Source: a virus. From it: a stretch of DNA of 57,794 nt. Both the position numbers and the translations under genes were made by a program. The notes beneath the pieces are model-generated. The model had not been told where the DNA came from, did not search any database, and was given only the letters and a program-made list of their open reading frames with translations. The stretch's first letter is position 1; the number at the start of each line of letters is the position of its first letter. The stretch spans positions 1-57,794 of IMG/VR virus record IMGVR_UViG_3300036846_000250; one strand, 5' to 3'. Shown here in pieces: positions 1 through 57,794 of this stretch.

Positions 1-127
1 ACGGCTTGGACGCGGCAGGGACTTCGGTCTGCGCAAGGCGAATTGCCATTGCAGGGACTTTGTCGACGCCGAAACCGTGTTCGCACACGGCGATGTAATA
101 AGGTTTCTCGGTGTAATAAGTGACGAG
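1..127. repeat. Direct terminal repeat, left copy
   Basis: Bases 1-127 are identical to 57668-57794. A single exact overlap of 127 bases at the contig ends is typical of a circularly closed or circularly permuted phage assembly rather than a biological terminal repeat, because it lies inside an open reading frame. Confidence 0.95.
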
Positions 128-220
128 CGGTTTTGCTTCACGCGCCTCTCTGCGAACACGCTGCAATTCGCGCTCGATCATTACACGCTCGACTGCATCT
201 GCTAATGGATAACGTTTCAT
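1..220 (-). CDS. Hypothetical protein, 3' part cut by the contig end
   Basis: Leftward gene starting at the ATG complementary to 218-220, behind a GGAGGAAAAA ribosome binding site. It runs off base 1 and continues at the far end of the window, where the same frame stops at 57525. Joined across the junction it encodes 120 residues. The N-terminal third is charged and helical; the remainder contains a Tyr-rich stretch and a single Cys-His pair. No family was recognised. Its end overlaps the next leftward gene by an ATGA, so it belongs to the same translationally coupled early unit. Confidence 0.8.
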   Translation of the reverse strand, partial: MKRYPLADAVERVMIERELQRVRREAREAKPLVTYYTEKPYYIAVCEHGFGVDKVPAMAIRLAQTEVPAASKP

Positions 221-401
221 TTTTTCCTCCGGTTGGTTGTGTATATGTTTGCGATGACCTGCGAGACGAGCCGCCTAATGTTTTCGCGGCGTGTTTATCC
301 GCCGCAGCGTATCTCAAACGAGCATACCACTCGCTCGCAGAGTCAAAGGCTCATAAGAGCGTCCAAGCGACTCGGGATCAAACCGAATCGCCTGACCGCC
401 A
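221..401. other. Early leader between leftward genes
   Basis: No convincing gene here. The minus strand carries the strong ribosome binding site of the junction-spanning gene and a short GC-rich stem (GCGGCG paired with CGCCGC near 284-304). A 20-codon reading frame overlaps the upstream stop by ATGA but lacks support. Confidence 0.5.
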
Positions 402-878
402 TCATGCGAAATATCCGGCGCAAATCGGTCCGATGGAACGGGCGACCGAATCGGCTGCTTTAAGGTGACGACCGCAAACGATGCAACGCGCATATTGCGT
501 CAGGAACGCCTGCGCCTCTTTCAGCGGCCACTTGTCGGCTTCGGTCAGATTGTAGATCGCGCCAGCGCGATACACAGTCTCGAAATCGACTTTTTCGCCG
601 TGCTCGGTCATGCGAGGCGGCGACGCGATTACTTCTTTCGCGTAGCAACGGGTTTTGTCCTTGTTAGGCTTGACCACGTAGATGCGTCCATCTTTGCGAT
701 ATACGCCGACGCCGACGGCTTTGCCGCCGTTGGCTGCGAACGTGTTCGCGGTTGTGGTTTGCTCCGGACACTCAACGTGTTCGACGCCTCCGCCGCGTTC
801 CCACTCGACTTGATCGCCGACGTTTATATTGCCACCGCATTTGCGGCAGCGTGCTGGATATTTTGAAGTGATTTTCAT
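402..878 (-). CDS. Zinc-ribbon protein with DUF6011-like C-terminus
   Basis: 158 residues from the ATG at 878, preceded by an AAAGGAAACC ribosome binding site. The N-terminus has a treble-clef-like CRKCGG...CPE cysteine set at about residues 8-36 that may bind zinc. The C-terminal 25 residues (CIVCGRHL...SIGPICAGYF) match the pattern of the DUF6011 domain found in many phage and plasmid proteins, a likely second zinc site. It lies downstream of the ArdC-like gene. Function unknown; a nucleic-acid-binding accessory role is inference. Confidence 0.75.
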   Translation of the reverse strand: MKITSKYPARCRKCGGNINVGDQVEWERGGGVEHVECPEQTTTANTFAANGGKAVGVGVYRKDGRIYVVKPNKDKTRCYAKEVIASPPRMTEHGEKVDFETVYRAGAIYNLTEADKWPLKEAQAFLTQYARCIVCGRHLKAADSVARSIGPICAGYFA

Positions 879-928
879 TCTGTAGGTTTCCTTTCGGTGT
901 GTATGTTTTTGAAGCGTGATTGCTTCCT

Positions 929-961
929 GCAACGCCGACCGGATGGAACAGTCGGCGTTGC
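929..961 (-). terminator. Intergenic stem-loop after the ArdC-like gene
   Basis: Perfect 11-bp inverted repeat GCAACGCCGAC / GTCGGCGTTGC with an 11-base loop just past the ArdC-like stop codon, with no U-tract. It may be a processing or Rho-assisted termination site. Similar unique GC-rich stems follow many leftward genes. Confidence 0.45.
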
Positions 962-967
962 GTGGAA

Positions 968-1864
968 TCACTCTGCTGCTTCGTCGTGGTTGACGTCGAG
1001 GACGTAGTCAGCGGCTCGGTGCGCTGCTGCGGCTGCGTGGACGACCATCTTGTGATCGTTCTTCAACGCTTTTAACCAGCCTTTGATGTAGGCGGCGCTG
1101 TGGTCGGCGGTGTTCTCGATGCCGGAAATCGCACACAGGAATGCTGCGGTCATTTCGGCAATGAGTTCTTCCTTCGCATACGGCTCGGAACCGAACTGCT
1201 TGGCATCTTCGGCGCATCCGGCGAAGCGGCCTTCGCGTGACGCGTGCCCTGTCGAGTGCGCCAGTTCGTGGAACAGCGTGGTGTAGAATCCGCTCGGACT
1301 GTCGAACGATTCTTTGACCGGCATTTTGACTCGGTCGAACATCGGCGAGTAACATGCTGCGCTGCCGTTGTAGATGATCTCAGGACGCTTCGGCATTCCG
1401 GCGACGATCTTCTCCGCTTCGGCGACCGGATTAAATTTCTTCGCCGATTTTTTCGGTTTCTCGACCTTCGGCAATTTGGCTTCGAGGCCGTCGCACTGCT
1501 CGACGTTGAACACACGATAGTAGCGAAGCAGGAACACGCGTTTCGTTTCGCCTGTTTTCTTGTCTTCGATCTCGTCGCGTTTCCAGAATACTGCCAGCGT
1601 GGACTGCTCGCCTGCGCGAACTTGTCCGCCGAGCTTGGCACACTGGTTGTAGGTCAGCCAATATGGCGACGCGTAACCTGCTGCGGCGAGCATCCAAACG
1701 TTGATGCCGCGATACGGCCGCTTGCTGACCAGATTTACTGGCATCTGAGGGCGACCGCTGTTATCGACTGTCCACGGCTTGCGCCACGGAATTGTGCCGC
1801 CTTGCAACAGGGCGATGATTTTGTCGGTGACGATCTGATATACGTCTGTGAACTGTTTTTTCAT
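968..1864 (-). CDS. ArdC-like antirestriction / zincin-like metalloprotein
   Basis: 298 residues from the ATG at 1864; a longer frame reaches 1915, and neither start has a clear Shine-Dalgarno. The N-terminal half (about 1-125) matches the ArdC ssDNA-binding domain, with the characteristic IPWRKPW, YRGINVW and YWLTYNQ segments. The C-terminal half is a zincin-like domain with HELAHSTGH at about 199-207, a classic HExxH zinc site. In this family (plasmid ArdC) the protein protects incoming DNA from restriction. It would complement the base-modification locus at 31.8-38.3 kb. Placed late in the leftward early region. Confidence 0.88.
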   Translation of the reverse strand: MKKQFTDVYQIVTDKIIALLQGGTIPWRKPWTVDNSGRPQMPVNLVSKRPYRGINVWMLAAAGYASPYWLTYNQCAKLGGQVRAGEQSTLAVFWKRDEIEDKKTGETKRVFLLRYYRVFNVEQCDGLEAKLPKVEKPKKSAKKFNPVAEAEKIVAGMPKRPEIIYNGSAACYSPMFDRVKMPVKESFDSPSGFYTTLFHELAHSTGHASREGRFAGCAEDAKQFGSEPYAKEELIAEMTAAFLCAISGIENTADHSAAYIKGWLKALKNDHKMVVHAAAAAHRAADYVLDVNHDEAAE

Positions 1865-2463
1865 TTTGTGTGTGTATGTTTGCGACGCAATTTGCAGCGT
1901 CGTTTGCACGGCCATTCGGCGGTGCGTGGTTTGTTTTGGTCTGTCTCATCAGCGTGCGATGACCAGTGCGCACGAACGACGGAAAAACTTAATTTCCCTC
2001 CGTCGTTTCGACTTCATTTCGACGATCCACATGTTGGCTGGCGCGTTTCTTTTTCTGGTGGCCACACGCAAGGGCAGAGCCGTGATAACCCACGGCGGCA
2101 CAGCTGTTACAGTGATCGAGTCAGCGATGGTGATCTTTTTCGGTTGGCCACCGCTGCAAGTGCATTCTCAAACGTTCGGTTATTTCTTCAATCAGGCGCG
2201 TGGAATAAATCTCACTCTGCTGACTGCGAATCTTTAGGCGGGTCGGACGCCAATGGTATCAAAGAACTGACACGAGAATCACGCCGGATAAGACAAAAAC
2301 AACAGGAAAAACAAAAAAAACAGAAAAAGATTTGGCGGTGCCTGTTTTCCCCTGCGTGCGCCCCTCCGATGGAAGCTTATCTGCGTTTGGTGATAAGCTT
2401 TCCCGCTTTACGGCCGGAAAATATTTCTTGCGCTTTAATTGCCACCGTGCTTACCGTGGGCGC
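1865..2463. other. 599-bp divergent intergenic region
   Basis: Lies between the leftward ArdC-like gene and the rightward packaging genes. No credible gene was found on either strand. It holds an A-rich tract (2295-2330), an AACAGG/CCTGTT inverted repeat near 2302-2345, and a copy of the 28-bp stem-loop at 2373. The A-rich tract and following C-rich segment resemble 6060-6120 and 38740-38830. This is the natural place for divergent promoters, but none was convincing. Confidence 0.5.
2373..2400 (+). repeat. 28-bp stem-loop repeat, copy 1
   Basis: Arms AAGCTTATC and GATAAGCTT, loop TGCGTTTGGT. Lies 63 bases before the ATG at 2464. Confidence 0.9.
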
Positions 2464-2766
2464 ATGGCTACTAAAAAACAAACCGAACTGCATATCGAGG
2501 GCAAAGGCGTTTCGCCTGCGAACATTCCAGAGATCGACAAGCTTGCTGACGATTACATCAAAGAACGCGACAAACGCATGAAACAAACTCCGCGCGAAGT
2601 CGCCGCCAAAGGCAAATTGATCGACGCGCTGCATGAGCACGCCGACCAACTGAAAAATCCTGACGGCGACATTCTGTATCGCATGGACAGTTTGCTGATC
2701 ACGTTGACCGCTGGAAAAGAAAAACTGCAAGTGCGCGACGTGAGCGAACAAGACGAGGCGCAATGA
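2464..2766 (+). CDS. Small hypothetical protein, charged and helical
   Basis: 100 residues, rich in Lys, Asp and Glu, probably mostly alpha-helical. It resembles small phage proteins found upstream of packaging genes, but no family was identified. The start at 2464 has only a weak upstream purine run. Its stop overlaps the next start by ATGA (2763-2766), so the two are translationally coupled. Confidence 0.75.
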   Translation: MATKKQTELHIEGKGVSPANIPEIDKLADDYIKERDKRMKQTPREVAAKGKLIDALHEHADQLKNPDGDILYRMDSLLITLTAGKEKLQVRDVSEQDEAQ

Positions 2767-3263
2767 TCGCGCACAGCCAGCGTAGCGTGAGAGAGGCACG
2801 CGGACTCGTTACGCTGACCGATGACGAAGCGCGACGCGCTGTCGAAGCTGGTCGCAAACGACATGCTGCCTCGCGCGTGCAACGCCTGCACAATGCACGC
2901 GAGGATTTGCCTACAGGCGAATGGATGCTGCACGATATCATGGGCGCACTGGGAGAATTCGCTGCATGCAAAGCGCTCGGTCGGACATGGGAGGCTCGCA
3001 TCAATAACTTCCACAACGCCGATTTCGGAGAACGCGCCCAAGTGCGCACATCCACATATCGCAATGCCTGTCTCATCGTTAGGCCAAAAGACAATGATGA
3101 TCATTACTTCATCCTCGTTGTCGGTGATGCGCCTCCGAATAAAACGTTCACAGTCATCGGCTACATCAAAGGTGCAGACGCCAAACGCCAACGGTGGCGT
3201 CGCAATCCGCGAGGCATTGCTCCTGCGTATTTCGTTCCTCAATCGGATCTGTTGCCTCTGTGA
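2763..3263 (+). CDS. Putative nuclease-fold (PD-(D/E)XK-like) protein
   Basis: 166 residues. The centre reads GALGEFAACKALG, then after a gap DFGERAQVRTS and a run of beta-strand-like hydrophobics ending VIGYIKGAD. The order Glu, then Asp, then Gln-Val-Arg is what is seen in diverged PD-(D/E)XK nucleases, where the last motif is usually E/Q-x-K/R. This fold assignment is inference from pattern only. Coupled to the preceding small gene and immediately upstream of the terminase genes. Contains a GTTAGGCC motif at 3078. Confidence 0.6.
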   Translation: MIAHSQRSVREARGLVTLTDDEARRAVEAGRKRHAASRVQRLHNAREDLPTGEWMLHDIMGALGEFAACKALGRTWEARINNFHNADFGERAQVRTSTYRNACLIVRPKDNDDHYFILVVGDAPPNKTFTVIGYIKGADAKRQRWRRNPRGIAPAYFVPQSDLLPL

Positions 3264-3475
3264 TTGCTTCGCACATCAAGAGAAATTTTTTCGCGTGGGG
3301 CCTGAATAGGTTCTGTTGCAAAAAAAAGTCGACTGAGGACGCGGAGAGGCACCAAATATTTTTAGATACTGCACAGGGCATTTTGCATGTCACCGCACTT
3401 GGCCACCTAGCGTGGGAAGTGGTGTGAAAGTGACGTGATTCCCCTCCGGAAACCGGATGAAAGGCGGACAAAAAA
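3264..3475 (+). other. Intergenic region before the terminase genes
   Basis: 212 bases without a gene. Contains a run of eight A at about 3320, an AT-rich patch near 3357-3370 and the terminase small-subunit ribosome binding site (AAAGGCGG at about 3460). A late promoter is plausible but no consensus could be read. Confidence 0.4.
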
Positions 3476-4042
3476 ATGGCGGCACAAACTATTGAAACGG
3501 CGATGCTGGCGAAACTGCTGGACATAACGCCGAGGCACGTTATCCGGCTGACGAACGACGGCGTGCTTAGTCGGGCGATCGACGACGACGGAAACGAATT
3601 GCGCGGTCGTTATTCGCTGCTGGCGGTGCGCGACTACTGTCGATACCTCCGGTCACAGATGCGCGTCGGCGATACTGGGCAGGCGCAATGGGAAGCTTCA
3701 CGAAACAAACGAATGGCTGCCGAGGCTGAGATGAGCGACCTGCGCGTGAAGCAATACAAAGGCCAGCTGCACAACGCACACGACGTGGAGTTCGCAATCA
3801 CGAACATGATGACATATTTCAAGCAGCGTGCGCTGGCATTTCCCTCGAGAGTGGCGCGGCTGTGCGTAGGCAAAAATTTCCGGCAGATTTTGGAGATACT
3901 TTCAGACGAGATCGAACTGCTTTTGCGAGAACTTTCGGGTTATGACGCTTCGCAATTCACCGAGCAGGATGAGAAATATTTGGAGAACGAGAACGCGGAA
4001 CTGAATGGAAGCGACGGCGACAACGGCGAGTCTTCGGCGTGA
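3476..4042 (+). CDS. Terminase small subunit (Nu1-like)
   Basis: 188 residues. The N-terminus (KLLDITPRHVIRLTNDGVL) is a winged-helix DNA-binding module like that of lambda Nu1, which binds the packaging site. The middle is a long charged helix (EASRNKRMAAEAEMSDLRVKQ), and the C-terminal part would contact the large subunit. It precedes and overlaps the large-subunit gene by 38 bases, the usual order. Start chosen at 3476 behind AAAGGCGGACAAAAAA. Confidence 0.88.
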   Translation: MAAQTIETAMLAKLLDITPRHVIRLTNDGVLSRAIDDDGNELRGRYSLLAVRDYCRYLRSQMRVGDTGQAQWEASRNKRMAAEAEMSDLRVKQYKGQLHNAHDVEFAITNMMTYFKQRALAFPSRVARLCVGKNFRQILEILSDEIELLLRELSGYDASQFTEQDEKYLENENAELNGSDGDNGESSA

Positions 4043-5948
4043 CGAGTATCTAGCGACCAAAAAGTTCTGCTGGTCGTTCGTTTCCGTCGTTAGGCCACCG
4101 TCGAAAATCACGCTTTCCGAGTGGGCGGACAAGTATCGCGTGCTCTCGTCTGAGAGTTCGGCCGAACCTGGTGCGTGGGTCACAGCGAAAGCGCCCTACG
4201 AAAAAGAGATCATGGACGCGATCAGTGATCCGTTCGTGCAGCGCGTGGCGATACAAAAAGCTGCGCAGCTCGGAATCACTGACGCGGCGATCTTGAATCC
4301 GGTCGGCTACTTCATGGACGCCGATCCGTGTCCGATCTTGGTCGTGCAGCCGACAATCGAAATGGCTGAGACGTTCTCGACCGACAGGCTTGCGCCGATG
4401 CTGCGCGACAGCAAGCGGCTGCGGCACAAAGTATCGGACGCGCGTTCACGCGACAGTTCAAACACGCTGCGCCGGAAAGCGTTCAAGGGCGGATTCGTGG
4501 CGCTCGGCGGCGCGAACAGCGCGGCGTCACTCTCTGGCCGACCGGTGCGAGCGGTGCTACTGGACGACGTCGACCGATATCCGGCGAGTGCCGGAACGGA
4601 GGGCAATCCGCTGCAACTGGCAATCGCTCGCACGACCGCATTTTGGAATCGCAAAATTGTGATCGTGTCGTCACCCGGCATCCGAGGCATATCGCACATC
4701 GAGCGTGAAATGGAGGACTCGACGCAGGAACACTGGTATCTGCCCTGTCCGGAGTGCGAGTGCATGCAAATTCTCGACTGGGACAGGATTCGATTTGCCG
4801 ATATGACGCATCGTTGCCTCGAGTGCGAAAAGTATTTCGAGAAATTTCTCTGGCTGGCTGGCGAGGGCGAGTGGCGAGCGCACAAGCCGTTCAACGAGCG
4901 CGGCGAAAAGATTTTGAAACGCGGCTTCTACCTGAGCGGCCTCTACAATCCTTGGATCGAATGGGAAATTCTTGTCGACGAGTTCATCAAGGCGGTCCGC
5001 GCCAACGAGGAGGGCGACATCGAGCCGTTGAAAGCGTTTCGCAATACGCGGCTCGGACTGCTGCACGACGAGAGCGGGACAAAAGTCGAGATCGATCTTT
5101 ACGCCGAGCGGCGCGAGGACTACGACGCGGAAATTCCCGACGGTGTTCTGGCGTTGACTGCTGGCGTGGACGTGGGCGAATACGCGTTGAACTACGAGGT
5201 CGTCGGCTGGGGCATAGGGCGTGAATCGTGGGGCATCGAATACGGTTTGATCGACGGCGATCCGCGCGAGGCCGACGTGTGGGACATACTTGACGAAGTG
5301 CTTTATCGCCAGACGTGGACGACGAGCGACGACAAAAAAATGCGCTGCCGGAAAATCGCTGTCGACAGTGGTTACGCTGCGGACTTCGTCTACACCTACA
5401 CCAAGATGCGTCAGCCGCGTTGCATTGCGATTAAAGGCATGGGCGGACTGGGCCGACCGTTCATCATCGGTGCTGGCTCATACACCAAAGGCAATCGCGC
5501 TCGGTTGCAGCCGATAGGCGTCGACAACGGCAAAGAGGAAATTGTCAATCGCCTGCTGGTGTCCAAGGTGGGGGCTGGTTACTGTCACTTTCCACGACTG
5601 AAAAATGGCGAAGCGACGCGCGGCTACGACGAGGAATATTTCAAAGGGCTGACGGCGGAGCGCCGGATCGTGAAAGCGAAACTCGGTTTCCGGACATACA
5701 TCTGGACGAAACGATTGTCGCAGCGGAACGAGCCATTCGACTGCCGGAACTACGCGCTAGCTGCGCTGGCGATGCCGTCGAGCGGCATTCATCTTGACAC
5801 GATGAGACGCGACATTTTCAGCGTGGCGGAAACAAAGAACGAGTCGACGGTGTTCGGCGCACAGGCGCGATCAATGACAGCGCCGCCTCCGCCGTCGCAG
5901 GGCGAGTCGCGCGGCGGTTTTGGTGCGCAGAATCGGCCACTGACGTGA
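4005..5948 (+). CDS. Terminase large subunit (GpA family)
   Basis: 647 residues, the usual length for lambda gpA-type terminases. The ATPase has the deviant Walker A seen in this family (KAAQLGIT at about 85-92, compare lambda KSARVGYS), a Walker B region VLLDDVDRYP, and the GGANSAASLSGRPVR segment. A zinc-binding-like pair (CPECEC and CLEC) lies near 250-275. The C-terminal nuclease region contains the GVDVG and VDSGY motifs. It translocates DNA into the prohead and cuts concatemers. The start overlaps the small subunit; a GTTAGGCC motif lies at 4089. Confidence 0.96.
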   Translation: MEATATTASLRRDEYLATKKFCWSFVSVVRPPSKITLSEWADKYRVLSSESSAEPGAWVTAKAPYEKEIMDAISDPFVQRVAIQKAAQLGITDAAILNPVGYFMDADPCPILVVQPTIEMAETFSTDRLAPMLRDSKRLRHKVSDARSRDSSNTLRRKAFKGGFVALGGANSAASLSGRPVRAVLLDDVDRYPASAGTEGNPLQLAIARTTAFWNRKIVIVSSPGIRGISHIEREMEDSTQEHWYLPCPECECMQILDWDRIRFADMTHRCLECEKYFEKFLWLAGEGEWRAHKPFNERGEKILKRGFYLSGLYNPWIEWEILVDEFIKAVRANEEGDIEPLKAFRNTRLGLLHDESGTKVEIDLYAERREDYDAEIPDGVLALTAGVDVGEYALNYEVVGWGIGRESWGIEYGLIDGDPREADVWDILDEVLYRQTWTTSDDKKMRCRKIAVDSGYAADFVYTYTKMRQPRCIAIKGMGGLGRPFIIGAGSYTKGNRARLQPIGVDNGKEEIVNRLLVSKVGAGYCHFPRLKNGEATRGYDEEYFKGLTAERRIVKAKLGFRTYIWTKRLSQRNEPFDCRNYALAALAMPSSGIHLDTMRRDIFSVAETKNESTVFGAQARSMTAPPPPSQGESRGGFGAQNRPLT

Positions 5949-5952
5949 AAGG

Positions 5953-5975
5953 TATCTGCATTTGGTGATAAGCTT
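5953..5975 (+). repeat. Stem-loop repeat, copy 2 (truncated left arm)
   Basis: Only TATC of the left arm remains, followed by loop TGCATTTGGT and the full right arm GATAAGCTT. It begins 4 bases after the terminase stop codon. Confidence 0.85.
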
Positions 5976-6139
5976 TCCTGCTGCGTGTGCCCCACCATAG
6001 AGTTATTTCCCAACGGGCGTAACAACAACTTTTTTTCTGCTGCGAGACCCCCAGCAGGGCCAAAAAGAAAAACGACAGAAAAGACAAAAAAGACAGAAAA
6101 GGCCATTGTCTTTGTTTTTTTCCACCTGATCTTAGTGGC
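5976..6139 (+). other. A-rich boundary region with possible attenuator
   Basis: Contains the GC-rich hairpin CTGCTG...CAGCAG at about 6036-6056, an A-rich tract with repeated GACAGAAAAG words, and an AAAGACA/TGTCTTT inverted repeat followed by a T-run near 6112-6121, which could act as a terminator. The same ingredients recur at about 2295-2360 and 38716-38836. Confidence 0.5.
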
Positions 6140-6562
6140 ATGATTACGACAGGAAACCGAGCGGAAAACTGGAACGGCATGAACTGGATTCGCCAAGAAA
6201 AAAGACTGGCGATCTATATGCGCGACGGTCTGGCTTGCGCCTATTGCGGCGACGCGGTCGAGAACGGTGCGACGCTGGCGCTGGATCATGTCAAGCCGGT
6301 TGCCAAAGGCGGCTGCAACGACGCGACAAATCTGGTGACTGCTTGCGAGCGTTGCAACGCCAGCAAAGGCAAACGCAGTCTGAAAGCGTTCGCCGCTGCG
6401 GTTGCCGAGTATCTCGATCACGGTGTGACAGCCGAATCAATTTTGGTTCACGTTCGCAAACAGCTTCGCGTGAAGCTGGACACGAGCGCGGCCAAGGCGA
6501 TGATCGCCAAACGCGGCAGCGCGGCCAAGGTGCTCGCAGCCGCACGCAGTCAACAACACTAA
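6140..6562 (+). CDS. HNH endonuclease
   Basis: 140 residues; a second possible start at 6179 would remove 13 residues and fits the usual N-terminus of the family. The HNH fold is complete: CAYCG, then LDHVKPVAKGG, NLVTACERCNASKG and the two CxxC zinc knuckles. Such enzymes sit beside phage terminase genes and can assist packaging cleavage; they can also be selfish elements. The C-terminal helical extension (about 80-140) is Ala and Arg rich. Confidence 0.92.
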   Translation: MITTGNRAENWNGMNWIRQEKRLAIYMRDGLACAYCGDAVENGATLALDHVKPVAKGGCNDATNLVTACERCNASKGKRSLKAFAAAVAEYLDHGVTAESILVHVRKQLRVKLDTSAAKAMIAKRGSAAKVLAAARSQQH

Positions 6563-6581
6563 CCAAGGACACATACACACA

Positions 6582-7178
6582 ATGAAATGCCCATCATGCA
6601 ATAAGTTCTGCGGTCTTGAAATGCAGGATCCGGAAGTCAATTCGGTCGACTTCGACGCGAGCGACCTCGACAACATCACGCTGACGACCGACGTTCGCAT
6701 CGTTCGCAACAGCGAGTGCTGCGGCGACGAGTGCAAGGAATACACGTTCAACACGGACGGCGAAGTCAGCGACGAGATCGTGGACAAAATGCGCGAGCTT
6801 CGCGCGGCTGACGCCGACGTGGAGTTCGAGGCGAACGAGGGCGGCTGCGACTCGATCGAGGAGGGCGGCGGACGCTACGCGAAGTCCTACTACGGCTACA
6901 GCTTGGAGGTCGAGATCGGCTACAACAAGCCAACGGCTGGCCGCACGACCGAGCAACAGGCGGAGTTCGCCAAGCTGATCGCTGCGCTGGAGCGAATCAT
7001 GGCGGCGAACAACGAGCGTCGGGACTTCTCGGCGAACGCGCCACGCGCAATCGAGCCGGACGCTGATCGCGTTCGCCGCATCGTTTTGTCCAACATTGGC
7101 CGACCGGAGTTCGTATCGCTCGGCACGGTGACGGTCGACGACAAGGTCGCTGCCAGCGGAATGGACGAGCTGAACTAA
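6582..7178 (+). CDS. Acidic hypothetical protein with N-terminal zinc knuckle
   Basis: 198 residues, strongly acidic. It opens with CPSCNKFCG, a likely zinc site, and has further cysteines around CCGDEC at about 47-52. The middle is rich in Asp/Glu and Gly. No catalytic motif was recognised. The ATG follows the leader CAAGGACACATACACACA, similar to the leader words of several leftward genes. It ends this transcription unit; a strong terminator follows. Confidence 0.72.
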   Translation: MKCPSCNKFCGLEMQDPEVNSVDFDASDLDNITLTTDVRIVRNSECCGDECKEYTFNTDGEVSDEIVDKMRELRAADADVEFEANEGGCDSIEEGGGRYAKSYYGYSLEVEIGYNKPTAGRTTEQQAEFAKLIAALERIMAANNERRDFSANAPRAIEPDADRVRRIVLSNIGRPEFVSLGTVTVDDKVAASGMDELN

Positions 7179-7202
7179 GCGTGCTACACTGGCTCCTCGT
7201 AA

Positions 7203-7243
7203 TCATCGCCGCCGTCGGGAGTAATCTCGGCGGCGGTTTTTTT
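7203..7243 (+). terminator. Rho-independent terminator
   Basis: GC-rich stem (CGCCGCCG paired with CGGCGGCG) with a short loop, followed by eight T. It lies just after the stop codon at 7178 and closes the rightward packaging unit. Confidence 0.85.
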
Positions 7244-7259
7244 TGGTTGCCTGCACGGT

Positions 7260-7400
7260 CTACAGACCAGCAGGCGAATCGCGCAAACGCGCGAGGATTG
7301 CCGTAAACACGTTTTGATTTCTCGGGAGTATGAGGAGTCCAGCGGTGCAATAAAAACGCGATATACGCGAACGTGGCGCGTTTTTGAGCGGGTCTGGTGG
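7260..7400 (+). repeat. Long inverted-repeat element, copy A
   Basis: Variant member of a six-copy family. Left part GCGCGAGGATTGCCGTAAAC then CGTTTT at 7290-7315; right arm AAAACGCGATATAC at about 7353-7366. The centre differs most from the other copies. It lies in a convergent gap between a plus-strand terminator and a minus-strand gene end. Confidence 0.65.
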
Positions 7401-7465
7401 CTGGTCGTGGGCGATTTCGCGGTTCTGGCGGTTTTCAGCGCCTTCGCATTTTGCGCCACGCATCG

Positions 7466-7493
7466 GAGCTTATCTGCATTTGGTGATAAGCTT
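7466..7493 (+). repeat. Stem-loop repeat, copy 3
   Basis: Arms AGCTTATC / GATAAGCT, loop TGCATTTGGT. The TTA at 7492-7494, overlapping its right end, supplies the TAA stop codon of the leftward gene 7492-7701. Confidence 0.9.
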
Positions 7494-7701
7494 ACCTCAC
7501 GACGCCGAACGGGCTGATCTTCTGGCCGGTTTCGCGGCTCGCCCACTGGCATAAAACGTTCGCGGCGATGCGGGTTCGGTAGCCTTTGCCTTCGTGTTCT
7601 CGACGGATCAACAACGCCATGACGCGCTGCGGAATAACGGTCTCAATACGGCAGTCGCCGACCTTCGGTCGCCCTCGTCCGCGTTTGGTTTGCTTCTGCA
7701 T
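7492..7701 (-). CDS. Small AT-hook-like DNA-binding protein
   Basis: 69 residues. The N-terminus has the AT-hook core RGRGRPKVG. The rest (VIPQRVMALLIRREHEGKGYRTRIAANVLCQW) resembles a ribbon-helix-helix or short helical DNA-binding module. It is an isolated leftward gene inside the rightward late region, just before the head operon and divergent from it, so a regulatory role is plausible but unproven. Its stop codon is provided by stem-loop copy 3. Confidence 0.65.
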   Translation of the reverse strand: MQKQTKRGRGRPKVGDCRIETVIPQRVMALLIRREHEGKGYRTRIAANVLCQWASRETGQKISPFGVVR

Positions 7702-7731
7702 TTACCACGCAAATAGCAGGGATTGAATTTC

Positions 7732-7758
7732 TTGGCAATTAAATTTTTTAATTATACT
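7732..7758 (+). promoter_or_regulatory. Candidate promoter for the head operon
   Basis: TTGGCA at 7732-7737 and TATACT at 7753-7758, inside a strikingly AT-rich stretch, about 45 bases before the first head gene. The 15-base spacer is shorter than the usual 17. Assignment rests on consensus resemblance only. Confidence 0.5.
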
Positions 7759-7800
7759 CGTTTTTTCCCTCCGGAGACTCTGCTATTGTCGCCGTTCGGA

Positions 7801-8154
7801 ATGCCCGAACAGACTGTCACCGCTCCTGCGCCGACCGAGATTCAAGTCGTTAGGCCAGCGGTCACTGACACGCCGCCTCCCTCGAATACGTCGCCGCCGC
7901 CTCCGTTCGCGTCGTGGTGCGACTGGGCGCGGAACGGATATTTCAACGCGCTGGCTGCGCTTAATGCTGTCGGCACTGGCGTCAAAGCGTATCACATTGG
8001 CTCGCGCGGCGTGGAATATCTGACGGCGACCAACGTGTGGGCGATCGTGGACCAGTGGCGCAAGCTCTACGAATACTACTGCGGCGCGGACGCGCTTCCG
8101 CCGTCGATTACCGGACGCGACACAGCAATGCGTGTCGTGCCGCGTGACGTATGA
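7801..8154 (+). CDS. gpW-like head-tail joining (neck) protein, putative
   Basis: 117 residues from the ATG at 7801; an in-frame TTG at 7723 would add 26 residues. The N-terminus is Pro/Thr rich. The C-terminal part (ALNAVGTGVKAYHIGSRGV...WRKLYEYY) resembles lambda gpW-type proteins, which lie between terminase and portal genes. The stop overlaps the portal start by ATGA. The assignment leans on position and a weak pattern. Confidence 0.6.
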   Translation: MPEQTVTAPAPTEIQVVRPAVTDTPPPSNTSPPPPFASWCDWARNGYFNALAALNAVGTGVKAYHIGSRGVEYLTATNVWAIVDQWRKLYEYYCGADALPPSITGRDTAMRVVPRDV

Positions 8155-9902
8155 CAGCGACGCTCAACGGCAACGGCGAATTGAAACGATTGCCGCGCGG
8201 CATCCTGCTGGGCGCGGACGGCGAGATCATGCGACCGACAAACGCGAGCGCGGCGTTGCTGCCGCTCTACGGCGGCTTGGGCGGTGGGACTGGCTACGGG
8301 AACTACGGTGCGAATGTCACGAAAAATTCTTTGCTCGGCTGGCTCTGGCGCGGTGGCGATGCGGACGCCGACATAGGTCTGAACATCGACGTGCTTCGGC
8401 AGCGTTCACGCGACGCCTTCATGGGCATTCCACTCGCGGCTGGCGCTGTCGAAACGCTCGATACAAACGTGATCGGCGAAGGCTTGTATGCCGCTCCGAA
8501 TCCGGACGGCAAGGTGCTCGGACTCTCCGACGACAAGACGGCGGAACTGGCCAAGGAATTGACCGACAAATTCGACTGGTGGGCGACCGATCCCTGCGAG
8601 TGCGACTGGGAAAAGAAACACAATTTCTATGTGCAACAGCACATCGCGTTTCAGTCGATGCTGCTCAGTGGCGACTGTCCGGTCTTGTTTCCTCTGAAAC
8701 CTCGACCGAACACGATGTTCGATTTGCGCCTGCGCATCTTGGAGGCCGACCGGATTCGCAATCCGAATCTCGGCAATCTGACGAAAAACATTTACAACGG
8801 TGTCGAGATCGATAACGACGGCGAGCTGTTGGCATACCACATTTGGGACAGGCACCCACTGGCGTTGACGCAGTTCTGGTTCGCGCCTCCGATCCCGAAC
8901 GTGACGCGCGTCGAGCCGTTCGGCGCACAGAGCGGACGCCGGAACATGGTGCTCTTGATGCGTCCGGAACGACCGGAGCAACGGCGCGGTGCGCCTATCC
9001 TGAGCGTGTGCTTGGAACTGTTGAAGCAACAAGGGCGCTACGTGGACGCCACTGTGCTCGGCGCGGTTATCCAAAGTTATTTCACGGCGTTCATCACATC
9101 CGAATTTCCTGATCCGACGCTGCTGGATTCGCTGCTGACCGACGAGCAAAAGAAACAGATCGCCGACTTGAATCCTTACAACGTGCAGCTCGGACCCGGC
9201 GTGGTGAATTTCATGCGACCTGGCCACGAAGTGAAATTCTCAAACCCGACGCAGCCGACAGCGACGTTCGGAGAGTTCTCGATCGCGTGCGCCAAGTTCG
9301 TTGGTTCTGCGACCGGAATCCCCTACGAGGTTTTGCTCAAACAGTTCAACGCCAGCTACAGCGCGAGCCGCGCGGCGCTGCTGGATTTCTGGCGGCGCGT
9401 GCGCAAGTATCGCGCCTTGATGGTCGATGGTATGTGCCAGCCGACCTACGAGGAATGGATGGCCGACGCGGTCTACTTGAATCGCCTCGACAATTTCAAG
9501 GGCAATTTTGACGATCCGTTTATTCGACGCGCCCTGTGCCGGTGCGTGTGGACTGGCAATTCTGCTGGCTCGTTAGACCCGCAAAAGGAGGTCAGTGCTG
9601 CCGACCTGAAAGTGAAATGCGGCTTCTCGACCATCGAGCGTGAGTCGATGGAATTGAACGGCAGCAATTGGCGCGACAACGTCCGGCAGCAGGCGACCGA
9701 GAAAACGGAATTCGAGGACGCCGACTTGATCTTTCCGCCTGACAGACCGACGCAAATCAGGGAACAGGAAACGCCGACGACTGCCGGAGGCCAGCCGCCT
9801 GCGCCTGCGGTTCCGGCTGCTCCGAAGCCGAAAGGCCAGCCAGCGGCGCGACAGCGGCCGCATGAACTGGCCAGCGGCACAAGTGGGAGGTTTGAACGAT
9901 GA
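8151..9902 (+). CDS. Portal protein (lambda gpB family)
   Basis: 583 residues. It shows the lambda-type portal signature: SRDAFMGIPLAAGAVETLDTNV near the N-terminus, then long beta/alpha segments with PERPEQRRGAPILSVCLELL and a conserved tract ending YSASRAALLDFWRR. The portal forms the dodecameric ring at the DNA entry vertex and docks terminase, then the neck. The Pro/Ala-rich C-terminal tail (from about 540) is probably disordered. Overlaps the protease start by ATGA (9899-9902). Confidence 0.93.
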   Translation: MTATLNGNGELKRLPRGILLGADGEIMRPTNASAALLPLYGGLGGGTGYGNYGANVTKNSLLGWLWRGGDADADIGLNIDVLRQRSRDAFMGIPLAAGAVETLDTNVIGEGLYAAPNPDGKVLGLSDDKTAELAKELTDKFDWWATDPCECDWEKKHNFYVQQHIAFQSMLLSGDCPVLFPLKPRPNTMFDLRLRILEADRIRNPNLGNLTKNIYNGVEIDNDGELLAYHIWDRHPLALTQFWFAPPIPNVTRVEPFGAQSGRRNMVLLMRPERPEQRRGAPILSVCLELLKQQGRYVDATVLGAVIQSYFTAFITSEFPDPTLLDSLLTDEQKKQIADLNPYNVQLGPGVVNFMRPGHEVKFSNPTQPTATFGEFSIACAKFVGSATGIPYEVLLKQFNASYSASRAALLDFWRRVRKYRALMVDGMCQPTYEEWMADAVYLNRLDNFKGNFDDPFIRRALCRCVWTGNSAGSLDPQKEVSAADLKVKCGFSTIERESMELNGSNWRDNVRQQATEKTEFEDADLIFPPDRPTQIREQETPTTAGGQPPAPAVPAAPKPKGQPAARQRPHELASGTSGRFER

Positions 9903-11086
9903 ACGCACTACCAACAGACTACTACAAATTCACTTGCGAAGCTGGCGACGAGCCGACTGTCGCGGAACTTTTGATCTTCGACGTCATTGGCAACTGGGAG
10001 GAAATCGGCGAAGTCTCAGCGAAAGCGTTCGCACGCGACTTGGCTGCGCTGCCGAAAAGCGTGAAGCGCCTCGACCTGCACATCAACAGCCCCGGCGGTT
10101 CGATCTTCGATGCACAGGCGATTTACTCGCGGCTGGCCGATCATGCGAGCACGAAAAACGTCTACATCGACGGACTGGCCGCGAGCGCGGCATCTGTCAT
10201 TGCGATGGTCGGACACAAAATTTACATGCGGTCGAATGCGACCATGATGATGCATTTGCCCTCCGGATTCTCGATCGGCAATGCAGACGACATGCGCAAA
10301 ATGGCCTCCGCTCTGGACACGCTGACGGAGTCGATGATCAATGTCTACGCTCGGCGAAGCGGCTTGCAGCGTGACGAAATTCGCGGCCTGCTCGCAGCCG
10401 AAAGCTGGTTCTCGCCCGAGCAGGCCGTGAACAAAGGTTTTGCCGACGAAGTGCGCGGCGTGGTCAAGGCTGCGGCCTCGTTAGGCAACAAGCGATTTTC
10501 TTTCAACGGAGCGACTTTCAATCTGTCTCGGTTCTCCAACATTCCGGCGTTTGCCGATCAACAACCAACACGAGGAACACAAACCATGAACACACAAGCA
10601 CCGCCTTCGGGCGATCCACCGCCGACGCCGCCTGCGAGTCCGCCGACGCCGCCTGCGAATCCACCAACTCCACCGAATCCGCCGCCGAACGATCCGCCGC
10701 CGCCGAACACAGCGCCTGCGCCTGCTGCGCCTGCTGCGCCTGCGGCTGCTGCGGAGACTGACGTGCAACGCGGCGTCCGGCAGGAACGCGAGCGCGTGAC
10801 AGCGTTGCAGGCGCTCGATAGGCCAGCGACGCACACGATCATCGAGGCCGCGATCAAAGACGGAATGTCTGTCGCGGACGTGACCGCCGCGTGCATCGAC
10901 GCGATGGACAAAGCGTCGAGGCAAAACGCGAGGCGAGCGGACGCCAGCGTGCTTACGAGAGTTCCTGGCAGCACGACCGAACTTGTGCAGGAGGATGAAA
11001 ACGATTTCGGTGCGCTGCTGACACGCAAGGTGAAAGCCTGCGTGAAATCGCGCGGCCACAGGTCAGCTTTGAACAGTCGAAACTAA
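9899..11086 (+). CDS. ClpP/S49-like prohead protease with scaffold C-terminus
   Basis: 395 residues. Residues 25-190 form a ClpP-fold serine protease: INSPGGS at 62-68, the nucleophile region DGLAASAAS with Ser about 96, and His about 119 in MMMHLPSG. This is the lambda gpC type of head maturation protease. After about residue 229 comes an extreme Pro-rich linker and then a charged helical segment typical of scaffolds. An internal start at 10586 with its own ribosome binding site probably expresses that C-terminal part separately. Confidence 0.92.
   Translation: MNALPTDYYKFTCEAGDEPTVAELLIFDVIGNWEEIGEVSAKAFARDLAALPKSVKRLDLHINSPGGSIFDAQAIYSRLADHASTKNVYIDGLAASAASVIAMVGHKIYMRSNATMMMHLPSGFSIGNADDMRKMASALDTLTESMINVYARRSGLQRDEIRGLLAAESWFSPEQAVNKGFADEVRGVVKAAASLGNKRFSFNGATFNLSRFSNIPAFADQQPTRGTQTMNTQAPPSGDPPPTPPASPPTPPANPPTPPNPPPNDPPPPNTAPAPAAPAAPAAAAETDVQRGVRQERERVTALQALDRPATHTIIEAAIKDGMSVADVTAACIDAMDKASRQNARRADASVLTRVPGSTTELVQEDENDFGALLTRKVKACVKSRGHRSALNSRN
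10586..11086 (+). CDS. Nested scaffold protein (internal start)
   Basis: 166 residues in the same frame as the protease gene. The ATG at 10586 is preceded by GAGGA at 10572-10576, nine bases upstream, a good ribosome binding site inside a coding region. The product has a Pro-rich N-terminus and a coiled, charged C-terminal half (VRQERERVTALQALD). This mirrors lambda gpNu3, produced from within gene C, and would assemble the prohead core. Expression is inferred. Confidence 0.65.
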   Translation: MNTQAPPSGDPPPTPPASPPTPPANPPTPPNPPPNDPPPPNTAPAPAAPAAPAAAAETDVQRGVRQERERVTALQALDRPATHTIIEAAIKDGMSVADVTAACIDAMDKASRQNARRADASVLTRVPGSTTELVQEDENDFGALLTRKVKACVKSRGHRSALNSRN

Positions 11087-11123
11087 AAACCAACCAACAA
11101 TCGAAAGGGAAAAAACAAAGAAC

Positions 11124-11627
11124 ATGAAATCAATTCTACAGCGCGTTCGCTGGTCGATCGCGCTACTCGTCGCGTCTTTGATCGTTGCGCTTCATCGCCT
11201 TGGCAAGCCTGCTGGCGTCGAAGCGTTCAACGCGATCAGCGGCACGACATTTAATCCGTGGCCGCTGCTCAGTCACGACGACGATCCAGACTGGAAAGTC
11301 GTTCGCTTTCCTTACAGCGGCGGACCTCCGTTGAACACGGTCAAACCCGGCTACCTCGTAAAGTTCGATGCGGCAGGCGCGACGGTGCTCGGTGCAGTCG
11401 CAGCGGATGACGCTGCGCTGGCTGGCGTGATTCTCGACGTTGGTGGCACCGACGTGGCGAATCCGAACGACACGACAGTCGGCATCGGGCTGACCGGATC
11501 ATACGACAAGAACACAATCAAATACGCTGACGGCACACAGCCGATCAGTCCGGCTGGTGTGGCACGCCTGCGCGCGATCCAGATTTATCTCGACGCAGCA
11601 ATTCCTGCTGGCGGTTTTGCTCCCTGA
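11124..11627 (+). CDS. Head decoration protein (gpD-like) with N-terminal hydrophobic segment
   Basis: 167 residues. The C-terminal about 110 residues resemble gpD-type decoration proteins: GYLVKFDAAGATVLGA, then DAALAGVILDV and GIGLTGSYDKN. It lies between the protease and the major capsid gene, the canonical place. Unusually, residues 7-28 (VRWSIALLVASLIVALHRLG) form a hydrophobic stretch following Lys and Arg residues, like a signal anchor. Start at 11124 behind GAAAGGGA. Confidence 0.75.
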   Translation: MKSILQRVRWSIALLVASLIVALHRLGKPAGVEAFNAISGTTFNPWPLLSHDDDPDWKVVRFPYSGGPPLNTVKPGYLVKFDAAGATVLGAVAADDAALAGVILDVGGTDVANPNDTTVGIGLTGSYDKNTIKYADGTQPISPAGVARLRAIQIYLDAAIPAGGFAP

Positions 11628-11665
11628 GTCAAATCAACAATCAACAAAAGAAAAAAAATTAAGAT

Positions 11666-13066
11666 ATGCCTCTAAATCCTGCATACGAAACCAAAACGCT
11701 GCTCGCGCCGTTTGAACAAGGGCCACTGGTCCCGACGTTCTTGCGCGACACGTTTTTCACTGGCCGCGACTATCCAGCAACGAACTTGATCGAGTTCGAC
11801 TTCCGGCGTGGCCGACGCAAAATGGCTCCTTTCGTTGCCCCGCTCGTCGGTGGCAAACTGATGGAGCGTCAAGGCTTCGAGACTCGGTTCTTCCGAGCGC
11901 CGCGCATCGCACCTGTCAGGGCGCTGCGCACGCCTGATCTCGAGGCGAGAATGATGGGCGAAAACATCTATAGCGCACGCTCGCCTGCGGATCGCGCTGC
12001 TGAACTGCTCGCCGAGGACGCGGTGTTCTGCGACGAAGCGATTTCTCGACGCGAGGAATGGATGTGCCGCAACGTGCTGGTCAATGGTGCGCTGACTGTG
12101 ACTGCCGACACTGGCTACCAGATGGTCGTCGATTACACTCAGTCGAGTGCTGGCGCGGCGAACAACCACTACATCCCTGCGACGAAGTGGGATCAGGCCG
12201 GAAGCGATCCGCTCGGCGACCTTGAAGCTGCTCGCCTTGCGACGATCAAGGACAGCGGCATCGCGCCCAACGTGGCGCTGTTCGGCGTGAACGCTGCCAA
12301 GGTGTTCATCCGGAACGCAATGGTGGCACAATTGCTGGACAAGATGCGCTACGCGATTGCGACCATCGAGCCGGTCATTCAGGACGACTCGGTCGTTAGG
12401 TTCGGAAAAGTTCCCGGCATGGAGCTTTACGAATACGCGGAATATTTCGAGGACGACGTCGGAACGATCTTTCCGATGCTGCCCGACAATTTCGTGATGC
12501 TGCTTTCGACCAACGCGCCGAACAAGATCGTCTACGGCTGCTTCACGCAGCTCGAGGACGCCAAGGCGAAACGGTTCGTCAGCTACCAGCAGTCTCGGAT
12601 TCCGTTCATCTACGGCGACGAGGAGGGCGGTGCGCTGTTCTACCGGCTGACGAGTTTGCCGCTGCCGATGCCTGCGGACATTTTGGGCTTCCGTATCGTC
12701 GAGGCGTTGACCATGACCTATCCGGCAACGGCACCGGAGGGCGCACGACGGTTCGTCGAAGGCGACGCGGTGCTCGATGAACTGACTGGCGAGATCACCG
12801 GCGACCCCGAGGAAGCTGCGAAGCTGAAAGAGGAAGCGGCACAGAGGGCCGAGGAACGAAAGAACACGACCTCGACTGCGAACTGGAAATCGGCCAAAGC
12901 CAACGGTGGCGAAGGCAACGGCGGCGGCGTGAACGATCTTGAGAGCAAGACGGTTCACGAACTAAAAGACATTGCGGACGACGAGGACATCGACATTGCG
13001 GGGCTGTCACGCAAAGACGATATCATCGACGCGATCCGCGCGGCTCGGGAGGCCCGAAAGAAATAA
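11666..13066 (+). CDS. Major capsid protein (lambda gpE family) with added C-terminal domain
   Basis: 466 residues. The first about 365 residues match the lambda gpE-type HK97-fold capsid protein, with LIEFDFRRGRRKMAPFV, the PYxPxR-like RAPRIAPVRALRTPDL segment and the conserved KIVYGCF region. After about residue 375 it continues into a charged coiled tract, a Gly/Asn linker, and a 35-residue helical module (TVHELKDIADDEDI...) like HeH/LEM or SAP domains. That extension is absent from lambda gpE. The stop codon TAA abuts stem-loop copy 4. Confidence 0.92.
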   Translation: MPLNPAYETKTLLAPFEQGPLVPTFLRDTFFTGRDYPATNLIEFDFRRGRRKMAPFVAPLVGGKLMERQGFETRFFRAPRIAPVRALRTPDLEARMMGENIYSARSPADRAAELLAEDAVFCDEAISRREEWMCRNVLVNGALTVTADTGYQMVVDYTQSSAGAANNHYIPATKWDQAGSDPLGDLEAARLATIKDSGIAPNVALFGVNAAKVFIRNAMVAQLLDKMRYAIATIEPVIQDDSVVRFGKVPGMELYEYAEYFEDDVGTIFPMLPDNFVMLLSTNAPNKIVYGCFTQLEDAKAKRFVSYQQSRIPFIYGDEEGGALFYRLTSLPLPMPADILGFRIVEALTMTYPATAPEGARRFVEGDAVLDELTGEITGDPEEAAKLKEEAAQRAEERKNTTSTANWKSAKANGGEGNGGGVNDLESKTVHELKDIADDEDIDIAGLSRKDDIIDAIRAAREARKK

Positions 13067-13092
13067 GCTTATCACCGTTTGATGATAAGCTT
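13065..13092 (+). repeat. Stem-loop repeat, copy 4 (variant loop)
   Basis: Arms AAGCTTATC / GATAAGCTT with loop ACCGTTTGAT. It overlaps the capsid stop codon and ends 8 bases before the next ATG. Confidence 0.88.
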
Positions 13093-13100
13093 TCCTGACT

Positions 13101-13469
13101 ATGGCGCTGCGTGACCAGTTCGTTCCGGATATCGACAATATCTGGATGCGGTTGGATGAGTTTGCGACCGAACGTGAGTTTCGCATCGGCGATGGTCAGG
13201 GCGGCTTCAAGGTGTTTCGCTGCCCTGTGGTGTGGGACAAGGATGCGGTGCGAAAACAACCACTGGTGACGGTTCATGGCGTATTCATGGGCGACGTTCG
13301 CTGCTATATCGCACACAGATACCTGCCACGCGCTCCGCTGGCCGGAGAGATCATTTACTCTCCGGCCAATACGCCGTGGGAAGTAATCGACTGCACGGAC
13401 GCCGAAAGCCTCTACGAACTGTCGCTGGCGATGTATCGCTCGCAGCCACATCGATACGGAGCAAACTAA
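13101..13469 (+). CDS. Head-tail connector protein, putative (gpFII-like position)
   Basis: 122 residues, mainly beta-strand-like, with an N-terminal segment DQFVPDIDNIWMRLDEFA and a C-terminal MYRSQPHRYG. Position directly after the capsid gene and before a minor tail Z-type gene is that of lambda gpFII-like joining proteins. No decisive motif. The start follows stem-loop copy 4 closely; the stop overlaps the next ATG by one base. Confidence 0.6.
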   Translation: MALRDQFVPDIDNIWMRLDEFATEREFRIGDGQGGFKVFRCPVVWDKDAVRKQPLVTVHGVFMGDVRCYIAHRYLPRAPLAGEIIYSPANTPWEVIDCTDAESLYELSLAMYRSQPHRYGAN

Positions 13470-14029
13470 TGGTTGCGATCCAGATCGATGCGAGGGAACT
13501 GCAGAAGCTGCAAAAGCAGATCGCCCATATCAAGGGCGCTGTGCCGAGAGCGACCTCGATCGCGGTTAATCGCGCTCTGAATAAAGGGCGGACGGAAGTG
13601 AAACGCGAGATCCGGAAAATCTACGAGATCAAAGCAAAAGACATTCCGGTGCAGGTCGTCGGGGCCAGTGTCGTTAGGCCTTACGGCTACGTGACACTGA
13701 AACAGGGAATGCTGGACTTGAACAAGTTCAAGGTGCAGCCCAAGGGCGTGCAGCATAAAACTCCACGACGCCCGATCAAGGCGACGGTGCGGCGCGGCCG
13801 AGGCGGCATGATCGCACACGGGTTCGTTGCTGCGATGCCAAGCGGTTACACTGGGCCGTTCGTGCGCGTCGGGAAGTCGCGCCATCCGATCCGGAAACTG
13901 CTGGCGATCAGCTCGGCGATCATGGCGAGCCAGCCGAGCGTTGCGCCTGCGGTTGAAAAAGCGATGACCGACACAATGGCTTTGTCGATGAACCAACAAA
14001 TCAAACGCATACTGAAACCGAAAGGTTAA
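13469..14029 (+). CDS. Minor tail protein Z-like
   Basis: 186 residues. The sequence opens with an amphipathic stretch (ARELQKLQKQI), then AVPRATSIAVNRALNKGRTEVKREI, a pattern typical of lambda gpZ-family proteins, and ends in a C-terminal helix. Strongly basic. In lambda, gpZ acts at the tail terminus to connect DNA and head. It starts at the TAATG junction (13467-13471). A GTTAGGCC motif is at 13673. Confidence 0.75.
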   Translation: MVAIQIDARELQKLQKQIAHIKGAVPRATSIAVNRALNKGRTEVKREIRKIYEIKAKDIPVQVVGASVVRPYGYVTLKQGMLDLNKFKVQPKGVQHKTPRRPIKATVRRGRGGMIAHGFVAAMPSGYTGPFVRVGKSRHPIRKLLAISSAIMASQPSVAPAVEKAMTDTMALSMNQQIKRILKPKG

Positions 14030-14035
14030 AAAAAT

Positions 14036-14197
14036 ATGAGCGGATACAAAGTTCTGCTGCTGTGCGGCGCGATTGCGTTCCTGATCGGTGCGCTTGCGCC
14101 TGTGATATTCGTTGCGCCTGCGACACCGCGTGCGCTGAACTGGCTGTGCCTCGGCGCGTCATTCGTGACGTTCGCGGTCTTTATCGGAGCACATTGA
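14036..14197 (+). CDS. Small two-helix membrane protein
   Basis: 53 residues from the ATG at 14036, behind AAAGGTTAAAAAA. Two hydrophobic helices (residues 5-25 and 32-51) flank a short Pro/Arg loop. It could be holin-like or another inner-membrane protein. It sits unexpectedly among the head-tail connector genes. No family was recognised. Confidence 0.65.
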   Translation: MSGYKVLLLCGAIAFLIGALAPVIFVAPATPRALNWLCLGASFVTFAVFIGAH

Positions 14198-14199
14198 CC

Positions 14200-14352
14200 A
14201 TGGGAACAATTCTTATCATCATTCTGATCCTGCTGCTGCTCGGCGCGTTTCCACGCTGGCCATACAGCACAGGCTGGGGCTACGGGCCGAGCGGTTTGCT
14301 CGGGTTAATTTTGGTTATCGTGATCATCCTCCTGTTGTTAGGCAAATTATAA
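14200..14352 (+). CDS. DUF3309-like small membrane protein
   Basis: 50 residues from the ATG at 14200, two bases after the preceding stop. Layout is a very hydrophobic helix (residues 2-16), the motif PRWPYSTGWGYGPSG, then a second hydrophobic helix (31-48), matching the bacterial DUF3309 family. Function of that family is unknown. It forms a pair with the preceding two-helix protein. A GTTAGGC motif (14337) covers its C-terminal Leu-Gly codons. Confidence 0.8.
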   Translation: MGTILIIILILLLLGAFPRWPYSTGWGYGPSGLLGLILVIVIILLLLGKL

Positions 14353-14355
14353 ATC

Positions 14356-14562
14356 ATGAAATACGTCGCATTCACGATGCAGTGCAAATGGTCTGGCGAA
14401 GTCAAAGGCGGCTTCCTGAGCGTTCTTGAGGGAAAACAATTTGACACCATGCTCATTGAGTTCTGCGAGAACACAGGCATGCAGCCTATTGGCGGTGTAT
14501 CGGTGACGCCGCAGGGCACAACGTTTTTGGTGACGCAGTCGTTGGTCGAAGCTGTGCCATGA
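14356..14562 (+). CDS. Small hypothetical protein
   Basis: 68 residues, alternating beta-like and helical segments, with two cysteines (CKW and FCEN). No family was recognised. Lies between the membrane-protein pair and the tail-terminator-like gene; its stop overlaps the next start by ATGA (14559-14562), supporting expression as part of this coupled unit. Confidence 0.7.
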   Translation: MKYVAFTMQCKWSGEVKGGFLSVLEGKQFDTMLIEFCENTGMQPIGGVSVTPQGTTFLVTQSLVEAVP

Positions 14563-15290
14563 CGCCGACGCCTGTCACACCGCCTGAGCGCGACTTCGGT
14601 CGTCGCGCACAGAGCGTCTACGATCTGGAAGTGACGCTGGTCGCTTTCATTAAACGCATCGTGGACGGCTACCGGTTTGACAATCCGGCTGTGAATTACG
14701 AGCAGCAGACTGGGGCGTTTCCAAAAAATTACGATCCCGACCAGCCGCCTGTGCCGTTCGATCCGACGGCGCGAGCGCAAACGCTGGCAAGCAAATTTCC
14801 GCCGCGCGTCGAGCGTGGTCGCGTTCCTCGGACGGTGACAGGCGAACTGGTGGTCGACAAGATGCCGGATTTCCCTGCGATACTGGTGCAGTCGATCAGC
14901 GCCGAAGTGGGAAACAAGGAGACGATTGCGACGGTGCGGATCTTCGTGAACATGTATGACGAGAATCCGAACAGCAGCGGCTATCAGGACTGCTTGAATA
15001 TTCTCGAAGCGCTGGCGATTGCGCTGACCAGCTACGGGCAGCAGGGCATCGATCAGGCCTACGTGATCGTGATGCCTTTTGAGTGGCGGCTACTTGAGAA
15101 TGACACGTTCCCACACTATATCGGGGAAATGACGACACAGTGGGAATTGCCGAGCGGACGGCCGTTGCCGGACTCTGAGACGTTCGGGCTGTTGCCGATT
15201 CCTGCGGAGCACATCGACCTGAGTCTGGATAAAGCGCCGCCGCAGCGGTTTGACATGAGCGGTGGCGAAATTACACCGGAGGGACAATGA
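14559..15290 (+). CDS. Tail terminator-like protein, putative
   Basis: 243 residues. After a Pro-rich N-terminus it has an alpha/beta core with FPAILVQSISAEVG, VRIFVNMYDENPNSSGYQDC and EALAIALTSYG, the layout of phage tail completion/terminator proteins that cap the tube and sheath. Position immediately before the sheath gene agrees. ATGA overlaps at both ends show tight coupling. The specific family is not certain. Confidence 0.62.
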   Translation: MTPTPVTPPERDFGRRAQSVYDLEVTLVAFIKRIVDGYRFDNPAVNYEQQTGAFPKNYDPDQPPVPFDPTARAQTLASKFPPRVERGRVPRTVTGELVVDKMPDFPAILVQSISAEVGNKETIATVRIFVNMYDENPNSSGYQDCLNILEALAIALTSYGQQGIDQAYVIVMPFEWRLLENDTFPHYIGEMTTQWELPSGRPLPDSETFGLLPIPAEHIDLSLDKAPPQRFDMSGGEITPEGQ

Positions 15291-15622
15291 CCACAGCGAG
15301 GCTAATCACAGGACAAGTGATCTACATGGGACCACAAGTGCCGCATCTTGGCCTGAGCTACAGCAACATTTTCCGAGACGGAATCTACAAGCATCTTTAC
15401 GATTCGATCGCCAAATGCCCTGCGCTCGGACAACTGTTCGTTCCGATCAAAGAGTGCGCTGTCGTTAGGCGCGAACTGAATTTTGATTACACCCACAATA
15501 TGCGCGGCACGACAGGCCGCCACGTAACGTTTTACCGCGAAGTCCAGAAATGGCTCGCACAACGCAAACCAAAAGAAACAAAGCCTTCGGGCGTCACCAT
15601 GGAACAAATAAAACATGCCTAA
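15287..15622 (+). CDS. Hypothetical protein upstream of the tail sheath
   Basis: 111 residues with a strong ribosome binding site (GGAGGG). It contains a Val-Arg-Arg pair encoded by a GTTAGGC motif at 15464 and a basic C-terminus. No family was recognised. Its 3' end overlaps the sheath gene by 8 bases. Location suggests a tail or neck component. Confidence 0.65.
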   Translation: MTTARLITGQVIYMGPQVPHLGLSYSNIFRDGIYKHLYDSIAKCPALGQLFVPIKECAVVRRELNFDYTHNMRGTTGRHVTFYREVQKWLAQRKPKETKPSGVTMEQIKHA

Positions 15623-17114
15623 TCTCGGACCATTCAAACACGGCGTTAGCTGGGCGGACGTTCCCACTAGCGTCATTGCGCCTGTTCAAGCAGACGTAGG
15701 AATCAACGTCGTTTTCGGCTCAGCGCCTCTCCATCTGCATCCAAACGGAAAGGATTTTGTAAACAAGCCCCGCGTTTACAACCGCTACGAGGACGCCGTA
15801 GCGGAGCAGGGCTATTCAAACAACTGGAACACCTACGATATCTGCGAGCACATGGACGCGGTTTTCGTTGAGTTCGGCGTTTACCCAGTGATCTACGTGG
15901 CGGTCAACGACCCTGAGCACAACGCCACGGTTGTCCCGCCTGCGCCGTTTCCTCTGGTCAACGGCCAAGTGGACACAGGGCTTGAACTGATTCGCTGGCT
16001 GACTGTGGTCAAAGATGAGACCGGCGCGACTACATACGTCGAGGGCACCGACTACTTGGTGTCGCTGTCGGCCAACAATACAACGATCATCACGCGCATC
16101 GCAGGCGGCGCGATTGTGAACGACGACGACACGATCGAAGTCAGCGGCAGTTCACCGAGCGCTGCGCCAATCGACTCTGCTGACATCATCGGCGGCATCG
16201 ACATTAACACTGGCGCACGCCACGGCCTTGAAGTGATCGAGGACGTTTTCCAAGCGACCGGCTACATACCTGGCGTGATCATCTGCCCGAAGTTCTCGAG
16301 CGATCCGGTTGTCGCTGCGGCGATGGAAGCGAAGTCGGAGAACATCAACGGCTGCTTTGCCTGCACATGCCTGATCGACGTGGACACCAAAGTGGTGAAA
16401 AAAACGCAGGACGTGAACGCGTGGAAAAATGCGAACAACATCGTTTTCCCGCGACAGGAATGCTTGTTCGGCAAACCTGCGCTGGTCGGCACGACGCAGA
16501 AAAAAGTCTACAATTTTGCGTCGCAGCAGGGACCGCTCCTCCAGTGGACGGATATCTACCGAGGCGACGGCCTGCCGTATTACTCGCCGTCGAACAAAAA
16601 CCTGCGGATGAATTCGCTACAGCTCGACAACGGCGACGAGATCAACATGCATCTGCTCGACGCAAACATGCTCAACGGGCAGGGCGTGATCACGGCTCTT
16701 AACTGGATCGGCGGCTGGCGGTCGTGGGGCAACCGGACGGCGTGCTACCCGAGCGACACGGACGTGCATGACATGTTCATTCCGGTGCGCCGGATGTTCG
16801 ATTACATCGGGAACACGATCGTGCTGACCATCTGGCAAAAAGTGGACGAACCCGGCAATCGCCGGCTGATCGACGCCATCGTGAATTCGTTGCAGCTCTG
16901 GCTTGACGGCCTGACGAATCAGCAGGCCTTGTTAGGCGCACGCATCGAGTTTCGGCAGGACGAGAATCCGACGACAGAACTGCTCAACGGGCACTATCTG
17001 TTCCACGTTTATTTCGCAGTCCCGACGCCAGCCGAGTGGCTGGACTTCCGGCTCGAATACTGGGTTCCGTATCTGGCCAATCTGTTTACGACGGACGAAA
17101 CCGCAGTCGCTTAA
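15615..17114 (+). CDS. Tail sheath protein
   Basis: 499 residues, typical of P2/Mu-like sheaths. Diagnostic stretches include the GIDINTGARHGLEVIEDVF core, PGVIICPKFSSDPVV, the C-terminal NWIGGWRSWGNRTAC and a final tract for interlocking neighbours (YLFHVYFAVPTPAEWLDFRLE). The sheath contracts to drive the tube through the envelope. It is followed by the tube gene, the classical pair. Confidence 0.95.
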   Translation: MPNLGPFKHGVSWADVPTSVIAPVQADVGINVVFGSAPLHLHPNGKDFVNKPRVYNRYEDAVAEQGYSNNWNTYDICEHMDAVFVEFGVYPVIYVAVNDPEHNATVVPPAPFPLVNGQVDTGLELIRWLTVVKDETGATTYVEGTDYLVSLSANNTTIITRIAGGAIVNDDDTIEVSGSSPSAAPIDSADIIGGIDINTGARHGLEVIEDVFQATGYIPGVIICPKFSSDPVVAAAMEAKSENINGCFACTCLIDVDTKVVKKTQDVNAWKNANNIVFPRQECLFGKPALVGTTQKKVYNFASQQGPLLQWTDIYRGDGLPYYSPSNKNLRMNSLQLDNGDEINMHLLDANMLNGQGVITALNWIGGWRSWGNRTACYPSDTDVHDMFIPVRRMFDYIGNTIVLTIWQKVDEPGNRRLIDAIVNSLQLWLDGLTNQQALLGARIEFRQDENPTTELLNGHYLFHVYFAVPTPAEWLDFRLEYWVPYLANLFTTDETAVA

Positions 17115-17141
17115 CTGCATTAACCACAGGAGAAAAATAAA

Positions 17142-17672
17142 ATGCTAATCCCGAATCACGTCACTAATTACTCGATCTTTTTGCAAGGCAAACGGCTGAT
17201 TGGAATCGCCGACGTGACCTTGCCGAAACTGGAAAATCTCGCCGACACGCTGAAGGGCAGCGGCATCTTTGGCGAGATCGACATGCCGGTGCAGGCGCAT
17301 TTCAAGCCATACTCGGTGCTGTTGAAATGGCTGACGATTTGCGACGCGGCCGTTTACGCCACGATACAGGACGGCGCACAGCTCGACGCGTGGGTCGCCA
17401 ATCAGTATCACGACAGCGGCACGAACAAGATCATCCACCAAGGCTGGCGCTTCATCATGGGCACAGCGCCCAAAGGCTTCAACATGGGAAAACTTGAAGT
17501 CGGCACGAAGGGCGACGACGAGAGCGAATACGAATTGATCAGTCTCCGCGCCTTGCGCGACGACCAGATCATGTTCGAGATCGACAAAGAGAACGCGGTC
17601 TGCCGCTGGTGGGACGGCATCCAGCTGGTCGACAACGCGTTGCGAATCCGGCAACTGATCGGACTGGGATAA
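17142..17672 (+). CDS. Tail tube protein
   Basis: 176 residues, close to the P2 FII/Mu tube family length. The N-terminus (LIPNHVTNYSIFLQGKRLIG) and the DVTLPKLENLADTLKGSGIFGE segment are typical, as is the C-terminal ID-KENAVCRW-DGIQL pattern. Excellent ribosome binding site (AGGAGA). It ends at the TAA that begins stem-loop copy 5. Confidence 0.93.
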   Translation: MLIPNHVTNYSIFLQGKRLIGIADVTLPKLENLADTLKGSGIFGEIDMPVQAHFKPYSVLLKWLTICDAAVYATIQDGAQLDAWVANQYHDSGTNKIIHQGWRFIMGTAPKGFNMGKLEVGTKGDDESEYELISLRALRDDQIMFEIDKENAVCRWWDGIQLVDNALRIRQLIGLG

Positions 17673-17698
17673 GCTTATCTGCATTTGGTGATAAGCTT
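17671..17698 (+). repeat. Stem-loop repeat, copy 5
   Basis: Arms AAGCTTATC / GATAAGCTT, loop TGCATTTGGT; overlaps the tube stop codon (TAA at 17670-17672) and lies 53 bases before the next ATG. Confidence 0.92.
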
Positions 17699-17751
17699 GC
17701 CCGACCGATGAAAGGTTTGACATTGTGACCGGACTGTGGTGAAAGGTCTTC

Positions 17752-18204
17752 ATGGATAACGACCTACTGGAAAAAGCTGAGCCTGCGGCGACCAATCGGT
17801 TGCCGCTTGGGCCTAACGACGAAAGCCACTCGGAAACTGAAACTGCAATTGAAACGCAATATCGAGAACTGGAAGTCGAGAAACCGTCCCCTCCGGTGCG
17901 ACTGAAATTTGATCCGCCGATCGAATACGACGGAGAAAAATACGACCAGATCGTGTGCGATTTCGACAAGCTGATCGGAAAAGATTTTCAGCGGATCGAG
18001 CGCGAGTTCGTCCACATGTATAAGGCGGAGAAAAACGAGACCGTGCTGCCGGAACTGAAACATTTGTTTCACTGTCTGGTGATCGCGCGTGCTGCCGATG
18101 TGCCGGTTGGGTTAATCTTCAAACTGCCAAGGAGGTATTACACGCCGATACGACTTGAAGCTCTAAAAGCCTGCGGCAGCTCGCCGGACACGGAGAAAGT
18201 CTGA
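17752..18204 (+). CDS. Tail assembly chaperone
   Basis: 150 residues, resembling Mu gp41/phage tail assembly proteins: an acidic N-terminus, RLKFDPPIEYDGEKYDQIV, and DLLIG-like DFDKLIGKDFQRIE, then ELKHLFHCLVIARAADVPVGL. These proteins bind the tape measure during tail assembly. It lies between tube and tape measure genes and is followed by an open -1 frame, the hallmark of programmed frameshifting in this position. Confidence 0.85.
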   Translation: MDNDLLEKAEPAATNRLPLGPNDESHSETETAIETQYRELEVEKPSPPVRLKFDPPIEYDGEKYDQIVCDFDKLIGKDFQRIEREFVHMYKAEKNETVLPELKHLFHCLVIARAADVPVGLIFKLPRRYYTPIRLEALKACGSSPDTEKV

Positions 18205-18347
18205 CCGGACTTATCCGGACGATTGTGGTGCGGTTGGCGCGTGCATTAGGCGGCGGCGTCGACTACTGGATGGAGCTGCCGATCAGAGAACTGGGAGAGT
18301 ATATGACCGAACTCGCCAAGCAAATCGAAGCGGAGAACGCCGAGTAA
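18159..18347 (+). other. -1 frameshift extension of the tail assembly chaperone
   Basis: A reading frame open in -1 relative to the chaperone begins after a TGA at 18156-18158, crosses the chaperone stop (18202-18204) and ends at TAA 18345-18347, one base before the tape measure ATG. It encodes about 59 further residues including GGGVDYWMELPIRELGEYM. A tetra-A slip site (CTAAAAG, 18163-18169) and a CCGGA/TCCGG hairpin at 18205-18218 lie in the window. The fusion would resemble lambda gpGT. Confidence 0.7.
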
Positions 18348-18348
18348 T

Positions 18349-20610
18349 ATGGCTGCGTCCGCCCAACAGCAATACGTAGTCAATTTCGCCATAGGCGCGA
18401 AGCTGCTCAGTTCGTTCTCCGGTGCGATGAACGCTGCACAGACTCGCATGAAAACCATGGAGAAAACTGTGAAGGGCGTCAGCACAGCGGTCAAAGGCAT
18501 GACCGGCATCTTGTTAGGCGCACTCGCTGCACTGGGCGGTCGCGCGATCTTCAACAAAATATTCGAGGGCGCGGAGGAGGCTGCGATCGCGGCGGAACAA
18601 CGGACGCGGCGCATGGTGACGTCGCTCCTGCGGCTGCAATCAATCGCTGCCAGAGGTCGCGGCTACTCCGAGGATCAGGTCAAAATACTGCAGAAGCACA
18701 CCGAGGAACTTGCGAAACATTCCGTCTACTCGCAGGACATTCTGAACGCTGGCGAGGATCAGCTGGCGGTCTACGCTGTGCCTCCGAAATACATCGAACA
18801 GGCTATCGGCCCGATGCAGGATTTGCTGGCTGTGAGCAAAGGCGTCACGGCGAACGAGGGCGACATGTCTCAGCTCGCAAACGCATTCGGCAAAGCAATC
18901 AAGACTGGAATGACGAAGCCGTTGAAGGAATTCGGCATCGTGCTCAGTCCACTGGAACAGCAGTATCTGAAAGCGATGTCGAAAGCTGGCGACCTCCAAG
19001 GGGCATACAATTTCTTGTTAGGCAAAATGCGATTCGCTGCTGGCGAAGCGGCGCGGCTGATGACCACGCCACAGGGCAGAATCAAAAAAGCACAGGAGAA
19101 TATTCTCGAAATGGGCAAGCGCGTGAAACAGGCGCTGCTGCCCGACCAAGCGGCGATGCAGGAAGCGTGGACGAACGCGATGCTGTCGCTTGAACCTGCG
19201 CTGACTGCATTCGAGCGTTCCATGACACATCTGAAAACGTGGGGCGCACAAGAGTTCGGCGACTTAGTGAAGGCACTCTCGACGCCGGACGCGAAGCAGG
19301 CTATCGACGACCTGACGCAATCTGTGAAAGGCCTCGGCGCGTCATTCGGCAGCACGCACACGGAGGGCAAGTCGTTAGGCACGATGCTCGGAGAATGGCT
19401 GTCTGGCGAGATCAAGCAGACCGGCGAGGATTTCATTCATCTCGAGCGGATCATCGTGAACATCCAACGCCACTGGACGATTCTCGAAGGCGCGTTCATC
19501 GGCGGCTGGCAACGGATCGAATCGGCGTTCGGAAAGCTGACCGACCTGTGGGAAAAGTTCAAGGCGTCAATCACGGACTGGAAACCTCCGTGGTGGATGC
19601 CACTGAATCCGTTGACTATCGGACAAAAAATTTACAAGGGCGGCGCTGGCGTTCGTTCGGCTGTGGGAAACTGGAACGCTGGCGCGACACAACGCGCGAT
19701 CACAGCGGCTGGCGGTGGGCCGTCCGGCGGTGTGGCGTCTGCTGCTTCTGGTGTCGCTGCGGCTGGCGGCGCGTCGAACGCCGCGCCACTGAGCGCGGCG
19801 GCGGCGTCGAGCATCCAAGCCGAACGCGCTGGCTTCATCAAGGAATTGCAGACGCCATACATGCAGAAGCTGGTCGCGGCGACTCTGTCGACCGAGACCT
19901 CTGGCGCGGAGAGCCAGAAGAACGTCTACGAAGCTTTAATCAATCGCGCTGCGGCCTACAAGATCGCTGGCAAATACCACGGCATGGAACAGATGATCAA
20001 AGGCGGTTTCTACGGCCCGTGGAATCGCCGCGAGACGGCTGCTGTGATGAGCAAAGGAATCTCTGAGGCGCGACTGAAACAAGTGGCGGAATACACCAGC
20101 GAACTCGCTGCCGGTCGCAACGTTCTCGGAGGCCTGACCGATCAGGGAATGATCAACGAGATCAAAGGTGCCAAGAAAAAATTCGGCGAGGACTACTACG
20201 GCATGATGGGATTCGAGGGCGAAAAACAAACTGCTGCCTACCGTGCTGGCGCTGGTCAAGTGGCTGCGCCTACGGCTGTGGCGTCGGAGAACAAACCTCC
20301 GCCGTTGCTTGCTGCGGTTCCTGGCATGGCTGCTGGCGGCATTGCCATGCGTCCGATGCTGGCGCAGCTCGCCGAGCGCGGCGCGGAAGCGGTCGTCCCG
20401 TTAGGCCGAGGCGGTCGCGGTCTTGGCGGCATGATGGGAACGGCTGTGCATTTCATGCCGAACATAACGATCCACGGCGGCGGCTCCGGCGCGGAAATAC
20501 AGGACGGCATGGTCGACAAGCTGCGCGATCTGTCGCGCGAATTCGTGGGGCAATTCAAGCGTGCGCAGCAGCACGAACGCCGACTAAGTTACGAGGGCGG
20601 CTACGGATGA
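18349..20610 (+). CDS. Tail tape measure protein with muralytic-like domain
   Basis: 753 residues. The N-terminus is helical with a membrane-like Gly/Ala/Leu segment (GMTGILLGALAALGG). Residues about 500-620 resemble SleB/cell-wall hydrolase domains: KLVAATLSTETSG, then NVYEALINRAAA and GGFYGPWNRRET. The C-terminus has the AERGAEAVVPLGRGG signature of tape measures. It sets tail length and may help open peptidoglycan. Four GTTAGGC motifs lie inside (18513, 19017, 19374, 20400). Confidence 0.93.
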   Translation: MAASAQQQYVVNFAIGAKLLSSFSGAMNAAQTRMKTMEKTVKGVSTAVKGMTGILLGALAALGGRAIFNKIFEGAEEAAIAAEQRTRRMVTSLLRLQSIAARGRGYSEDQVKILQKHTEELAKHSVYSQDILNAGEDQLAVYAVPPKYIEQAIGPMQDLLAVSKGVTANEGDMSQLANAFGKAIKTGMTKPLKEFGIVLSPLEQQYLKAMSKAGDLQGAYNFLLGKMRFAAGEAARLMTTPQGRIKKAQENILEMGKRVKQALLPDQAAMQEAWTNAMLSLEPALTAFERSMTHLKTWGAQEFGDLVKALSTPDAKQAIDDLTQSVKGLGASFGSTHTEGKSLGTMLGEWLSGEIKQTGEDFIHLERIIVNIQRHWTILEGAFIGGWQRIESAFGKLTDLWEKFKASITDWKPPWWMPLNPLTIGQKIYKGGAGVRSAVGNWNAGATQRAITAAGGGPSGGVASAASGVAAAGGASNAAPLSAAAASSIQAERAGFIKELQTPYMQKLVAATLSTETSGAESQKNVYEALINRAAAYKIAGKYHGMEQMIKGGFYGPWNRRETAAVMSKGISEARLKQVAEYTSELAAGRNVLGGLTDQGMINEIKGAKKKFGEDYYGMMGFEGEKQTAAYRAGAGQVAAPTAVASENKPPPLLAAVPGMAAGGIAMRPMLAQLAERGAEAVVPLGRGGRGLGGMMGTAVHFMPNITIHGGGSGAEIQDGMVDKLRDLSREFVGQFKRAQQHERRLSYEGGYG

Positions 20611-20616
20611 ACACGG

Positions 20617-20644
20617 AAGCTTATCTCCATTTGATGATAAGCTT
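20617..20644 (+). repeat. Stem-loop repeat, copy 6 (variant loop)
   Basis: Arms AAGCTTATC / GATAAGCTT, loop TCCATTTGAT. It lies 6 bases after the tape measure stop and 17 bases before the next ATG. Confidence 0.9.
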
Positions 20645-20661
20645 TCCCACGGAGAACGGCT

Positions 20662-20997
20662 ATGGCTAACGGCATCCCGACTCCGCCTGCGCCTGTCGTC
20701 GTGCCGCCGTTCGTGCCGGACGCCACATACATTTCGTTAGGCCAGCCGAAGTCGCCGCGCATCTATGTCTCGACACAGGGCGATTGGTGGGATCTGATCG
20801 CCATTCGCGTTTACGGCCGCGTCCGAGGCAACGAGCATTTGATGTTTCGCCTGCTTGAAGCGAACTACGCGCTGCGGGAAGTCTGCAATTTTCCGGCTGG
20901 CGTGGCGGTGATTGTGCCGGACGTGCCGATCGTGAACGAAATTCCTCTGGTGCCGTGGAAAGCGGCTACTGCAATTCCATCTTCGTTGCCGCCATGA
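20662..20997 (+). CDS. Baseplate hub-associated protein X-like (LysM-type)
   Basis: 111 residues. The central part (STQGDWWDLIAIRVYGRVRGNEHLMFRLLEANYALREV) and the ending AGVAVIVPDVP match the LysM-like P2 gpX family, which accompanies gpD in the baseplate hub. Pro-rich N-terminus. A GTTAGGCC motif (20736) encodes its Leu-Gly. The stop overlaps the gpD-like start by ATGA. Confidence 0.85.
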   Translation: MANGIPTPPAPVVVPPFVPDATYISLGQPKSPRIYVSTQGDWWDLIAIRVYGRVRGNEHLMFRLLEANYALREVCNFPAGVAVIVPDVPIVNEIPLVPWKAATAIPSSLPP

Positions 20998-22133
20998 TTG
21001 CACAAGTTCGAGCAGCGCATCCGGAAATCATTGTCGGCGGACAGGATTACTACCACGCGCTCGCGCCGTATTTCATGAGCATGACCTACGAGGATTCGTG
21101 CGACGGAATGAAAGCGGACGACTTGCATATCGTGCTGGCCGACCGCGATCACAAGTTCATCAGCTCGTGGGCACCGAGCAAAGGCGCGACGCTTGAAGCT
21201 GCGATCGTGGCCGAGCGATGGTTCGCGCCGAACGCTTCCGCGCTGCGACTGGACTGCGGCAAATTCTGGATCGACACAATCGAGTTCACTCTGCCTGACA
21301 GCAAGGTGCTGATCAAAGCGACTTCGATCCCGACGGACGTTCGGATCAAGGCGAGCACGGAAACGCGCGGCTGGGAACAGACTACGTTGCAGGACGTGAC
21401 TGCGCAGATCGGCGGCGAGAACAAACTGATGATCGACTGGCAAGCGATGGTCAATCCGCGCTACAAACGCGTGGAACAAGTCGAGGAATCCGGACTCGGC
21501 TTCCTGCAAAAAAAAGCGAACGACGCGAAGCTGGCGATCAAGGTATGCCGCGACAAGCTGATCGTGTTCGACGAGCAACAGCTCGAGGAAAAACCGGCTG
21601 CGTTTACTCTGCTCTACGGCAACATGCCTGTGCAGGGCGGCGCGTGCTACCGGCTGGCTGGCGCACACTTCGTGACGCAGATCATGGACACGGCACAGAA
21701 GGCGAAAATTCTGGCGATGAGTGCGGAGACCGCGAACATCAAATCCGGCGAGTGGGCCACGACGGATTCTGCTGGCGGCGACGGCGAAGGCGGTGACACC
21801 GAGGGCGACAAAGTGAACTACGACACGGACGGCGAGGAAAACGAGGACGGCGAGGGCGAGTTCCGCGACGAGAATTTGTCTGGCAACTGGGAGACGACCG
21901 ACTCTCTCAGCGCACTAAAAGCGAAGTCGTTGCTGCGCGACAAGAACAAGAAAAAAGATCAATGCCGGTTGCAGCTTGGCATCGGCAATCCGCTGGTTGC
22001 GGCGGGACAGACTTTCAATCTGGTCGGCGTCGGACAGTTCGACGGCAAGTGGTTTATCGAGTGCGCACGCCACACGGTCGGGCCGCAATACGAGACCGAA
22101 CTGGATGTGCGTCGGTGTTTGGAGGGCTACTGA
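20994..22133 (+). CDS. Baseplate hub protein (late control gene D family)
   Basis: 379 residues starting at the ATG overlapping the X-like stop. P2 gpD-type features: LDCGKFWIDTIEFTLPDSKVLIKATSIPTDV, TRGWEQTTLQDV and AAFTLLYGNM. An acidic Gly/Asp/Glu linker (about 265-300) and a C-terminal beta segment (LVAAGQTFNLVGVGQFDGKW) follow. It forms the tube-closing hub on which the spike sits. Confidence 0.92.
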   Translation: MIAQVRAAHPEIIVGGQDYYHALAPYFMSMTYEDSCDGMKADDLHIVLADRDHKFISSWAPSKGATLEAAIVAERWFAPNASALRLDCGKFWIDTIEFTLPDSKVLIKATSIPTDVRIKASTETRGWEQTTLQDVTAQIGGENKLMIDWQAMVNPRYKRVEQVEESGLGFLQKKANDAKLAIKVCRDKLIVFDEQQLEEKPAAFTLLYGNMPVQGGACYRLAGAHFVTQIMDTAQKAKILAMSAETANIKSGEWATTDSAGGDGEGGDTEGDKVNYDTDGEENEDGEGEFRDENLSGNWETTDSLSALKAKSLLRDKNKKKDQCRLQLGIGNPLVAAGQTFNLVGVGQFDGKWFIECARHTVGPQYETELDVRRCLEGY

Positions 22134-22149
22134 TGGTCAAACATCGCTC

Positions 22150-22262
22150 TAGGAATGGCTCGCCTTGCGCTCAGGATTGCGCGTATCGCGTTTTTATGGC
22201 GGCATGGCTGTGGTCATACTGGAAAGCAAACAAAACGATTCTAGCGCGGTTTTAGAACGATC
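22150..22262 (+). repeat. Long inverted-repeat element, copy B
   Basis: Left part AGGATTGCGCGTATCGCGTTTT (as AGGATTGCGC at 22173-22182 and GTATCGCGTTTT after it), central GGC-rich ATGGCTGTGGT and right arm AAAACGATTCTA at about 22232-22243. Fills the gap between the hub and spike genes. Confidence 0.75.
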
Positions 22263-22271
22263 TTCACTTTT

Positions 22272-22955
22272 ATGCAAAAGAACTTGCTGTCGGACACGGA
22301 CTACACGAAAGGCCACGACAACCGCTACGGCATCACAGGAGCGTTCGGTCGCATCTCGAAGCTCGAAGTGACAAAAGACGCGGCGAACGTCCGCGTGATC
22401 ATGGGCGACCGGCAGGATCACAAAAACCAGCCGCTGATTTCAAAACCGATTCCGGTGTTGCAGATCGCGTCACAGGCGAAAAAAAGTTTCGCCATGCCTC
22501 GCGTGAACGACGTCGTCTGCATGGTCAAGCTGCCGAACGGCACAGGGAACTACGCGGTGCTCGGATCGTTCTACACCAAGAAAAATCCGCCGCCTGTGAC
22601 CGACCCGATGCTTGATCACACGCTCTACGACGACGGCTCGACGCTGCAATTCGACGCCAGCAAAGGCCAGATGGATTGGAACATCAAAGGCGACATCAAC
22701 TGGACGAACGACGGCGCGGTGACGATCACTCTTAAAAAAGGCTACACGATCAAGCTTGACGGCGACATGTCGATCGAAGCGGCGAACATCATTTTGAAGG
22801 GCAACATCCAGCACACTGGCGACATGACGACCAGCGGCATCCACAACGCGAGCGACGGTCCGCACGCGTCGTGCGGCTCGGCACAGGGCGAACTGGAACA
22901 ACGAATCGCCTCGCTCGAGGCGCGGCTCGCAGCGTTGGAGGCGCGGCCGCAATGA
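22272..22955 (+). CDS. Baseplate spike protein (gpV-like)
   Basis: 227 residues. Residues 15-120 resemble the OB-fold domain of gpV/gp45-type spikes (GRISKLEVTKDAANVRVIM, then VLGSFYTKKNPPP). This is followed by a repetitive beta-helix (GDINWTNDGAVTITLKKGYTIKLDGDMSIEAANIILKGN) and HNASDGPHASCG. The C-terminal 25 residues form a coiled coil (LEQRIASLEARLAALEARP), unusual for the tip end of a spike. Lies directly after the hub gene. Confidence 0.9.
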   Translation: MQKNLLSDTDYTKGHDNRYGITGAFGRISKLEVTKDAANVRVIMGDRQDHKNQPLISKPIPVLQIASQAKKSFAMPRVNDVVCMVKLPNGTGNYAVLGSFYTKKNPPPVTDPMLDHTLYDDGSTLQFDASKGQMDWNIKGDINWTNDGAVTITLKKGYTIKLDGDMSIEAANIILKGNIQHTGDMTTSGIHNASDGPHASCGSAQGELEQRIASLEARLAALEARPQ

Positions 22956-22958
22956 ACG

Positions 22959-22986
22959 AAGCTTATCTGCATTTGGTGATAAGCTT
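22959..22986 (+). repeat. Stem-loop repeat, copy 7
   Basis: Arms AAGCTTATC / GATAAGCTT, loop TGCATTTGGT; 3 bases after the spike stop and 8 bases before the next ATG. Confidence 0.92.
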
Positions 22987-22994
22987 ACCTGCTT

Positions 22995-23492
22995 ATGGTT
23001 GAAGGATTCTACGGCTCTATCATTTTCGGTCGTGCGCTCGGACGCATACAGACTTTCCATGAGATCGAGCGCAAGTATCAGGGACGCTTCAACGCGCACA
23101 TGGTTCACTTGCAGAAACCGCTGCTCGAGTGGGCTGGCAACGACCTGATCAAGCTGGACATGAAAGTGAATCTCGACGCGTCGTGGTGCGGCGATCCGCT
23201 GCCGCTGCTGGCGGAGTGGCATTTCTACCACGAGAACGCCATGTTCGCGCCATTGCTGATCGGCGGAAAACCAATGGCGTCCGGCCTGTCGCTGTTCGTG
23301 ATTACGGACTTGCACGAAGCGCACAAGCACTGGCTGGTCGGCGGTCGCCTGCTGGCGGTCGAACTGGCGATCACGTTCGGCGAATACATTCCGTTCGCGG
23401 ACAGCTCGTCGACCTCGTTAGGCATTCCCGGCTTCGGCGGCGGATTTGGAAACGGTGGCGGCGGCACTGTGGAAGTGGGGCCTGTCCAGTGA
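22995..23492 (+). CDS. P2 gpU-like tail protein
   Basis: 165 residues. Pattern FHEIERKYQGRFNAHMVHLQKP followed by LAEWHFYHENAMFAPLLIGGKPMASGLSLF and HLVGGRLLAVELAITFGEY-like C-terminal part fits the P2 gpU family. Gly-rich C-terminal tail. The next gene starts at a GTG overlapping its stop (GTGA), showing coupling. Confidence 0.72.
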   Translation: MVEGFYGSIIFGRALGRIQTFHEIERKYQGRFNAHMVHLQKPLLEWAGNDLIKLDMKVNLDASWCGDPLPLLAEWHFYHENAMFAPLLIGGKPMASGLSLFVITDLHEAHKHWLVGGRLLAVELAITFGEYIPFADSSSTSLGIPGFGGGFGNGGGGTVEVGPVQ

Positions 23493-24220
23493 ACGCTCGC
23501 ATCACACTGCCGAAACCGCCTGTGCCGTCCGCGCCGCCGCCCTATGTGCCTCCGGCAAACAAGGTGTATGGCTACGGGCAGATGCCGGAACTAGGATCGA
23601 ACTGGCGCATCAAATTCTCGGACGCGGACGGCCTTCCTCTGAACATGGTTTCGTTTGAAGTGATCGACTTCGGCGCGATCTCCTACAAGGAAATTTTTCA
23701 GAACGTGAAGACGATCCTCGCCACGCCGCTCTACTCTGCGGCTCTGGAACGTTTGCTAGGCATCGACGAGTCGATCGTGGACTTGCCAATCGGTCAGGCG
23801 GCACAGGCTGTGGTGGCGATTCTGGACGCGCTATACTTTTGGGAGCCGCGCGTCGAAGTGGTGAACATCGGGTTCGCCTCCGACGGAATAAGCGCACATC
23901 TGATTTGCAACCTGCAATTGAAAATAAAAAATGTAATCTATGGGACGGAGACGCCGTATGATCGAAACAATATTTTCCCGATGCCGCCAGTCGTTACGCA
24001 GGAGCTGCCTCCGATGAATGTGCCTGTCGCTGGACCTATTGGGCCGACCGGAGTGCGCGGCAGTCTGTGGTTCACTGGCCCGACCGATCCGACGCAAGTG
24101 ACTGGCGTGCTGCCACAGGACATGTATCTGAACACGACGAGCGGCGACGTGTTTCAGTTCGACGGCGTCACCAACACATGGAAAGGAGTCACACAGCCAT
24201 GGGCTGGGGCGCGCCAATAG
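23489..24220 (+). CDS. gpW/gp25-like baseplate protein with collagen-like tail
   Basis: 243 residues from a GTG at 23489 overlapping the previous stop. The core (about 65-145) is the gp25/gpW-like wedge protein: VKTILATPLYSAALERLLG, then FWEPRVEVVNIGF and LKIKNVIYGTE. After it comes an extension not typical of gp25, with PVAGPIGPTGVRGS, a short collagen-like Gly-Pro run, and a carbohydrate-module-like segment. May combine wedge and fibre-attachment roles. Confidence 0.8.
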   Translation: MNARITLPKPPVPSAPPPYVPPANKVYGYGQMPELGSNWRIKFSDADGLPLNMVSFEVIDFGAISYKEIFQNVKTILATPLYSAALERLLGIDESIVDLPIGQAAQAVVAILDALYFWEPRVEVVNIGFASDGISAHLICNLQLKIKNVIYGTETPYDRNNIFPMPPVVTQELPPMNVPVAGPIGPTGVRGSLWFTGPTDPTQVTGVLPQDMYLNTTSGDVFQFDGVTNTWKGVTQPWAGARQ

Positions 24221-25299
24221 GCAACATCAAAGGTCCGGCTGGCGATCCCGAGGGCGCGGTCAATGGACTGACGCCACTGCTCGCCGGACAGGATTACGTG
24301 GACGTCGATTTCGGATTTGATCAGGACAATCTTGAATGGATCGTTCGCGCCCTAAACGTGATCAACACGACCGACGCTTCTCCGGCGCGGCTGGTGCCAA
24401 TGACGATGGTGCAAAAGACTGTGAGCGGATTTCGCGTTCTGTTAAACGGAGCGCCGGACACAGGCAATTATCTTTTGGCGTGGGGCGTTCTCGGGACGCC
24501 GCCACCGCCGCCGACCGAGGCGACCACATATTTGATGTCAGGCCCGACCGGAGGAATACAAGGGCAACAGTCGACGCCGTTCTTACTCTCGCTGCCGCCG
24601 AATACTTTTCTGTCTGCTGACGTGTCGATCACTCCTGCGGAGACGATTGGCAATCCGCCGTCGACTGACTTTACTCCTCCACAGGTCACGTTAGGCCCGA
24701 ACGCGGCTTCGGCGACGTTCATCTATACGCCAGCGACCGCAGGCGACAAATCAATCTCTTGCAGCAACAGTGGCGGTCTGACTGATCCAACGCCGCTGCC
24801 CTACCATGTTCAGGGCATGGTGCTTGATGCTAGCTACAACCAAGTCGGCACGATCAGCGACACATGGTATGGCGGCGACGACAGCGCGGTCGGCGAGTTC
24901 TTCACCTCGAATGGCGGCGTGCTCGATCACGTAAAAAAAGTCATCAGAGTGACCGGTGCTCCGACCGGAAACGTGTTCGCCAAAATCTACACGAGCGACA
25001 ACGTCAATTACATTCCTGGCTCCCTGCTTGCTACGTCCGATCCTGTGGCGATCAGCGCCATCGCCGCTGGCGATTGGAACACGTTTAATTTTTCCGGCTC
25101 CAATCGCATCACGCTCGACAACGGCGGAAACTATTTCGTGGTGTTCGAGTTCACAGGCGGCGATGCGAGCAACAAGCTCGGCTACCTGTATTCTGGCGAC
25201 AGCGGATACGGAGGCTGGTGCGTGACTAATCATTTGGGCGCGTGGACAAACCTGAGTTTTGCCTACGATACTGACTTCGAAGTTTGGGTCATACGATGA
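24199..25299 (+). CDS. Structural protein with Ig-like and lectin-like domains
   Basis: 366 residues, start at 24199 behind AAAGGAG, overlapping the previous gene by 22 bases. The middle is Pro/Thr rich beta sandwich (SADVSITPAETIGNPPS). The C-terminal about 170 residues resemble a beta-sandwich choice-of-anchor or carbohydrate-binding domain (VFAKIYTSDNVNYIPGSLLA and NGGNYFVVFEFTGGD). Likely a tail tip or fibre component that contacts host glycans; inference. Confidence 0.7.
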   Translation: MGWGAPIGNIKGPAGDPEGAVNGLTPLLAGQDYVDVDFGFDQDNLEWIVRALNVINTTDASPARLVPMTMVQKTVSGFRVLLNGAPDTGNYLLAWGVLGTPPPPPTEATTYLMSGPTGGIQGQQSTPFLLSLPPNTFLSADVSITPAETIGNPPSTDFTPPQVTLGPNAASATFIYTPATAGDKSISCSNSGGLTDPTPLPYHVQGMVLDASYNQVGTISDTWYGGDDSAVGEFFTSNGGVLDHVKKVIRVTGAPTGNVFAKIYTSDNVNYIPGSLLATSDPVAISAIAAGDWNTFNFSGSNRITLDNGGNYFVVFEFTGGDASNKLGYLYSGDSGYGGWCVTNHLGAWTNLSFAYDTDFEVWVIR

Positions 25300-27572
25300 A
25301 CAATTTTCTTATCAGGGACGGAAAGCTGCAAAGTCCGTTGGACTTCGGCGGCTTTCCTATGATCAATCCGCCTGCTGGCATAGGCGGCGGCGGCAGCGGC
25401 AGCGGCTATCAATACAGCGTGCGATCATACGGCGCGGTCGGCGACGGCGTGAGCGATGACACTGGCGCGATACAGGCGACGCTCGCCGCGATTCCTGCTA
25501 CTGGCGGCGTGTTGTATTTCCCTGCGGGGCAATACAAATATTCCGGCCCGACTCTGACGCTGACGAAAAAAGTGACTGTCCTCGGCGACGGTGGCGTGAA
25601 CGAGTTTCAGAATGGGATCGCAATCTCGACAATCGATTTCCCGAGCGGAACTGGAACTTTGTTCGACGTGAAAGTGAGCGGCTGCACGTTCCGGCATCTT
25701 ATGCTTCGCAATACCAGCATGAGCGTGCCGACCGATGGCGCTGGCATCGTTGTGTCTGGCGGTGGCGGAACACTCGACGGCAGCCGGACTACCTACGAGT
25801 GCGTGAGCGTGCAGGGCTTTTACATCCCGATCGACGTGCAGGCTGGCACAGGGCACGTCTGGCAAAACTGCTTGATCTTCGATCCGGTGCTCTACGGACT
25901 AAGGCTGCGGAACATCGTTCTGCCGGACGGCGGCGACCACGCGATCAGCGACTGCTTTATCTACGGAAGCCCGACGCGGACAGTGGCTGCTGCGATCCGA
26001 ATCGAGTCAGGCGGCGGCGTGAAAATCGTCAATACGAAAATCAACAACGGCTCTTTCCTGTGGGACGTGGGCATCGACTTGGCTGTGACCGCTGGCATAT
26101 CGACGTCCGATTTGAATATCTGCAATTGCTCGATCGAAGGCTTGAGCGGCTTCGGCATTCGAGGGCGACTCGGCGCTGGCGCGGCGTGGGGCAACATCCA
26201 GATCACGGGCAACCAGATTATGATGCAGGGCGCATCGCCGACCGGAATCGACTTCGACGGCACAGGCGGCAGCGCAATGGCTTTCACTGGTCTGCACCTG
26301 ACCGGAAACCGTGGCAATTGCGGCGGCAGCAGCAATCCGTTTATCCGAGTCGCCAGCGCACTCGACGTGGTCATGTCCGGCAACGGACACACTGGATTTT
26401 CTTCACCGATCATCATCGGAAACTCGGTGACGTTCTCCTCCGGCGGCACGATGCCGTGGCCGTCTGGCGGCGGCAGCAATGTGCTCGGCGTTTTCAAAAA
26501 CGTGATGGACCCGCCCTACAACGCCAAGTGCGACGGCGCGACGGACGACACAGCGGCGATTCAAGGCGCAATTCAAGACGTGTTCAATCTCGGCGGCGGC
26601 GTGGTTTATTTTCCGCGCCCGAGCGACCCGACGAAATTCTACCTGTGCAACGGGAGCTACGACGCGACGACGAACAGCATTTTGAAATTTCCTCTGGCGA
26701 GTGCGCTGACCGATCGACCGCGATACATCGAACTGCGCGGCGAGTCGCCGTCGATGTGGGGAACGTATGACGGCGACGGTTACGCCACGATGATCCAGAC
26801 TACGCGCAACGACGGAAGCGGAACTGCGCCTGCGTTATTGGCTGGCGGCGCGGCGTCCTACTACGGCGCGGACATGAATCCGCGCAATCAAAACCAGATC
26901 AAAGTCTGCCTCCGGAATTTGCGATTCACGCTGCCGAATAACTCGACGCTGTGGGGCGTCCGGCTGGACTCGGTTGGCTTGGCTGTGGTCGAAGACATTT
27001 CGGTGCTGGCTGGTGGGCCGAACACTTATGGCGCAGTCGGATTGCACATGCCGCGCTACGTGACCATGTCGCAGTCTCAGGCGAACCGGATTTTGGTTGC
27101 CGGTTTCGACACTGGCGTTGCGGCTGGCGAAACGTTCATCATGCCGTGGTCGTATCTGTCGAACTGCAAGATCGGATTTCTTTGCCTCGGTGGCGGCTGC
27201 AACCGGATCACAGTGAACTGCGACACTTGCCAGACAGGAATCAAAATTCTTGCTGGCCCACCGCTTTACGCTGGCCAGACGGTGATGGACTGCATCTACA
27301 ATCACGAACACAACGACCTCGGCGGGACGTTTCCATTCGTGGCTGACATTGACGATGCAGGCAACATGGGCGGCGGCATCATCCGATACTTGATCGCTCA
27401 GGTCAGCACGGTCGGTTACAATCAGATCGCGCCCGTGATCATCGGCGGCGCGAACCTGAGCATCGTCTCAGCGACCGGCAATCGCTTCTGCCAGAGGCAA
27501 TCGACTTATCCAACGCCGACTGATTTGCCATCGGCAATCGCCTGCCTTCGGGCGGCTGGACTTTGCGCATGA
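25296..27572 (+). CDS. Tail spike with two pectate-lyase-type beta-helix domains
   Basis: 758 residues from the ATGA overlap at 25296; an in-frame TTG at 25284 is less likely. Two Pectate_lyase_3-like modules start at about residue 45 (YGAVGDGVSDDTGAIQATL...GGVLYFPAGQY) and about 410 (NAKCDGATDDTAAIQGAIQ...GGGVVYFP), each followed by right-handed beta-helix repeats. Such spikes bind or degrade capsule or O-antigen. Having two helices in one chain suggests duplication or two substrates. Confidence 0.88.
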   Translation: MNNFLIRDGKLQSPLDFGGFPMINPPAGIGGGGSGSGYQYSVRSYGAVGDGVSDDTGAIQATLAAIPATGGVLYFPAGQYKYSGPTLTLTKKVTVLGDGGVNEFQNGIAISTIDFPSGTGTLFDVKVSGCTFRHLMLRNTSMSVPTDGAGIVVSGGGGTLDGSRTTYECVSVQGFYIPIDVQAGTGHVWQNCLIFDPVLYGLRLRNIVLPDGGDHAISDCFIYGSPTRTVAAAIRIESGGGVKIVNTKINNGSFLWDVGIDLAVTAGISTSDLNICNCSIEGLSGFGIRGRLGAGAAWGNIQITGNQIMMQGASPTGIDFDGTGGSAMAFTGLHLTGNRGNCGGSSNPFIRVASALDVVMSGNGHTGFSSPIIIGNSVTFSSGGTMPWPSGGGSNVLGVFKNVMDPPYNAKCDGATDDTAAIQGAIQDVFNLGGGVVYFPRPSDPTKFYLCNGSYDATTNSILKFPLASALTDRPRYIELRGESPSMWGTYDGDGYATMIQTTRNDGSGTAPALLAGGAASYYGADMNPRNQNQIKVCLRNLRFTLPNNSTLWGVRLDSVGLAVVEDISVLAGGPNTYGAVGLHMPRYVTMSQSQANRILVAGFDTGVAAGETFIMPWSYLSNCKIGFLCLGGGCNRITVNCDTCQTGIKILAGPPLYAGQTVMDCIYNHEHNDLGGTFPFVADIDDAGNMGGGIIRYLIAQVSTVGYNQIAPVIIGGANLSIVSATGNRFCQRQSTYPTPTDLPSAIACLRAAGLCA

Positions 27573-27772
27573 ATATTCCGCCACGCGATCAGGTAGCACT
27601 CATCATCGCCGCTGGCTTGATCGGTTGGGGGCTTGTGCTGTTGATTGGTCTCACGATTCGCGGCAGACCGTTATCAGGCAGCGGCGGCGAAATTTTCTTG
27701 GCAATCGCCACAGGCCTGACTACAGCTTTGGGCGCATATTTCGCAACACGTAACGGAGGAGGGAAACCATGA
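27569..27772 (+). CDS. Holin-like small membrane protein
   Basis: 67 residues from an ATGA overlap with the spike gene. Two hydrophobic helices (about 9-27 and 42-58) separated by a Gly/Ser/Arg loop, with a short basic tail. Size and topology fit small phage holins, but no endolysin is adjacent, so another membrane role is possible. Stop TGA abuts stem-loop copy 8. Confidence 0.65.
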   Translation: MNIPPRDQVALIIAAGLIGWGLVLLIGLTIRGRPLSGSGGEIFLAIATGLTTALGAYFATRNGGGKP

Positions 27773-27799
27773 AGCTTATCTGCATTTGGTGATAAGCTT
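27772..27799 (+). repeat. Stem-loop repeat, copy 8
   Basis: Arms AAGCTTATC / GATAAGCTT, loop TGCATTTGGT; begins at the last base of the holin-like stop codon. Confidence 0.92.
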
Positions 27800-27819
27800 G
27801 CCACACGGAGACAAAGAAC

Positions 27820-29007
27820 ATGGCGAACAACGAACCGGATTATGGCGTCGGCTTTGTGCCTGACATAGATTTCGCAGTCAAAGATCCGACGGTGATCAAG
27901 TCGGAAGTGATCGCAGATTACGAGGCGCAATTTCTACAGCTGACGAATATCGCCAAGACGCTGGCACCCGGCGATCCCGTTAGGCTGCATCTTGAAGTGG
28001 TGTGCCACTGGCTCAGTCAGCAACGCGTGCTGATCGATTTCACTGGCAAAAGTAATCTGCTGAAATACGCACAGGGCGATTTTCTCGACAATCTGGCTGC
28101 GCTCTACGGCGACCGCGCCTTGCGATTGCAGGCTGCGCCTGCTGTGACGACGCTGCGATTTTCTCTGGCCGCTGGCCTGTCTTTCAGCGCCACGATTCCT
28201 TCTGGCACAATGTGTCAGGCTCCGAACGGCGTGGTCTTTACGACGCTGGCGGACGGCGTTATTCCGGCAACGGTGCTGACTGTCGACGTGCCTGCGCAGG
28301 CGACGGCGTCAGGCGTGGTGGGCAACGGCTTTGTCGCCGGACAGATCAACTCAATCATCAACTGGAATCAGCCATTCGCTGTGACGGTGGCGAACACTGT
28401 GGTGACGGCTGGCGGCAGCGACAAGGAAACGGACGACCAATATCGCTATCGTGTCTGGCTGGCGATTGAAAGTTTCTCGACCTGCGGACCGCATGATGCC
28501 TACGAATTTTGGGCGTTGTCGGCGCATCCTGATATCATCCAGTGCGTGGTTTATTCTGCGCCTGAGATCGCAGGCGAAGTCTGGCTCTACCCGCTGCTGG
28601 TCGGCGGACAATTGCCGACGCAGCCGATCCTCGATCTGGTGCTGGCGACGTGCAGCGCGCGCAACCGCCGGCCGCTGACCGATTACGTGAGCGCGTTCAT
28701 CCCGACGGTTGTGGCATACACGCTGAACTTTGACTACTACGTGCTGACCGACAACGGCGTGCTGCTGGACACGATACAGGCGAACGTGGCGCAAGCGGTG
28801 GCCGACTGGATTTTGTGGCAACGGAGCTACGTGTCGCGCGACATTAACTGCGACGAACTGCGCAAACGCTGTCTGGAAGCTGGCGCGAAACGCATCGTCG
28901 TTCATTCGCCGTCGCCGGACTTCCAAGTGCTAAACTACGACCAGCTTGCGTGCCACGACGACACGATCGCGCCGATCATTAACTTCGCCGGACTCGAGGA
29001 TCCATGA
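27820..29007 (+). CDS. Baseplate J-like protein
   Basis: 395 residues. Typical gpJ/gp47-type pattern: LQLTNIAKTLAPGDPVRLHLEVVCHWLSQQ near the N-terminus, FLDNLAALYG, the beta-rich centre ATVLTVDVPAQATASGVVGN, and ETDDQYRYRVWLAIESFSTCGPHDAYEFW. The protein forms the baseplate wedge. Good ribosome binding site (GGAGA). ATGA overlap with the next gene. Confidence 0.93.
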   Translation: MANNEPDYGVGFVPDIDFAVKDPTVIKSEVIADYEAQFLQLTNIAKTLAPGDPVRLHLEVVCHWLSQQRVLIDFTGKSNLLKYAQGDFLDNLAALYGDRALRLQAAPAVTTLRFSLAAGLSFSATIPSGTMCQAPNGVVFTTLADGVIPATVLTVDVPAQATASGVVGNGFVAGQINSIINWNQPFAVTVANTVVTAGGSDKETDDQYRYRVWLAIESFSTCGPHDAYEFWALSAHPDIIQCVVYSAPEIAGEVWLYPLLVGGQLPTQPILDLVLATCSARNRRPLTDYVSAFIPTVVAYTLNFDYYVLTDNGVLLDTIQANVAQAVADWILWQRSYVSRDINCDELRKRCLEAGAKRIVVHSPSPDFQVLNYDQLACHDDTIAPIINFAGLEDP

Positions 29008-29963
29008 GCACGATCCTGCGCGGCTCTAGGCTGATCGACAATTGCACGCCGTCGATAAGTTACGACCGGCAAGTGCAGGCTGCGTCGGGCGCGTTCGACA
29101 ATCAATGCTACGAGATCATCGACGAGACCGGACAGGTTTTTTTCATCCCAAACATCATGGGGCTGACGGACGAAACGCTGGTCGACATTCTGGCTTGGCA
29201 ATTCCATGTCGATTTCTACGACAGGACGCGCGACTTGGAGTTTCGAAAAAACTTGGTGCAAATGTCGATCCAGTGGCACATGACCAAGGGCACTGTGGCT
29301 CTGGTTGAATGGGTTCTCGACACGTATTTCCCTGCGGTGGCGACGTTGCAGGAATGGTTCGAGTATCGTGCGCCGAAAGGCGGACCGAACTGGCCTCCGA
29401 ATTATCCGGCCAGCAATCCGGACGTGCTGGCTGCTACGTTCGTTCCGAGTAACGTCGACGTTACGAATGACAGACTCGATATCGCTGGCTTTTTGAATCA
29501 GCAGCAGATCAGATTTCAACCGGCGGACACGATATCGCAAAAGCCGAGCGGCGGCGGACCGATAGGAAAACCGCCACAGCAGTCAGGCGACATACTGCCT
29601 CGGCCGCTGCTGGTTGGGATATGGTATTACGTCGTCAATGTCGTCGGCGCGACCTTCCAGATAGCGAACACACCGAACGGGACGCCGATCAACCTGATGG
29701 ACGCAGGGCAAGGCTCAATCCAGATTTGGCGAATAGGCGTCGGAAGCTGGCACGACCGCTACAGATTCCGCGTGCTGATCGACAGCCAGTTCATCGATCC
29801 TGACGACCAGCTAACAGTGCTGACGCTGATCGATCGCTACAAACCAATCAGCCGCTGGATGGAAGGTTTCGTCAGGGCGCGAGCGAGCGAGTGCGATATT
29901 GGCTGGACAGGAATGACATTGCGGTTCATCTATCGAACGTCGGAGGCACCAACATACCCATGA
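29004..29963 (+). CDS. Tail protein I-like baseplate protein
   Basis: 319 residues. P2 gpI-type features: LADETLVDILAWQFHVDFYD-like segment, FRKNLVQMSIQWHMTKGTVALVEWVLDTYFP, and at the C-terminus RYRFRVLIDSQF and VLTLIDRYKPISRW. Normally follows gpJ in wedge assembly, as here. An internal Pro/Gly-rich insertion (about 175-210) is longer than in P2. Overlaps the fibre gene by ATGA. Confidence 0.9.
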   Translation: MSTILRGSRLIDNCTPSISYDRQVQAASGAFDNQCYEIIDETGQVFFIPNIMGLTDETLVDILAWQFHVDFYDRTRDLEFRKNLVQMSIQWHMTKGTVALVEWVLDTYFPAVATLQEWFEYRAPKGGPNWPPNYPASNPDVLAATFVPSNVDVTNDRLDIAGFLNQQQIRFQPADTISQKPSGGGPIGKPPQQSGDILPRPLLVGIWYYVVNVVGATFQIANTPNGTPINLMDAGQGSIQIWRIGVGSWHDRYRFRVLIDSQFIDPDDQLTVLTLIDRYKPISRWMEGFVRARASECDIGWTGMTLRFIYRTSEAPTYP

Positions 29964-31831
29964 GCATAGCAAAACAGGAATTTACAAACGCGGGGCGCTC
30001 CATGTTAGGCCGAGCGCAAAACGGCGAGACATTGACAATTACGAGCATCGTTGTCGGCGACGGCTTCGCCACGCAGCCGAGCGACCTGTGGCCACTGACC
30101 GCGTTGAACAGTCAGCAATTTGCTGTGGTGATTTCGACGAAAAACGACTACGGCAACGGCACGCTGCTGGTCGAAGGCTCGTTCACGAGCGACGAGGTGG
30201 CTGCTGCGTTTTACCTCCGAGAATTGGGCGTCATGGCGCACATCGGCTCTGAGGCCGATCGGCTTTACTCGGTGGCGAATGTGTTCTCTGATCCGCCGGA
30301 CTACATCGATCCTGCTGCGCCGACAGTGCAGGCGTTCAAAATCAAGCTGGTGATCGACCGAATTCCGACCGCGCAAGTGGTCGTGCAGATCGGCCCGAGC
30401 GAAAACGTGATCGGCTCGAACATCGGCGCGGAAACAGTCGGACCCGGCGTGTATCACGACGCGGCTGGCAACGTGCTGAATTTCAAACGCCTTGTGCAGG
30501 GCATCGGCATGGACATACGCGATGCGACAGACGGCAATTCGATTTACATCGGCATCAAAACGCTGGCGCAAAATGTCGATCTCTACGTGCCGATGAACAA
30601 TCCGGACGCGCCAGCGGGGCATCCGGAAGTCTTGTTCCCGAGCGTGCAAGCGGCGCACGACTACTTGTTAGGCTCTGTGATTCCGCCGAGCTTGTTCGCA
30701 ACGATTCACGTCCACGAATTGAACAACGCGCCTCTGGTGTCTGCTCCGATCGTTCTCTCGCATCCGAATAGCAAGCAGATCAACATCATCGGCGTGCCGC
30801 TGGTCGACCGCGCCATAACTTCCATCGTGCCTGTGTCTGGCGGCAAAGAGATCCACTGCGACTCAACGGGATTAGGACCTAGCGACGTTGGCCGCTACGT
30901 CTACATCACGAACTCTTATCGCTACGGCGGCGGCTGCTGGATCACGCTATACCGAGCGAACGATATCGTGTGCAACATTTACGACCAAGGCGGTCTGCCT
31001 GCGGAAAGCGTGACGGAGACTCCTGGCTCACAGCGGCTGCGCTGGCTGCCGACGGCGTTGCGGATCAACGCGAACCCGACAACACTCAGCTATATGATTG
31101 CAGCGCCGAACGGCATCGGCACAATCAGGAACATTCTGGTGATTGGCGATTCTCGGGCACAGGCACCGAACAACGACACGAACCAATATTTCACCTACGG
31201 ATTCGGAATCGACTCCGGTGCGCTGATCAATTGCATGGCTGTGAATTGTCGGCGCGGTGTCAGCGTCGGGTCAGGCAACGTGGGACTGGGCAACGAATGC
31301 ATTTTCAGCAACTGCGCGTTTGGAATCACGGGCGTTGGCACTTTGGTGGCAACCGATCAGACCTACGTGAACGGCTGTCTTCAAGGCATCACGCCGAGTC
31401 CATCAGGCTTCGCTGTCGGCTCGGTCACTGGCAACATGCCAAATGCAATCGTGTTCCTGCTTCGCAATTACTACGGCCTGCTTTGCGGCGCGTTTTATCA
31501 GGGCGGCTCGGTCTTCTACGGCAGGAACGTGGAGGGCTTCGAGTGCCGCAACAACGGTCTGATCCTGCTTGGCGCGGCTTATGGCTCATACCCGTATAAC
31601 AACGGCATCGACTTGAAAGCAATCGGGCACAGCTACATCACATACGATCAATGGGGGCAAGCTGTGCCGACGTGCAGTCCGCTGGCGAACGCGTTCAATC
31701 CTGCGCCGCCGTCATGCAACAACGCGCTGTCGTTCATTACGCTGGCGAACTCGAGCGGACGCAGCATCGAAGGCGTGGAGGCTGGCGAGGCTGGACTGTT
31801 CGCCAAGATACTGGATTCGCTTCGCGCTTGA
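29960..31831 (+). CDS. Tail fibre protein
   Basis: 623 residues from the ATGA overlap at 29960. The N-terminal about 150 residues (FTNAGRSMLGRAQNGETLTITSIVVGDG, VEGSFTSDEVAAAFYLRELGVMA) match the baseplate-binding domain of P2 gpH-type fibres. The remainder is a long beta-rich region with PNAIVFLLRNYYGLLCGAF and GSYPYNNGIDLKAIG, without a recognised receptor-binding family. GTTAGGC motifs at 30004 and 30667. Confidence 0.88.
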   Translation: MSIAKQEFTNAGRSMLGRAQNGETLTITSIVVGDGFATQPSDLWPLTALNSQQFAVVISTKNDYGNGTLLVEGSFTSDEVAAAFYLRELGVMAHIGSEADRLYSVANVFSDPPDYIDPAAPTVQAFKIKLVIDRIPTAQVVVQIGPSENVIGSNIGAETVGPGVYHDAAGNVLNFKRLVQGIGMDIRDATDGNSIYIGIKTLAQNVDLYVPMNNPDAPAGHPEVLFPSVQAAHDYLLGSVIPPSLFATIHVHELNNAPLVSAPIVLSHPNSKQINIIGVPLVDRAITSIVPVSGGKEIHCDSTGLGPSDVGRYVYITNSYRYGGGCWITLYRANDIVCNIYDQGGLPAESVTETPGSQRLRWLPTALRINANPTTLSYMIAAPNGIGTIRNILVIGDSRAQAPNNDTNQYFTYGFGIDSGALINCMAVNCRRGVSVGSGNVGLGNECIFSNCAFGITGVGTLVATDQTYVNGCLQGITPSPSGFAVGSVTGNMPNAIVFLLRNYYGLLCGAFYQGGSVFYGRNVEGFECRNNGLILLGAAYGSYPYNNGIDLKAIGHSYITYDQWGQAVPTCSPLANAFNPAPPSCNNALSFITLANSSGRSIEGVEAGEAGLFAKILDSLRA

Positions 31832-31832
31832 C

Positions 31833-31859
31833 AGCTTATCTGCATTTGGTGATAAGCTT
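31833..31859 (+). repeat. Stem-loop repeat, copy 9
   Basis: Arms AGCTTATC / GATAAGCT with loop TGCATTTGGT; starts 1 base after the fibre stop codon and ends 6 bases before the ATG of the first modification-locus gene. Confidence 0.9.
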
Positions 31860-31865
31860 GCCTCT

Positions 31866-32654
31866 ATGCCGAAAGCCAAGACTGTCCGAGCGCCGGACAT
31901 TCCGCACACGAACGGCGACCACGACGTGGAATACTGGTCGCCACAGGACTTGAAACCTTACGACCGGAACTCGAACAAACATCCACCGGAGCAAGTGGCG
32001 CTGATCGCACAATCGATCGAGGAATTCGGATTCACAATTCCGATTCTGGCCGACGAGACCGGAATGATTCTGGCTGGCGCTGGCCGACAACTGGCGGCAA
32101 TCGAACTGGATTTGACCAGCGTGCCGGTGATCGTTAGGCGCGGCCTGTCCGAGGCACAGAAACGCGCCTACGTCATGGCCGACAACCAGATCGCGCGGAC
32201 GAGCGAATTCGATTTCGATATCATCGCCGCCGAACTGAAAGCGTTGGCGCGTGAATATCCGGAGTTCAATCTCGGCGTGATCGGGTTCGCTGCGGCGGAT
32301 GTGCGGAAATTTCTCGACCCGCTTTTTGGCGCACAGCATCCTGACACTGGCAAGCTTTTGGAAGTGCTGCGCGTATCGTTCGACGATCCCAAGCACAGCG
32401 TGAAACATGGCGACGCGTGGGACTGCAACGATCATTGCGTGATGTGCCTCGATCTGTTCACCGAGTGGGAAATCTGGCAACGCGAACTGACAGCCGGAAC
32501 GGTGTTCCTGCCCTACGCTGGTCCTCTGGTGCTGCTCAGCGAACGCGCGAAAACGACTCGGATGCTGATCGTTAATCCGCAGGAATACATTTGCGGAATG
32601 ATTCTCGACAAGTTTGTCGAGGCGAAACTCGGCAAACCGACCAAGCGCAAATGA
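31866..32654 (+). CDS. ParB-like protein with methylase-like remnant
   Basis: 262 residues. Residues 20-120 form a ParB/Srx-like domain: LKPYDRNSNKHPPEQVALIAQSIEEFGF, then ILAGAGRQLAAIEL. The C-terminal part (VKHGDAWDCNDHCVMCLDLF and later PQEYICGMILDKFVEAKLG) resembles the ends of the DNA methylase domain found fused to ParB in phages, but the catalytic DPPY-type motif is missing. It couples by ATGA to the DpdA-like gene, suggesting a partner in site selection; compare DpdB, also ParB-like. Confidence 0.8.
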   Translation: MPKAKTVRAPDIPHTNGDHDVEYWSPQDLKPYDRNSNKHPPEQVALIAQSIEEFGFTIPILADETGMILAGAGRQLAAIELDLTSVPVIVRRGLSEAQKRAYVMADNQIARTSEFDFDIIAAELKALAREYPEFNLGVIGFAAADVRKFLDPLFGAQHPDTGKLLEVLRVSFDDPKHSVKHGDAWDCNDHCVMCLDLFTEWEIWQRELTAGTVFLPYAGPLVLLSERAKTTRMLIVNPQEYICGMILDKFVEAKLGKPTKRK

Positions 32655-33547
32655 TCCACACGGCAGGCAACACATTCGATCCACGCGAGCGCCAGCTTTA
32701 TTTCATCGCCATCAACGCGGACAAACTGCTGCGCGTGGAAAAATTGAATCGCCACTTGCTGGTGGCCGTGAACGAAGTCACAGGCTCAAACGCGCTCGGC
32801 ATCGTCGAGCAATTGTGCGAGCGCGGGACAAAAATCCTGATCGACTCCGGCGTGTTCAATCTTGCGATGCAGCACGCGCGGAAACACGACTGCCACATGA
32901 ACGAGGCGCTGGCGATGCCGCCGGACGAGATCGACGGCTTCCAAGAACTCTACGACAAATACGTGGACCTTTGTTCGACTGTCGGCGTGAAGTCGTGGGG
33001 CTACGTCGAGATCGATCAAGGCGGACGCGAGAACAAAATCAAGACGCGAGCGAAGCTTGAAAAACTGGGGCTGTATCCGATCCCTGTGTATCATCCGTTG
33101 AACGACGGCTGGGACTACTTCGATTATCTGGCTGCGCGATACGACCGGATCTGTTTCGGCAACGTGGTGCAGGCGGAAATCGCCGAGCGAATCCGGCTGA
33201 TCTCGACGGCGTTCCTTCGGCAGCAGAAATATCCAAAGCTCTGGATTCACTTGTTAGGCGTGACGCCGAACGAACTGCTGCATTCCTGTCCGTCGTGTTC
33301 GTGCGACAGTTCGACGTGGCTGTCATCGATGCGGTGGGGCAGCTGTGACGCGACGTGCTTCGGCAAACGCGTCGGCGAGGGCTTCGGCCCTGCGCTGACA
33401 TATCGCTACGGCGCGGCTGCGCTGGATGAGAATCCCGACCGGAACGCGAGCTACATCAAGGGCGAAAAACTTTTTGCATACGACGCGGAAATCATGGGCA
33501 GAAACTGGTCGGACTACTGCAAGCACTACAAGGCTGCGACCACATGA
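32651..33547 (+). CDS. dpdA: DpdA-like DNA guanine transglycosylase
   Basis: 298 residues. Resembles phage DpdA proteins of the tRNA-guanine transglycosylase superfamily: LIDSGVF at 63-69 (compare DSGGF of TGT), GYVEIDQGG at 117-125, PVYHPLNDGWDYFDYLA, RICFGNVVQ, WIHLLGVTP at about 198-206 and a CPSCSCDSSTW cysteine cluster (213-223). The family exchanges guanine in DNA for a 7-deazaguanine base. It sits in a coupled run of five genes and shares the module with FolE, QueD and QueE, which supports the call. Confidence 0.85.
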   Translation: MIHTAGNTFDPRERQLYFIAINADKLLRVEKLNRHLLVAVNEVTGSNALGIVEQLCERGTKILIDSGVFNLAMQHARKHDCHMNEALAMPPDEIDGFQELYDKYVDLCSTVGVKSWGYVEIDQGGRENKIKTRAKLEKLGLYPIPVYHPLNDGWDYFDYLAARYDRICFGNVVQAEIAERIRLISTAFLRQQKYPKLWIHLLGVTPNELLHSCPSCSCDSSTWLSSMRWGSCDATCFGKRVGEGFGPALTYRYGAAALDENPDRNASYIKGEKLFAYDAEIMGRNWSDYCKHYKAATT

Positions 33548-34218
33548 GAAAACAAACGCGCCTCAGCGACGCCGAGCTGCACAAGCGTAATCCGCGCACG
33601 ATTACCGACGAGCAATTGGAGCGGCTGAAAAATGCCATGCGAAAATATGGCGACCTGTCTGGTTTAATTGCGAACCTGACGACCGGCAATTACATCGGCG
33701 GCAATCAGCGCGTCAAAATACTGGGCGACTTGCCAGTGTCGATTGTGCGCCGATACGCTACGCCGACAGCGTGCGGGACTGTGGCGGAAGGCGTGGTCAT
33801 ATACGAGGGCGAACGCTTTACTTATCGGCAAGTCCGCTGGTCTGAACAGCAGGAACTGGCTGCGATGATCGCGGCCAATCAACACGGCGGCGAATGGGAC
33901 ATGCCAGGCTTGGGCGACCTGCTGATGCAGCTGCGTGACGAGAATTACGAAATGCCGTTGCTCGGGTTCGACGCTAAAGAACTCGCCTCGATGCTGGCAG
34001 AATCAAAGAGCGGCAACGGACGGACTGGCGACGAATTGCGAACGGTGCTGCTCAGTTACGACGAAGTTCAATTTCCAATCTTCATGGAACGCGTGCAGTT
34101 GTTAGGCGAACACTATGGCGCGACCAATGTGGCTGACACGGTGCTGCAAGCTGTGAGCGATACCTATGCGCGTAAAGCGGCCGAAATTGCTGACTCAAAA
34201 CAGCGAGCTGAAAGCTGA
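33544..34218 (+). CDS. Second ParB-like protein
   Basis: 224 residues. A degenerate ParB-type domain at the N-terminus: NPRTITDEQLERLKNAMRKYGDLSG, then TTGNYIGGNQRVKIL and later QQELAAMIAANQHGGEWD. The C-terminal half is helical and shares the general plan of phage ParB-like partner proteins. It overlaps the DpdA-like stop by ATGA. With the ParB-like gene on the other side, it brackets the transglycosylase, so the three may act as a complex; inference. Confidence 0.75.
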   Translation: MRKQTRLSDAELHKRNPRTITDEQLERLKNAMRKYGDLSGLIANLTTGNYIGGNQRVKILGDLPVSIVRRYATPTACGTVAEGVVIYEGERFTYRQVRWSEQQELAAMIAANQHGGEWDMPGLGDLLMQLRDENYEMPLLGFDAKELASMLAESKSGNGRTGDELRTVLLSYDEVQFPIFMERVQLLGEHYGATNVADTVLQAVSDTYARKAAEIADSKQRAES

Positions 34219-34867
34219 CGGCGTTTTCAATTGGTCGCTGCCAGCGTGGGCGATCAAGCTGCGCGACGGTCGCAAGTTCAACGTGTGTCCGAACGCTGGC
34301 ATCTGCGCCACGCTGTGCTACGCGCGGAACGGGACGTATATGTTTCCAGAAGTGCGAGCGGCGCATGAACGAAATCTGTTGCTGGTGCTGGATCATCTGG
34401 CGCTGTGGGAAAAATGGCTGACAGCGGAATTGCTCGAGCGGCGCTACCACGGCAAACACATCCGCATCCATGACTCTGGCGACTTTTTCAGCGACGACTA
34501 TTTGCTGGCGTGGCTGCGCGTGATTCGCGTCACACCGTGGGCGACGTTCTACGCTTACACCAAGGAAGTCAGTCGGTTCAAGCGGCTGGTTGAATCCGAT
34601 CCGCCGGCGAATTTCAAATGGATCTATTCGCTTGGCGGTCGCGAGGATCATTTGATCGACCGCGAGAACGACAGACACGCAGACGTATTTCCTGACAGAC
34701 TGTCGGCGGTGCTGGCTGGTTACGTCACGCAACAGGCCAGCGACTTGTTCGCGATTTACAGCGCACGAAAAGTCGGGATCGTGGCAAACAACATTCCACA
34801 ATTTCGCAAGCGGCAGGGCAAACACACGTTCGCCGACTTGCAAAACGAAAGGGCAAAACGCAAATGA
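34166..34867 (+). CDS. Gp88-like cysteine-cluster protein
   Basis: 233 residues overlapping the previous gene by 53 bases. The motif NVCPNAGICATLCYARNGTY places Cys at 41, 47 and 51, characteristic of the phage Gp88 family. Conserved IRIHDSGDFFSDDYLLAW and FYAYTKE segments follow. The function of this family is unknown; a metal or Fe-S cofactor is plausible. Its presence between DpdA and QueD suggests a role in modification chemistry or DNA targeting. Confidence 0.78.
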   Translation: MRVKRPKLLTQNSELKADGVFNWSLPAWAIKLRDGRKFNVCPNAGICATLCYARNGTYMFPEVRAAHERNLLLVLDHLALWEKWLTAELLERRYHGKHIRIHDSGDFFSDDYLLAWLRVIRVTPWATFYAYTKEVSRFKRLVESDPPANFKWIYSLGGREDHLIDRENDRHADVFPDRLSAVLAGYVTQQASDLFAIYSARKVGIVANNIPQFRKRQGKHTFADLQNERAKRK

Positions 34868-35199
34868 CGATATTTATCACCACACGATTTGAAGGCTTTC
34901 ACAGCTGGCCGAACGCGCCGAGCGAAGTGGCGTTCCTGCGCGATCCGCACAGGCACATTTTTCATGTGCGCTGCTGGCGTGAAGTGACACACGACGACCG
35001 CGACGTCGAGTTCATCCTGTGGAAACGCGAAATAGAAAAACAGATCGGACTGCTGGCGGACGCCAACGACACGAAACACTGGTCGTGCGAGCGGTGGGCG
35101 CGAGCGATCGGCGAACGCTGCGGTGCGCACTCGGTCGAAGTTTCCGAGGACGGCGAGAACGGTGCGCTCTGGTCCGACAACGACAGCACGGTTTTATGA
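34864..35199 (+). CDS. T-fold (QueD-like) paralogue
   Basis: 111 residues. Compared with QueD it keeps an early His in EGFHSW (H13), then PHRHIFHV (H29, H31), matching the three-histidine zinc site of the 6-pyruvoyltetrahydropterin synthase fold, and a VEFILWKREI strand-helix like the IVDFGKL of QueD. The QueD catalytic Cys motif is absent. It could act on a 7-deazaguanine precursor, e.g. as a carboxy-deazaguanine decarboxylase; inference. Coupled by ATGA at both ends. Confidence 0.62.
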   Translation: MTIFITTRFEGFHSWPNAPSEVAFLRDPHRHIFHVRCWREVTHDDRDVEFILWKREIEKQIGLLADANDTKHWSCERWARAIGERCGAHSVEVSEDGENGALWSDNDSTVL

Positions 35200-35426
35200 G
35201 AATCGAAATCCACACACGTCCACTGATACTGGCAAAGCTGGCTGGCCAGACCGACTGCGCACAAGAGGTCGACGTCTGGCTGTTCACAGGCGACGAATAC
35301 GACTGCGGCAGCGTGATACTCGAGGCGGTCGTGCCTAGCAAAGCGAAGGCGAACAAGATGATCGACGACTTGGTTGTGGCGTTCGCCAGCGCGGCTGTGA
35401 TCGTGAACGACAATCAGCAGTCATAA
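35196..35426 (+). CDS. Small hypothetical protein of the modification locus
   Basis: 76 residues from an ATGA overlap at 35196. Beta-alpha-like pattern (MRIEIHTRPLILAKL, DVWLFTGDEYDCGSVILEAVVPS, NKMIDDLVVAFASAAVIV). No family was recognised. It ends the first block of the modification genes; a convergent gap follows. Confidence 0.68.
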   Translation: MRIEIHTRPLILAKLAGQTDCAQEVDVWLFTGDEYDCGSVILEAVVPSKAKANKMIDDLVVAFASAAVIVNDNQQS

Positions 35427-35436
35427 AGCGCCTCAG

Positions 35437-35545
35437 GAATGGCGATTGCTCGCGCGAGGATTGCGCGTATCGCGTTTTGTTATGGCGGTGGCTGTGGCGA
35501 CACTGGAATGAAGGCAAAACGATTCTAAAGGGATTCTGGTGCGTT
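35437..35545 (+). repeat. Long inverted-repeat element, copy C
   Basis: GAGGATTGCGC then GTATCGCGTTTT as left arm (35463-35477), a centre with GGTGGCTGTGGCGACACTGG, and right arm AAAACGATTCTA at 35516-35527. Lies in the convergent gap after the first modification block. Confidence 0.8.
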
Positions 35546-35571
35546 CTGCTCAAACGCGCGTAAAAACAAGG

Positions 35572-35594
35572 TATCTGCGTTTGGTGATAAGCTT
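35572..35594 (+). repeat. Stem-loop repeat, copy 10 (truncated left arm)
   Basis: GTATC, loop TGCGTTTGGT and right arm GATAAGCTT. The same truncated form as copies 2 and 11. Confidence 0.82.
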
Positions 35595-35600
35595 CGAGGC

Positions 35601-35638
35601 AAAAAAAAGCGCCGCCGGATTTCTCCGACGGCGCTGCC
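35601..35638 (-). terminator. Rho-independent terminator for the leftward gene
   Basis: On the minus strand a stem GGCAGCGCCGTCGG-type / CCGGCGGCGC followed by eight T, 25 bases after the stop of gene 35663-36196. Confidence 0.85.
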
Positions 35639-35662
35639 TTATGCCTTAACCGACGAACGGTA

Positions 35663-36196
35663 TCAGGCGTCTGCTGCGGCCACAAGTTCTTTCAACGCTT
35701 TTTTGCTGACAGGCGCTGGCGTGCCTCGCAGACCGTGGCGGCCTGCCTGCACGAACGTGCGAATCGCGGCGACGGACGCACGCGGCTCAACGGTGTGAAT
35801 CGCGGCGACGGCTACGGCTGGTTTGAATCCAGCTTTGCCGAACGCGCGAGCGACTGCGACGACCGGATAACCGAGCACAGGCTTCAACGGGCGCTTGCCG
35901 TTCGCCACTTGTTTCTTGGCGGACTTGGCTGCACGCGCGTCGACTTTCTTGGCTTTTTTCATGGTTGCCTCCGTGGTGTTGACCGCCTCCTGCAAGTCGG
36001 CGACGGTGGGTTTGGTTTTGCCAGCGGTTGCTGGCTTTGCGAACACTTGCTCGGCGACTGCTTCGCCGTGTTCGTCTGTGATGATCCGGCGCAGGTTTCC
36101 CTCCGTCGGACGGACTTGGTTTGCTTTGCAGACGTTTTTGGCATCGCGTATCATTTCGGCGATGTCGTTTTTGCTGTAGGTGACTGATGTTTTCAT
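35663..36196 (-). CDS. Lys/Ala-rich putative DNA-binding protein
   Basis: 177 residues from the ATG at 36196 behind AGGGACGGC. The N-terminus (YSKNDIAEMIRDAKNVCKANQ) is helical; the middle is Lys/Ala rich (KKAKKVDARAAKSAKKQVANGKR when read in parts), reminiscent of histone-H1-like tails; the C-terminus repeats PAVAVAAI and VAAIRTF motifs. Isolated leftward gene inside the modification locus. Nucleoid or transcription regulation is possible. Confidence 0.7.
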   Translation of the reverse strand: MKTSVTYSKNDIAEMIRDAKNVCKANQVRPTEGNLRRIITDEHGEAVAEQVFAKPATAGKTKPTVADLQEAVNTTEATMKKAKKVDARAAKSAKKQVANGKRPLKPVLGYPVVAVARAFGKAGFKPAVAVAAIHTVEPRASVAAIRTFVQAGRHGLRGTPAPVSKKALKELVAAADA

Positions 36197-36304
36197 GCCG
36201 TCCCTGTCCATCCGGAAACCAGTTCCGCAACAGTTCAAGCAAACTTTTTTCAAAATATTTTTTGGCGCTGCCTCCGGTGATGCTGCGCAAAAAAAACTTG
36301 CATC

Positions 36305-36769
36305 GTGTTCCCGACCGAAATAGAAGTTCGGGACGTGTTCACCTGCACAAAGACTTATGCCGACCTGCCGTTTGCGCATCGTGCGCCACAGCACGATGGA
36401 CATTGCAAATTGATCCACGGACACAATTGGTCTTTCACGATCACGTTCTGCGCCACATCGCGCGACGCTAACGGCTTCATCGTGGACTTCGGGAAGCTTG
36501 GCGAATTCCGGCAGATGCTGTGGGACATATTCGATCACAAGTTCGTGGTGTCGCAGGACGATCCGCTGCTGCGTGAGATCGGCTGCTTCCTCCGCGACAA
36601 CCAGATTTCCAATCTGACGGTCGTGCCGGATTGCTCGAGCGAAGGCATCGCCGAGTTCGTGTCTGGTCTGGCGGACGCCTACGTCCGGAAACTGACCGAT
36701 GACAGGGCGCGCGTCATCGAAGTGATCGTCCATGAGAGCGCGTCGAATGTGGCGACCTACCGGCCATGA
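36305..36769 (+). CDS. queD: QueD, 6-carboxytetrahydropterin synthase
   Basis: 154 residues from a GTG at 36305. Zinc-binding histidines at 25, 38 and 40 (FAHR ... LIHGHNW), catalytic Cys34 in DGHCKLIHGH, and NGFIVDFGKL are intact. Converts dihydroneopterin triphosphate to 6-carboxytetrahydropterin, the second step towards 7-deazaguanine bases. Coupled by ATGA to queE. The GTG start lacks a strong ribosome binding site. Confidence 0.92.
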   Translation: MFPTEIEVRDVFTCTKTYADLPFAHRAPQHDGHCKLIHGHNWSFTITFCATSRDANGFIVDFGKLGEFRQMLWDIFDHKFVVSQDDPLLREIGCFLRDNQISNLTVVPDCSSEGIAEFVSGLADAYVRKLTDDRARVIEVIVHESASNVATYRP

Positions 36770-37461
36770 TAAAAATCTCTGAAATATTCGGGCCGGTGAT
36801 ACAGGGCGAGGGCGCACACATCGGTGTGCCGACGGTGTTCGTTAGGACTGGCGGCTGCGATTATCGCTGCTCATGGTGCGACACGATGTATGCCGTCGAC
36901 AAAAAGTTCTCAGGCGAGTGGCGAGGGATGTCGAACGACGAAGTCTTGCAGGCGATCTACGCGCGGTCACACCGGCCGATACTCGTTACGCTGTCCGGCG
37001 GCAATCCGGCGCTGTTCGATTTTTCATTCGTGATCGATGAACTGCACGACCAGAAATTTCGCGTGACCATCGAAACACAGGGCAGCGTGCCGCGCGACTG
37101 GTTTGGTCAGCTCGATCACATGACGCTGTCGCCGAAACCGCCCTCGAGCGGAATGCCAACGGATCTGGCGAAGCTGGATACCTGCGTGTCGAAGCTGGAC
37201 CGGACGAAGCAATCACTCAAAATCGTGGTGGCCGACGACGCTGATTACGACTACGCGCGACACATCGCCGACCGATATCCGAACGTGAAATTATACTTGC
37301 AAGTCTGCAATCCTGATCCGGCAGTCGAGGGCGATATCATGGCGATGCTGTTGGACAAATTGCGCTGGCTGTCTGACAAGGTTTTGTCGGACTGCTGGTA
37401 TACCGCGACGGTGCTGCCACAGCTGCATGTTCTCTTATACGGAAATCGGCGTGGAATCTAA
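36766..37461 (+). CDS. queE: QueE, 7-carboxy-7-deazaguanine synthase
   Basis: 231 residues. Radical SAM CX3CX2C motif CDYRCSWCD (Cys31, 35, 38), the [20 protein letters not shown]-terminus typical of QueE, and LSGGNPAL for SAM binding. It forms 7-carboxy-7-deazaguanine from carboxytetrahydropterin. Follows queD, precedes and overlaps folE by 35 bases. A GTTAGGA variant lies at 36841. Confidence 0.94.
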
Positions 37462-38314
37462 ACACACACAATTGTCGTGGGCTGACATTCGCAGTTTGAT
37501 CGCCGACCGGATTCCAAAAGACCTTCTGGTTTACGGCGTGCCGCGCGGCGGCGCGGTCGTGGCTGCGATGCGCGGCCGCAACGTGGACAATGCGCCGGAC
37601 GCCGACGTGATCGTGGACGACATAATCGACAGCGGACGGACGCGCGACAAATTCAAGCACATGTTTCCTGACAAGATGTTCGTCGCGCTGATCGACAAGA
37701 CCGACCAGAGCGATCCGCATCTGCGCGACGGCTGGATTCATTTTCCGTGGGAGCCGCCAGCGGAGACCGACATACAGGAATCGGTGACGCGGATTCTGGA
37801 ATACATCGGCGACCGACCGGAGCGCGAAGGCTTGAAGGAAACTCCTGCGCGTGTCGTCAGGTCGTGGGACGAAATATTCGCTGGCTACAAAATGAAAGTC
37901 GAAGACGTGCTGTGCAAAGAGTTCGAGGCGGACGGCTACGACGAATTGATCATCTGCCGGAACATCGATTTCTACTCGACGTGCGAACATCATCTGCAAC
38001 CGTTCTTCGGACGTGCGCACGTCGGCTACATCCCGAAACGTAAAGTGGTCGGCCTGTCGAAGCTGGCGCGGCTCGTCGATCTGTTCGCGCGTCGGTTGCA
38101 GATACAGGAGCGACTGACAGCTCAGATCGCGGACGCGCTCGAGGAACATCTGCAACCGTTAGGCGTGGCGGTGCTGATCGAGGCGCAACATTTCTGCATG
38201 GTCTGTCGCGGCGTGCGCAAACAAAACTCCTGCATGACGACGAGCAGTCTGAAAGGTTTATTCCGGAGCGCGGAAGCTCGCGCGGAATTTTTCGCTCTGG
38301 TGGCGCGATCATGA
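37427..38314 (+). CDS. folE: Phosphoribosyltransferase-FolE fusion (GTP cyclohydrolase I)
   Basis: 295 residues. Residues 1-108 are a PRPP-dependent phosphoribosyltransferase: [13 protein letters not shown] and the PRPP loop [12 protein letters not shown] (61-72). Residues 112-295 are GTP cyclohydrolase I, with the zinc and active-site motifs CEHH (186-189) and HFCMVCRG (256-262), all present. FolE opens the 7-deazaguanine pathway from GTP; the transferase could recycle guanine released by DpdA to GMP; inference. Start overlaps queE. Confidence 0.92.
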
Positions 38315-38397
38315 TCTCGTCGATCGACTTCATTGGCTGCGGCGTGCCCGTGCTGTTGTTCTGCTACAGCGAGAACATTCCGTGGACTTGGACATGA
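38311..38397 (+). CDS. Possible 28-residue micro-protein
   Basis: Starts at the ATGA overlapping the folE stop and ends at 38397, 10 bases before the next ATG. It is partly hydrophobic ([11 protein letters not shown]) and could be a short membrane peptide or a translational link between folE and the next gene. Too short to assign; low confidence. Confidence 0.35.
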
Positions 38398-38407
38398 ACA
38401 TGACCAC

Positions 38408-38599
38408 ATGAAACAACCACTGAACGTGATTGTCGAAGGTGCTCTCGACTGGTGGCGTCAAATCGATACGCAACGCTACTACCGGATCGTGTGGGCGTCG
38501 CCGCACGAAGTCGCTGCGATCTCCGACAGCGATACCTGGCTCGGCTCTGCGGTAACGTTCGTCCGAGAATTTGAACGCATCGACGGCGGTGCTGTATAA
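38408..38599 (+). CDS. Small hypothetical protein
   Basis: 63 residues from the ATG at 38408, close behind the micro-protein. The sequence (MKQPLNVIVEGALDWWRQID...WLGSAVTFVREFERID) is compact alpha/beta-like with a Trp pair. No family was recognised. Its last codons abut the 19-bp repeat array. Confidence 0.6.
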   Translation: MKQPLNVIVEGALDWWRQIDTQRYYRIVWASPHEVAAISDSDTWLGSAVTFVREFERIDGGAV

Positions 38600-38713
38600 C
38601 AACGGCAGTGGTGTATATCGCCGGAAGGTGCGTCGCGCCCCAAAAGGCATGTATGACAACGGCAGTCCTGTATAACGACGCCGGTGCTGTATATCGCCGC
38701 GAAGTGCGTCGGC
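38593..38713 (+). repeat. 19-bp-phased iteron-like array
   Basis: TGTATAAC, TGTATATC or TGTATGAC begins at 38593, 38612, 38650, 38669 and 38688, all in register with a 19-bp period. The units at 38631 and 38707 keep the register but read CGTCG. Each unit pairs the AT-rich word with a GC-rich second half (CGGCAGT or CGCCGG). Such phased direct repeats are typical of initiator iterons or repressor arrays. Confidence 0.75.
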
Positions 38714-38857
38714 ATTTTGCTGCGTGTCTCCCAGCAGCGAAAATCGCTGGACAAAAATATTTTCCCCCTGCGTGTCTCCCAGCAGGGTCTGGATTTGAAG
38801 CGAGAAAAATCCGCTTTTTCGCCATTGTCTTTTGATGGAGCACCCTGAGCGTGCGGA
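38714..38857 (+). other. Hairpin-rich boundary region
   Basis: Two copies of TGCGTGTCTCCCAGCAG (near 38721 and 38772), each able to fold CTGC/GCAG or CCCTGC/GCAGGG hairpins, then GCGAGAAAAA...CTTTTTCGC near 38801-38822 and GCCATTGTCTTT. Related words occur at 5978-6120 and 2295-2370. Likely transcription-attenuation or processing elements before gene 38858-39073. Confidence 0.5.
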
Positions 38858-39073
38858 ATGATACACACACAGAAACCAAATCCAGATTGCATCAAAGGGC
38901 GGATCTTCCGACACAAGAACGGCAAATTTTACATCGTGTTTGCGGCTGACGGCTGCTTCTACAAAGACGGGCAACCGGTCTTCGGGATGTTCGGCGGTCA
39001 GACGCTGCGCGACGGAAAACCATACGGGCCAATGCGCGACATGGCGATTGCCAACGTTGCGGAGTGGCTCTAA
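38858..39073 (+). CDS. Small hypothetical protein
   Basis: 71 residues, ATG at 38858 after GCGGA. Beta-rich (CIKGRIFRHKNGKFYIVFA, DGCFYKDGQPVFGMFGG). Resembles small phage early proteins, but no family was recognised. First gene downstream of the repeat array. Confidence 0.65.
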   Translation: MIHTQKPNPDCIKGRIFRHKNGKFYIVFAADGCFYKDGQPVFGMFGGQTLRDGKPYGPMRDMAIANVAEWL

Positions 39074-39094
39074 CAACCAACGGAAAATACACAC

Positions 39095-39451
39095 ATGACA
39101 AAAATACTGACAATAAAAAAAGCGGCGGCGGCTGGACGGTCGTTCGGTCGCGGAATGGATAACTACCGAACACCGGCACGTTACGAAATTTTCTTCAACG
39201 ACCGGCTGATCGGTTCAATCGTCGGCAAGCGTGTCGGCTACATGGACAGCGGCACTTGGGAAATCTACTACGTCGAAGCGGCGACCGGACTGTGGCGACC
39301 AGCGAAGACGTTCTACATAGGCGGACGCAAGGCGGCTGTGGAATGGGTTCACGCCGAGACGCCTCGGCTTATGTGCCTGCATCACGGAACGACGCCTGCC
39401 GAGCTTGACGAGATCGACCGCCGGATCGCTGCGGCGGTGCGAAAAAACTGA
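39095..39451 (+). CDS. Hypothetical protein
   Basis: 118 residues, ATG at 39095 after a leader with GGAAAATACACAC. Alternating beta and helical segments (YEIFFNDRLIGSIVGKRVGYMDSG, WEIYYVEAATGLWRP) and a C-terminal helix (AELDEIDRRIAAAVRKN). No family was recognised. Last plus gene of the window; a strong terminator follows. Confidence 0.68.
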   Translation: MTKILTIKKAAAAGRSFGRGMDNYRTPARYEIFFNDRLIGSIVGKRVGYMDSGTWEIYYVEAATGLWRPAKTFYIGGRKAAVEWVHAETPRLMCLHHGTTPAELDEIDRRIAAAVRKN

Positions 39452-39470
39452 CGGATCGCCTGACCAACGA

Positions 39471-39504
39471 CGGCTGCACTGGAAACGGTGCAGCCGTTTT
39501 TTTT
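39471..39504 (+). terminator. Rho-independent terminator
   Basis: Stem CGGCTGCAC / GTGCAGCCG with a 9-base loop, followed by eight T, just after the stop of gene 39095-39451. Confidence 0.9.
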
Positions 39505-39515
39505 GCGTCCGAAGG

Positions 39516-39537
39516 TATCTGCAAACGGTGATAAGCT
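39516..39537 (+). repeat. Stem-loop repeat, copy 11 (diverged)
   Basis: TATC, loop TGCAAACGGT, then GATAAGCT. Loop sequence altered and left arm truncated. Lies between a terminator and long inverted-repeat element D. Confidence 0.75.
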
Positions 39538-39539
39538 AA

Positions 39540-39625
39540 AACGCGCGAGGATTGCGCTAGAATCGTTTTGATGTGGTTTGGCTATGGTGACACTGGTCAA
39601 GGCAACAAAACGCGATATACACAAA
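39540..39625 (+). repeat. Long inverted-repeat element, copy D
   Basis: Left arm GCGCTAGAATCGTTTT at 39554-39569, central TTTGGCTATGGTGACACTGG, right arm AAAACGCGATATAC at 39607-39620. Here the left arm is of the AGAATCG type and the right of the GATATAC type. Confidence 0.8.
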
Positions 39626-39791
39626 CGTCAGCGCGGCAATGGGCATTCTGGAAGCGGATCAGGACTGCTCTAAGGCAAAAAGAGAGCGGCGACAGATATC
39701 CGGTCCGTCGCCGCCCCTATGGTTTCATGTCTCAGTTCCACCTACAGTTCCACTTCAATGAAACGCTAGCACAGCGAAAGCGCGGTGCAAA
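39626..39791. other. Convergent gap after repeat D
   Basis: About 165 bases between the last plus-strand transcript and the end of the first leftward early gene. No gene seen. A sequence GATATCCGGTCCGTCGCCG near 39695 might form a weak stem. Confidence 0.35.
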
Positions 39792-39995
39792 TCATTTCAA
39801 ACTGTCGAGCCACAGCTTGACGACTGCGATCGAGTTCTTCCATCGCTTAGGATTCTCGACGTGATTCAAGATCACTCGCAGCGCCACGCGGACTGCTGGC
39901 GGCAGCGGAACGCGCACGACGTTCGAGTTCTGGTTCACTGGCGCGTTTATCGGGTCGCGCGGACCTTTGTATGCGGTGTCGCTCATTCTGCTCAT
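39792..39995 (-). CDS. Small basic hypothetical protein
   Basis: 67 residues from the ATG at 39995, which overlaps the preceding stop by ATGA. N-terminus polar (SDTAYKGPRDPINAPVNQ), then a hydrophobic/basic region with VRVPLPPAVRVALRVIL and a C-terminal helix. No family was recognised. Last gene of the leftward region. Confidence 0.65.
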   Translation of the reverse strand: MSRMSDTAYKGPRDPINAPVNQNSNVVRVPLPPAVRVALRVILNHVENPKRWKNSIAVVKLWLDSLK

Positions 39996-40174
39996 GTGGT
40001 TTTGATCACGGCGTGCTTGCACATTTTTTGCAATTGCTCCGCCGCCATTTTGGTTGCTGCCTCGCGTGTCTCTGGCGTGTCAGGCACGCCGAGTTCACGC
40101 AACATCTTCGGCACGTCGATGTGCAGCGACTGGTCGCGCTCATCGATCCATGCACAGGGCGTGATTTGTTTCAT
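39992..40174 (-). CDS. Small hypothetical protein
   Basis: 60 residues with a perfect GGAGGAAAAA ribosome binding site. Begins MKQITPCAWIDERDQSLHIDVPKML, followed by a helix (TPETREAATKMAAEQLQKM). No family was recognised. Overlaps its neighbours by ATGA on one side and a few bases on the other. Confidence 0.7.
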   Translation of the reverse strand: MKQITPCAWIDERDQSLHIDVPKMLRELGVPDTPETREAATKMAAEQLQKMCKHAVIKTT

Positions 40175-40389
40175 TTTTTCCTCCGGTCTGTAGTTATTAA
40201 CATGCCATGCGTTCGCGTTGCTGCCTCGCGCTGGCTGACTGCGAGCGCAAGGTCATGCACAGCTTGTTCACGGACTTCGTCGTAGATATGCCGGAGTGCG
40301 CCACGCGGCGTTGCTCCTGCCTGCGGATCGTCTGGCATCCATTCGCGGACGAGATTACTGACGGACTTTACAAATTCCTCGAAGTGCAT
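40171..40389 (-). CDS. Small hypothetical protein
   Basis: 72 residues, helical and charged (MHFEEFVKSVSNLVREWMPDD; HDLALAVSQREAATR). The start at 40389 has no clear ribosome binding site but lies 2 bases after the preceding stop, so coupling is likely. No family was recognised. Confidence 0.62.
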   Translation of the reverse strand: MHFEEFVKSVSNLVREWMPDDPQAGATPRGALRHIYDEVREQAVHDLALAVSQREAATRTHGMLITTDRRKK

Positions 40390-40391
40390 GG

Positions 40392-40625
40392 TTATTTAAT
40401 GTAGTGAACGAGCGCGAAGACGGCGGCGGCGATGAACACCGCAGCGCCAAGCAGGATCGCTACGGCGTGCCAGCCGGATATCGGCTGGTCAGGTTCACTG
40501 ACCGGCAGTCCTTCTTTGTTAGGCCACCAGCGGTCGTCGGCGAAATGTGCGCTGACGTGGCCTTTTTCGCCTTCGCAACGGTAATATTTGCCGTGCAAAA
40601 TTATGTTGTGCTTACACTGGCTCAT
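40392..40625 (-). CDS. Small zinc-knuckle / membrane protein
   Basis: 77 residues from the ATG at 40625 behind AAAGGAG. The N-terminus CKHNIILHGKYYRCEGEKGHVSAHF (Cys/His pattern) may bind zinc. A hydrophobic helix at about 54-72 (WHAVAILLGAAVFIAAAVF) suggests membrane anchoring with the zinc knuckle in the cytoplasm. WWPNKEG contains a GTTAGGCC motif read on the other strand (40518). Confidence 0.7.
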   Translation of the reverse strand: MSQCKHNIILHGKYYRCEGEKGHVSAHFADDRWWPNKEGLPVSEPDQPISGWHAVAILLGAAVFIAAAVFALVHYIK

Positions 40626-40824
40626 AATGGACTCCTTTCGTGTCGAGCGTCTTGCGGAGCGCCTCGGCTTCGGTCCAAAGTTCTCTGGCATACGCCTTGT
40701 CGATCGTAGCCCACGTCCGCGCCAGATCGCGCTTGCCATAAAATCTCTCGAGCGTCGCGGCGGCGCGTGCTTCGCATCGTTTCCGCGTGCGGTTGCTGAA
40801 ATGTGAATTGCTGTGTCGTGCCAT
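40612..40824 (-). CDS. Small basic helical protein
   Basis: 70 residues. Basic N-terminus (NRTRKRCEARAAATLERF) and a helix with WATIDKAYARELWTEAEALRK. Overlaps the downstream gene by 14 bases in another frame. Start at 40824 lacks a strong ribosome binding site. No family was recognised. Confidence 0.6.
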   Translation of the reverse strand: MARHSNSHFSNRTRKRCEARAAATLERFYGKRDLARTWATIDKAYARELWTEAEALRKTLDTKGVHYEPV

Positions 40825-40843
40825 TGTATTTTCGTTTCAGTGC

Positions 40844-40872
40844 GGCGGCGGATTTGCCGACCGCCGCACGAT
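40844..40872 (-). terminator. GC-rich stem-loop after the DUF932 gene
   Basis: GTGCGGCGG paired with CCGCCGCAC around a GC-poor loop, downstream of the leftward stop at 40887. No U-tract on the minus strand. Same position and type as other intergenic stems of the early region. Confidence 0.5.
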
Positions 40873-40886
40873 GTTTTAATTCACGC

Positions 40887-41927
40887 TCAGATTTTTGACC
40901 AGCACGATTTCGGCAGCTCTAATATTTCGCCGCCGACACGTTGCAGATCGACGCTGCGATCGTAGGACTCGACGTCCGTGGCCGTGCGCGTAACTGCGTT
41001 TATCAGGCCGAACAGATTCGCCTGACCGCCTTCGATCAGATGATTCAACACAGCGGCTTTCTCGTCCTCATTGAACGAGAAGCGGCTGGCGACTTCCTCG
41101 ACAGCGCCGACCGGATCTTTGAACTTCTGCGCGGTTGCGCCCTCGAACTTGTCGACCATCGCGTTGAATCGCGCCGGATCGAACAGACCGTCGCAGACGT
41201 CTTTCACCTTCATCCAGAACGCGCGGTCATCCATCTGCCGCGTGGCGTCGGTGTAATACTCTGCGGCGTCGTCGAGTTCGTCGTCGAATCTGCGACCGAC
41301 GTGACGGCGCTCGAGCACGCGCGGCATGACCATGCCGTTCAAGCAGCGCAAGTAATACAGGAGCGGTTCGAGCTTGATCTTGCCGCTGCCGACTTCGCTG
41401 TTGCTGATGCACGCGCCAGCTTGGACCACGTCGCCGACGAGCTTGGCCTCGATCTTCGGCGTGGCTGCTTGGATGTAGAGACGAGTCTCGGTGATCTCGC
41501 ACGACAGGATTGTGCAATTGAGTTCGGCCAGCTTCGGCAGGATTACTGCTGCCAGATCGGCGTTCTCCAACGGACGATATCGCTCGGCGAGAAACGCGCG
41601 TGCGGTGTGATCGCCGTTCAAGAGCGTGCGAAGCATTCGGCGCTCGGGCTGGTTCTTCCACCAATAGTTAATGTTCTGCGCCATCAATTTGCCGTGGCCG
41701 TCGCTCATCCTGTCCGCATACGCGGCAGGAATATTGCTGCGCTGACATATTTGCCTGAGGCAATGTCGCGTCGGCGCGGCGTCATAATGATCGCGCTTCA
41801 CTTTGAACCCGATCGTGCCTTCGTCACTGAAACGAAGCACGTCGGTCGGGACGCGGAAATCTTTCCGCGCCTCCTCTGTGCGTTTGATTATAGCTGCGAT
41901 ATCTTGCAGCGGTCTTCCTTCTTTCAC
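40887..41927 (-). CDS. DUF932-family protein
   Basis: 346 residues from a GTG at 41927 with AGGAGGAAAAAACCAA upstream. It shows the DUF932 plan: an N-terminal segment with VKRDHYDAAPTRHCLRQI, the conserved RTLLNGDHTARAFLAERYRPLENADL and a C-terminal helical region. DUF932 proteins are common in phages and plasmids; function unknown, with roles in DNA metabolism or antirestriction proposed. Overlaps its neighbour by ATGA-like 4 bases. Confidence 0.85.
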   Translation of the reverse strand: MKEGRPLQDIAAIIKRTEEARKDFRVPTDVLRFSDEGTIGFKVKRDHYDAAPTRHCLRQICQRSNIPAAYADRMSDGHGKLMAQNINYWWKNQPERRMLRTLLNGDHTARAFLAERYRPLENADLAAVILPKLAELNCTILSCEITETRLYIQAATPKIEAKLVGDVVQAGACISNSEVGSGKIKLEPLLYYLRCLNGMVMPRVLERRHVGRRFDDELDDAAEYYTDATRQMDDRAFWMKVKDVCDGLFDPARFNAMVDKFEGATAQKFKDPVGAVEEVASRFSFNEDEKAAVLNHLIEGGQANLFGLINAVTRTATDVESYDRSVDLQRVGGEILELPKSCWSKI

Positions 41928-42355
41928 TTGGTTTTTTCCTCCTTGGTTTGTTGTTGGTTTTGTTCTGCGGGGACATTCTCTAAAAGTTTTTTGGTGGCTT
42001 GCTTGGCAACCAGACCGTGAACGGTCGGCTGCATGACGGCTTCCATGCGCTCTAGCAACGCGTGCGTGACGTTCTGCTCGATGCCAGCGAGAACAACGTC
42101 GCGGACTTGCAGCTCAAGCGACTGGATGATATCGCGGACTGCTTCGCCTTTATCCATGCGCCACCAGCGCAATCGCTGGTCAGGCTTGGCGTCTTTGCCT
42201 TGCTTGTCGAGCATCAGCAGACGACGGATGCGCGGCGTCGCCGGAATGTAATACGAAATGCCGAACGACTGGACGCACAGATAAAACTCTGCGCGGTCGC
42301 GTAGGTTCGGCGACAGCTCGACGTGGTCGGGCAGTTCGTGGACGACATACATCAT
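41924..42355 (-). CDS. Hypothetical protein
   Basis: 143 residues, ATG at 42355 after GGAGGAAAAAAAACC. Contains a beta-rich N-terminal half (YLCVQSFGISYYIPATPRIRRLLML) and a helical, charged C-terminal part with Gln/Lys-rich tail. No family was recognised. Forms a coupled pair with the DUF932 gene. Confidence 0.7.
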   Translation of the reverse strand: MMYVVHELPDHVELSPNLRDRAEFYLCVQSFGISYYIPATPRIRRLLMLDKQGKDAKPDQRLRWWRMDKGEAVRDIIQSLELQVRDVVLAGIEQNVTHALLERMEAVMQPTVHGLVAKQATKKLLENVPAEQNQQQTKEEKTK

Positions 42356-42879
42356 GGTTTTTTTTTCCTCCGTGGAAGCTTATCTGCGTTTGGTGATAAG
42401 CTTTCCCAAACGCCAAGCGGCGCGTGCTGAATATCTTTGTCGTCGAGATTCGGACGCCCCATGCGCGAGCCGAATACACCGCCAAAGATGAATCGCTCGA
42501 CTATTGCGGCAATGCCGCTGATCGTTAGGCCGTGCGGATGTTCGCGGCGATAGCGCCGGAATAAATGCTCAGGCGTGGCTTGCGCTTTCATTACTTCGCG
42601 CTGCACCAGAATCAATGCGCCAGCGCATTCGCGCGTCTGCACGGTTTCCGGTGCGCGCTTGCCATTGATCTGCGGATGCCGACAGTCAGTCGGATGACAG
42701 GTCATGCGTTCGCCGGAACGCAGACCGCGCCACAGGCGGTTTCTGTTGGCGTCGCTATACCAAGCGAATCGATCGCCTGCCACGCGCGGCGATGGTTTGT
42801 CGCGATTGCTGACGCGCCACGGACATTCGCTACACGCTGCGTCTGCGGCTGGCTGGACTTGTTTTTCTCGTTTTTTCAT
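42352..42879 (-). CDS. Cysteine-rich hypothetical protein reading through stem-loop 12
   Basis: 175 residues. N-terminal CSECPWR and later MTCHPTDCRHP cysteine/histidine sets look like a zinc-binding phage module. The central part (EHLFRRYRREHPHG) is basic. The last 19 residues (VWESLSPNADKLPRRKKKP) are encoded across the stem-loop repeat, which thus extends the C-terminus. The stop overlaps the next ATG. Function unknown. Confidence 0.7.
   Translation of the reverse strand: MKKREKQVQPAADAACSECPWRVSNRDKPSPRVAGDRFAWYSDANRNRLWRGLRSGERMTCHPTDCRHPQINGKRAPETVQTRECAGALILVQREVMKAQATPEHLFRRYRREHPHGLTISGIAAIVERFIFGGVFGSRMGRPNLDDKDIQHAPLGVWESLSPNADKLPRRKKKP
42376..42403 (+). repeat. Stem-loop repeat, copy 12
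   Basis: Arms AAGCTTATC / GATAAGCTT, loop TGCGTTTGGT, same plus-strand orientation although genes here run leftward. It lies inside the coding region of gene 42352-42879 and encodes SLSPNADKL. Confidence 0.92.
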
Positions 42880-43057
42880 GCGGATAAATCTTGAAATAGC
42901 GCCAAGCGCTGTCGTTGAATGGATACATGATGCGGCAACCGCCTTTCCAGCGCACTAGCACAGCGCCCCACGTAACGTGTTCGACGGTGGCGGTGTCGCC
43001 GTCGTGCCAGTGCAGCGTGTCGCCTGTTTTTAGTTTGGACGGATCTTCGATTTTCAT
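42830..43057 (-). CDS. Small SH3-like hypothetical protein
   Basis: 75 residues from the ATG at 43057. The pattern LKTGDTLHWHDGDTATVEHVTWGAVLVRW is a compact beta-barrel-like sequence, with a basic C-terminus. Overlaps the next gene by 50 bases in another frame and the previous one by ATGA. No family was recognised. Confidence 0.65.
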   Translation of the reverse strand: MKIEDPSKLKTGDTLHWHDGDTATVEHVTWGAVLVRWKGGCRIMYPFNDSAWRYFKIYPHEKTRKTSPASRRRSV

Positions 43058-44043
43058 CGCTGGACAGAATAAATTTTTTCGAGGACTGGCTTGTCCTCTG
43101 GACCTTTGACGTAGGGCGCAATCCAAATCACTTTGTGCGCCTTCTCTTTGGAATACCATTGCGCTCGGTGATGGCCTGTGACCCACCATTTGTGTCGCCA
43201 GTCTACGTGGCGGTGATCGCCGCTCGGCGGTTTGCGTTCGCGATACCGGCGCAACGCCACGACGCGAACGTCGGCTTTATTATCCTCGAACACGCCTTGC
43301 TGACCGCTGCGCTGCATCTGTCGCCGGATGTGATGCGGCAGACCGTGCGCGGTGTGTGTCGTGTAGGGACTGGCGAGAAACGAACAGCGTTTCAACAGCC
43401 GACCGATTTCATTTTGCGACATGCCTTCGCCGAAGTCGTCCGGATAAATCATGCCATACGGAATGTCCATCAGGACAAACTCGGCGCGTCTGCGGCTGTC
43501 GCGCTTGCCATAGATTTCGTCGTGCAGGATTCGCATACGGTCGACGCCGTGCATGACGAGCATCCAATTGGTCTCGAAGTATTCCGGTTCGTGAATGATA
43601 TACGACCGCTGGCGCGACCAGAACATGATCGGCGTCGGCATGACGTTGCGCGATATTGTGTGCTTCGGCAGTGGCGCTGCGTCGGCGAGTTCTTCGCAAT
43701 GATCGCTCCATTGATACACTTGCGCGTGCAGCATGAAATAAGCGAACGTCGACGCGATTGCCGGATCAAGTTTTCTGTCGAGATAAACGAGGCTCAACAT
43801 TTCTGTTCGCGTGGCTGCGAGGCTGGCCAATTGCATGACGGCCCACAGCTGTTCGCCTATGGCGTGCTCAGGACGTGTGTTGTGCGCGTTCTGCCGATTG
43901 ATATGCTGCATATACAGGCGCACGACATGATCGTTGGACAGCGCGGCGACCACTCTGCGCGCCCACGCGTCGTAAAGGTGCGGATCGATTTCGGTGGCAA
44001 TCGACTTGGTTATCAGCTCGTCGAGCTGGTCAAAATTCATCAT
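43054..44043 (-). CDS. AcaB-like / phage regulatory-type protein
   Basis: 329 residues with a GGAGGAAAAAAAA ribosome binding site. The C-terminal part (HKWWVTGHHRAQWYSKEKAHKVIWIAPYVKGPEDKPVLEKIY) matches a conserved ending seen in AcaB-like and related phage/plasmid proteins. The N-terminal about 200 residues are helical (HLYDAWARRVVAALSNDHVVRLYMQHI). A DNA-related or regulatory role is plausible but unproven. Confidence 0.7.
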   Translation of the reverse strand: MMNFDQLDELITKSIATEIDPHLYDAWARRVVAALSNDHVVRLYMQHINRQNAHNTRPEHAIGEQLWAVMQLASLAATRTEMLSLVYLDRKLDPAIASTFAYFMLHAQVYQWSDHCEELADAAPLPKHTISRNVMPTPIMFWSRQRSYIIHEPEYFETNWMLVMHGVDRMRILHDEIYGKRDSRRRAEFVLMDIPYGMIYPDDFGEGMSQNEIGRLLKRCSFLASPYTTHTAHGLPHHIRRQMQRSGQQGVFEDNKADVRVVALRRYRERKPPSGDHRHVDWRHKWWVTGHHRAQWYSKEKAHKVIWIAPYVKGPEDKPVLEKIYSVQR

Positions 44044-44175
44044 GGTTTTTTTTTCCTCCTTGGTTTTTTGTGGTTGACAATGATTTGTTAGGCTGTTAAA
44101 AAAGTGCTATGGCGCATGCTGCACAGGGCGCGGAGGCATAGTCGGCGAGACTTTGAACCTCCGCGCCTCTGGTTT
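44044..44175 (-). other. Early intergenic region with GC-rich stem
   Basis: Contains a GCGCGGAGG / CCTCCGCGC inverted repeat (44129-44170), GTTAGGC at 44087 and a plus-strand TTGACA at 44074 without a good -10. The conserved leader and ribosome binding site of gene 43054-44043 lie at the left edge. Confidence 0.5.
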
Positions 44176-44658
44176 TTAATACGCGTTCGGTTTGTAGGAC
44201 GTGGCATAATCGAGGTCGTTGCGTTGCGCCTGATACTCTGGCGACGCGCTCGAGCACGCCATGTAAACGCTGCGTGGATGCGCGATGCTCGGCGGCATGT
44301 GCGTATCGAAATACGCGCAACCGAACGGCGCTACGGCATGAATGCTGCACTGATCGTTCTCATTCAAGAACACACAGCGGCTCTTGTGCATCTTTGGACA
44401 GATCGATCCGATGCGCATTGTCCGACCGGTGCGACTGTCTTTCACGAGCGAACCTGGGCTTGCGGCGAAATACTTTTTCGCGCATTCCTCGACCGACATT
44501 TGCAGATACGCGGCGATGCGCTCGAGATCGCCACGCACAAGTGCGCCGGACTGCCGACGACAACATGCTTTACAGTTCTCGCACGCACAGACTGTGCGGC
44601 TGAACGGATGCTTATCATCGTTTGGTGATAAGCTATCCTCCGAATTCAATTGGTTCAT
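44176..44658 (-). CDS. YkgJ-type zinc/iron chelating cysteine cluster protein
   Basis: 160 residues from the ATG at 44658 behind AAGGAGGAAAC. The cluster CACENCKACC (Cys 24-33) and later CPKMHKSRCVFLNENDQCSIHAVAPFGC follow the YkgJ/UPF0153-like CxxCxxCC family. Function is generally unknown; metal or Fe-S binding. Residues 9-17 (SLSPNDDKH) are encoded by stem-loop copy 13, so the repeat sits within its N-terminus. Overlaps the next gene by 26 bases. Confidence 0.82.
   Translation of the reverse strand: MNQLNSEDSLSPNDDKHPFSRTVCACENCKACCRRQSGALVRGDLERIAAYLQMSVEECAKKYFAASPGSLVKDSRTGRTMRIGSICPKMHKSRCVFLNENDQCSIHAVAPFGCAYFDTHMPPSIAHPRSVYMACSSASPEYQAQRNDLDYATSYKPNAY
44610..44634 (+). repeat. Stem-loop repeat, copy 13 (variant)
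   Basis: GCTTATC / GATAAGC with loop ATCGTTTGGT, inside the N-terminal coding part of the YkgJ-like gene. Confidence 0.85.
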
Positions 44659-45067
44659 CTGATGTTTCCTCCTTGGTTCGCGCCTTCTGTTCATCGACTG
44701 GTTCGACAAATGGCGCTTTTCCTTTGTCGTAGTCGGTCTGCATTGGTTTTATTGTGCGCTTGATCGCGCGGACGGTGTTCGCCACAACCGACGTGAACAT
44801 CGCCTGCTGCTCTAGCGTCGCGGCGAGGGACACGAACGGTTCGCCTTGCGGTTTGCCTGCGGCGACCCACTGATAAAACTCGTCGCGATATCCGTCGTGC
44901 GCCCAAGCGTGGATTGCGTCTGTGCCTGTGACGCGACGCGTAATCTGGCCGTTGTCGATTCGCGCCCAAATGCGTCTGGCGTCCGGATGACCTCCGACGC
45001 TCGCGCCCGTGGCGTCGTCTGAGCCTGCTGGCTCCCACCAAGTGATAAATGCTGGTGGCGGTCTCAT
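44633..45067 (-). CDS. Hypothetical protein
   Basis: 144 residues from the ATG at 45067, which overlaps the upstream stop; a GTG at 45076 is an alternative. Begins MRPPPAFITWWEPAG, continues with RIWARIDNGQITRRVTGTDAIHAW and ends in an acidic tail. Trp-rich but no family recognised. Part of a coupled group of three. Confidence 0.65.
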   Translation of the reverse strand: MRPPPAFITWWEPAGSDDATGASVGGHPDARRIWARIDNGQITRRVTGTDAIHAWAHDGYRDEFYQWVAAGKPQGEPFVSLAATLEQQAMFTSVVANTVRAIKRTIKPMQTDYDKGKAPFVEPVDEQKARTKEETSDEPIEFGG

Positions 45068-45402
45068 AGTTCGCACAGACGAATCCGAATCTGCTCAAGC
45101 TTGCGGTCGCGCTCTGCGGACTCTGGCTGTCGCATGAGTTCGGCCTTGCGCCTGTTCAGATCGTTGATGATTTTGTTCCTGACGTGAATCGGCGGCAGCG
45201 GCTGGCGCTGCTGTTTTCGCCGACCGAATCTGGCTGCATGTTTTTTCCATGTGACAACGGTGTGACGCCAGCTAACCATTTTGACTTTGCCGACGTGCCA
45301 GCCGTTGGAATTGTAGTGCGCGAGAAATTCCTCCGGATCGAAATCATGGAATCCGATTCGTTGGGCATACTCGCGTAACTGATCGACTGTAGGTTTTCTC
45401 AT
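45064..45402 (-). CDS. Replication-protein-C-terminal-like small protein
   Basis: 112 residues from the ATG at 45402. The segment FDPEEFLAHYNSNGWHVGKVKMVSWRHTVVTWKK closely resembles the C-terminal domain of many phage replication initiators, here as a stand-alone protein, followed by a long basic helix (RNKIINDLNRRKAELMR). Could assist replication loading; inference from pattern only. Confidence 0.65.
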   Translation of the reverse strand: MRKPTVDQLREYAQRIGFHDFDPEEFLAHYNSNGWHVGKVKMVSWRHTVVTWKKHAARFGRRKQQRQPLPPIHVRNKIINDLNRRKAELMRQPESAERDRKLEQIRIRLCEL

Positions 45403-45659
45403 AGTGTGTATTTCTGTTGCTGCATTTTTTCACGCGCGGCGACCGAACTGAAAAGAGAAAAGAAAAAGCCCCAAAAAAGAAAAGACGCGCGGCGACCGTT
45501 TATTAACGTGACGGGGCTTCCACGATCCGCTGCGCGTCACCTTCCGTTTGAGGCTCGGTCTATCTCTGCTCACCGACTGCCGACGTGCTCAGAGTAATTT
45601 CTGAGGATTTAATTTCGGACTAAGACCGATACGACTGTCAACAGTTTTTTTTGCTACGG
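45403..45659 (-). other. Early intergenic region
   Basis: 257 bases with no clear gene. ACGCGCGGCGACCG occurs twice (about 45433 and 45484) and a GCCCC / GGGGC stem (45468-45517 region) is followed on the minus strand by a T-rich run, a candidate terminator for gene 45660-45911. An AT-rich patch (45605-45650) may carry a promoter for the next leftward gene. Confidence 0.5.
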
Positions 45660-45911
45660 TCACTCGCGTCCCTCTTTCACGCGCTGCACGAACTCTTGCA
45701 GCTGCTGCGCGACATTCTCGGCTTCCTTGACGCCTTCGTCCTCGCTGATCTTTGTCACCTCGACCGCCATGTGAGTAAAAAGGGCAGCGCACGCAGCGAA
45801 CCACACACGTCTGCTCTCTTTGTATTGCGACTGATACTGCTGCACTTGCGGGTTCACTTTTCGCATGAACGCTTCAAACTCGTCGTCGAGATCTATCGGT
45901 TGAAAGCTCAT
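45660..45911 (-). CDS. Small helical hypothetical protein
   Basis: 83 residues from the ATG at 45911, overlapping the upstream stop by ATGA. Helical (DLDDEFEAFMRKVNPQVQQYQSQYK; ENVAQQLQEFVQRVKEG) with a central hydrophobic stretch VWFAACAALFTHMAVE that may be a membrane or core helix. No family was recognised. Confidence 0.65.
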   Translation of the reverse strand: MSFQPIDLDDEFEAFMRKVNPQVQQYQSQYKESRRVWFAACAALFTHMAVEVTKISEDEGVKEAENVAQQLQEFVQRVKEGRE

Positions 45912-46273
45912 AACGTCATCGGCTGATCGTGCGTGAGCGATTCTCGGCGAAGCGTCCACAGTTTGCGTTTGCCGCGTGCGCCTCGTTTCGCCCACGACCA
46001 GATTTCGATCCGGAAGTGGCGCGACAGAAGCGCGAACGACGGCGACGCGATTGCTTTCTTCTTGCGTGCGTTGTGATGCGTGTCGGTCGTGGACTGGACG
46101 GCGAGCACGCCGAACGCGTCGACGGCCAGCGTGTCGATGAATCCATACAAGTCCTGCGTGAGGAGTGGGCCTCGCCAGCCGCGAGCGGTGGCCGGAAGTT
46201 TGCGCTCGCAGTTTGCGACGTGATATCCTCGGTCGCGCAAATGCTTTTGCGTGCGACTGGTCGGACTGCTCAT
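45908..46273 (-). CDS. PD-(D/E)XK-like nuclease, putative
   Basis: 121 residues from the ATG at 46273. The pattern KHLRDRGYHVANCERKL, then LYGFIDTLAVDAFGVLAVQST (Asp47, then AVQ at 58-60) and a basic C-terminus is that of Holliday-junction-resolvase-like or VRR-NUC-type PD-(D/E)XK proteins that recognise branched DNA. Partner of the DUF2800-type nuclease and Erf protein upstream, so a recombination role is likely. Confidence 0.72.
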   Translation of the reverse strand: MSSPTSRTQKHLRDRGYHVANCERKLPATARGWRGPLLTQDLYGFIDTLAVDAFGVLAVQSTTDTHHNARKKKAIASPSFALLSRHFRIEIWSWAKRGARGKRKLWTLRRESLTHDQPMTL

Positions 46274-46488
46274 TTCGCCGTCCTTAATCGTTTGAGCACA
46301 GGGCACAAATTGAACATGTGCCGACGTGCTGCTTCCTGACGGTTGTGCATCTGGCGTGTTTCCGGCCGGAGCTTGGCATATCGCCGATACAACACCATCG
46401 AGTTTTTCAGACTGTGAATGACGCTGCGTTTCTGTTCATCGTTTAGTTCGAGAACGACCGGCTGGCCGTTTTTTCTTTTCACTGCCAT
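46270..46488 (-). CDS. Small basic hypothetical protein
   Basis: 72 residues, ATG at 46488 after GGAGGAAAAACTAC. Begins MAVKRKNGQPVVLELNDEQKRS, ends strongly basic. Possibly DNA-binding; no family recognised. Overlaps the following gene by 4 bases and the upstream one by about 50. Confidence 0.65.
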   Translation of the reverse strand: MAVKRKNGQPVVLELNDEQKRSVIHSLKNSMVLYRRYAKLRPETRQMHNRQEAARRHMFNLCPVLKRLRTAK

Positions 46489-46774
46489 GTAGTTTTTCCT
46501 CCTTGTTTGGTGGCGCGAGATCGAACAGATCAAGCGCGGTTTTTTTGACTGGTTTGCAGCCGAAGCTGCCGCAAATGATTCCGACCGTCGGAAGCTTATC
46601 TGCGTTTGGTGATAAGCTTTCCCGCTGCGGACAGAGCGCATACAGTGCGCCATGACCTTGGCCGAGGACGTAGCCGCATTTGCACGACCACGAATCGGTT
46701 TTCCTGCTGTAGATCAGGCTGTGCGTGAGTTCACGCTTCGCCAGTGTTTTCGATGAGTTCTTCGAGGCGTTCAT
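46436..46774 (-). CDS. Zinc-knuckle protein spanning stem-loop 14
   Basis: 112 residues from the ATG at 46774, overlapping both neighbours. Contains WSCKCGYVLGQGHGALYALCPQ, a likely zinc-binding segment, then SLSPNADKL encoded by the stem-loop repeat, then a basic C-terminus. The amount of overlap is larger than usual here, so the start is uncertain. Confidence 0.55.
   Translation of the reverse strand: MNASKNSSKTLAKRELTHSLIYSRKTDSWSCKCGYVLGQGHGALYALCPQRESLSPNADKLPTVGIICGSFGCKPVKKTALDLFDLAPPNKEEKLHGSEKKKRPAGRSRTKR
46592..46619 (+). repeat. Stem-loop repeat, copy 14
   Basis: Arms AAGCTTATC / GATAAGCTT, loop TGCGTTTGGT, within coding DNA of gene 46436-46774. Confidence 0.92.
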
Positions 46775-47045
46775 GTAGTTTGGTTTCCAGTGTTGACCGA
46801 GCTTGCAAAAACGGAATGCCTTGCTCGACGGCGGCGACCGCCGACTTGATTGCTTTGCGGTGGCAATTGGCAATCACTTCGGCGTCGCCATTATAGGCTG
46901 CAATGATATCGTGCTCGATGATCAGTGCCTGCTCGCTCTCTCCGTTGACATTCCGCTGATACGCGGCGTCGAACACGACCATCAGCGACGCGGTGAGTTG
47001 CTCGCCGAATTGCCTGCGCGTTCGTTTAGGTTTTTTCTTTTTCAC
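46731..47045 (-). CDS. Small helical hypothetical protein
   Basis: 104 residues from a GTG at 47045, with the lysine run MKKKKPKRTRRQ at the N-terminus. The rest is helical (ALIIEHDIIAAYNGDAEVIANCHRKAIKSAVAAVEQG). No family was recognised; a nucleic-acid-binding role is possible. Overlaps the preceding gene by 20 bases. Confidence 0.6.
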   Translation of the reverse strand: MKKKKPKRTRRQFGEQLTASLMVVFDAAYQRNVNGESEQALIIEHDIIAAYNGDAEVIANCHRKAIKSAVAAVEQGIPFLQARSTLETKLHERLEELIENTGEA

Positions 47046-47277
47046 GGGCTATAACGTTTCCGGTGTAACTTATGATTCCTCTCTTGTGCAATTTACGCAG
47101 CTCTGGAACAAGCTGCACGATTTCACCGAGTATCCATGACGCCACCCATTGCTGATAACCTTCGGCGATTTCGGCTCGCGTGAGTTTTTCGGTGGCGAAT
47201 CCAAGCGATGGACCGTTGCGCATGTGGCGCAATAATTCGAGGGCGCGCTGGCGTCGTGTGTTGCTTATCTTCGGCAT
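47026..47277 (-). CDS. Small hypothetical protein
   Basis: 83 residues with GGAGG eight bases before the ATG at 47277. Basic, helical N-terminus (TRRQRALELLRHMRNG) and a hydrophobic middle WVASWILGEIVQLVPELRK. Possibly regulatory; no family recognised. Confidence 0.66.
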   Translation of the reverse strand: MPKISNTRRQRALELLRHMRNGPSLGFATEKLTRAEIAEGYQQWVASWILGEIVQLVPELRKLHKRGIISYTGNVIAREKEKT

Positions 47278-47456
47278 ACTGTTGTCCTCCGCGCGGTGTC
47301 GTTAGGGCATCGCAGTTCGTGACTGGCGACGCCGTTTATGACCAGCGCCGCGCATTGCGAACAGCGGACTTTAATTGCGCCGTCACTTCCGGCTGCATGG
47401 CTCTGATCGAATCCGCGCCGTTTCAATTTTCTTACTCGGTCGTGCGTTTTGCTCAT
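47265..47456 (-). CDS. Small zinc-ribbon protein
   Basis: 63 residues. A zinc-ribbon-like set VRCSQCAALVINGVASHELRC at residues 30-50 (Cys, Cys, His, Cys). Start at 47456 overlaps the previous stop by ATGA. Possible DNA- or RNA-binding cofactor. No family was recognised. Confidence 0.66.
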   Translation of the reverse strand: MSKTHDRVRKLKRRGFDQSHAAGSDGAIKVRCSQCAALVINGVASHELRCPNDTARRTTVCRR

Positions 47457-48598
47457 AATGATCGCGCCTCGTCGAGATAGTATTTCGACTTCTTGAATAT
47501 GAGAAGCGACCCGAGACTGCGCTCGATGCTGCGCTTCGCATCTTTGCGCGTGCCACGTTTGGCGAGCAAATCTTCCAGCGCCTTGATCGAAAACGACAGA
47601 CAGGCGGTGGCGACTTCCTCTCCGTAATCGCGCCGGACATTGGCGATTGCCAGACCTTCGTTGGTGACGGCGCGTGTAAGTTTTCGCGCCAGCCGATAGC
47701 CGTCGATCGAGTCAGGATCGCGCTCCATCAGCTCGGTATACTGGTCGAGGATGTATTCGACCGAGTGCATCCGATCTTTCAGAGCGCGGACATGCTCGCC
47801 GCGTTCTTCGGCGGATCGCCTGTTAATCGCTGTGAAACCGCCGTCCTTGATCTCGTCGGCAATTGCGCGGTCAAGCGCCTCGTCCGCCGCGATGCGCTCG
47901 GGACAGACGCGCTTGGCGCGACACCACTGGCACTGGATGCCGCCTGCGATCCGGCGCTGATCCGGCTGCTGGATTACTTGCACGCCTCGGCGCACAATTT
48001 CCAGCAGATCGTCGGATTGCTTGCGGCTGTAGACTCTCGCCTCCCACAGGCTGTCCGGATGGTGCGGATGTATCAGCGCGGCGACGACTTCCAGCGCGTC
48101 ATAATGCTCGGCGAGCAATGCTGCTTCGCTGCGGATTTGCCAATTTATTCCGACAGGCGGCGGCGTGACCCAACCGGTCTTGTCGTCGATCACCAGCAGT
48201 CGGCGTTCGTTAGGCTGCCAGTCGTGGCGATCGATACGCGCCGACCACAGATGATTCAGATCGGCGTCGACGTCCCAGTGGCGTTCTTCAAACTCGATGA
48301 TCGCGCCCTCGAATCCGTATTCGTGGACGATCTCGCTCTCTGCGTAGGCAATGCGCGAGGCGGTTTTTTCTTCGTTCTCTGCGAGATCGGAGAAGTCGCC
48401 AGCGGCCAGCGCGTCGTGGATTCTTTTGCCACGCGCGGCGACGGCCGTGTCGTCCTCGTTAGGCATTCTCTGGCAGAGTGCCCTCTTACCTGGGCAGCGG
48501 AACTCGGAGTCGAATCCGCTGGCGCTCGGCAGGCCTTCGGACTCAATGTCGTGCGGATTTATTTTTTCGGGACGGCTGCGCTTTGCTCGCTTCGGCAT
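47453..48598 (-). CDS. DUF2800-type PD-(D/E)XK exonuclease with Fe-S cysteines
   Basis: 381 residues, AAGGAGGAAAC ribosome binding site. Nuclease motifs of the Cas4/AddB/DUF2800 group: GKRIH (GxxxH, 57-61), ARIDRHD (Asp123), VIDDKTG (Asp138, Asp139, Lys140). A four-cysteine set consisting of Cys35 and CQWCRAKRVC (223, 226, 232) suggests a 4Fe-4S cluster. Such enzymes resect double-strand ends, pairing naturally with the Erf annealing protein. GTTAGGC motifs at 48209 and 48458. Confidence 0.85.
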   Translation of the reverse strand: MPKRAKRSRPEKINPHDIESEGLPSASGFDSEFRCPGKRALCQRMPNEDDTAVAARGKRIHDALAAGDFSDLAENEEKTASRIAYAESEIVHEYGFEGAIIEFEERHWDVDADLNHLWSARIDRHDWQPNERRLLVIDDKTGWVTPPPVGINWQIRSEAALLAEHYDALEVVAALIHPHHPDSLWEARVYSRKQSDDLLEIVRRGVQVIQQPDQRRIAGGIQCQWCRAKRVCPERIAADEALDRAIADEIKDGGFTAINRRSAEERGEHVRALKDRMHSVEYILDQYTELMERDPDSIDGYRLARKLTRAVTNEGLAIANVRRDYGEEVATACLSFSIKALEDLLAKRGTRKDAKRSIERSLGSLLIFKKSKYYLDEARSL

Positions 48599-48818
48599 GT
48601 TTCCTCCTTTCGTCTGTTATGATTTTGTGCGTGCGGACTGCGTTGCGAAACACGCTGACAATTTCCAGCGTGGTCGGATACGCGCTCATCAGGACTCGCA
48701 CAGGCGTAATGATGAGATCGTCGCAGACATTGCAGCAAGTGCCGTCGGTGATGATCGGCGACGCGCTGCACATTTGGTGTCGTTCAAGATTTTCTCGACC
48801 GCAGAATTCGCAGTTCAT
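48543..48818 (-). CDS. Small zinc-knuckle protein
   Basis: 91 residues from the ATG at 48818, ribosome binding site GGGAGGGGG. N-terminal zinc-like pattern CEFCGRENLERHQMC...CCNVC. Then VRVLMSAYPTTLEIVSVFRNAVRTHKIITDE. Overlaps the nuclease start by 56 bases. No family was recognised. Confidence 0.66.
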   Translation of the reverse strand: MNCEFCGRENLERHQMCSASPIITDGTCCNVCDDLIITPVRVLMSAYPTTLEIVSVFRNAVRTHKIITDERRKHAEASKAQPSRKNKSARH

Positions 48819-49009
48819 CGCGCCCCCTCCCATTTGTGATGTCGTTGCCAATTTAATTCCGCTTCGGCAATGATGCGTTCGACGAAGGAATGGAACAACG
48901 AATGATTGTGATAAAGCCACCAAAGTTCGTCGACGGTGACGTTGTCCGGCAATAGTGGGCGCGGAGGCGACGGCATGCCCATGAGATCTTTGCTAATGCG
49001 TTCGCTCAT
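48815..49009 (-). CDS. Small hypothetical protein
   Basis: 64 residues, ATGA overlaps on both sides. Sequence with PPRPLLPDNVTVDELWWLYHNHSLFHSF, Trp and His rich. No family was recognised. Confidence 0.65.
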   Translation of the reverse strand: MSERISKDLMGMPSPPRPLLPDNVTVDELWWLYHNHSLFHSFVERIIAEAELNWQRHHKWEGAR

Positions 49010-49398
49010 CGCGCCTCCTCTCGTTTGCGCCGTCGCGGTTTCTTTTTGCTGCCATGTAGTTTTTCCTCCTTGTTAGGCCAATTCCAGTTCAGATGCCAGT
49101 GCGCTCCGGCGTGGCCTTTTTCGCCTAGGCACTGCAATTTTTCTCGACGCAGCTCATCGGTGACGATCGTTGTCGATGGACAGAGTTTGCTGCTCAACAG
49201 GTCTGGATGCGCTTCGACTGGCTCGACGGTGAGGTATGTCGCCTCCGGCCATTGTGCGCGTAGTTTCTCGACCGAATCGTAGACGAGCAGAAATCCGACC
49301 GACTCGTCCATCGGCGCGATGCGCTGCGGCATCGGCGTCAAGGCGGTGATTTTGTCCCACCGTTGCAGGATCATCACGATGTATTTCAGCTCAGCCAT
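49006..49398 (-). CDS. Hypothetical protein
   Basis: 130 residues from the ATG at 49398 behind AAAGGAG. N-terminal alpha/beta-like MAELKYIVMILQRWDKI, then VGFLLVYDSVEKLRAQWPEATYLTVEPV, a Cys/His set KLQCLGEKGHAGAHWHLNWNWPNK, and a basic tail. Zinc binding is likely. PNK is encoded by a GTTAGGCC motif on the opposite strand (49072). Confidence 0.66.
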   Translation of the reverse strand: MAELKYIVMILQRWDKITALTPMPQRIAPMDESVGFLLVYDSVEKLRAQWPEATYLTVEPVEAHPDLLSSKLCPSTTIVTDELRREKLQCLGEKGHAGAHWHLNWNWPNKEEKLHGSKKKPRRRKREEAR

Positions 49399-49628
49399 TC
49401 GCGGTTCTCCTTTCGCCACTGGCGTATTTCCTCGATCATGCGCTTGAATGTTTCCCACGCGGTGTCGTTCATCGCTAATAGGTGATGAATGATCGACGCC
49501 ATGATGAGGCCGATGCGGTCGTGATCGTCCTCGCTGATTTTGCCGTCCATGTAAAGGTCGCGTAACTCCTGACAGTGACGCTGGACGGTTGCGACTCGCT
49601 CTGCTTGCAATTGTGCTTCTGTTTTCAT
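49386..49628 (-). CDS. Small coiled-coil protein
   Basis: 80 residues from the ATG at 49628 with GGAGGAAGAAAAA. Helical and charged (AQLQAERVATVQRHCQELRDLYMDGKI...). Weak resemblance to short phage early regulators. No family was recognised. Confidence 0.66.
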   Translation of the reverse strand: MKTEAQLQAERVATVQRHCQELRDLYMDGKISEDDHDRIGLIMASIIHHLLAMNDTAWETFKRMIEEIRQWRKENREWLS

Positions 49629-49885
49629 TTTTTCTTCCTCCATTTTTTGCGATCCGGACACGTTGCGAAGTGCGACACGTAAAGCAGTTCGCCGTCGGCG
49701 CGGAATTTTTCGAGTGCTTGGTTGGTCTGATACATGGCAATCGGCGGCAGATGTTCGCGCTCGCCGAGCATGATGTTTCCCTCTTTGGTTGGAGTGGCGT
49801 CGAGCGGCATGCGCGATCCTGTGATCGTTACCGACCACAGGACCGACGCGCCACACGACCGGCATTTGTCGTGTTTGCTAGCCAT
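49625..49885 (-). CDS. Small zinc-ribbon protein
   Basis: 86 residues from the ATG at 49885. Zinc-ribbon CRSCGASVLWSVTITGSRMPLDATP near the N-terminus, a common small phage protein type, then a helical basic end. Overlaps the Erf gene by 8 bases and the next gene by ATGA. Confidence 0.7.
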   Translation of the reverse strand: MASKHDKCRSCGASVLWSVTITGSRMPLDATPTKEGNIMLGEREHLPPIAMYQTNQALEKFRADGELLYVSHFATCPDRKKWRKKK

Positions 49886-51104
49886 TGTCGATTTCCTCCG
49901 CTGCGAGGCATAGCGCGGCGTCGAGCAACAAAGTATCTTCCTCCCATGTGCCTTTGTATGGTTTCGCCTGCCAGTTCTCGATCCACCATTCAAGCGACGC
50001 GCGGCTCAATTTGCCGAGCGGTGTGCCTTCTTTTTCGCCGAAATGGATTTTGACTCTGCGCCAATCATCGATGCCGTGCTGGCCGAGGAAATCGCGCGGC
50101 TTGCCGCCTTGCGAGAACTTGCGACGCGCCGGACGCTGCTGTTCTGCGGCTGGCGGCGTGGCTTTCGCTTTGCCGTTGACGCTCGGTTCGCGCTCCGGTG
50201 TGCCGCTGTCGAACGGAGATTTTTCCTGCGGCTTTTCCTGCGGCTTGTTAGGCTTTTCTTCGTCGGCCTGCTGCGCCTTCCATGCCGAGAGCAAACCTTG
50301 CTTCGATCTGTCGTCGAGGCACCGGCGCAAAATACCTGGCTTGATCGCGCCGACTGTTTTCGTGCGACCGTCGATGAGTTTTTTATCCTGCAAGAGGCGA
50401 AGCAAAAATCCCTCCGGTATATTGTGCTCCGACAGGAACGTGGACAGCTCAAGCAGATCGGCGGTTGCGGTGCTGGTTTCTGCTGCTGTGGTTTCCTCAT
50501 ACGCCTTGGTGCGGCGGTGGCCTTGCGTAGGCGACGACGAGGCGATGACGACGGAGTCAGTATCTTCGTCCGCTGTGAGGATGCCGAACGAATTTACAAA
50601 CGCGTATCGCTTGGCGAACGTGAGCGCGGCCGCGAATTTCTGCGCGTCGCTCATGTATGCCTCAGGATCAATCGGGACGAGGAACGACGAGCGTTCGGAA
50701 TGTCCGGCATTGTGCGTGACGATGCAGAACGCTTCGACCGAGCGGCCTTCGATTTTCGCGTCGGTGCGATAATTAAAGCCGTGCTCTTTCAGCAGGTCTT
50801 TCACCTGCGTGACGATGCTGTCCAGCGGCGCGTAACGATAGCGGACGCTCTTGCCGTCTTTGTTCATTACCTCCTTCGCCTTTTTGATGATCGGACACGC
50901 TGCTTGGAACGCGGCGAGCGCGACGTGAAACTGGTCACGCGCCCACTCCGACTTTAGCTGCGTGCGCATCGCTAGAAGTTTTTCCATCGTTTCGACGTTG
51001 ACGTTTTTGTCGATTGCCTGCGCGATCAGCAAGTGAACGTCTTTCGCATCGCCACTCAACGGAGCAGCGACGGTTTCTTTGACTGCGGTTTGTTTCTTTG
51101 CCAT
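49878..51104 (-). CDS. erf: Erf-family ssDNA annealing protein
   Basis: 408 residues. The N-terminal about 200 residues match the ERF superfamily: EKLLAMRTQLKSEWARDQFHVALAAFQ, PIIKKAKEVMNKDGKSVRYRYAPLD, and the beta-rich DAQKFAAALTFAKRYAFVNSFGI. A Pro/Lys-rich linker leads to a C-terminal domain (HGIDDWRRVKIHFGEKEGTPLGK...LEWWIENWQA). Mediates single-strand annealing, with the neighbouring exonuclease. Excellent ribosome binding site. Confidence 0.9.
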   Translation of the reverse strand: MAKKQTAVKETVAAPLSGDAKDVHLLIAQAIDKNVNVETMEKLLAMRTQLKSEWARDQFHVALAAFQAACPIIKKAKEVMNKDGKSVRYRYAPLDSIVTQVKDLLKEHGFNYRTDAKIEGRSVEAFCIVTHNAGHSERSSFLVPIDPEAYMSDAQKFAAALTFAKRYAFVNSFGILTADEDTDSVVIASSSPTQGHRRTKAYEETTAAETSTATADLLELSTFLSEHNIPEGFLLRLLQDKKLIDGRTKTVGAIKPGILRRCLDDRSKQGLLSAWKAQQADEEKPNKPQEKPQEKSPFDSGTPEREPSVNGKAKATPPAAEQQRPARRKFSQGGKPRDFLGQHGIDDWRRVKIHFGEKEGTPLGKLSRASLEWWIENWQAKPYKGTWEEDTLLLDAALCLAAEEIDNG

Positions 51105-51162
51105 AGTAGTTTTCCTCCTTAGTGGCTGGCGGGGCAGACTTGGCTGCGCCGCCAGCCTGTTT

Positions 51163-51387
51163 TTAGCTTGTGGTTCGTTGTGTGCTCAACAGCCACGATT
51201 CGACATCGCGGACATTGACATAGTAACGCGCCTTCTCGGCGCTGCTGCTTCTGATTGACGGAATGAGACCTTCACGGATCGCCTTTCTGATGCTGGCGAC
51301 CGGCGCCCACGGATACTTATTTTTTATTTCCGCGAGCGCTTTGCTTTGCAGGACTCGTCCGTCCGACTGGTTTTGTTTTTTTGCCAT
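51163..51387 (-). CDS. Excisionase/MerR-type HTH protein
   Basis: 74 residues with GAAGGAGG before the ATG at 51387. The layout KYPWAPVASIRKAIREGLIPSIRSS...KARYYVNVRDVESWLLS is the helix-turn-helix of excisionase or HTH_17 type. A phage regulator or DNA-bending protein; no integrase is present, so an excision function is unlikely. Overlaps the upstream gene by 71 bases. Confidence 0.75.
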   Translation of the reverse strand: MAKKQNQSDGRVLQSKALAEIKNKYPWAPVASIRKAIREGLIPSIRSSSAEKARYYVNVRDVESWLLSTQRTTS

Positions 51388-51592
51388 TGCTGGCCTCCTT
51401 CGGTTGTGCTGCCGGAATTACTTTCGCTGACAATCCGGCTGCGATTCGTTGGCCGCACAGATAGACGCGCCTCTGGTCGGCGCTTGACAGGCCCTCGAGG
51501 ACTTCGTCCATCTTGCTGCGTGTTTTTTCCTTGCTGTGTAGCTGCGCCCAATCACGGGCGCGCTCTACGACTTGCTCATTGGTTAATGCCAT
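51317..51592 (-). CDS. Small hypothetical protein with basic tail
   Basis: 91 residues from the ATG at 51592. Helical N-terminal half (MALTNEQVVERARDWAQLHSKEKTR), then VYLCGQRIAAGL, then a long Lys/Ala/Pro basic tail that may contact DNA. No ribosome binding site was seen. Overlaps the HTH gene, with which it may be co-regulated. Confidence 0.6.
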   Translation of the reverse strand: MALTNEQVVERARDWAQLHSKEKTRSKMDEVLEGLSSADQRRVYLCGQRIAAGLSAKVIPAAQPKEASNGKKTKPVGRTSPAKQSARGNKK

Positions 51593-51599
51593 AAATGCG

Positions 51600-51690
51600 T
51601 TTAGATTCGTTTTGTTTGGTGGTTGGCTATGGTCCCACAGGATCGCTCCAGAAAACGTGATATACGCGATTCTGGCGCGATTGTGGGGCA
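51600..51690 (+). repeat. Long inverted-repeat element, copy E
   Basis: Left arm TTAGATTCGTTTT (51601-51613), central GGTTGGCTATGGTCCCACAGG, right arm AAAACGTGATATACGCG (51652-51668), then GATTCTGG. Lies just upstream of gene 51317-51592. Confidence 0.75.
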
Positions 51691-51726
51691 TTCTAGTGCC
51701 GATCTTTGATCGGTTTATTCGCTGTA

Positions 51727-52377
51727 TCAGAGTCCGACAGATTCTACGATTTTGACTCTGAGCAGATCACGGAGTCGCTCGCGTTGCGCCGTGCCGAATG
51801 AATCGTTGTCGAGCGCGTGCAGAATATTCTCGAGCGGAACGGCGTCGAGGATTTCTTTTTTGAGCGCGTCGGCATCGTGGTCGCTGCCGAGTATATGTGC
51901 GAGCGCTTCGGCAAGCTGGCGCAAACCGAGACTGTCGATTCGCTGCTTCGCTGTCATGCGAGCGTTCGCCTCTTCGTCGGCAGCTTCTGCGAGTGCGTCA
52001 CGCCTTGATTGCCATCGCGCTTTCATCGCATCGGATAATTTTTTTCGGCCTTCTGGTGTCAGATGGTCGCCGCCGCCTTGTCTTGCGGTTTCCCAGCGTC
52101 GTGTTGCTGCGATGGATAATTTCTGGCGTGTCTCCGGCGAGAAATATCTCTGCTTGCCTGAATATCCGTAATGCAGGACAGCAACGTCTGTGGCGTCTAC
52201 GCGACGCTGAAACACCAGACGGTCTTCGATGCCGCCAAGATAATACTCGCCTTCGTCTTCGCCTTCCCTCGGTTCGTGTTGATGCACCCATTGGTCGCCG
52301 ACTTGTATGCACCACGGCCACCGACTGTCATTGCCGTCTTTTCTGATTTCCACTACGGGTTTTTCTTTATCTTCCAT
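51727..52377 (-). CDS. NUMOD3-like helical protein
   Basis: 216 residues from the ATG at 52377 behind AAGGAGG. N-terminal beta part (KPVVEIRKDGNDSRWPWCIQVG); middle with two repeats of the NUMOD3 motif (SPETRQKLSIAATRRW; TPEGRKKLSDAMKARW), usually a DNA-binding module of homing nucleases; the C-terminus is helical. No nuclease domain was found, so this is a DNA-binding protein of unknown role. Confidence 0.72.
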   Translation of the reverse strand: MEDKEKPVVEIRKDGNDSRWPWCIQVGDQWVHQHEPREGEDEGEYYLGGIEDRLVFQRRVDATDVAVLHYGYSGKQRYFSPETRQKLSIAATRRWETARQGGGDHLTPEGRKKLSDAMKARWQSRRDALAEAADEEANARMTAKQRIDSLGLRQLAEALAHILGSDHDADALKKEILDAVPLENILHALDNDSFGTAQRERLRDLLRVKIVESVGL

Positions 52378-52491
52378 GCTTTCCTCCTTGGTTTGTGTTT
52401 TTATGTTTGAAAAGCCCTCTGATGCGTAAAAACGTTCGCAAAAAAAGGGGCGACAGACGACCGAACGCTGGTCTGTCAGCAGCGGTGCGGG

Positions 52492-52519
52492 AAGCTTATC
52501 TGCGTTTGGTGATAAGCTT
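52492..52519 (+). repeat. Stem-loop repeat, copy 15
   Basis: Arms AAGCTTATC / GATAAGCTT, loop TGCGTTTGGT. Between the secreted-protein gene stop (52532) and the next gene leader. Confidence 0.92.
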
Positions 52520-52531
52520 TCCCAGTGGTGT

Positions 52532-52804
52532 TTATCGGTTGAACGTGCCGTAGCTACGCGGCATGGTGCGCACGTCGTAGCCGCCACCGAACTGGTTCGG
52601 GCGCGACTGCCATTGCAGACCTTGCGGTCCATAGGCATCGTAGCCTCCACCGAACGGATTTGGTCGCACGTTCACAGTCCCACCGTTGGGATACTGGATG
52701 TTGTAACCTCCTCCGAACTGGTTCGGTCTGACTTGAATTGTGCTCTGTGCTTGCGCTGCGAGCGCGATGCAGCAGAACACGAATCCGATGATCAGTTTTT
52801 TCAT
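52532..52804 (-). CDS. Secreted protein with three RPNxFGGGY repeats
   Basis: 90 residues, GGAGGAACC ribosome binding site. Signal peptide (Lys-Lys, hydrophobic h-region, AAQAQS cleavage site) followed by a mature part built around three repeats of RPN(Q/P)FGGGY(N/D) and Gly/Tyr/Gln-rich spacers. Predicted periplasmic or surface location. Possible superinfection-exclusion or envelope-modifying factor expressed early; inference. Confidence 0.78.
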   Translation of the reverse strand: MKKLIIGFVFCCIALAAQAQSTIQVRPNQFGGGYNIQYPNGGTVNVRPNPFGGGYDAYGPQGLQWQSRPNQFGGGYDVRTMPRSYGTFNR

Positions 52805-52884
52805 GGTTCCTCCTTGGTTTGTGGAGCGTGATTGCTCCGAGAGTGCGTCGCGGTTTGTTAGGCCGGACGCACGTTGCGGAACAC
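52805..52884 (-). other. Intergenic stem and leader
   Basis: Conserved leader (AAACCAAGGAGGAACC) for the secreted gene, a GTGCGTC/GACGCAC stem near 52836-52872 and a GTTAGGCC motif (52857) in the loop side. Acts as the boundary with the helicase gene. Confidence 0.5.
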
Positions 52885-54318
52885 TCAGATTTCCAGCGCC
52901 TCGTCGAGGCTGTTGTCGTTGAATATCGACACGCGTTTCAGACGCGCCCTGACTTTGGCGCACGCCTTTTCCTCGACGGTGTCTGCTGCCCACACGATCT
53001 TCTGAATCGAATGCGCTCCGCCTGCGCGGTGGCAACGGCCAAGCGCCTGTTTCAAATCGATGCCGCTGAACGTGGGACTGATAAGAACGAGGCGCGGACG
53101 GCTGGTCGCCGTGCCGTGCAATGAGATTCCGAGGCCGCCTGCTTTCATGTTCATCAAAATGAACTGCTGACGGTCGGCGTTGAAATCATCGATCAGTTCC
53201 TGCCGGAACACGTCTTTGATTGCGCCAGTGATCAGATTCGTCGCCTGCCCTCCGAGTTTCTTCGACCATAGCTGCGCGTTTATCGACTGATCGAAATTCA
53301 GAACGACGACGACCGACATGCCTTCGGCTAAACCGTCTTGCGCCATTTGAATGAGCGACGGAACTTTCAACAGTTCGACCTGCTGGCGAGCGCGAAGCAT
53401 GATCGTCAACGCGCTGGCTTTCGCCGCTGCGCTGTCTTTCGCTGCACGCTCTCGAAGCTTGGCGAGTTCTTCGTGCATGGCACGATAGATCGACTCGATC
53501 TTGTCCGCGTCGTCCATCTCGTATGCCTCCGAAATGATCTGCGTCTGCGGGAAGCGTTCGCCGAGTTCGGCTACACGGATGCGACTGCCATGCATCGGAA
53601 AAATGCGATTGTGAATCAGCGACAGCATTCGCTGGCCGCCGACGTATTCCAGACCGAACCTGCCTTTGCGAACGCCATGCGACAACATCCATCCGTAGAA
53701 TTGCGACGGATGCGGGAACAGATGCGTGAGCAGGCCGACGAACTTCATGTGCATCGGATTGTCGACGGCGGTCGCCGAGAGCGCGAGAACGCGCCACCTC
53801 GCTTCGACCGCTGCGACTCCGACGGCGCACGTCAGCGTCCGGTAATCTTTCAGACGGTGACACTCATCGAACACAAGCAGGCGGCTGGCCAGCGACTGGC
53901 AAAAGTGAAACGTCTTGATGATTCGCTTCACGCCTTGCTTTTGCGTCCAGTATCCCCACTCGGTTGTGCCGCGACGGAGCAATTCGTAATTGATCGCAAC
54001 GCATCGCACGCCGAAAAGTTTCGCCATGCGCCTCCACGGCGGCAGGACGTTTTTCGGACAGGCGACGAACAGATCGCGCTCGAGGATGTAAGCGACTGCA
54101 CAGGCGACGGCTGTTTTGCCTGTGCCTGTGTCGCTGGCATCGAGTGCGCCTCGATACGAATCGATCGCCGACACAAGCTGCCGAATCGACGGAAGCTGAA
54201 ACGAAAAATCGTTTCCGGAGTCGATGCGAATCTGCTCGTAGATTGCGACCACTTCGGCGAAGCGTTCTTCATGCTCCGGCGACAGCCAGACTTGTTCTTC
54301 GATTGGCAGCGCGGTCAT
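52885..54318 (-). CDS. SNF2/SF2-type DNA helicase
   Basis: 477 residues. Walker A DTGTGKT (63-69), DECH box at 151-154, motif III LSATAVDN, and a C-terminal helicase half with AGGLGISLHG and QALGRCHRAGG (motif VI). Resembles phage SNF2-like helicases that act in replication fork restart or recombination. It lacks a primase domain. Start at 54318 overlaps the upstream stop by ATGA. Confidence 0.93.
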   Translation of the reverse strand: MTALPIEEQVWLSPEHEERFAEVVAIYEQIRIDSGNDFSFQLPSIRQLVSAIDSYRGALDASDTGTGKTAVACAVAYILERDLFVACPKNVLPPWRRMAKLFGVRCVAINYELLRRGTTEWGYWTQKQGVKRIIKTFHFCQSLASRLLVFDECHRLKDYRTLTCAVGVAAVEARWRVLALSATAVDNPMHMKFVGLLTHLFPHPSQFYGWMLSHGVRKGRFGLEYVGGQRMLSLIHNRIFPMHGSRIRVAELGERFPQTQIISEAYEMDDADKIESIYRAMHEELAKLRERAAKDSAAAKASALTIMLRARQQVELLKVPSLIQMAQDGLAEGMSVVVVLNFDQSINAQLWSKKLGGQATNLITGAIKDVFRQELIDDFNADRQQFILMNMKAGGLGISLHGTATSRPRLVLISPTFSGIDLKQALGRCHRAGGAHSIQKIVWAADTVEEKACAKVRARLKRVSIFNDNSLDEALEI

Positions 54319-54905
54319 AACAACATCCCTCGGACGTCCGACCAATCCTCGGCGGACATTCTTTCGGGGCACAGCGCGTGCGTTTCCGCCACGACGTGCG
54401 GATGCAGCAGGACTGTTCCTGCCTCTGTCCGGTCGCAATCGTATCCGGAGGCTTTTTTGATCACCCACAGCGGATTGCGAACGGCGAGAACGTTGTCGAC
54501 GGTGCGGATTACGACCGACGACTTGTCGTCTGCCGTGCATGTTCGACCGATTGGCTGACTGTATTGCTTCTGAATCTTGCCAAGGTCGGCGTGCTCGATT
54601 TTGCCAATGATGAACGGGCAGACTTGCATCGCATACATCGTGCAGTCCAAGTGCGCTGCTGGCTCGAAATAGGCGTTCGTTTCTGCGGCTTTGGGGCCGC
54701 CGACAAAGAACATCCATTTGCCGAGCGGCTTGGCGCACAGCTGGCAACGACGATACTCGATCACGAACAGGCGCGACGCCTCGTCGGTGACTCTGAAATC
54801 AGGATCACCATCCGGCTTGATCAGCGCGATGAACGGAATCGGCAGACCGCGCCACATCGGGCGCGAGATTAGATGCGGCGGAATCGGGACGGTGACTTTA
54901 TTCAT
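54315..54905 (-). CDS. Hypothetical protein
   Basis: 196 residues, ATG at 54905 behind GAAGGAG. N-terminal segment with IPPHLISRPMWRGLPIPFIALI, then YRRCQLCAKPLGKWMFFVGGPKAAET and HLDCTMYAMQVCPFIIG with metal-binding-type cysteines and histidine. Similar proteins are common in actinophage and other phage early regions; function unknown. Overlaps the helicase and the next gene by ATGA. Confidence 0.7.
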   Translation of the reverse strand: MNKVTVPIPPHLISRPMWRGLPIPFIALIKPDGDPDFRVTDEASRLFVIEYRRCQLCAKPLGKWMFFVGGPKAAETNAYFEPAAHLDCTMYAMQVCPFIIGKIEHADLGKIQKQYSQPIGRTCTADDKSSVVIRTVDNVLAVRNPLWVIKKASGYDCDRTEAGTVLLHPHVVAETHALCPERMSAEDWSDVRGMLL

Positions 54906-55030
54906 GGTTCGTCTTCTCCTTCATCGGTGACATCGACCGTCCAACCGTCTTTTTCTAATTGGCGGACAAGCTTATCACGTTCTCTGGTGGTTTTGACTTC
55001 GCGTTGAATGGTTAGTGTGAGGATTCTCAT
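54902..55030 (-). CDS. Small 42-residue protein
   Basis: Starts at ATG 55030 with GGAGGAGGCGCA upstream and overlaps the next gene by ATGA. Charged (MRILTLTIQREVKTTRERDK...), helical then acidic. The strong ribosome binding site and coupling support it as a real gene. Confidence 0.7.
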   Translation of the reverse strand: MRILTLTIQREVKTTRERDKLVRQLEKDGWTVDVTDEGEDEP

Positions 55031-55245
55031 TGCGCCTCCTCCGCGCCTGAGGCTGTGCCGAACGGTGTGCCGTGGCTGCTTCCCATCGGGAAGTCGAGAT
55101 CGTAAGACTCATTGATCTTGCGACACTCGTCTTGCACGACTGGATGCCAGATGCCAGCAATCGGCGACAGCGCTTTGTAGTTATCTCGCGCCCACTGGCG
55201 AAAGATTTTTTCCTGCTCTGGTGTCAGGTCTTGAAACAGTTTCAT
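55027..55245 (-). CDS. Small hypothetical protein
   Basis: 72 residues, ATG at 55245 with AAGGAGAGAAAA. Begins MKLFQDLTPEQEKIFRQWARDNYK, then IAGIWHPVVQDECRKINESYD. Helical, charged. No family was recognised. ATGA overlap with the next gene. Confidence 0.7.
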   Translation of the reverse strand: MKLFQDLTPEQEKIFRQWARDNYKALSPIAGIWHPVVQDECRKINESYDLDFPMGSSHGTPFGTASGAEEAQ

Positions 55246-55499
55246 TTTTCTCTCCTTGGTTGGTTTGGTTGTGTGTATTTCTGGTCTAGCAGCGGTCTGA
55301 GAACGGCTCGCGCCGCGCTCAGGATTGCGCTAGAATCGTTTTTCTGGTCGGTTGGCTATGGTCGGGCAGGTCTGCCAAACAAAACGATTCTAACGCGATT
55401 CTGGCGCGTTTAGCGTGCGTCCGCCTACGCTGTCCCGACTGTGGGCGATGGCATCGCACAGGCGGTCGTTCGATCAGCGGACGCACGAAATAAAAACGC
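55246..55499. other. Early intergenic region with repeat F
   Basis: 254 bases without a gene. Holds long inverted-repeat element F and a long-arm hairpin GTGCGTCCGC / GCGGACGCAC (55424-55488). Likely a regulatory or termination site between two leftward genes. Confidence 0.55.
55316..55415 (+). repeat. Long inverted-repeat element, copy F
   Basis: The most regular copy: left arm GCGCTAGAATCGTTTT (55327-55342), central GGTTGGCTATGGTCGGGC, right arm AAAACGATTCTA (55381-55392) which is the exact complement of TAGAATCGTTTT. Confidence 0.85.
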
Positions 55500-55727
55500 T
55501 TATTCTTTTTGCTCGGTGACGGTGACGACGTAGGCGCGTCCGAGCGACAGATCGCGCGCCACATTTTCGGTGATTACATCGCCGACGTGATACTCGTCAC
55601 GGCGCGACATGGTCGACACAGCGACTGCGCCGACCAGCTTCGCAATGCGAAACGTCCGAGTCTTTTTGTCGGACGCGCCGTCGGTGCGACTCTGCTGTGC
55701 GAGGATGATTTGGACGGTGTTTTTCAT
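55500..55727 (-). CDS. Small beta-rich protein
   Basis: 75 residues, ATG at 55727 behind GGAGAAAAATACATAC. Beta strands (MKNTVQIILAQQ; TRTFRIAKLVGAVAVS; AYVVTVTEQKE). No family was recognised. Followed by a GC-rich intergenic stem. Confidence 0.68.
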   Translation of the reverse strand: MKNTVQIILAQQSRTDGASDKKTRTFRIAKLVGAVAVSTMSRRDEYHVGDVITENVARDLSLGRAYVVTVTEQKE

Positions 55728-55782
55728 GTATGTATTTTTCTCCGGTTGCTTGCCTGCTTCATTGCAAACAAGAACGATGCGG

Positions 55783-55815
55783 CGAACGGTTTTGCTAGGC
55801 GCGTTCGCCGCACGA
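55783..55815 (-). terminator. GC-rich stem-loop after the ParB-like gene
   Basis: TGCGGCGAAC paired with GTTCGCCGCA with an 11-base loop, next to the stop of gene 55827-56543; no U-tract. Confidence 0.5.
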
Positions 55816-55826
55816 GTTCTTCCCTG

Positions 55827-56543
55827 CTATTTCGCCTGCGGCTTGTCGCCGCCGATCCAGCCTTTGACCAGATCCATCACACGCCGACGCTGCGGCGGTG
55901 CGAAGCGGTTAATCCATTGCGTCCACTTTTTGTAGACTTGATCCTCCCACGGCACTTCGGTCTTGCGTGGCTTTTTCTTGGTGGGAGTTTTCGATGCGGC
56001 TTTGCCGAGCTTCGACTTGCCGCTGATCACATCCTCCAGTCCGCCGGACTTGCGAACTTTCTCGGCCTGCTCGCCTTTGCGCTGGCTGACGCCAGCGGTC
56101 TTGGCGACTTGAGCAGCGACGCTGCCCTTGCCGTCCAGTTTCGCTTTGCCTTTGAACGTGCCAGCTTTCGACTGGCGCTCTTTCGCATCTTTTTCCAGAG
56201 CGGGGCCACGCATCTTGGATACGATTGCGACGCGCTGGTCGTCGCTCATGTGCCGTCGGAACAGATTGCGCGACATGATTTCATTCGCAATTTGTTCTTC
56301 GGTGCCGTCGAAAATTTCGAACTTGTCGTCCGGAACTTCGACGTCTGCCTCGTATGCTAATTTCCAGCGCGTTGCGCCGTCGAGGATTGTGCTACGATCT
56401 TTGGTGACAAGGATCGGAACTTTGATGCCATTCTGCTTGATATCCTCTCGCATTTCATCGAGTTCGCTCTTAGGCATCGGAGCGATCTGGCCGAACATTC
56501 GGCACAGCGGATGTATCTGCATCACTTTTTGGGATTTAGCCAT
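55827..56543 (-). CDS. Third ParB-like protein
   Basis: 238 residues, GGAGGT ribosome binding site. Begins with MAKSQKVMQIHPLCRMF; the ParB domain shows EMREDIKQNGIKVPILVTKDRSTILDGATRW, a typical box I/II region. Later parts are Lys-rich (GKAKLDGKGSVAAQVAK) and end with QWINRFAPPQRRRVMDL. In the early region; may control transcription or DNA partition rather than modification. Confidence 0.8.
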   Translation of the reverse strand: MAKSQKVMQIHPLCRMFGQIAPMPKSELDEMREDIKQNGIKVPILVTKDRSTILDGATRWKLAYEADVEVPDDKFEIFDGTEEQIANEIMSRNLFRRHMSDDQRVAIVSKMRGPALEKDAKERQSKAGTFKGKAKLDGKGSVAAQVAKTAGVSQRKGEQAEKVRKSGGLEDVISGKSKLGKAASKTPTKKKPRKTEVPWEDQVYKKWTQWINRFAPPQRRRVMDLVKGWIGGDKPQAK

Positions 56544-56693
56544 TTTGTGATTTACCTCCTATGGTTTGTCGTTTGTATGTGGGTTCTCTGCTCATCAGTG
56601 CAGGCGCGAACCGTTTGACGCCTACAGATTGCGCGAAGCTTATCTGCATTTGGTGATAAGCTTCAAGCGCAATTTCGCAAATCAAATTTTTGG
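56544..56693. other. Intergenic region with repeat 16
   Basis: Contains stem-loop copy 16 and an AT-rich patch near 56667-56690. No gene seen. Confidence 0.5.
56636..56663 (+). repeat. Stem-loop repeat, copy 16
   Basis: Arms AAGCTTATC / GATAAGCTT, loop TGCATTTGGT. Flanked by TTGCGCG and CAAGCGCAA, extending the complementarity of the arms outward. Confidence 0.92.
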
Positions 56694-56987
56694 CTACTGC
56701 TGCATGGCGGCGATGGTTTCCGGCGACGGCTTTTTTATTCGCCGCCACACGGATTGTGCGACGGTCTCATTCCGTTTCTCGGCGAAGTGGAACATCGTTT
56801 GCAGACGCGCCTTGCTGGCCATGATCTTCGTCTGCGCTTTGTCGAGTTCCAAGCGTTCGCGTTGAATGAACTCGATCGAGTTGCGGTCTTGTTTGGTGCG
56901 GAACGTGGACTCGACCGACATTAGTTTGATCATCGCCGCTTCGAGCGAACGCTCGGCTTTGATGATTGCTTCGAGTGCTGATTTCAT
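56694..56987 (-). CDS. Small coiled-coil protein
   Basis: 97 residues, ATG at 56987 behind AAGGAGGAAGC, which lies inside the upstream gene. Long alpha-helix (SALEAIIKAERSLEAAMIKLM; IEFIQRERLELDKAQTKIMASKA). No family was recognised; perhaps a regulatory or structural dimer. Confidence 0.7.
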   Translation of the reverse strand: MKSALEAIIKAERSLEAAMIKLMSVESTFRTKQDRNSIEFIQRERLELDKAQTKIMASKARLQTMFHFAEKRNETVAQSVWRRIKKPSPETIAAMQQ

Positions 56988-57157
56988 TACTGCTTCCTCC
57001 TTGGTGGTTGTGTGTGTGTTTTTCTGACGACGCATGGATGCGAACGAGCCGCACCGATGACGGTATATTTTTTGCCTGTCTCGCGCTCACGAATCATCAA
57101 AGCGATTCGTTGCTTGAAGTCGGCAACCGACTCTGGCTGTGTGTATGTGTTTTTCAT
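56987..57157 (-). CDS. Small 56-residue protein
   Basis: ATG at 57157 with GCGGAGTAATCC. Basic, partly helical (TQPESVADFKQRIALMIRER). Its TAA stop overlaps the next ATG, and the next gene's ribosome binding site is read as PPRRKQ codons. Coupling and spacing support expression. Confidence 0.7.
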   Translation of the reverse strand: MKNTYTQPESVADFKQRIALMIRERETGKKYTVIGAARSHPCVVRKTHTQPPRRKQ

Positions 57158-57169
57158 GGATTACTCCGC

Positions 57170-57197
57170 ACGCCCGACAGCCACAGGCGCTGTCGGG
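57170..57197 (-). terminator. Intergenic stem-loop
   Basis: CGCCCGACAG paired with CTGTCGGGCG around GCCACAGG, before the small coupled pair. No U-tract; same type as the other early intergenic stems. Confidence 0.55.
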
Positions 57198-57210
57198 CGG
57201 TTCGGAACGA

Positions 57211-57528
57211 TCACAGACTGATTGTCGGGCAGTCGACGACCAGACCGCCGCAGTATTCACATTGCGACGTGACCAATCGTTCGCCTGCTCGACCGGATGG
57301 ACGCGCGGCAATATCGCGGAAGCGATGCCGACGCGTTTGCCACTTGAATTTCGGCTCTGGCGCGTTCGGACAGATCGCCGTGCTATTCCATCCGCCGACG
57401 GCAATGATGGTTTTTTGCTGCTTTTGCAATTTGCGAAGCGTGGCTGCAAGATGGTGTCTGCCGACTCGATCCATCGCTGTCGCTGCTTCGGCCAACGTGT
57501 ATAACGGATGTTTCGTTTTCTTTTTCAT
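57211..57528 (-). CDS. Small zinc-ribbon protein
   Basis: 105 residues from the ATG at 57528, which overlaps the junction-spanning gene by ATGA. Helical N-terminal (LAEAATAMDRVGRHHLAATLRKLQKQQ) and C-terminal zinc-ribbon-like CEYCGGLVVDC. No family was recognised. Confidence 0.7.
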   Translation of the reverse strand: MKKKTKHPLYTLAEAATAMDRVGRHHLAATLRKLQKQQKTIIAVGGWNSTAICPNAPEPKFKWQTRRHRFRDIAARPSGRAGERLVTSQCEYCGGLVVDCPTISL

Positions 57529-57794
57529 CGATAGGTTTGCCTGTAGCCTCCGTGTGTGGTGGTTAGGCCGACCAGCTTCGGCTGTTCGCCATTCGGCCAT
57601 ACTGGTGCGCCGCGCTTGAAGTCTGTCGGCTCGACAAACGACATGCTGGAATACACCAGCAATTGCGACGGCTTGGACGCGGCAGGGACTTCGGTCTGCG
57701 CAAGGCGAATTGCCATTGCAGGGACTTTGTCGACGCCGAAACCGTGTTCGCACACGGCGATGTAATAAGGTTTCTCGGTGTAATAAGTGACGAG
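57525..57794 (-). CDS. Hypothetical protein, 5' part cut by the contig end
   Basis: The same gene as 1-220, continued: the part inside this end of the window stops at 57525 and its start lies at 220 when the sequence is closed into a circle. Contains KPSQLLVYSSMSFVEPTD and LVGLTTTHGGYRQTYR. No family was recognised. Confidence 0.8.
   Translation of the reverse strand, partial: LVTYYTEKPYYIAVCEHGFGVDKVPAMAIRLAQTEVPAASKPSQLLVYSSMSFVEPTDFKRGAPVWPNGEQPKLVGLTTTHGGYRQTYR
57668..57794. repeat. Direct terminal repeat, right copy
   Basis: Identical to bases 1-127; marks the closing overlap of the circular assembly. Confidence 0.95.

Follow-up and report, generated by a model that had tools for sequence, protein, structure and literature searches.

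The window, by which we mean the whole 57.8 kb stretch of DNA analysed here, is the record of a contractile-tailed phage, and a megablast search with its first 25 kb gave no match. A single operon encodes a DpdA-like transglycosylase, QueD, QueE and a fusion of FolE with a phosphoribosyltransferase (PRT). An earlier note had placed FolE, QueD, QueE and DpdA-like genes at positions 31866-38314, and searches with Pfam, PHROG and NCBIfam found all of them at that place. It left out two ParB-like proteins, a GP88-family protein and a small QueD-like protein, here called c5. The FolE that it named is present, but as the C-terminal part of a fusion with an N-terminal PRPP-loop PRT domain.

All genes of the locus are encoded on the + strand. 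The first, a ParB-like protein of 262 aa (31866-32654; PHROG 498, 6e-41; PHROG 620, 1e-38), is a relative of the ParB moiety in phage proteins that combine ParB with a methyltransferase. It is located directly upstream of dpdA, and in 46 of 53 loci the ParB-like gene ends at most 120 nt from the DpdA domain. The DpdA-like DNA-guanine transglycosylase (298 aa, 32651-33547) probably starts at the ATG at 32651, overlapping the stop of the ParB-like gene. It is followed by the second ParB-like protein (224 aa, 33544-34218; PHROG 620, 2.8e-25), the GP88-family protein (233 aa, 34166-34867; Pfam PF17338, 2.9e-53) and c5 (111 aa, 34864-35199), a T-fold protein matching PHROG 17812, a family of unknown function. 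The 6-carboxytetrahydropterin synthase QueD (154 aa, 36305-36769, listed with a GTG start; Pfam PTPS, 7.8e-22) keeps the catalytic Cys34, the zinc-binding H38-G-H, Asp77-His78 and Glu144. The 7-carboxy-7-deazaguanine synthase QueE (231 aa, 36766-37461) scores 309.7 bits against the NCBIfam equivalog TIGR03365 (cut-off 206), and also matches a PHROG at 1.3e-45. The set of ParB, DpdA, c5, QueD, QueE and FolE was found again in dozens of viral contigs, so the grouping is not due to chance. Several apparent neighbour clusters (6-10, 12 and 13) were antisense ORFs and were excluded from this neighbourhood comparison.

In the fusion protein, the FolE domain (37772-38314) is clearly a GTP cyclohydrolase I (Pfam 5.4e-72; PDB GTP cyclohydrolase I 1.5e-54). 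The preceding domain (37427-37765; PHROG 8995, 2.9e-8) resembles xanthine/guanine PRTs and has a PRPP loop of 12 residues; its matches to the NCBIfam xanthine PRT (24.3 bits, where the cut-off is 138; 1.9e-5) and to PDB entries (E 0.015) are weak. A stand-alone xanthine-guanine PRT adjoins queE in Synechococcus phage BUCT-ZZ01. Fused to FolE, the PRT may serve in guanine salvage, where guanine freed by DpdA would be converted to GMP and then to GTP, feeding FolE.

The DpdA-like protein had no match in Pfam, but matched the PHROG for queuine tRNA-ribosyltransferase (PHROG 887) at 1.9e-18. Its AlphaFold model (pLDDT 91) has tRNA-guanine transglycosylases as best PDB matches (approximately 2e-5). 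The predicted fold is TGT-like with the catalytic aspartates D66, D123 and D220 all present, and the residues D66-S-G, E121, D123 and D220-S-S are invariant over 46 relatives. A tblastn search with this protein against 50,697 phage records and a PDB profile search using its alignment both gave no match. It is about 23% identical to the DpdA of phage CAjan, which is picked up by the profile of the window clade at 3.8e-15. The locus resembles those of CAjan, Rosebush, PaMx25 and Dp-1, phages with DpdA and preQ0 genes (Hutinet 2019, PMC6884629), in that FolE, QueD, QueE and a TGT-fold DpdA are clustered. Unlike these systems, it lacks QueC and has c5 in its place.

In 7-deazaguanine synthesis, QueC is required for preQ0 and likewise for the branches that lead to ADG, G+ and preQ1. 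A six-frame profile search for QueC (PF06508) over the entire 57.8 kb record gave zero candidates, whereas the same search was positive in 12 of 14 control genomes. This rules out an overlooked QueC in the window and upholds the earlier note, which had found the gene nowhere in it.

The AlphaFold model of c5 (pLDDT 93.8) shows the T-fold of QueD, with E. coli QueD as top PDB match (4ntk and 3qna, TM 0.78), and the c5 profile matches the QueD profile at E 1.4e-9. The zinc-type histidines H13, H29 and H31 are invariant and align with those of QueD, and c5 also has an invariant set of acid, cysteine and arginine residues. In contrast, the QueD catalytic Cys and Asp-His (C34, D77 and H78), which are invariant in the QueDs of these loci, are gapped or replaced in c5, and a separate canonical QueD is encoded in the same operon. 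This loss is compatible with a decarboxylase, but equally with any other new reaction, with a role in binding or with a regulator. The presence of c5 in 46 of 53 loci, its confidently predicted fold (pLDDT of about 94) and its invariant residues rule out a spurious ORF. It is labelled hypothetical in the phage records examined, among them Acidovorax phage ACP17, phiST, Pseudomonas phage PA5oct and X1; Pseudomonas phage Paride has c5 as well.

The distribution of c5 and QueC is mutually exclusive. Among the 53 loci with this DpdA (52 plus the window), 46 have only c5, five have only QueC and none has both; c5 thus occurs in 45 of the 52 and in the window, never alongside QueC (Fisher p 9e-6). 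Contigs sampled on DpdA alone encode FolE in 44, QueE in 47 and QueC in five of 50 cases, and among those of at least 30 kb (n=24) QueE was found in all and QueC in one. An independent sample of 50 records picked on c5 gave QueE in 45 and QueC over the cut-off in none. Furthermore, a QueE tree of 96 loci, of which 83 have only c5, 11 only QueC, two neither and none both, shows at least six exchanges between c5 and QueC that are forced by supported branches. Complete phages give the same picture, with c5 in 12, QueC in nine, and c5 together with full-length QueC in none. In Vibrio phage D479, which has c5, an ORF with a partial match to the QueC family is located approximately 100 kb away, and this counts against a replacement. 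In loci with neither gene a second small protein occupies the c5 slot. Replacement of QueC by c5 is well supported by these data. At least 590 viral stretches encode c5, and among environmental viruses the substitution is widespread.

Cellulophaga phage phiST has c5, whereas phiSM lacks it and has QueC. Mycobacterium phage Bipper, whose group was flagged as lacking QueC in Hutinet 2019 (PMC6884629), has ParB-like, DpdA, a small protein, QueD, QueE and FolE in the same order as the window, and no QueC was found here either. Its small protein, gp4 (141 aa), however, has no sequence relation to c5, ruling out at the sequence level that it is a divergent c5; it matches 10951-11370 of contig L047 and three further contigs.

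The earlier note had offered two explanations for the missing QueC, supply by the host or insertion of 7-carboxy-7-deazaguanine (CDG) or a derivative. The former was not borne out as a general explanation. Although many bacteria possess QueC, no true QueC was found genome-wide in four actinobacteria carrying the c5 operon in integrated form (Amycolatopsis vastitatis, A. anabasis, Pseudonocardia acaciae and Haloactinopolyspora alba), so host supply fails for these relatives. Together with the exclusion of c5 and QueC over more than 100 loci, these genomes make host-supplied QueC unlikely. QueC is present in Bradyrhizobium barranii, which has an integrated operon, and in Magnetospirillum, which bears a cluster of c5, TGT and QueD; the host of the window phage may likewise have it. 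That such a host QueC is used, with the phage inserting preQ0 or a derivative and its own genes merely boosting CDG, is nevertheless quite unlikely, as phages of the same DpdA clade encode QueC themselves or else carry c5, with none combining the two, and the exchange is repeated on the QueE tree.

We consider the locus to be a 7-deazaguanine DNA-modification module that dispenses with QueC, and put the probability of the following reading at roughly 60%. FolE, QueD and QueE would convert GTP to free CDG. At this point c5 would take the step of QueC, most simply as a decarboxylase whose zinc-containing, QueD-like pocket would turn CDG into 7-deazaguanine (DG). DpdA would then exchange guanine in the phage DNA for DG, and the modified base would hide DNA sites from restriction enzymes. 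DpdL was reportedly predicted in 2023 to be a CDG decarboxylase, and both dDG and dCDG are said to occur in phage DNA. The step and product predicted for DpdL are those proposed for c5, and the two may be the same protein. Indirect literature searches found no statement on phiST or DpdL.

Insertion of CDG itself, with c5 as an accessory that binds CDG or passes it to DpdA, appears rather unlikely. CDG is the last product of the operon enzymes with known function, Cui 2023 reportedly described dCDG in the DNA of phages, and a deazaguanine-binding T-fold pocket would suit a carrier. Yet the metal-binding histidines and the invariant acid, cysteine and arginine residues of c5 exceed what a simple carrier needs, and a CDG carrier need not vanish whenever QueC is present. 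Of the two options in the earlier note, the CDG branch is the better one, but a dedicated c5 in the place of QueC makes a derivative, most simply DG, likelier than CDG as end product. This derivative might instead retain its carboxyl carbon, for example as an amide or ester, considering that the T-fold enzymes QueF and QueF-like perform different chemistry on deazaguanines. We find this very unlikely, since a T-fold protein of 111 aa without a nucleotide-binding domain is an improbable site of ATP-dependent amidation and no amidotransferase is conserved next to c5. It is extremely unlikely that the locus serves to increase the queuosine content of host tRNA without modifying DNA, as put forward for phages with pathway genes but no DpdA (Hutinet 2019, PMC6884629). 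A DpdA-like protein is present here, flanked by ParB-like genes; a pathway without QueC stops short of the queuosine precursor; and mycobacteria, the hosts of Bipper, are reported to lack queuosine genes.

Tentatively, and with slightly less than an even chance of being right in full, c5 may be an uncharacterised enzyme family that has repeatedly replaced QueC, diverting the pathway at CDG towards 7-deazaguanine DNA, with the sequence-unrelated family of Bipper gp4 and L047 having done likewise independently. If so, dDG or dCDG would be present in the DNA of many environmental phages and in some bacterial loci, such as the cluster in Magnetospirillum. A missing QueC becomes a testable gene assignment, with one protein named for assay. 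Furthermore, c5 would mark phages whose DNA should hold a base of the CDG branch and not of the preQ0 branch, so that for hundreds of uncultured viruses the chemistry of DNA modification would be predictable from sequence. It also suggests that these phages are able to run the pathway in hosts lacking QueC.

The virus record of 57,794 bases encodes the terminase, portal, head protease, major head protein, tail sheath and baseplate of a contractile-tailed phage, and its G+C content of 57% is the same in the modification module. The earlier note proposed a 7-deazaguanine DNA-modification locus at 31866-38314 with DpdA and no QueC. Family searches found the FolE, QueD, QueE and DpdA-like genes all in this block, and a QueC profile search in six frames of the whole window found none. 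Because this test for QueC failed, we regard the window as a variant among phage 7-deazaguanine DNA-modification systems and not as one of the preQ0 type.

All module genes lie on the plus strand, most neighbours being joined by 4-base stop/start overlaps. The family searches identified a ParB-like gene (31866-32654), the DpdA-like gene (32651-33547), a second ParB-like gene (33544-34218) and a gene for a GP88-family protein (34166-34867), which is located between dpdA and c5 and is not among the gene clusters kept in at least five relatives. The c5 gene (34864-35199), which the earlier note does not list, encodes a 111-aa protein of PHROG 17812, function unknown. About 1.1 kb beyond c5 the same searches place QueD (36305-36769), QueE (36766-37461) and a phosphoribosyltransferase-FolE fusion (37427-38314). 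A Lys/Ala-rich ORF without a Pfam match lies on the minus strand between c5 and QueD (35666-36220), and a minus-strand ORF family resembling it (ORF cluster 28) occurs in six related loci.

A tblastn search with the window DpdA against 50,697 phage records gave no match; relatives with 40-88% identity were found at 52 loci in IMG/VR. Clustering of the ORFs around DpdA loci recovered DpdA (53), QueE (50), ParB-like protein (50), QueD (48), FolE (48), c5 (46) and QueC (5), with a ParB-like protein adjoining DpdA in 46 of 53 loci. In a sample of 50 contigs drawn on DpdA, FolE was present in 44, QueE in 47 and QueC in 5. All five QueC loci lacked c5 and all 46 c5 loci lacked QueC (Fisher p 9e-6). 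The short DpdA contig L039 (5 kb), which lacks c5 and all other pathway genes, is uninformative.

A search independent of DpdA showed c5 to be encoded in at least 590 viral stretches. Among 50 records with c5, including four complete named phages, none had QueC over the cut-off, and 45 had QueE (three of these matches are weak). Complete phages with c5 are ACP17, RHph_I1_18, MA9V-3, X1, Roos, phiST, PA5oct, BUCT-ZZ01, Phosso, Bakedbeans, D479 and Ahp1; those with QueC and without c5 are phiSM, Dp-1, BSP7, CAjan, PaMx25, ply2008005c, StAshley, M39 and nt-1. The sole blemish is Vibrio phage D479, where c5 occurs together with a partial QueC-family ORF distant from the cluster (OZ195776 153707-154513; 268 aa, SGIDS loop, Cys-rich end); such singletons may serve another function (Hutinet 2019, PMC6884629). 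A quickly built tree of QueE from 96 loci, sampled with enrichment for c5, has 83 loci with c5, 11 with QueC, two with neither and none with both. Its supported branches imply six or more switches of this label, and no independent pair shows c5 and QueC changing in the same direction (median p 0.03).

The two loci with neither gene, the related contig L047 and Mycobacterium phage Bipper, encode a homologous protein of about 140 aa directly after dpdA, so that almost all readable loci carry one, and only one, of three alternatives. Phages Typha, Nadezda, Hilltopfarm and Cracklewink and three more contigs also encode this protein. It stands beside DpdA, QueD, QueE and FolE in L187 (L047's own contig), L188 and L189; the stretch covered in L190 has none of these four. 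Sequence comparisons did not relate the protein to c5 or QueD, and no QueC was found in Bipper, L047's contig or the three further contigs. Bipper's missing QueC was already noted by Hutinet 2019 (PMC6884629), and its host genus has been reported to lack queuosine genes.

Among 84,980 species genomes scanned, those with the operon belong to Bradyrhizobium barranii, two Amycolatopsis, Pseudonocardia acaciae and Haloactinopolyspora alba, together with one Oscillatoriales MAG. True QueC is absent from the draft genomes of the four actinobacteria (the two Amycolatopsis, P. acaciae and H. alba), where the only hits span about 57 residues within proteins of roughly 640 aa (E 1e-4 to 1e-5). Four such absences are hard to explain by assembly gaps, and preQ0 is unreachable through QueC there. 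A Magnetospirillum contig (L147:10100-12542) encodes a c5 homologue, a 536-aa TGT-like protein and then QueD, which may be a DNA-modification cluster of a bacterium or a prophage; four further bacterial contigs (L144-L146, L149) similarly have QueD about 2 kb downstream of a c5 homologue.

No NCBIfam family matched c5. Its AlphaFold model (pLDDT 93.8, pTM 0.85) best matches E. coli QueD in the PDB (E 1.6e-5, TM 0.78), and its profile aligns over the full length with QueD of the same loci (E 1.4e-9). Invariant in c5 are H13, W15, L25, H29, R30, H31, F33, R46, E49, S74, C75, E76, E95, D96 and E98. The HxH, first His and late Glu align with positions that bind zinc and substrate in QueD. QueD of these loci has invariant C34, H38, D77, H78 and E144; c5 lacks this Cys and the Asp-His pair. 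As these catalytic residues are missing, c5 is not classed as QueD, and the operon combines a normal QueD with a QueD-fold protein whose active site is rebuilt.

FolE, QueD and QueE make CDG, which QueC converts to preQ0 via ADG. Since c5 stands in QueC's place, it most likely acts on CDG. Decarboxylation of CDG to 7-deazaguanine, a cofactor-light reaction, would fit a small metal-site T-fold without a nucleotide-binding domain, the new Arg, Asp and Cys residues presumably lying around the CDG carboxylate. DpdA would then exchange the resulting base into DNA, and the adjoining ParB-like protein may, speculatively, target DpdA there. The phosphoribosyltransferase domain fused to 8 of 117 FolE ORFs (by motif; a weak family match), together with the stand-alone xanthine-guanine phosphoribosyltransferase adjoining queE in BUCT-ZZ01, suggests that guanine released by DpdA could be recycled.

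Cui et al. in 2023 reportedly described dCDG and dDG and predicted a decarboxylase, DpdL, with which c5 may be identical. No description of the QueC/c5 exclusion, of the second protein in QueC's place, of the operon in hosts without QueC or of the window's DpdA clade was found in the accessible literature. ACP17 (KY979132 83532-84806) and BUCT-ZZ01 (ON615601 67260-68510) each encode, close to c5, a protein of about 420 aa from PHROG 10773, a family of unknown function. In Xanthomonas phage X1 the gene immediately before c5 is annotated as queuine tRNA-ribosyltransferase, and hence the PHROG 10773 protein may be another DpdA type. Pseudomonas jumbo phages with c5 include PA5oct (MK797984 225753-226130; QueE about 1.3 kb away), MIJ3, Paride, Cassandra and relatives. 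The presence of c5 in PA5oct- and Paride-like phages predicts CDG-branch DNA modification in them.
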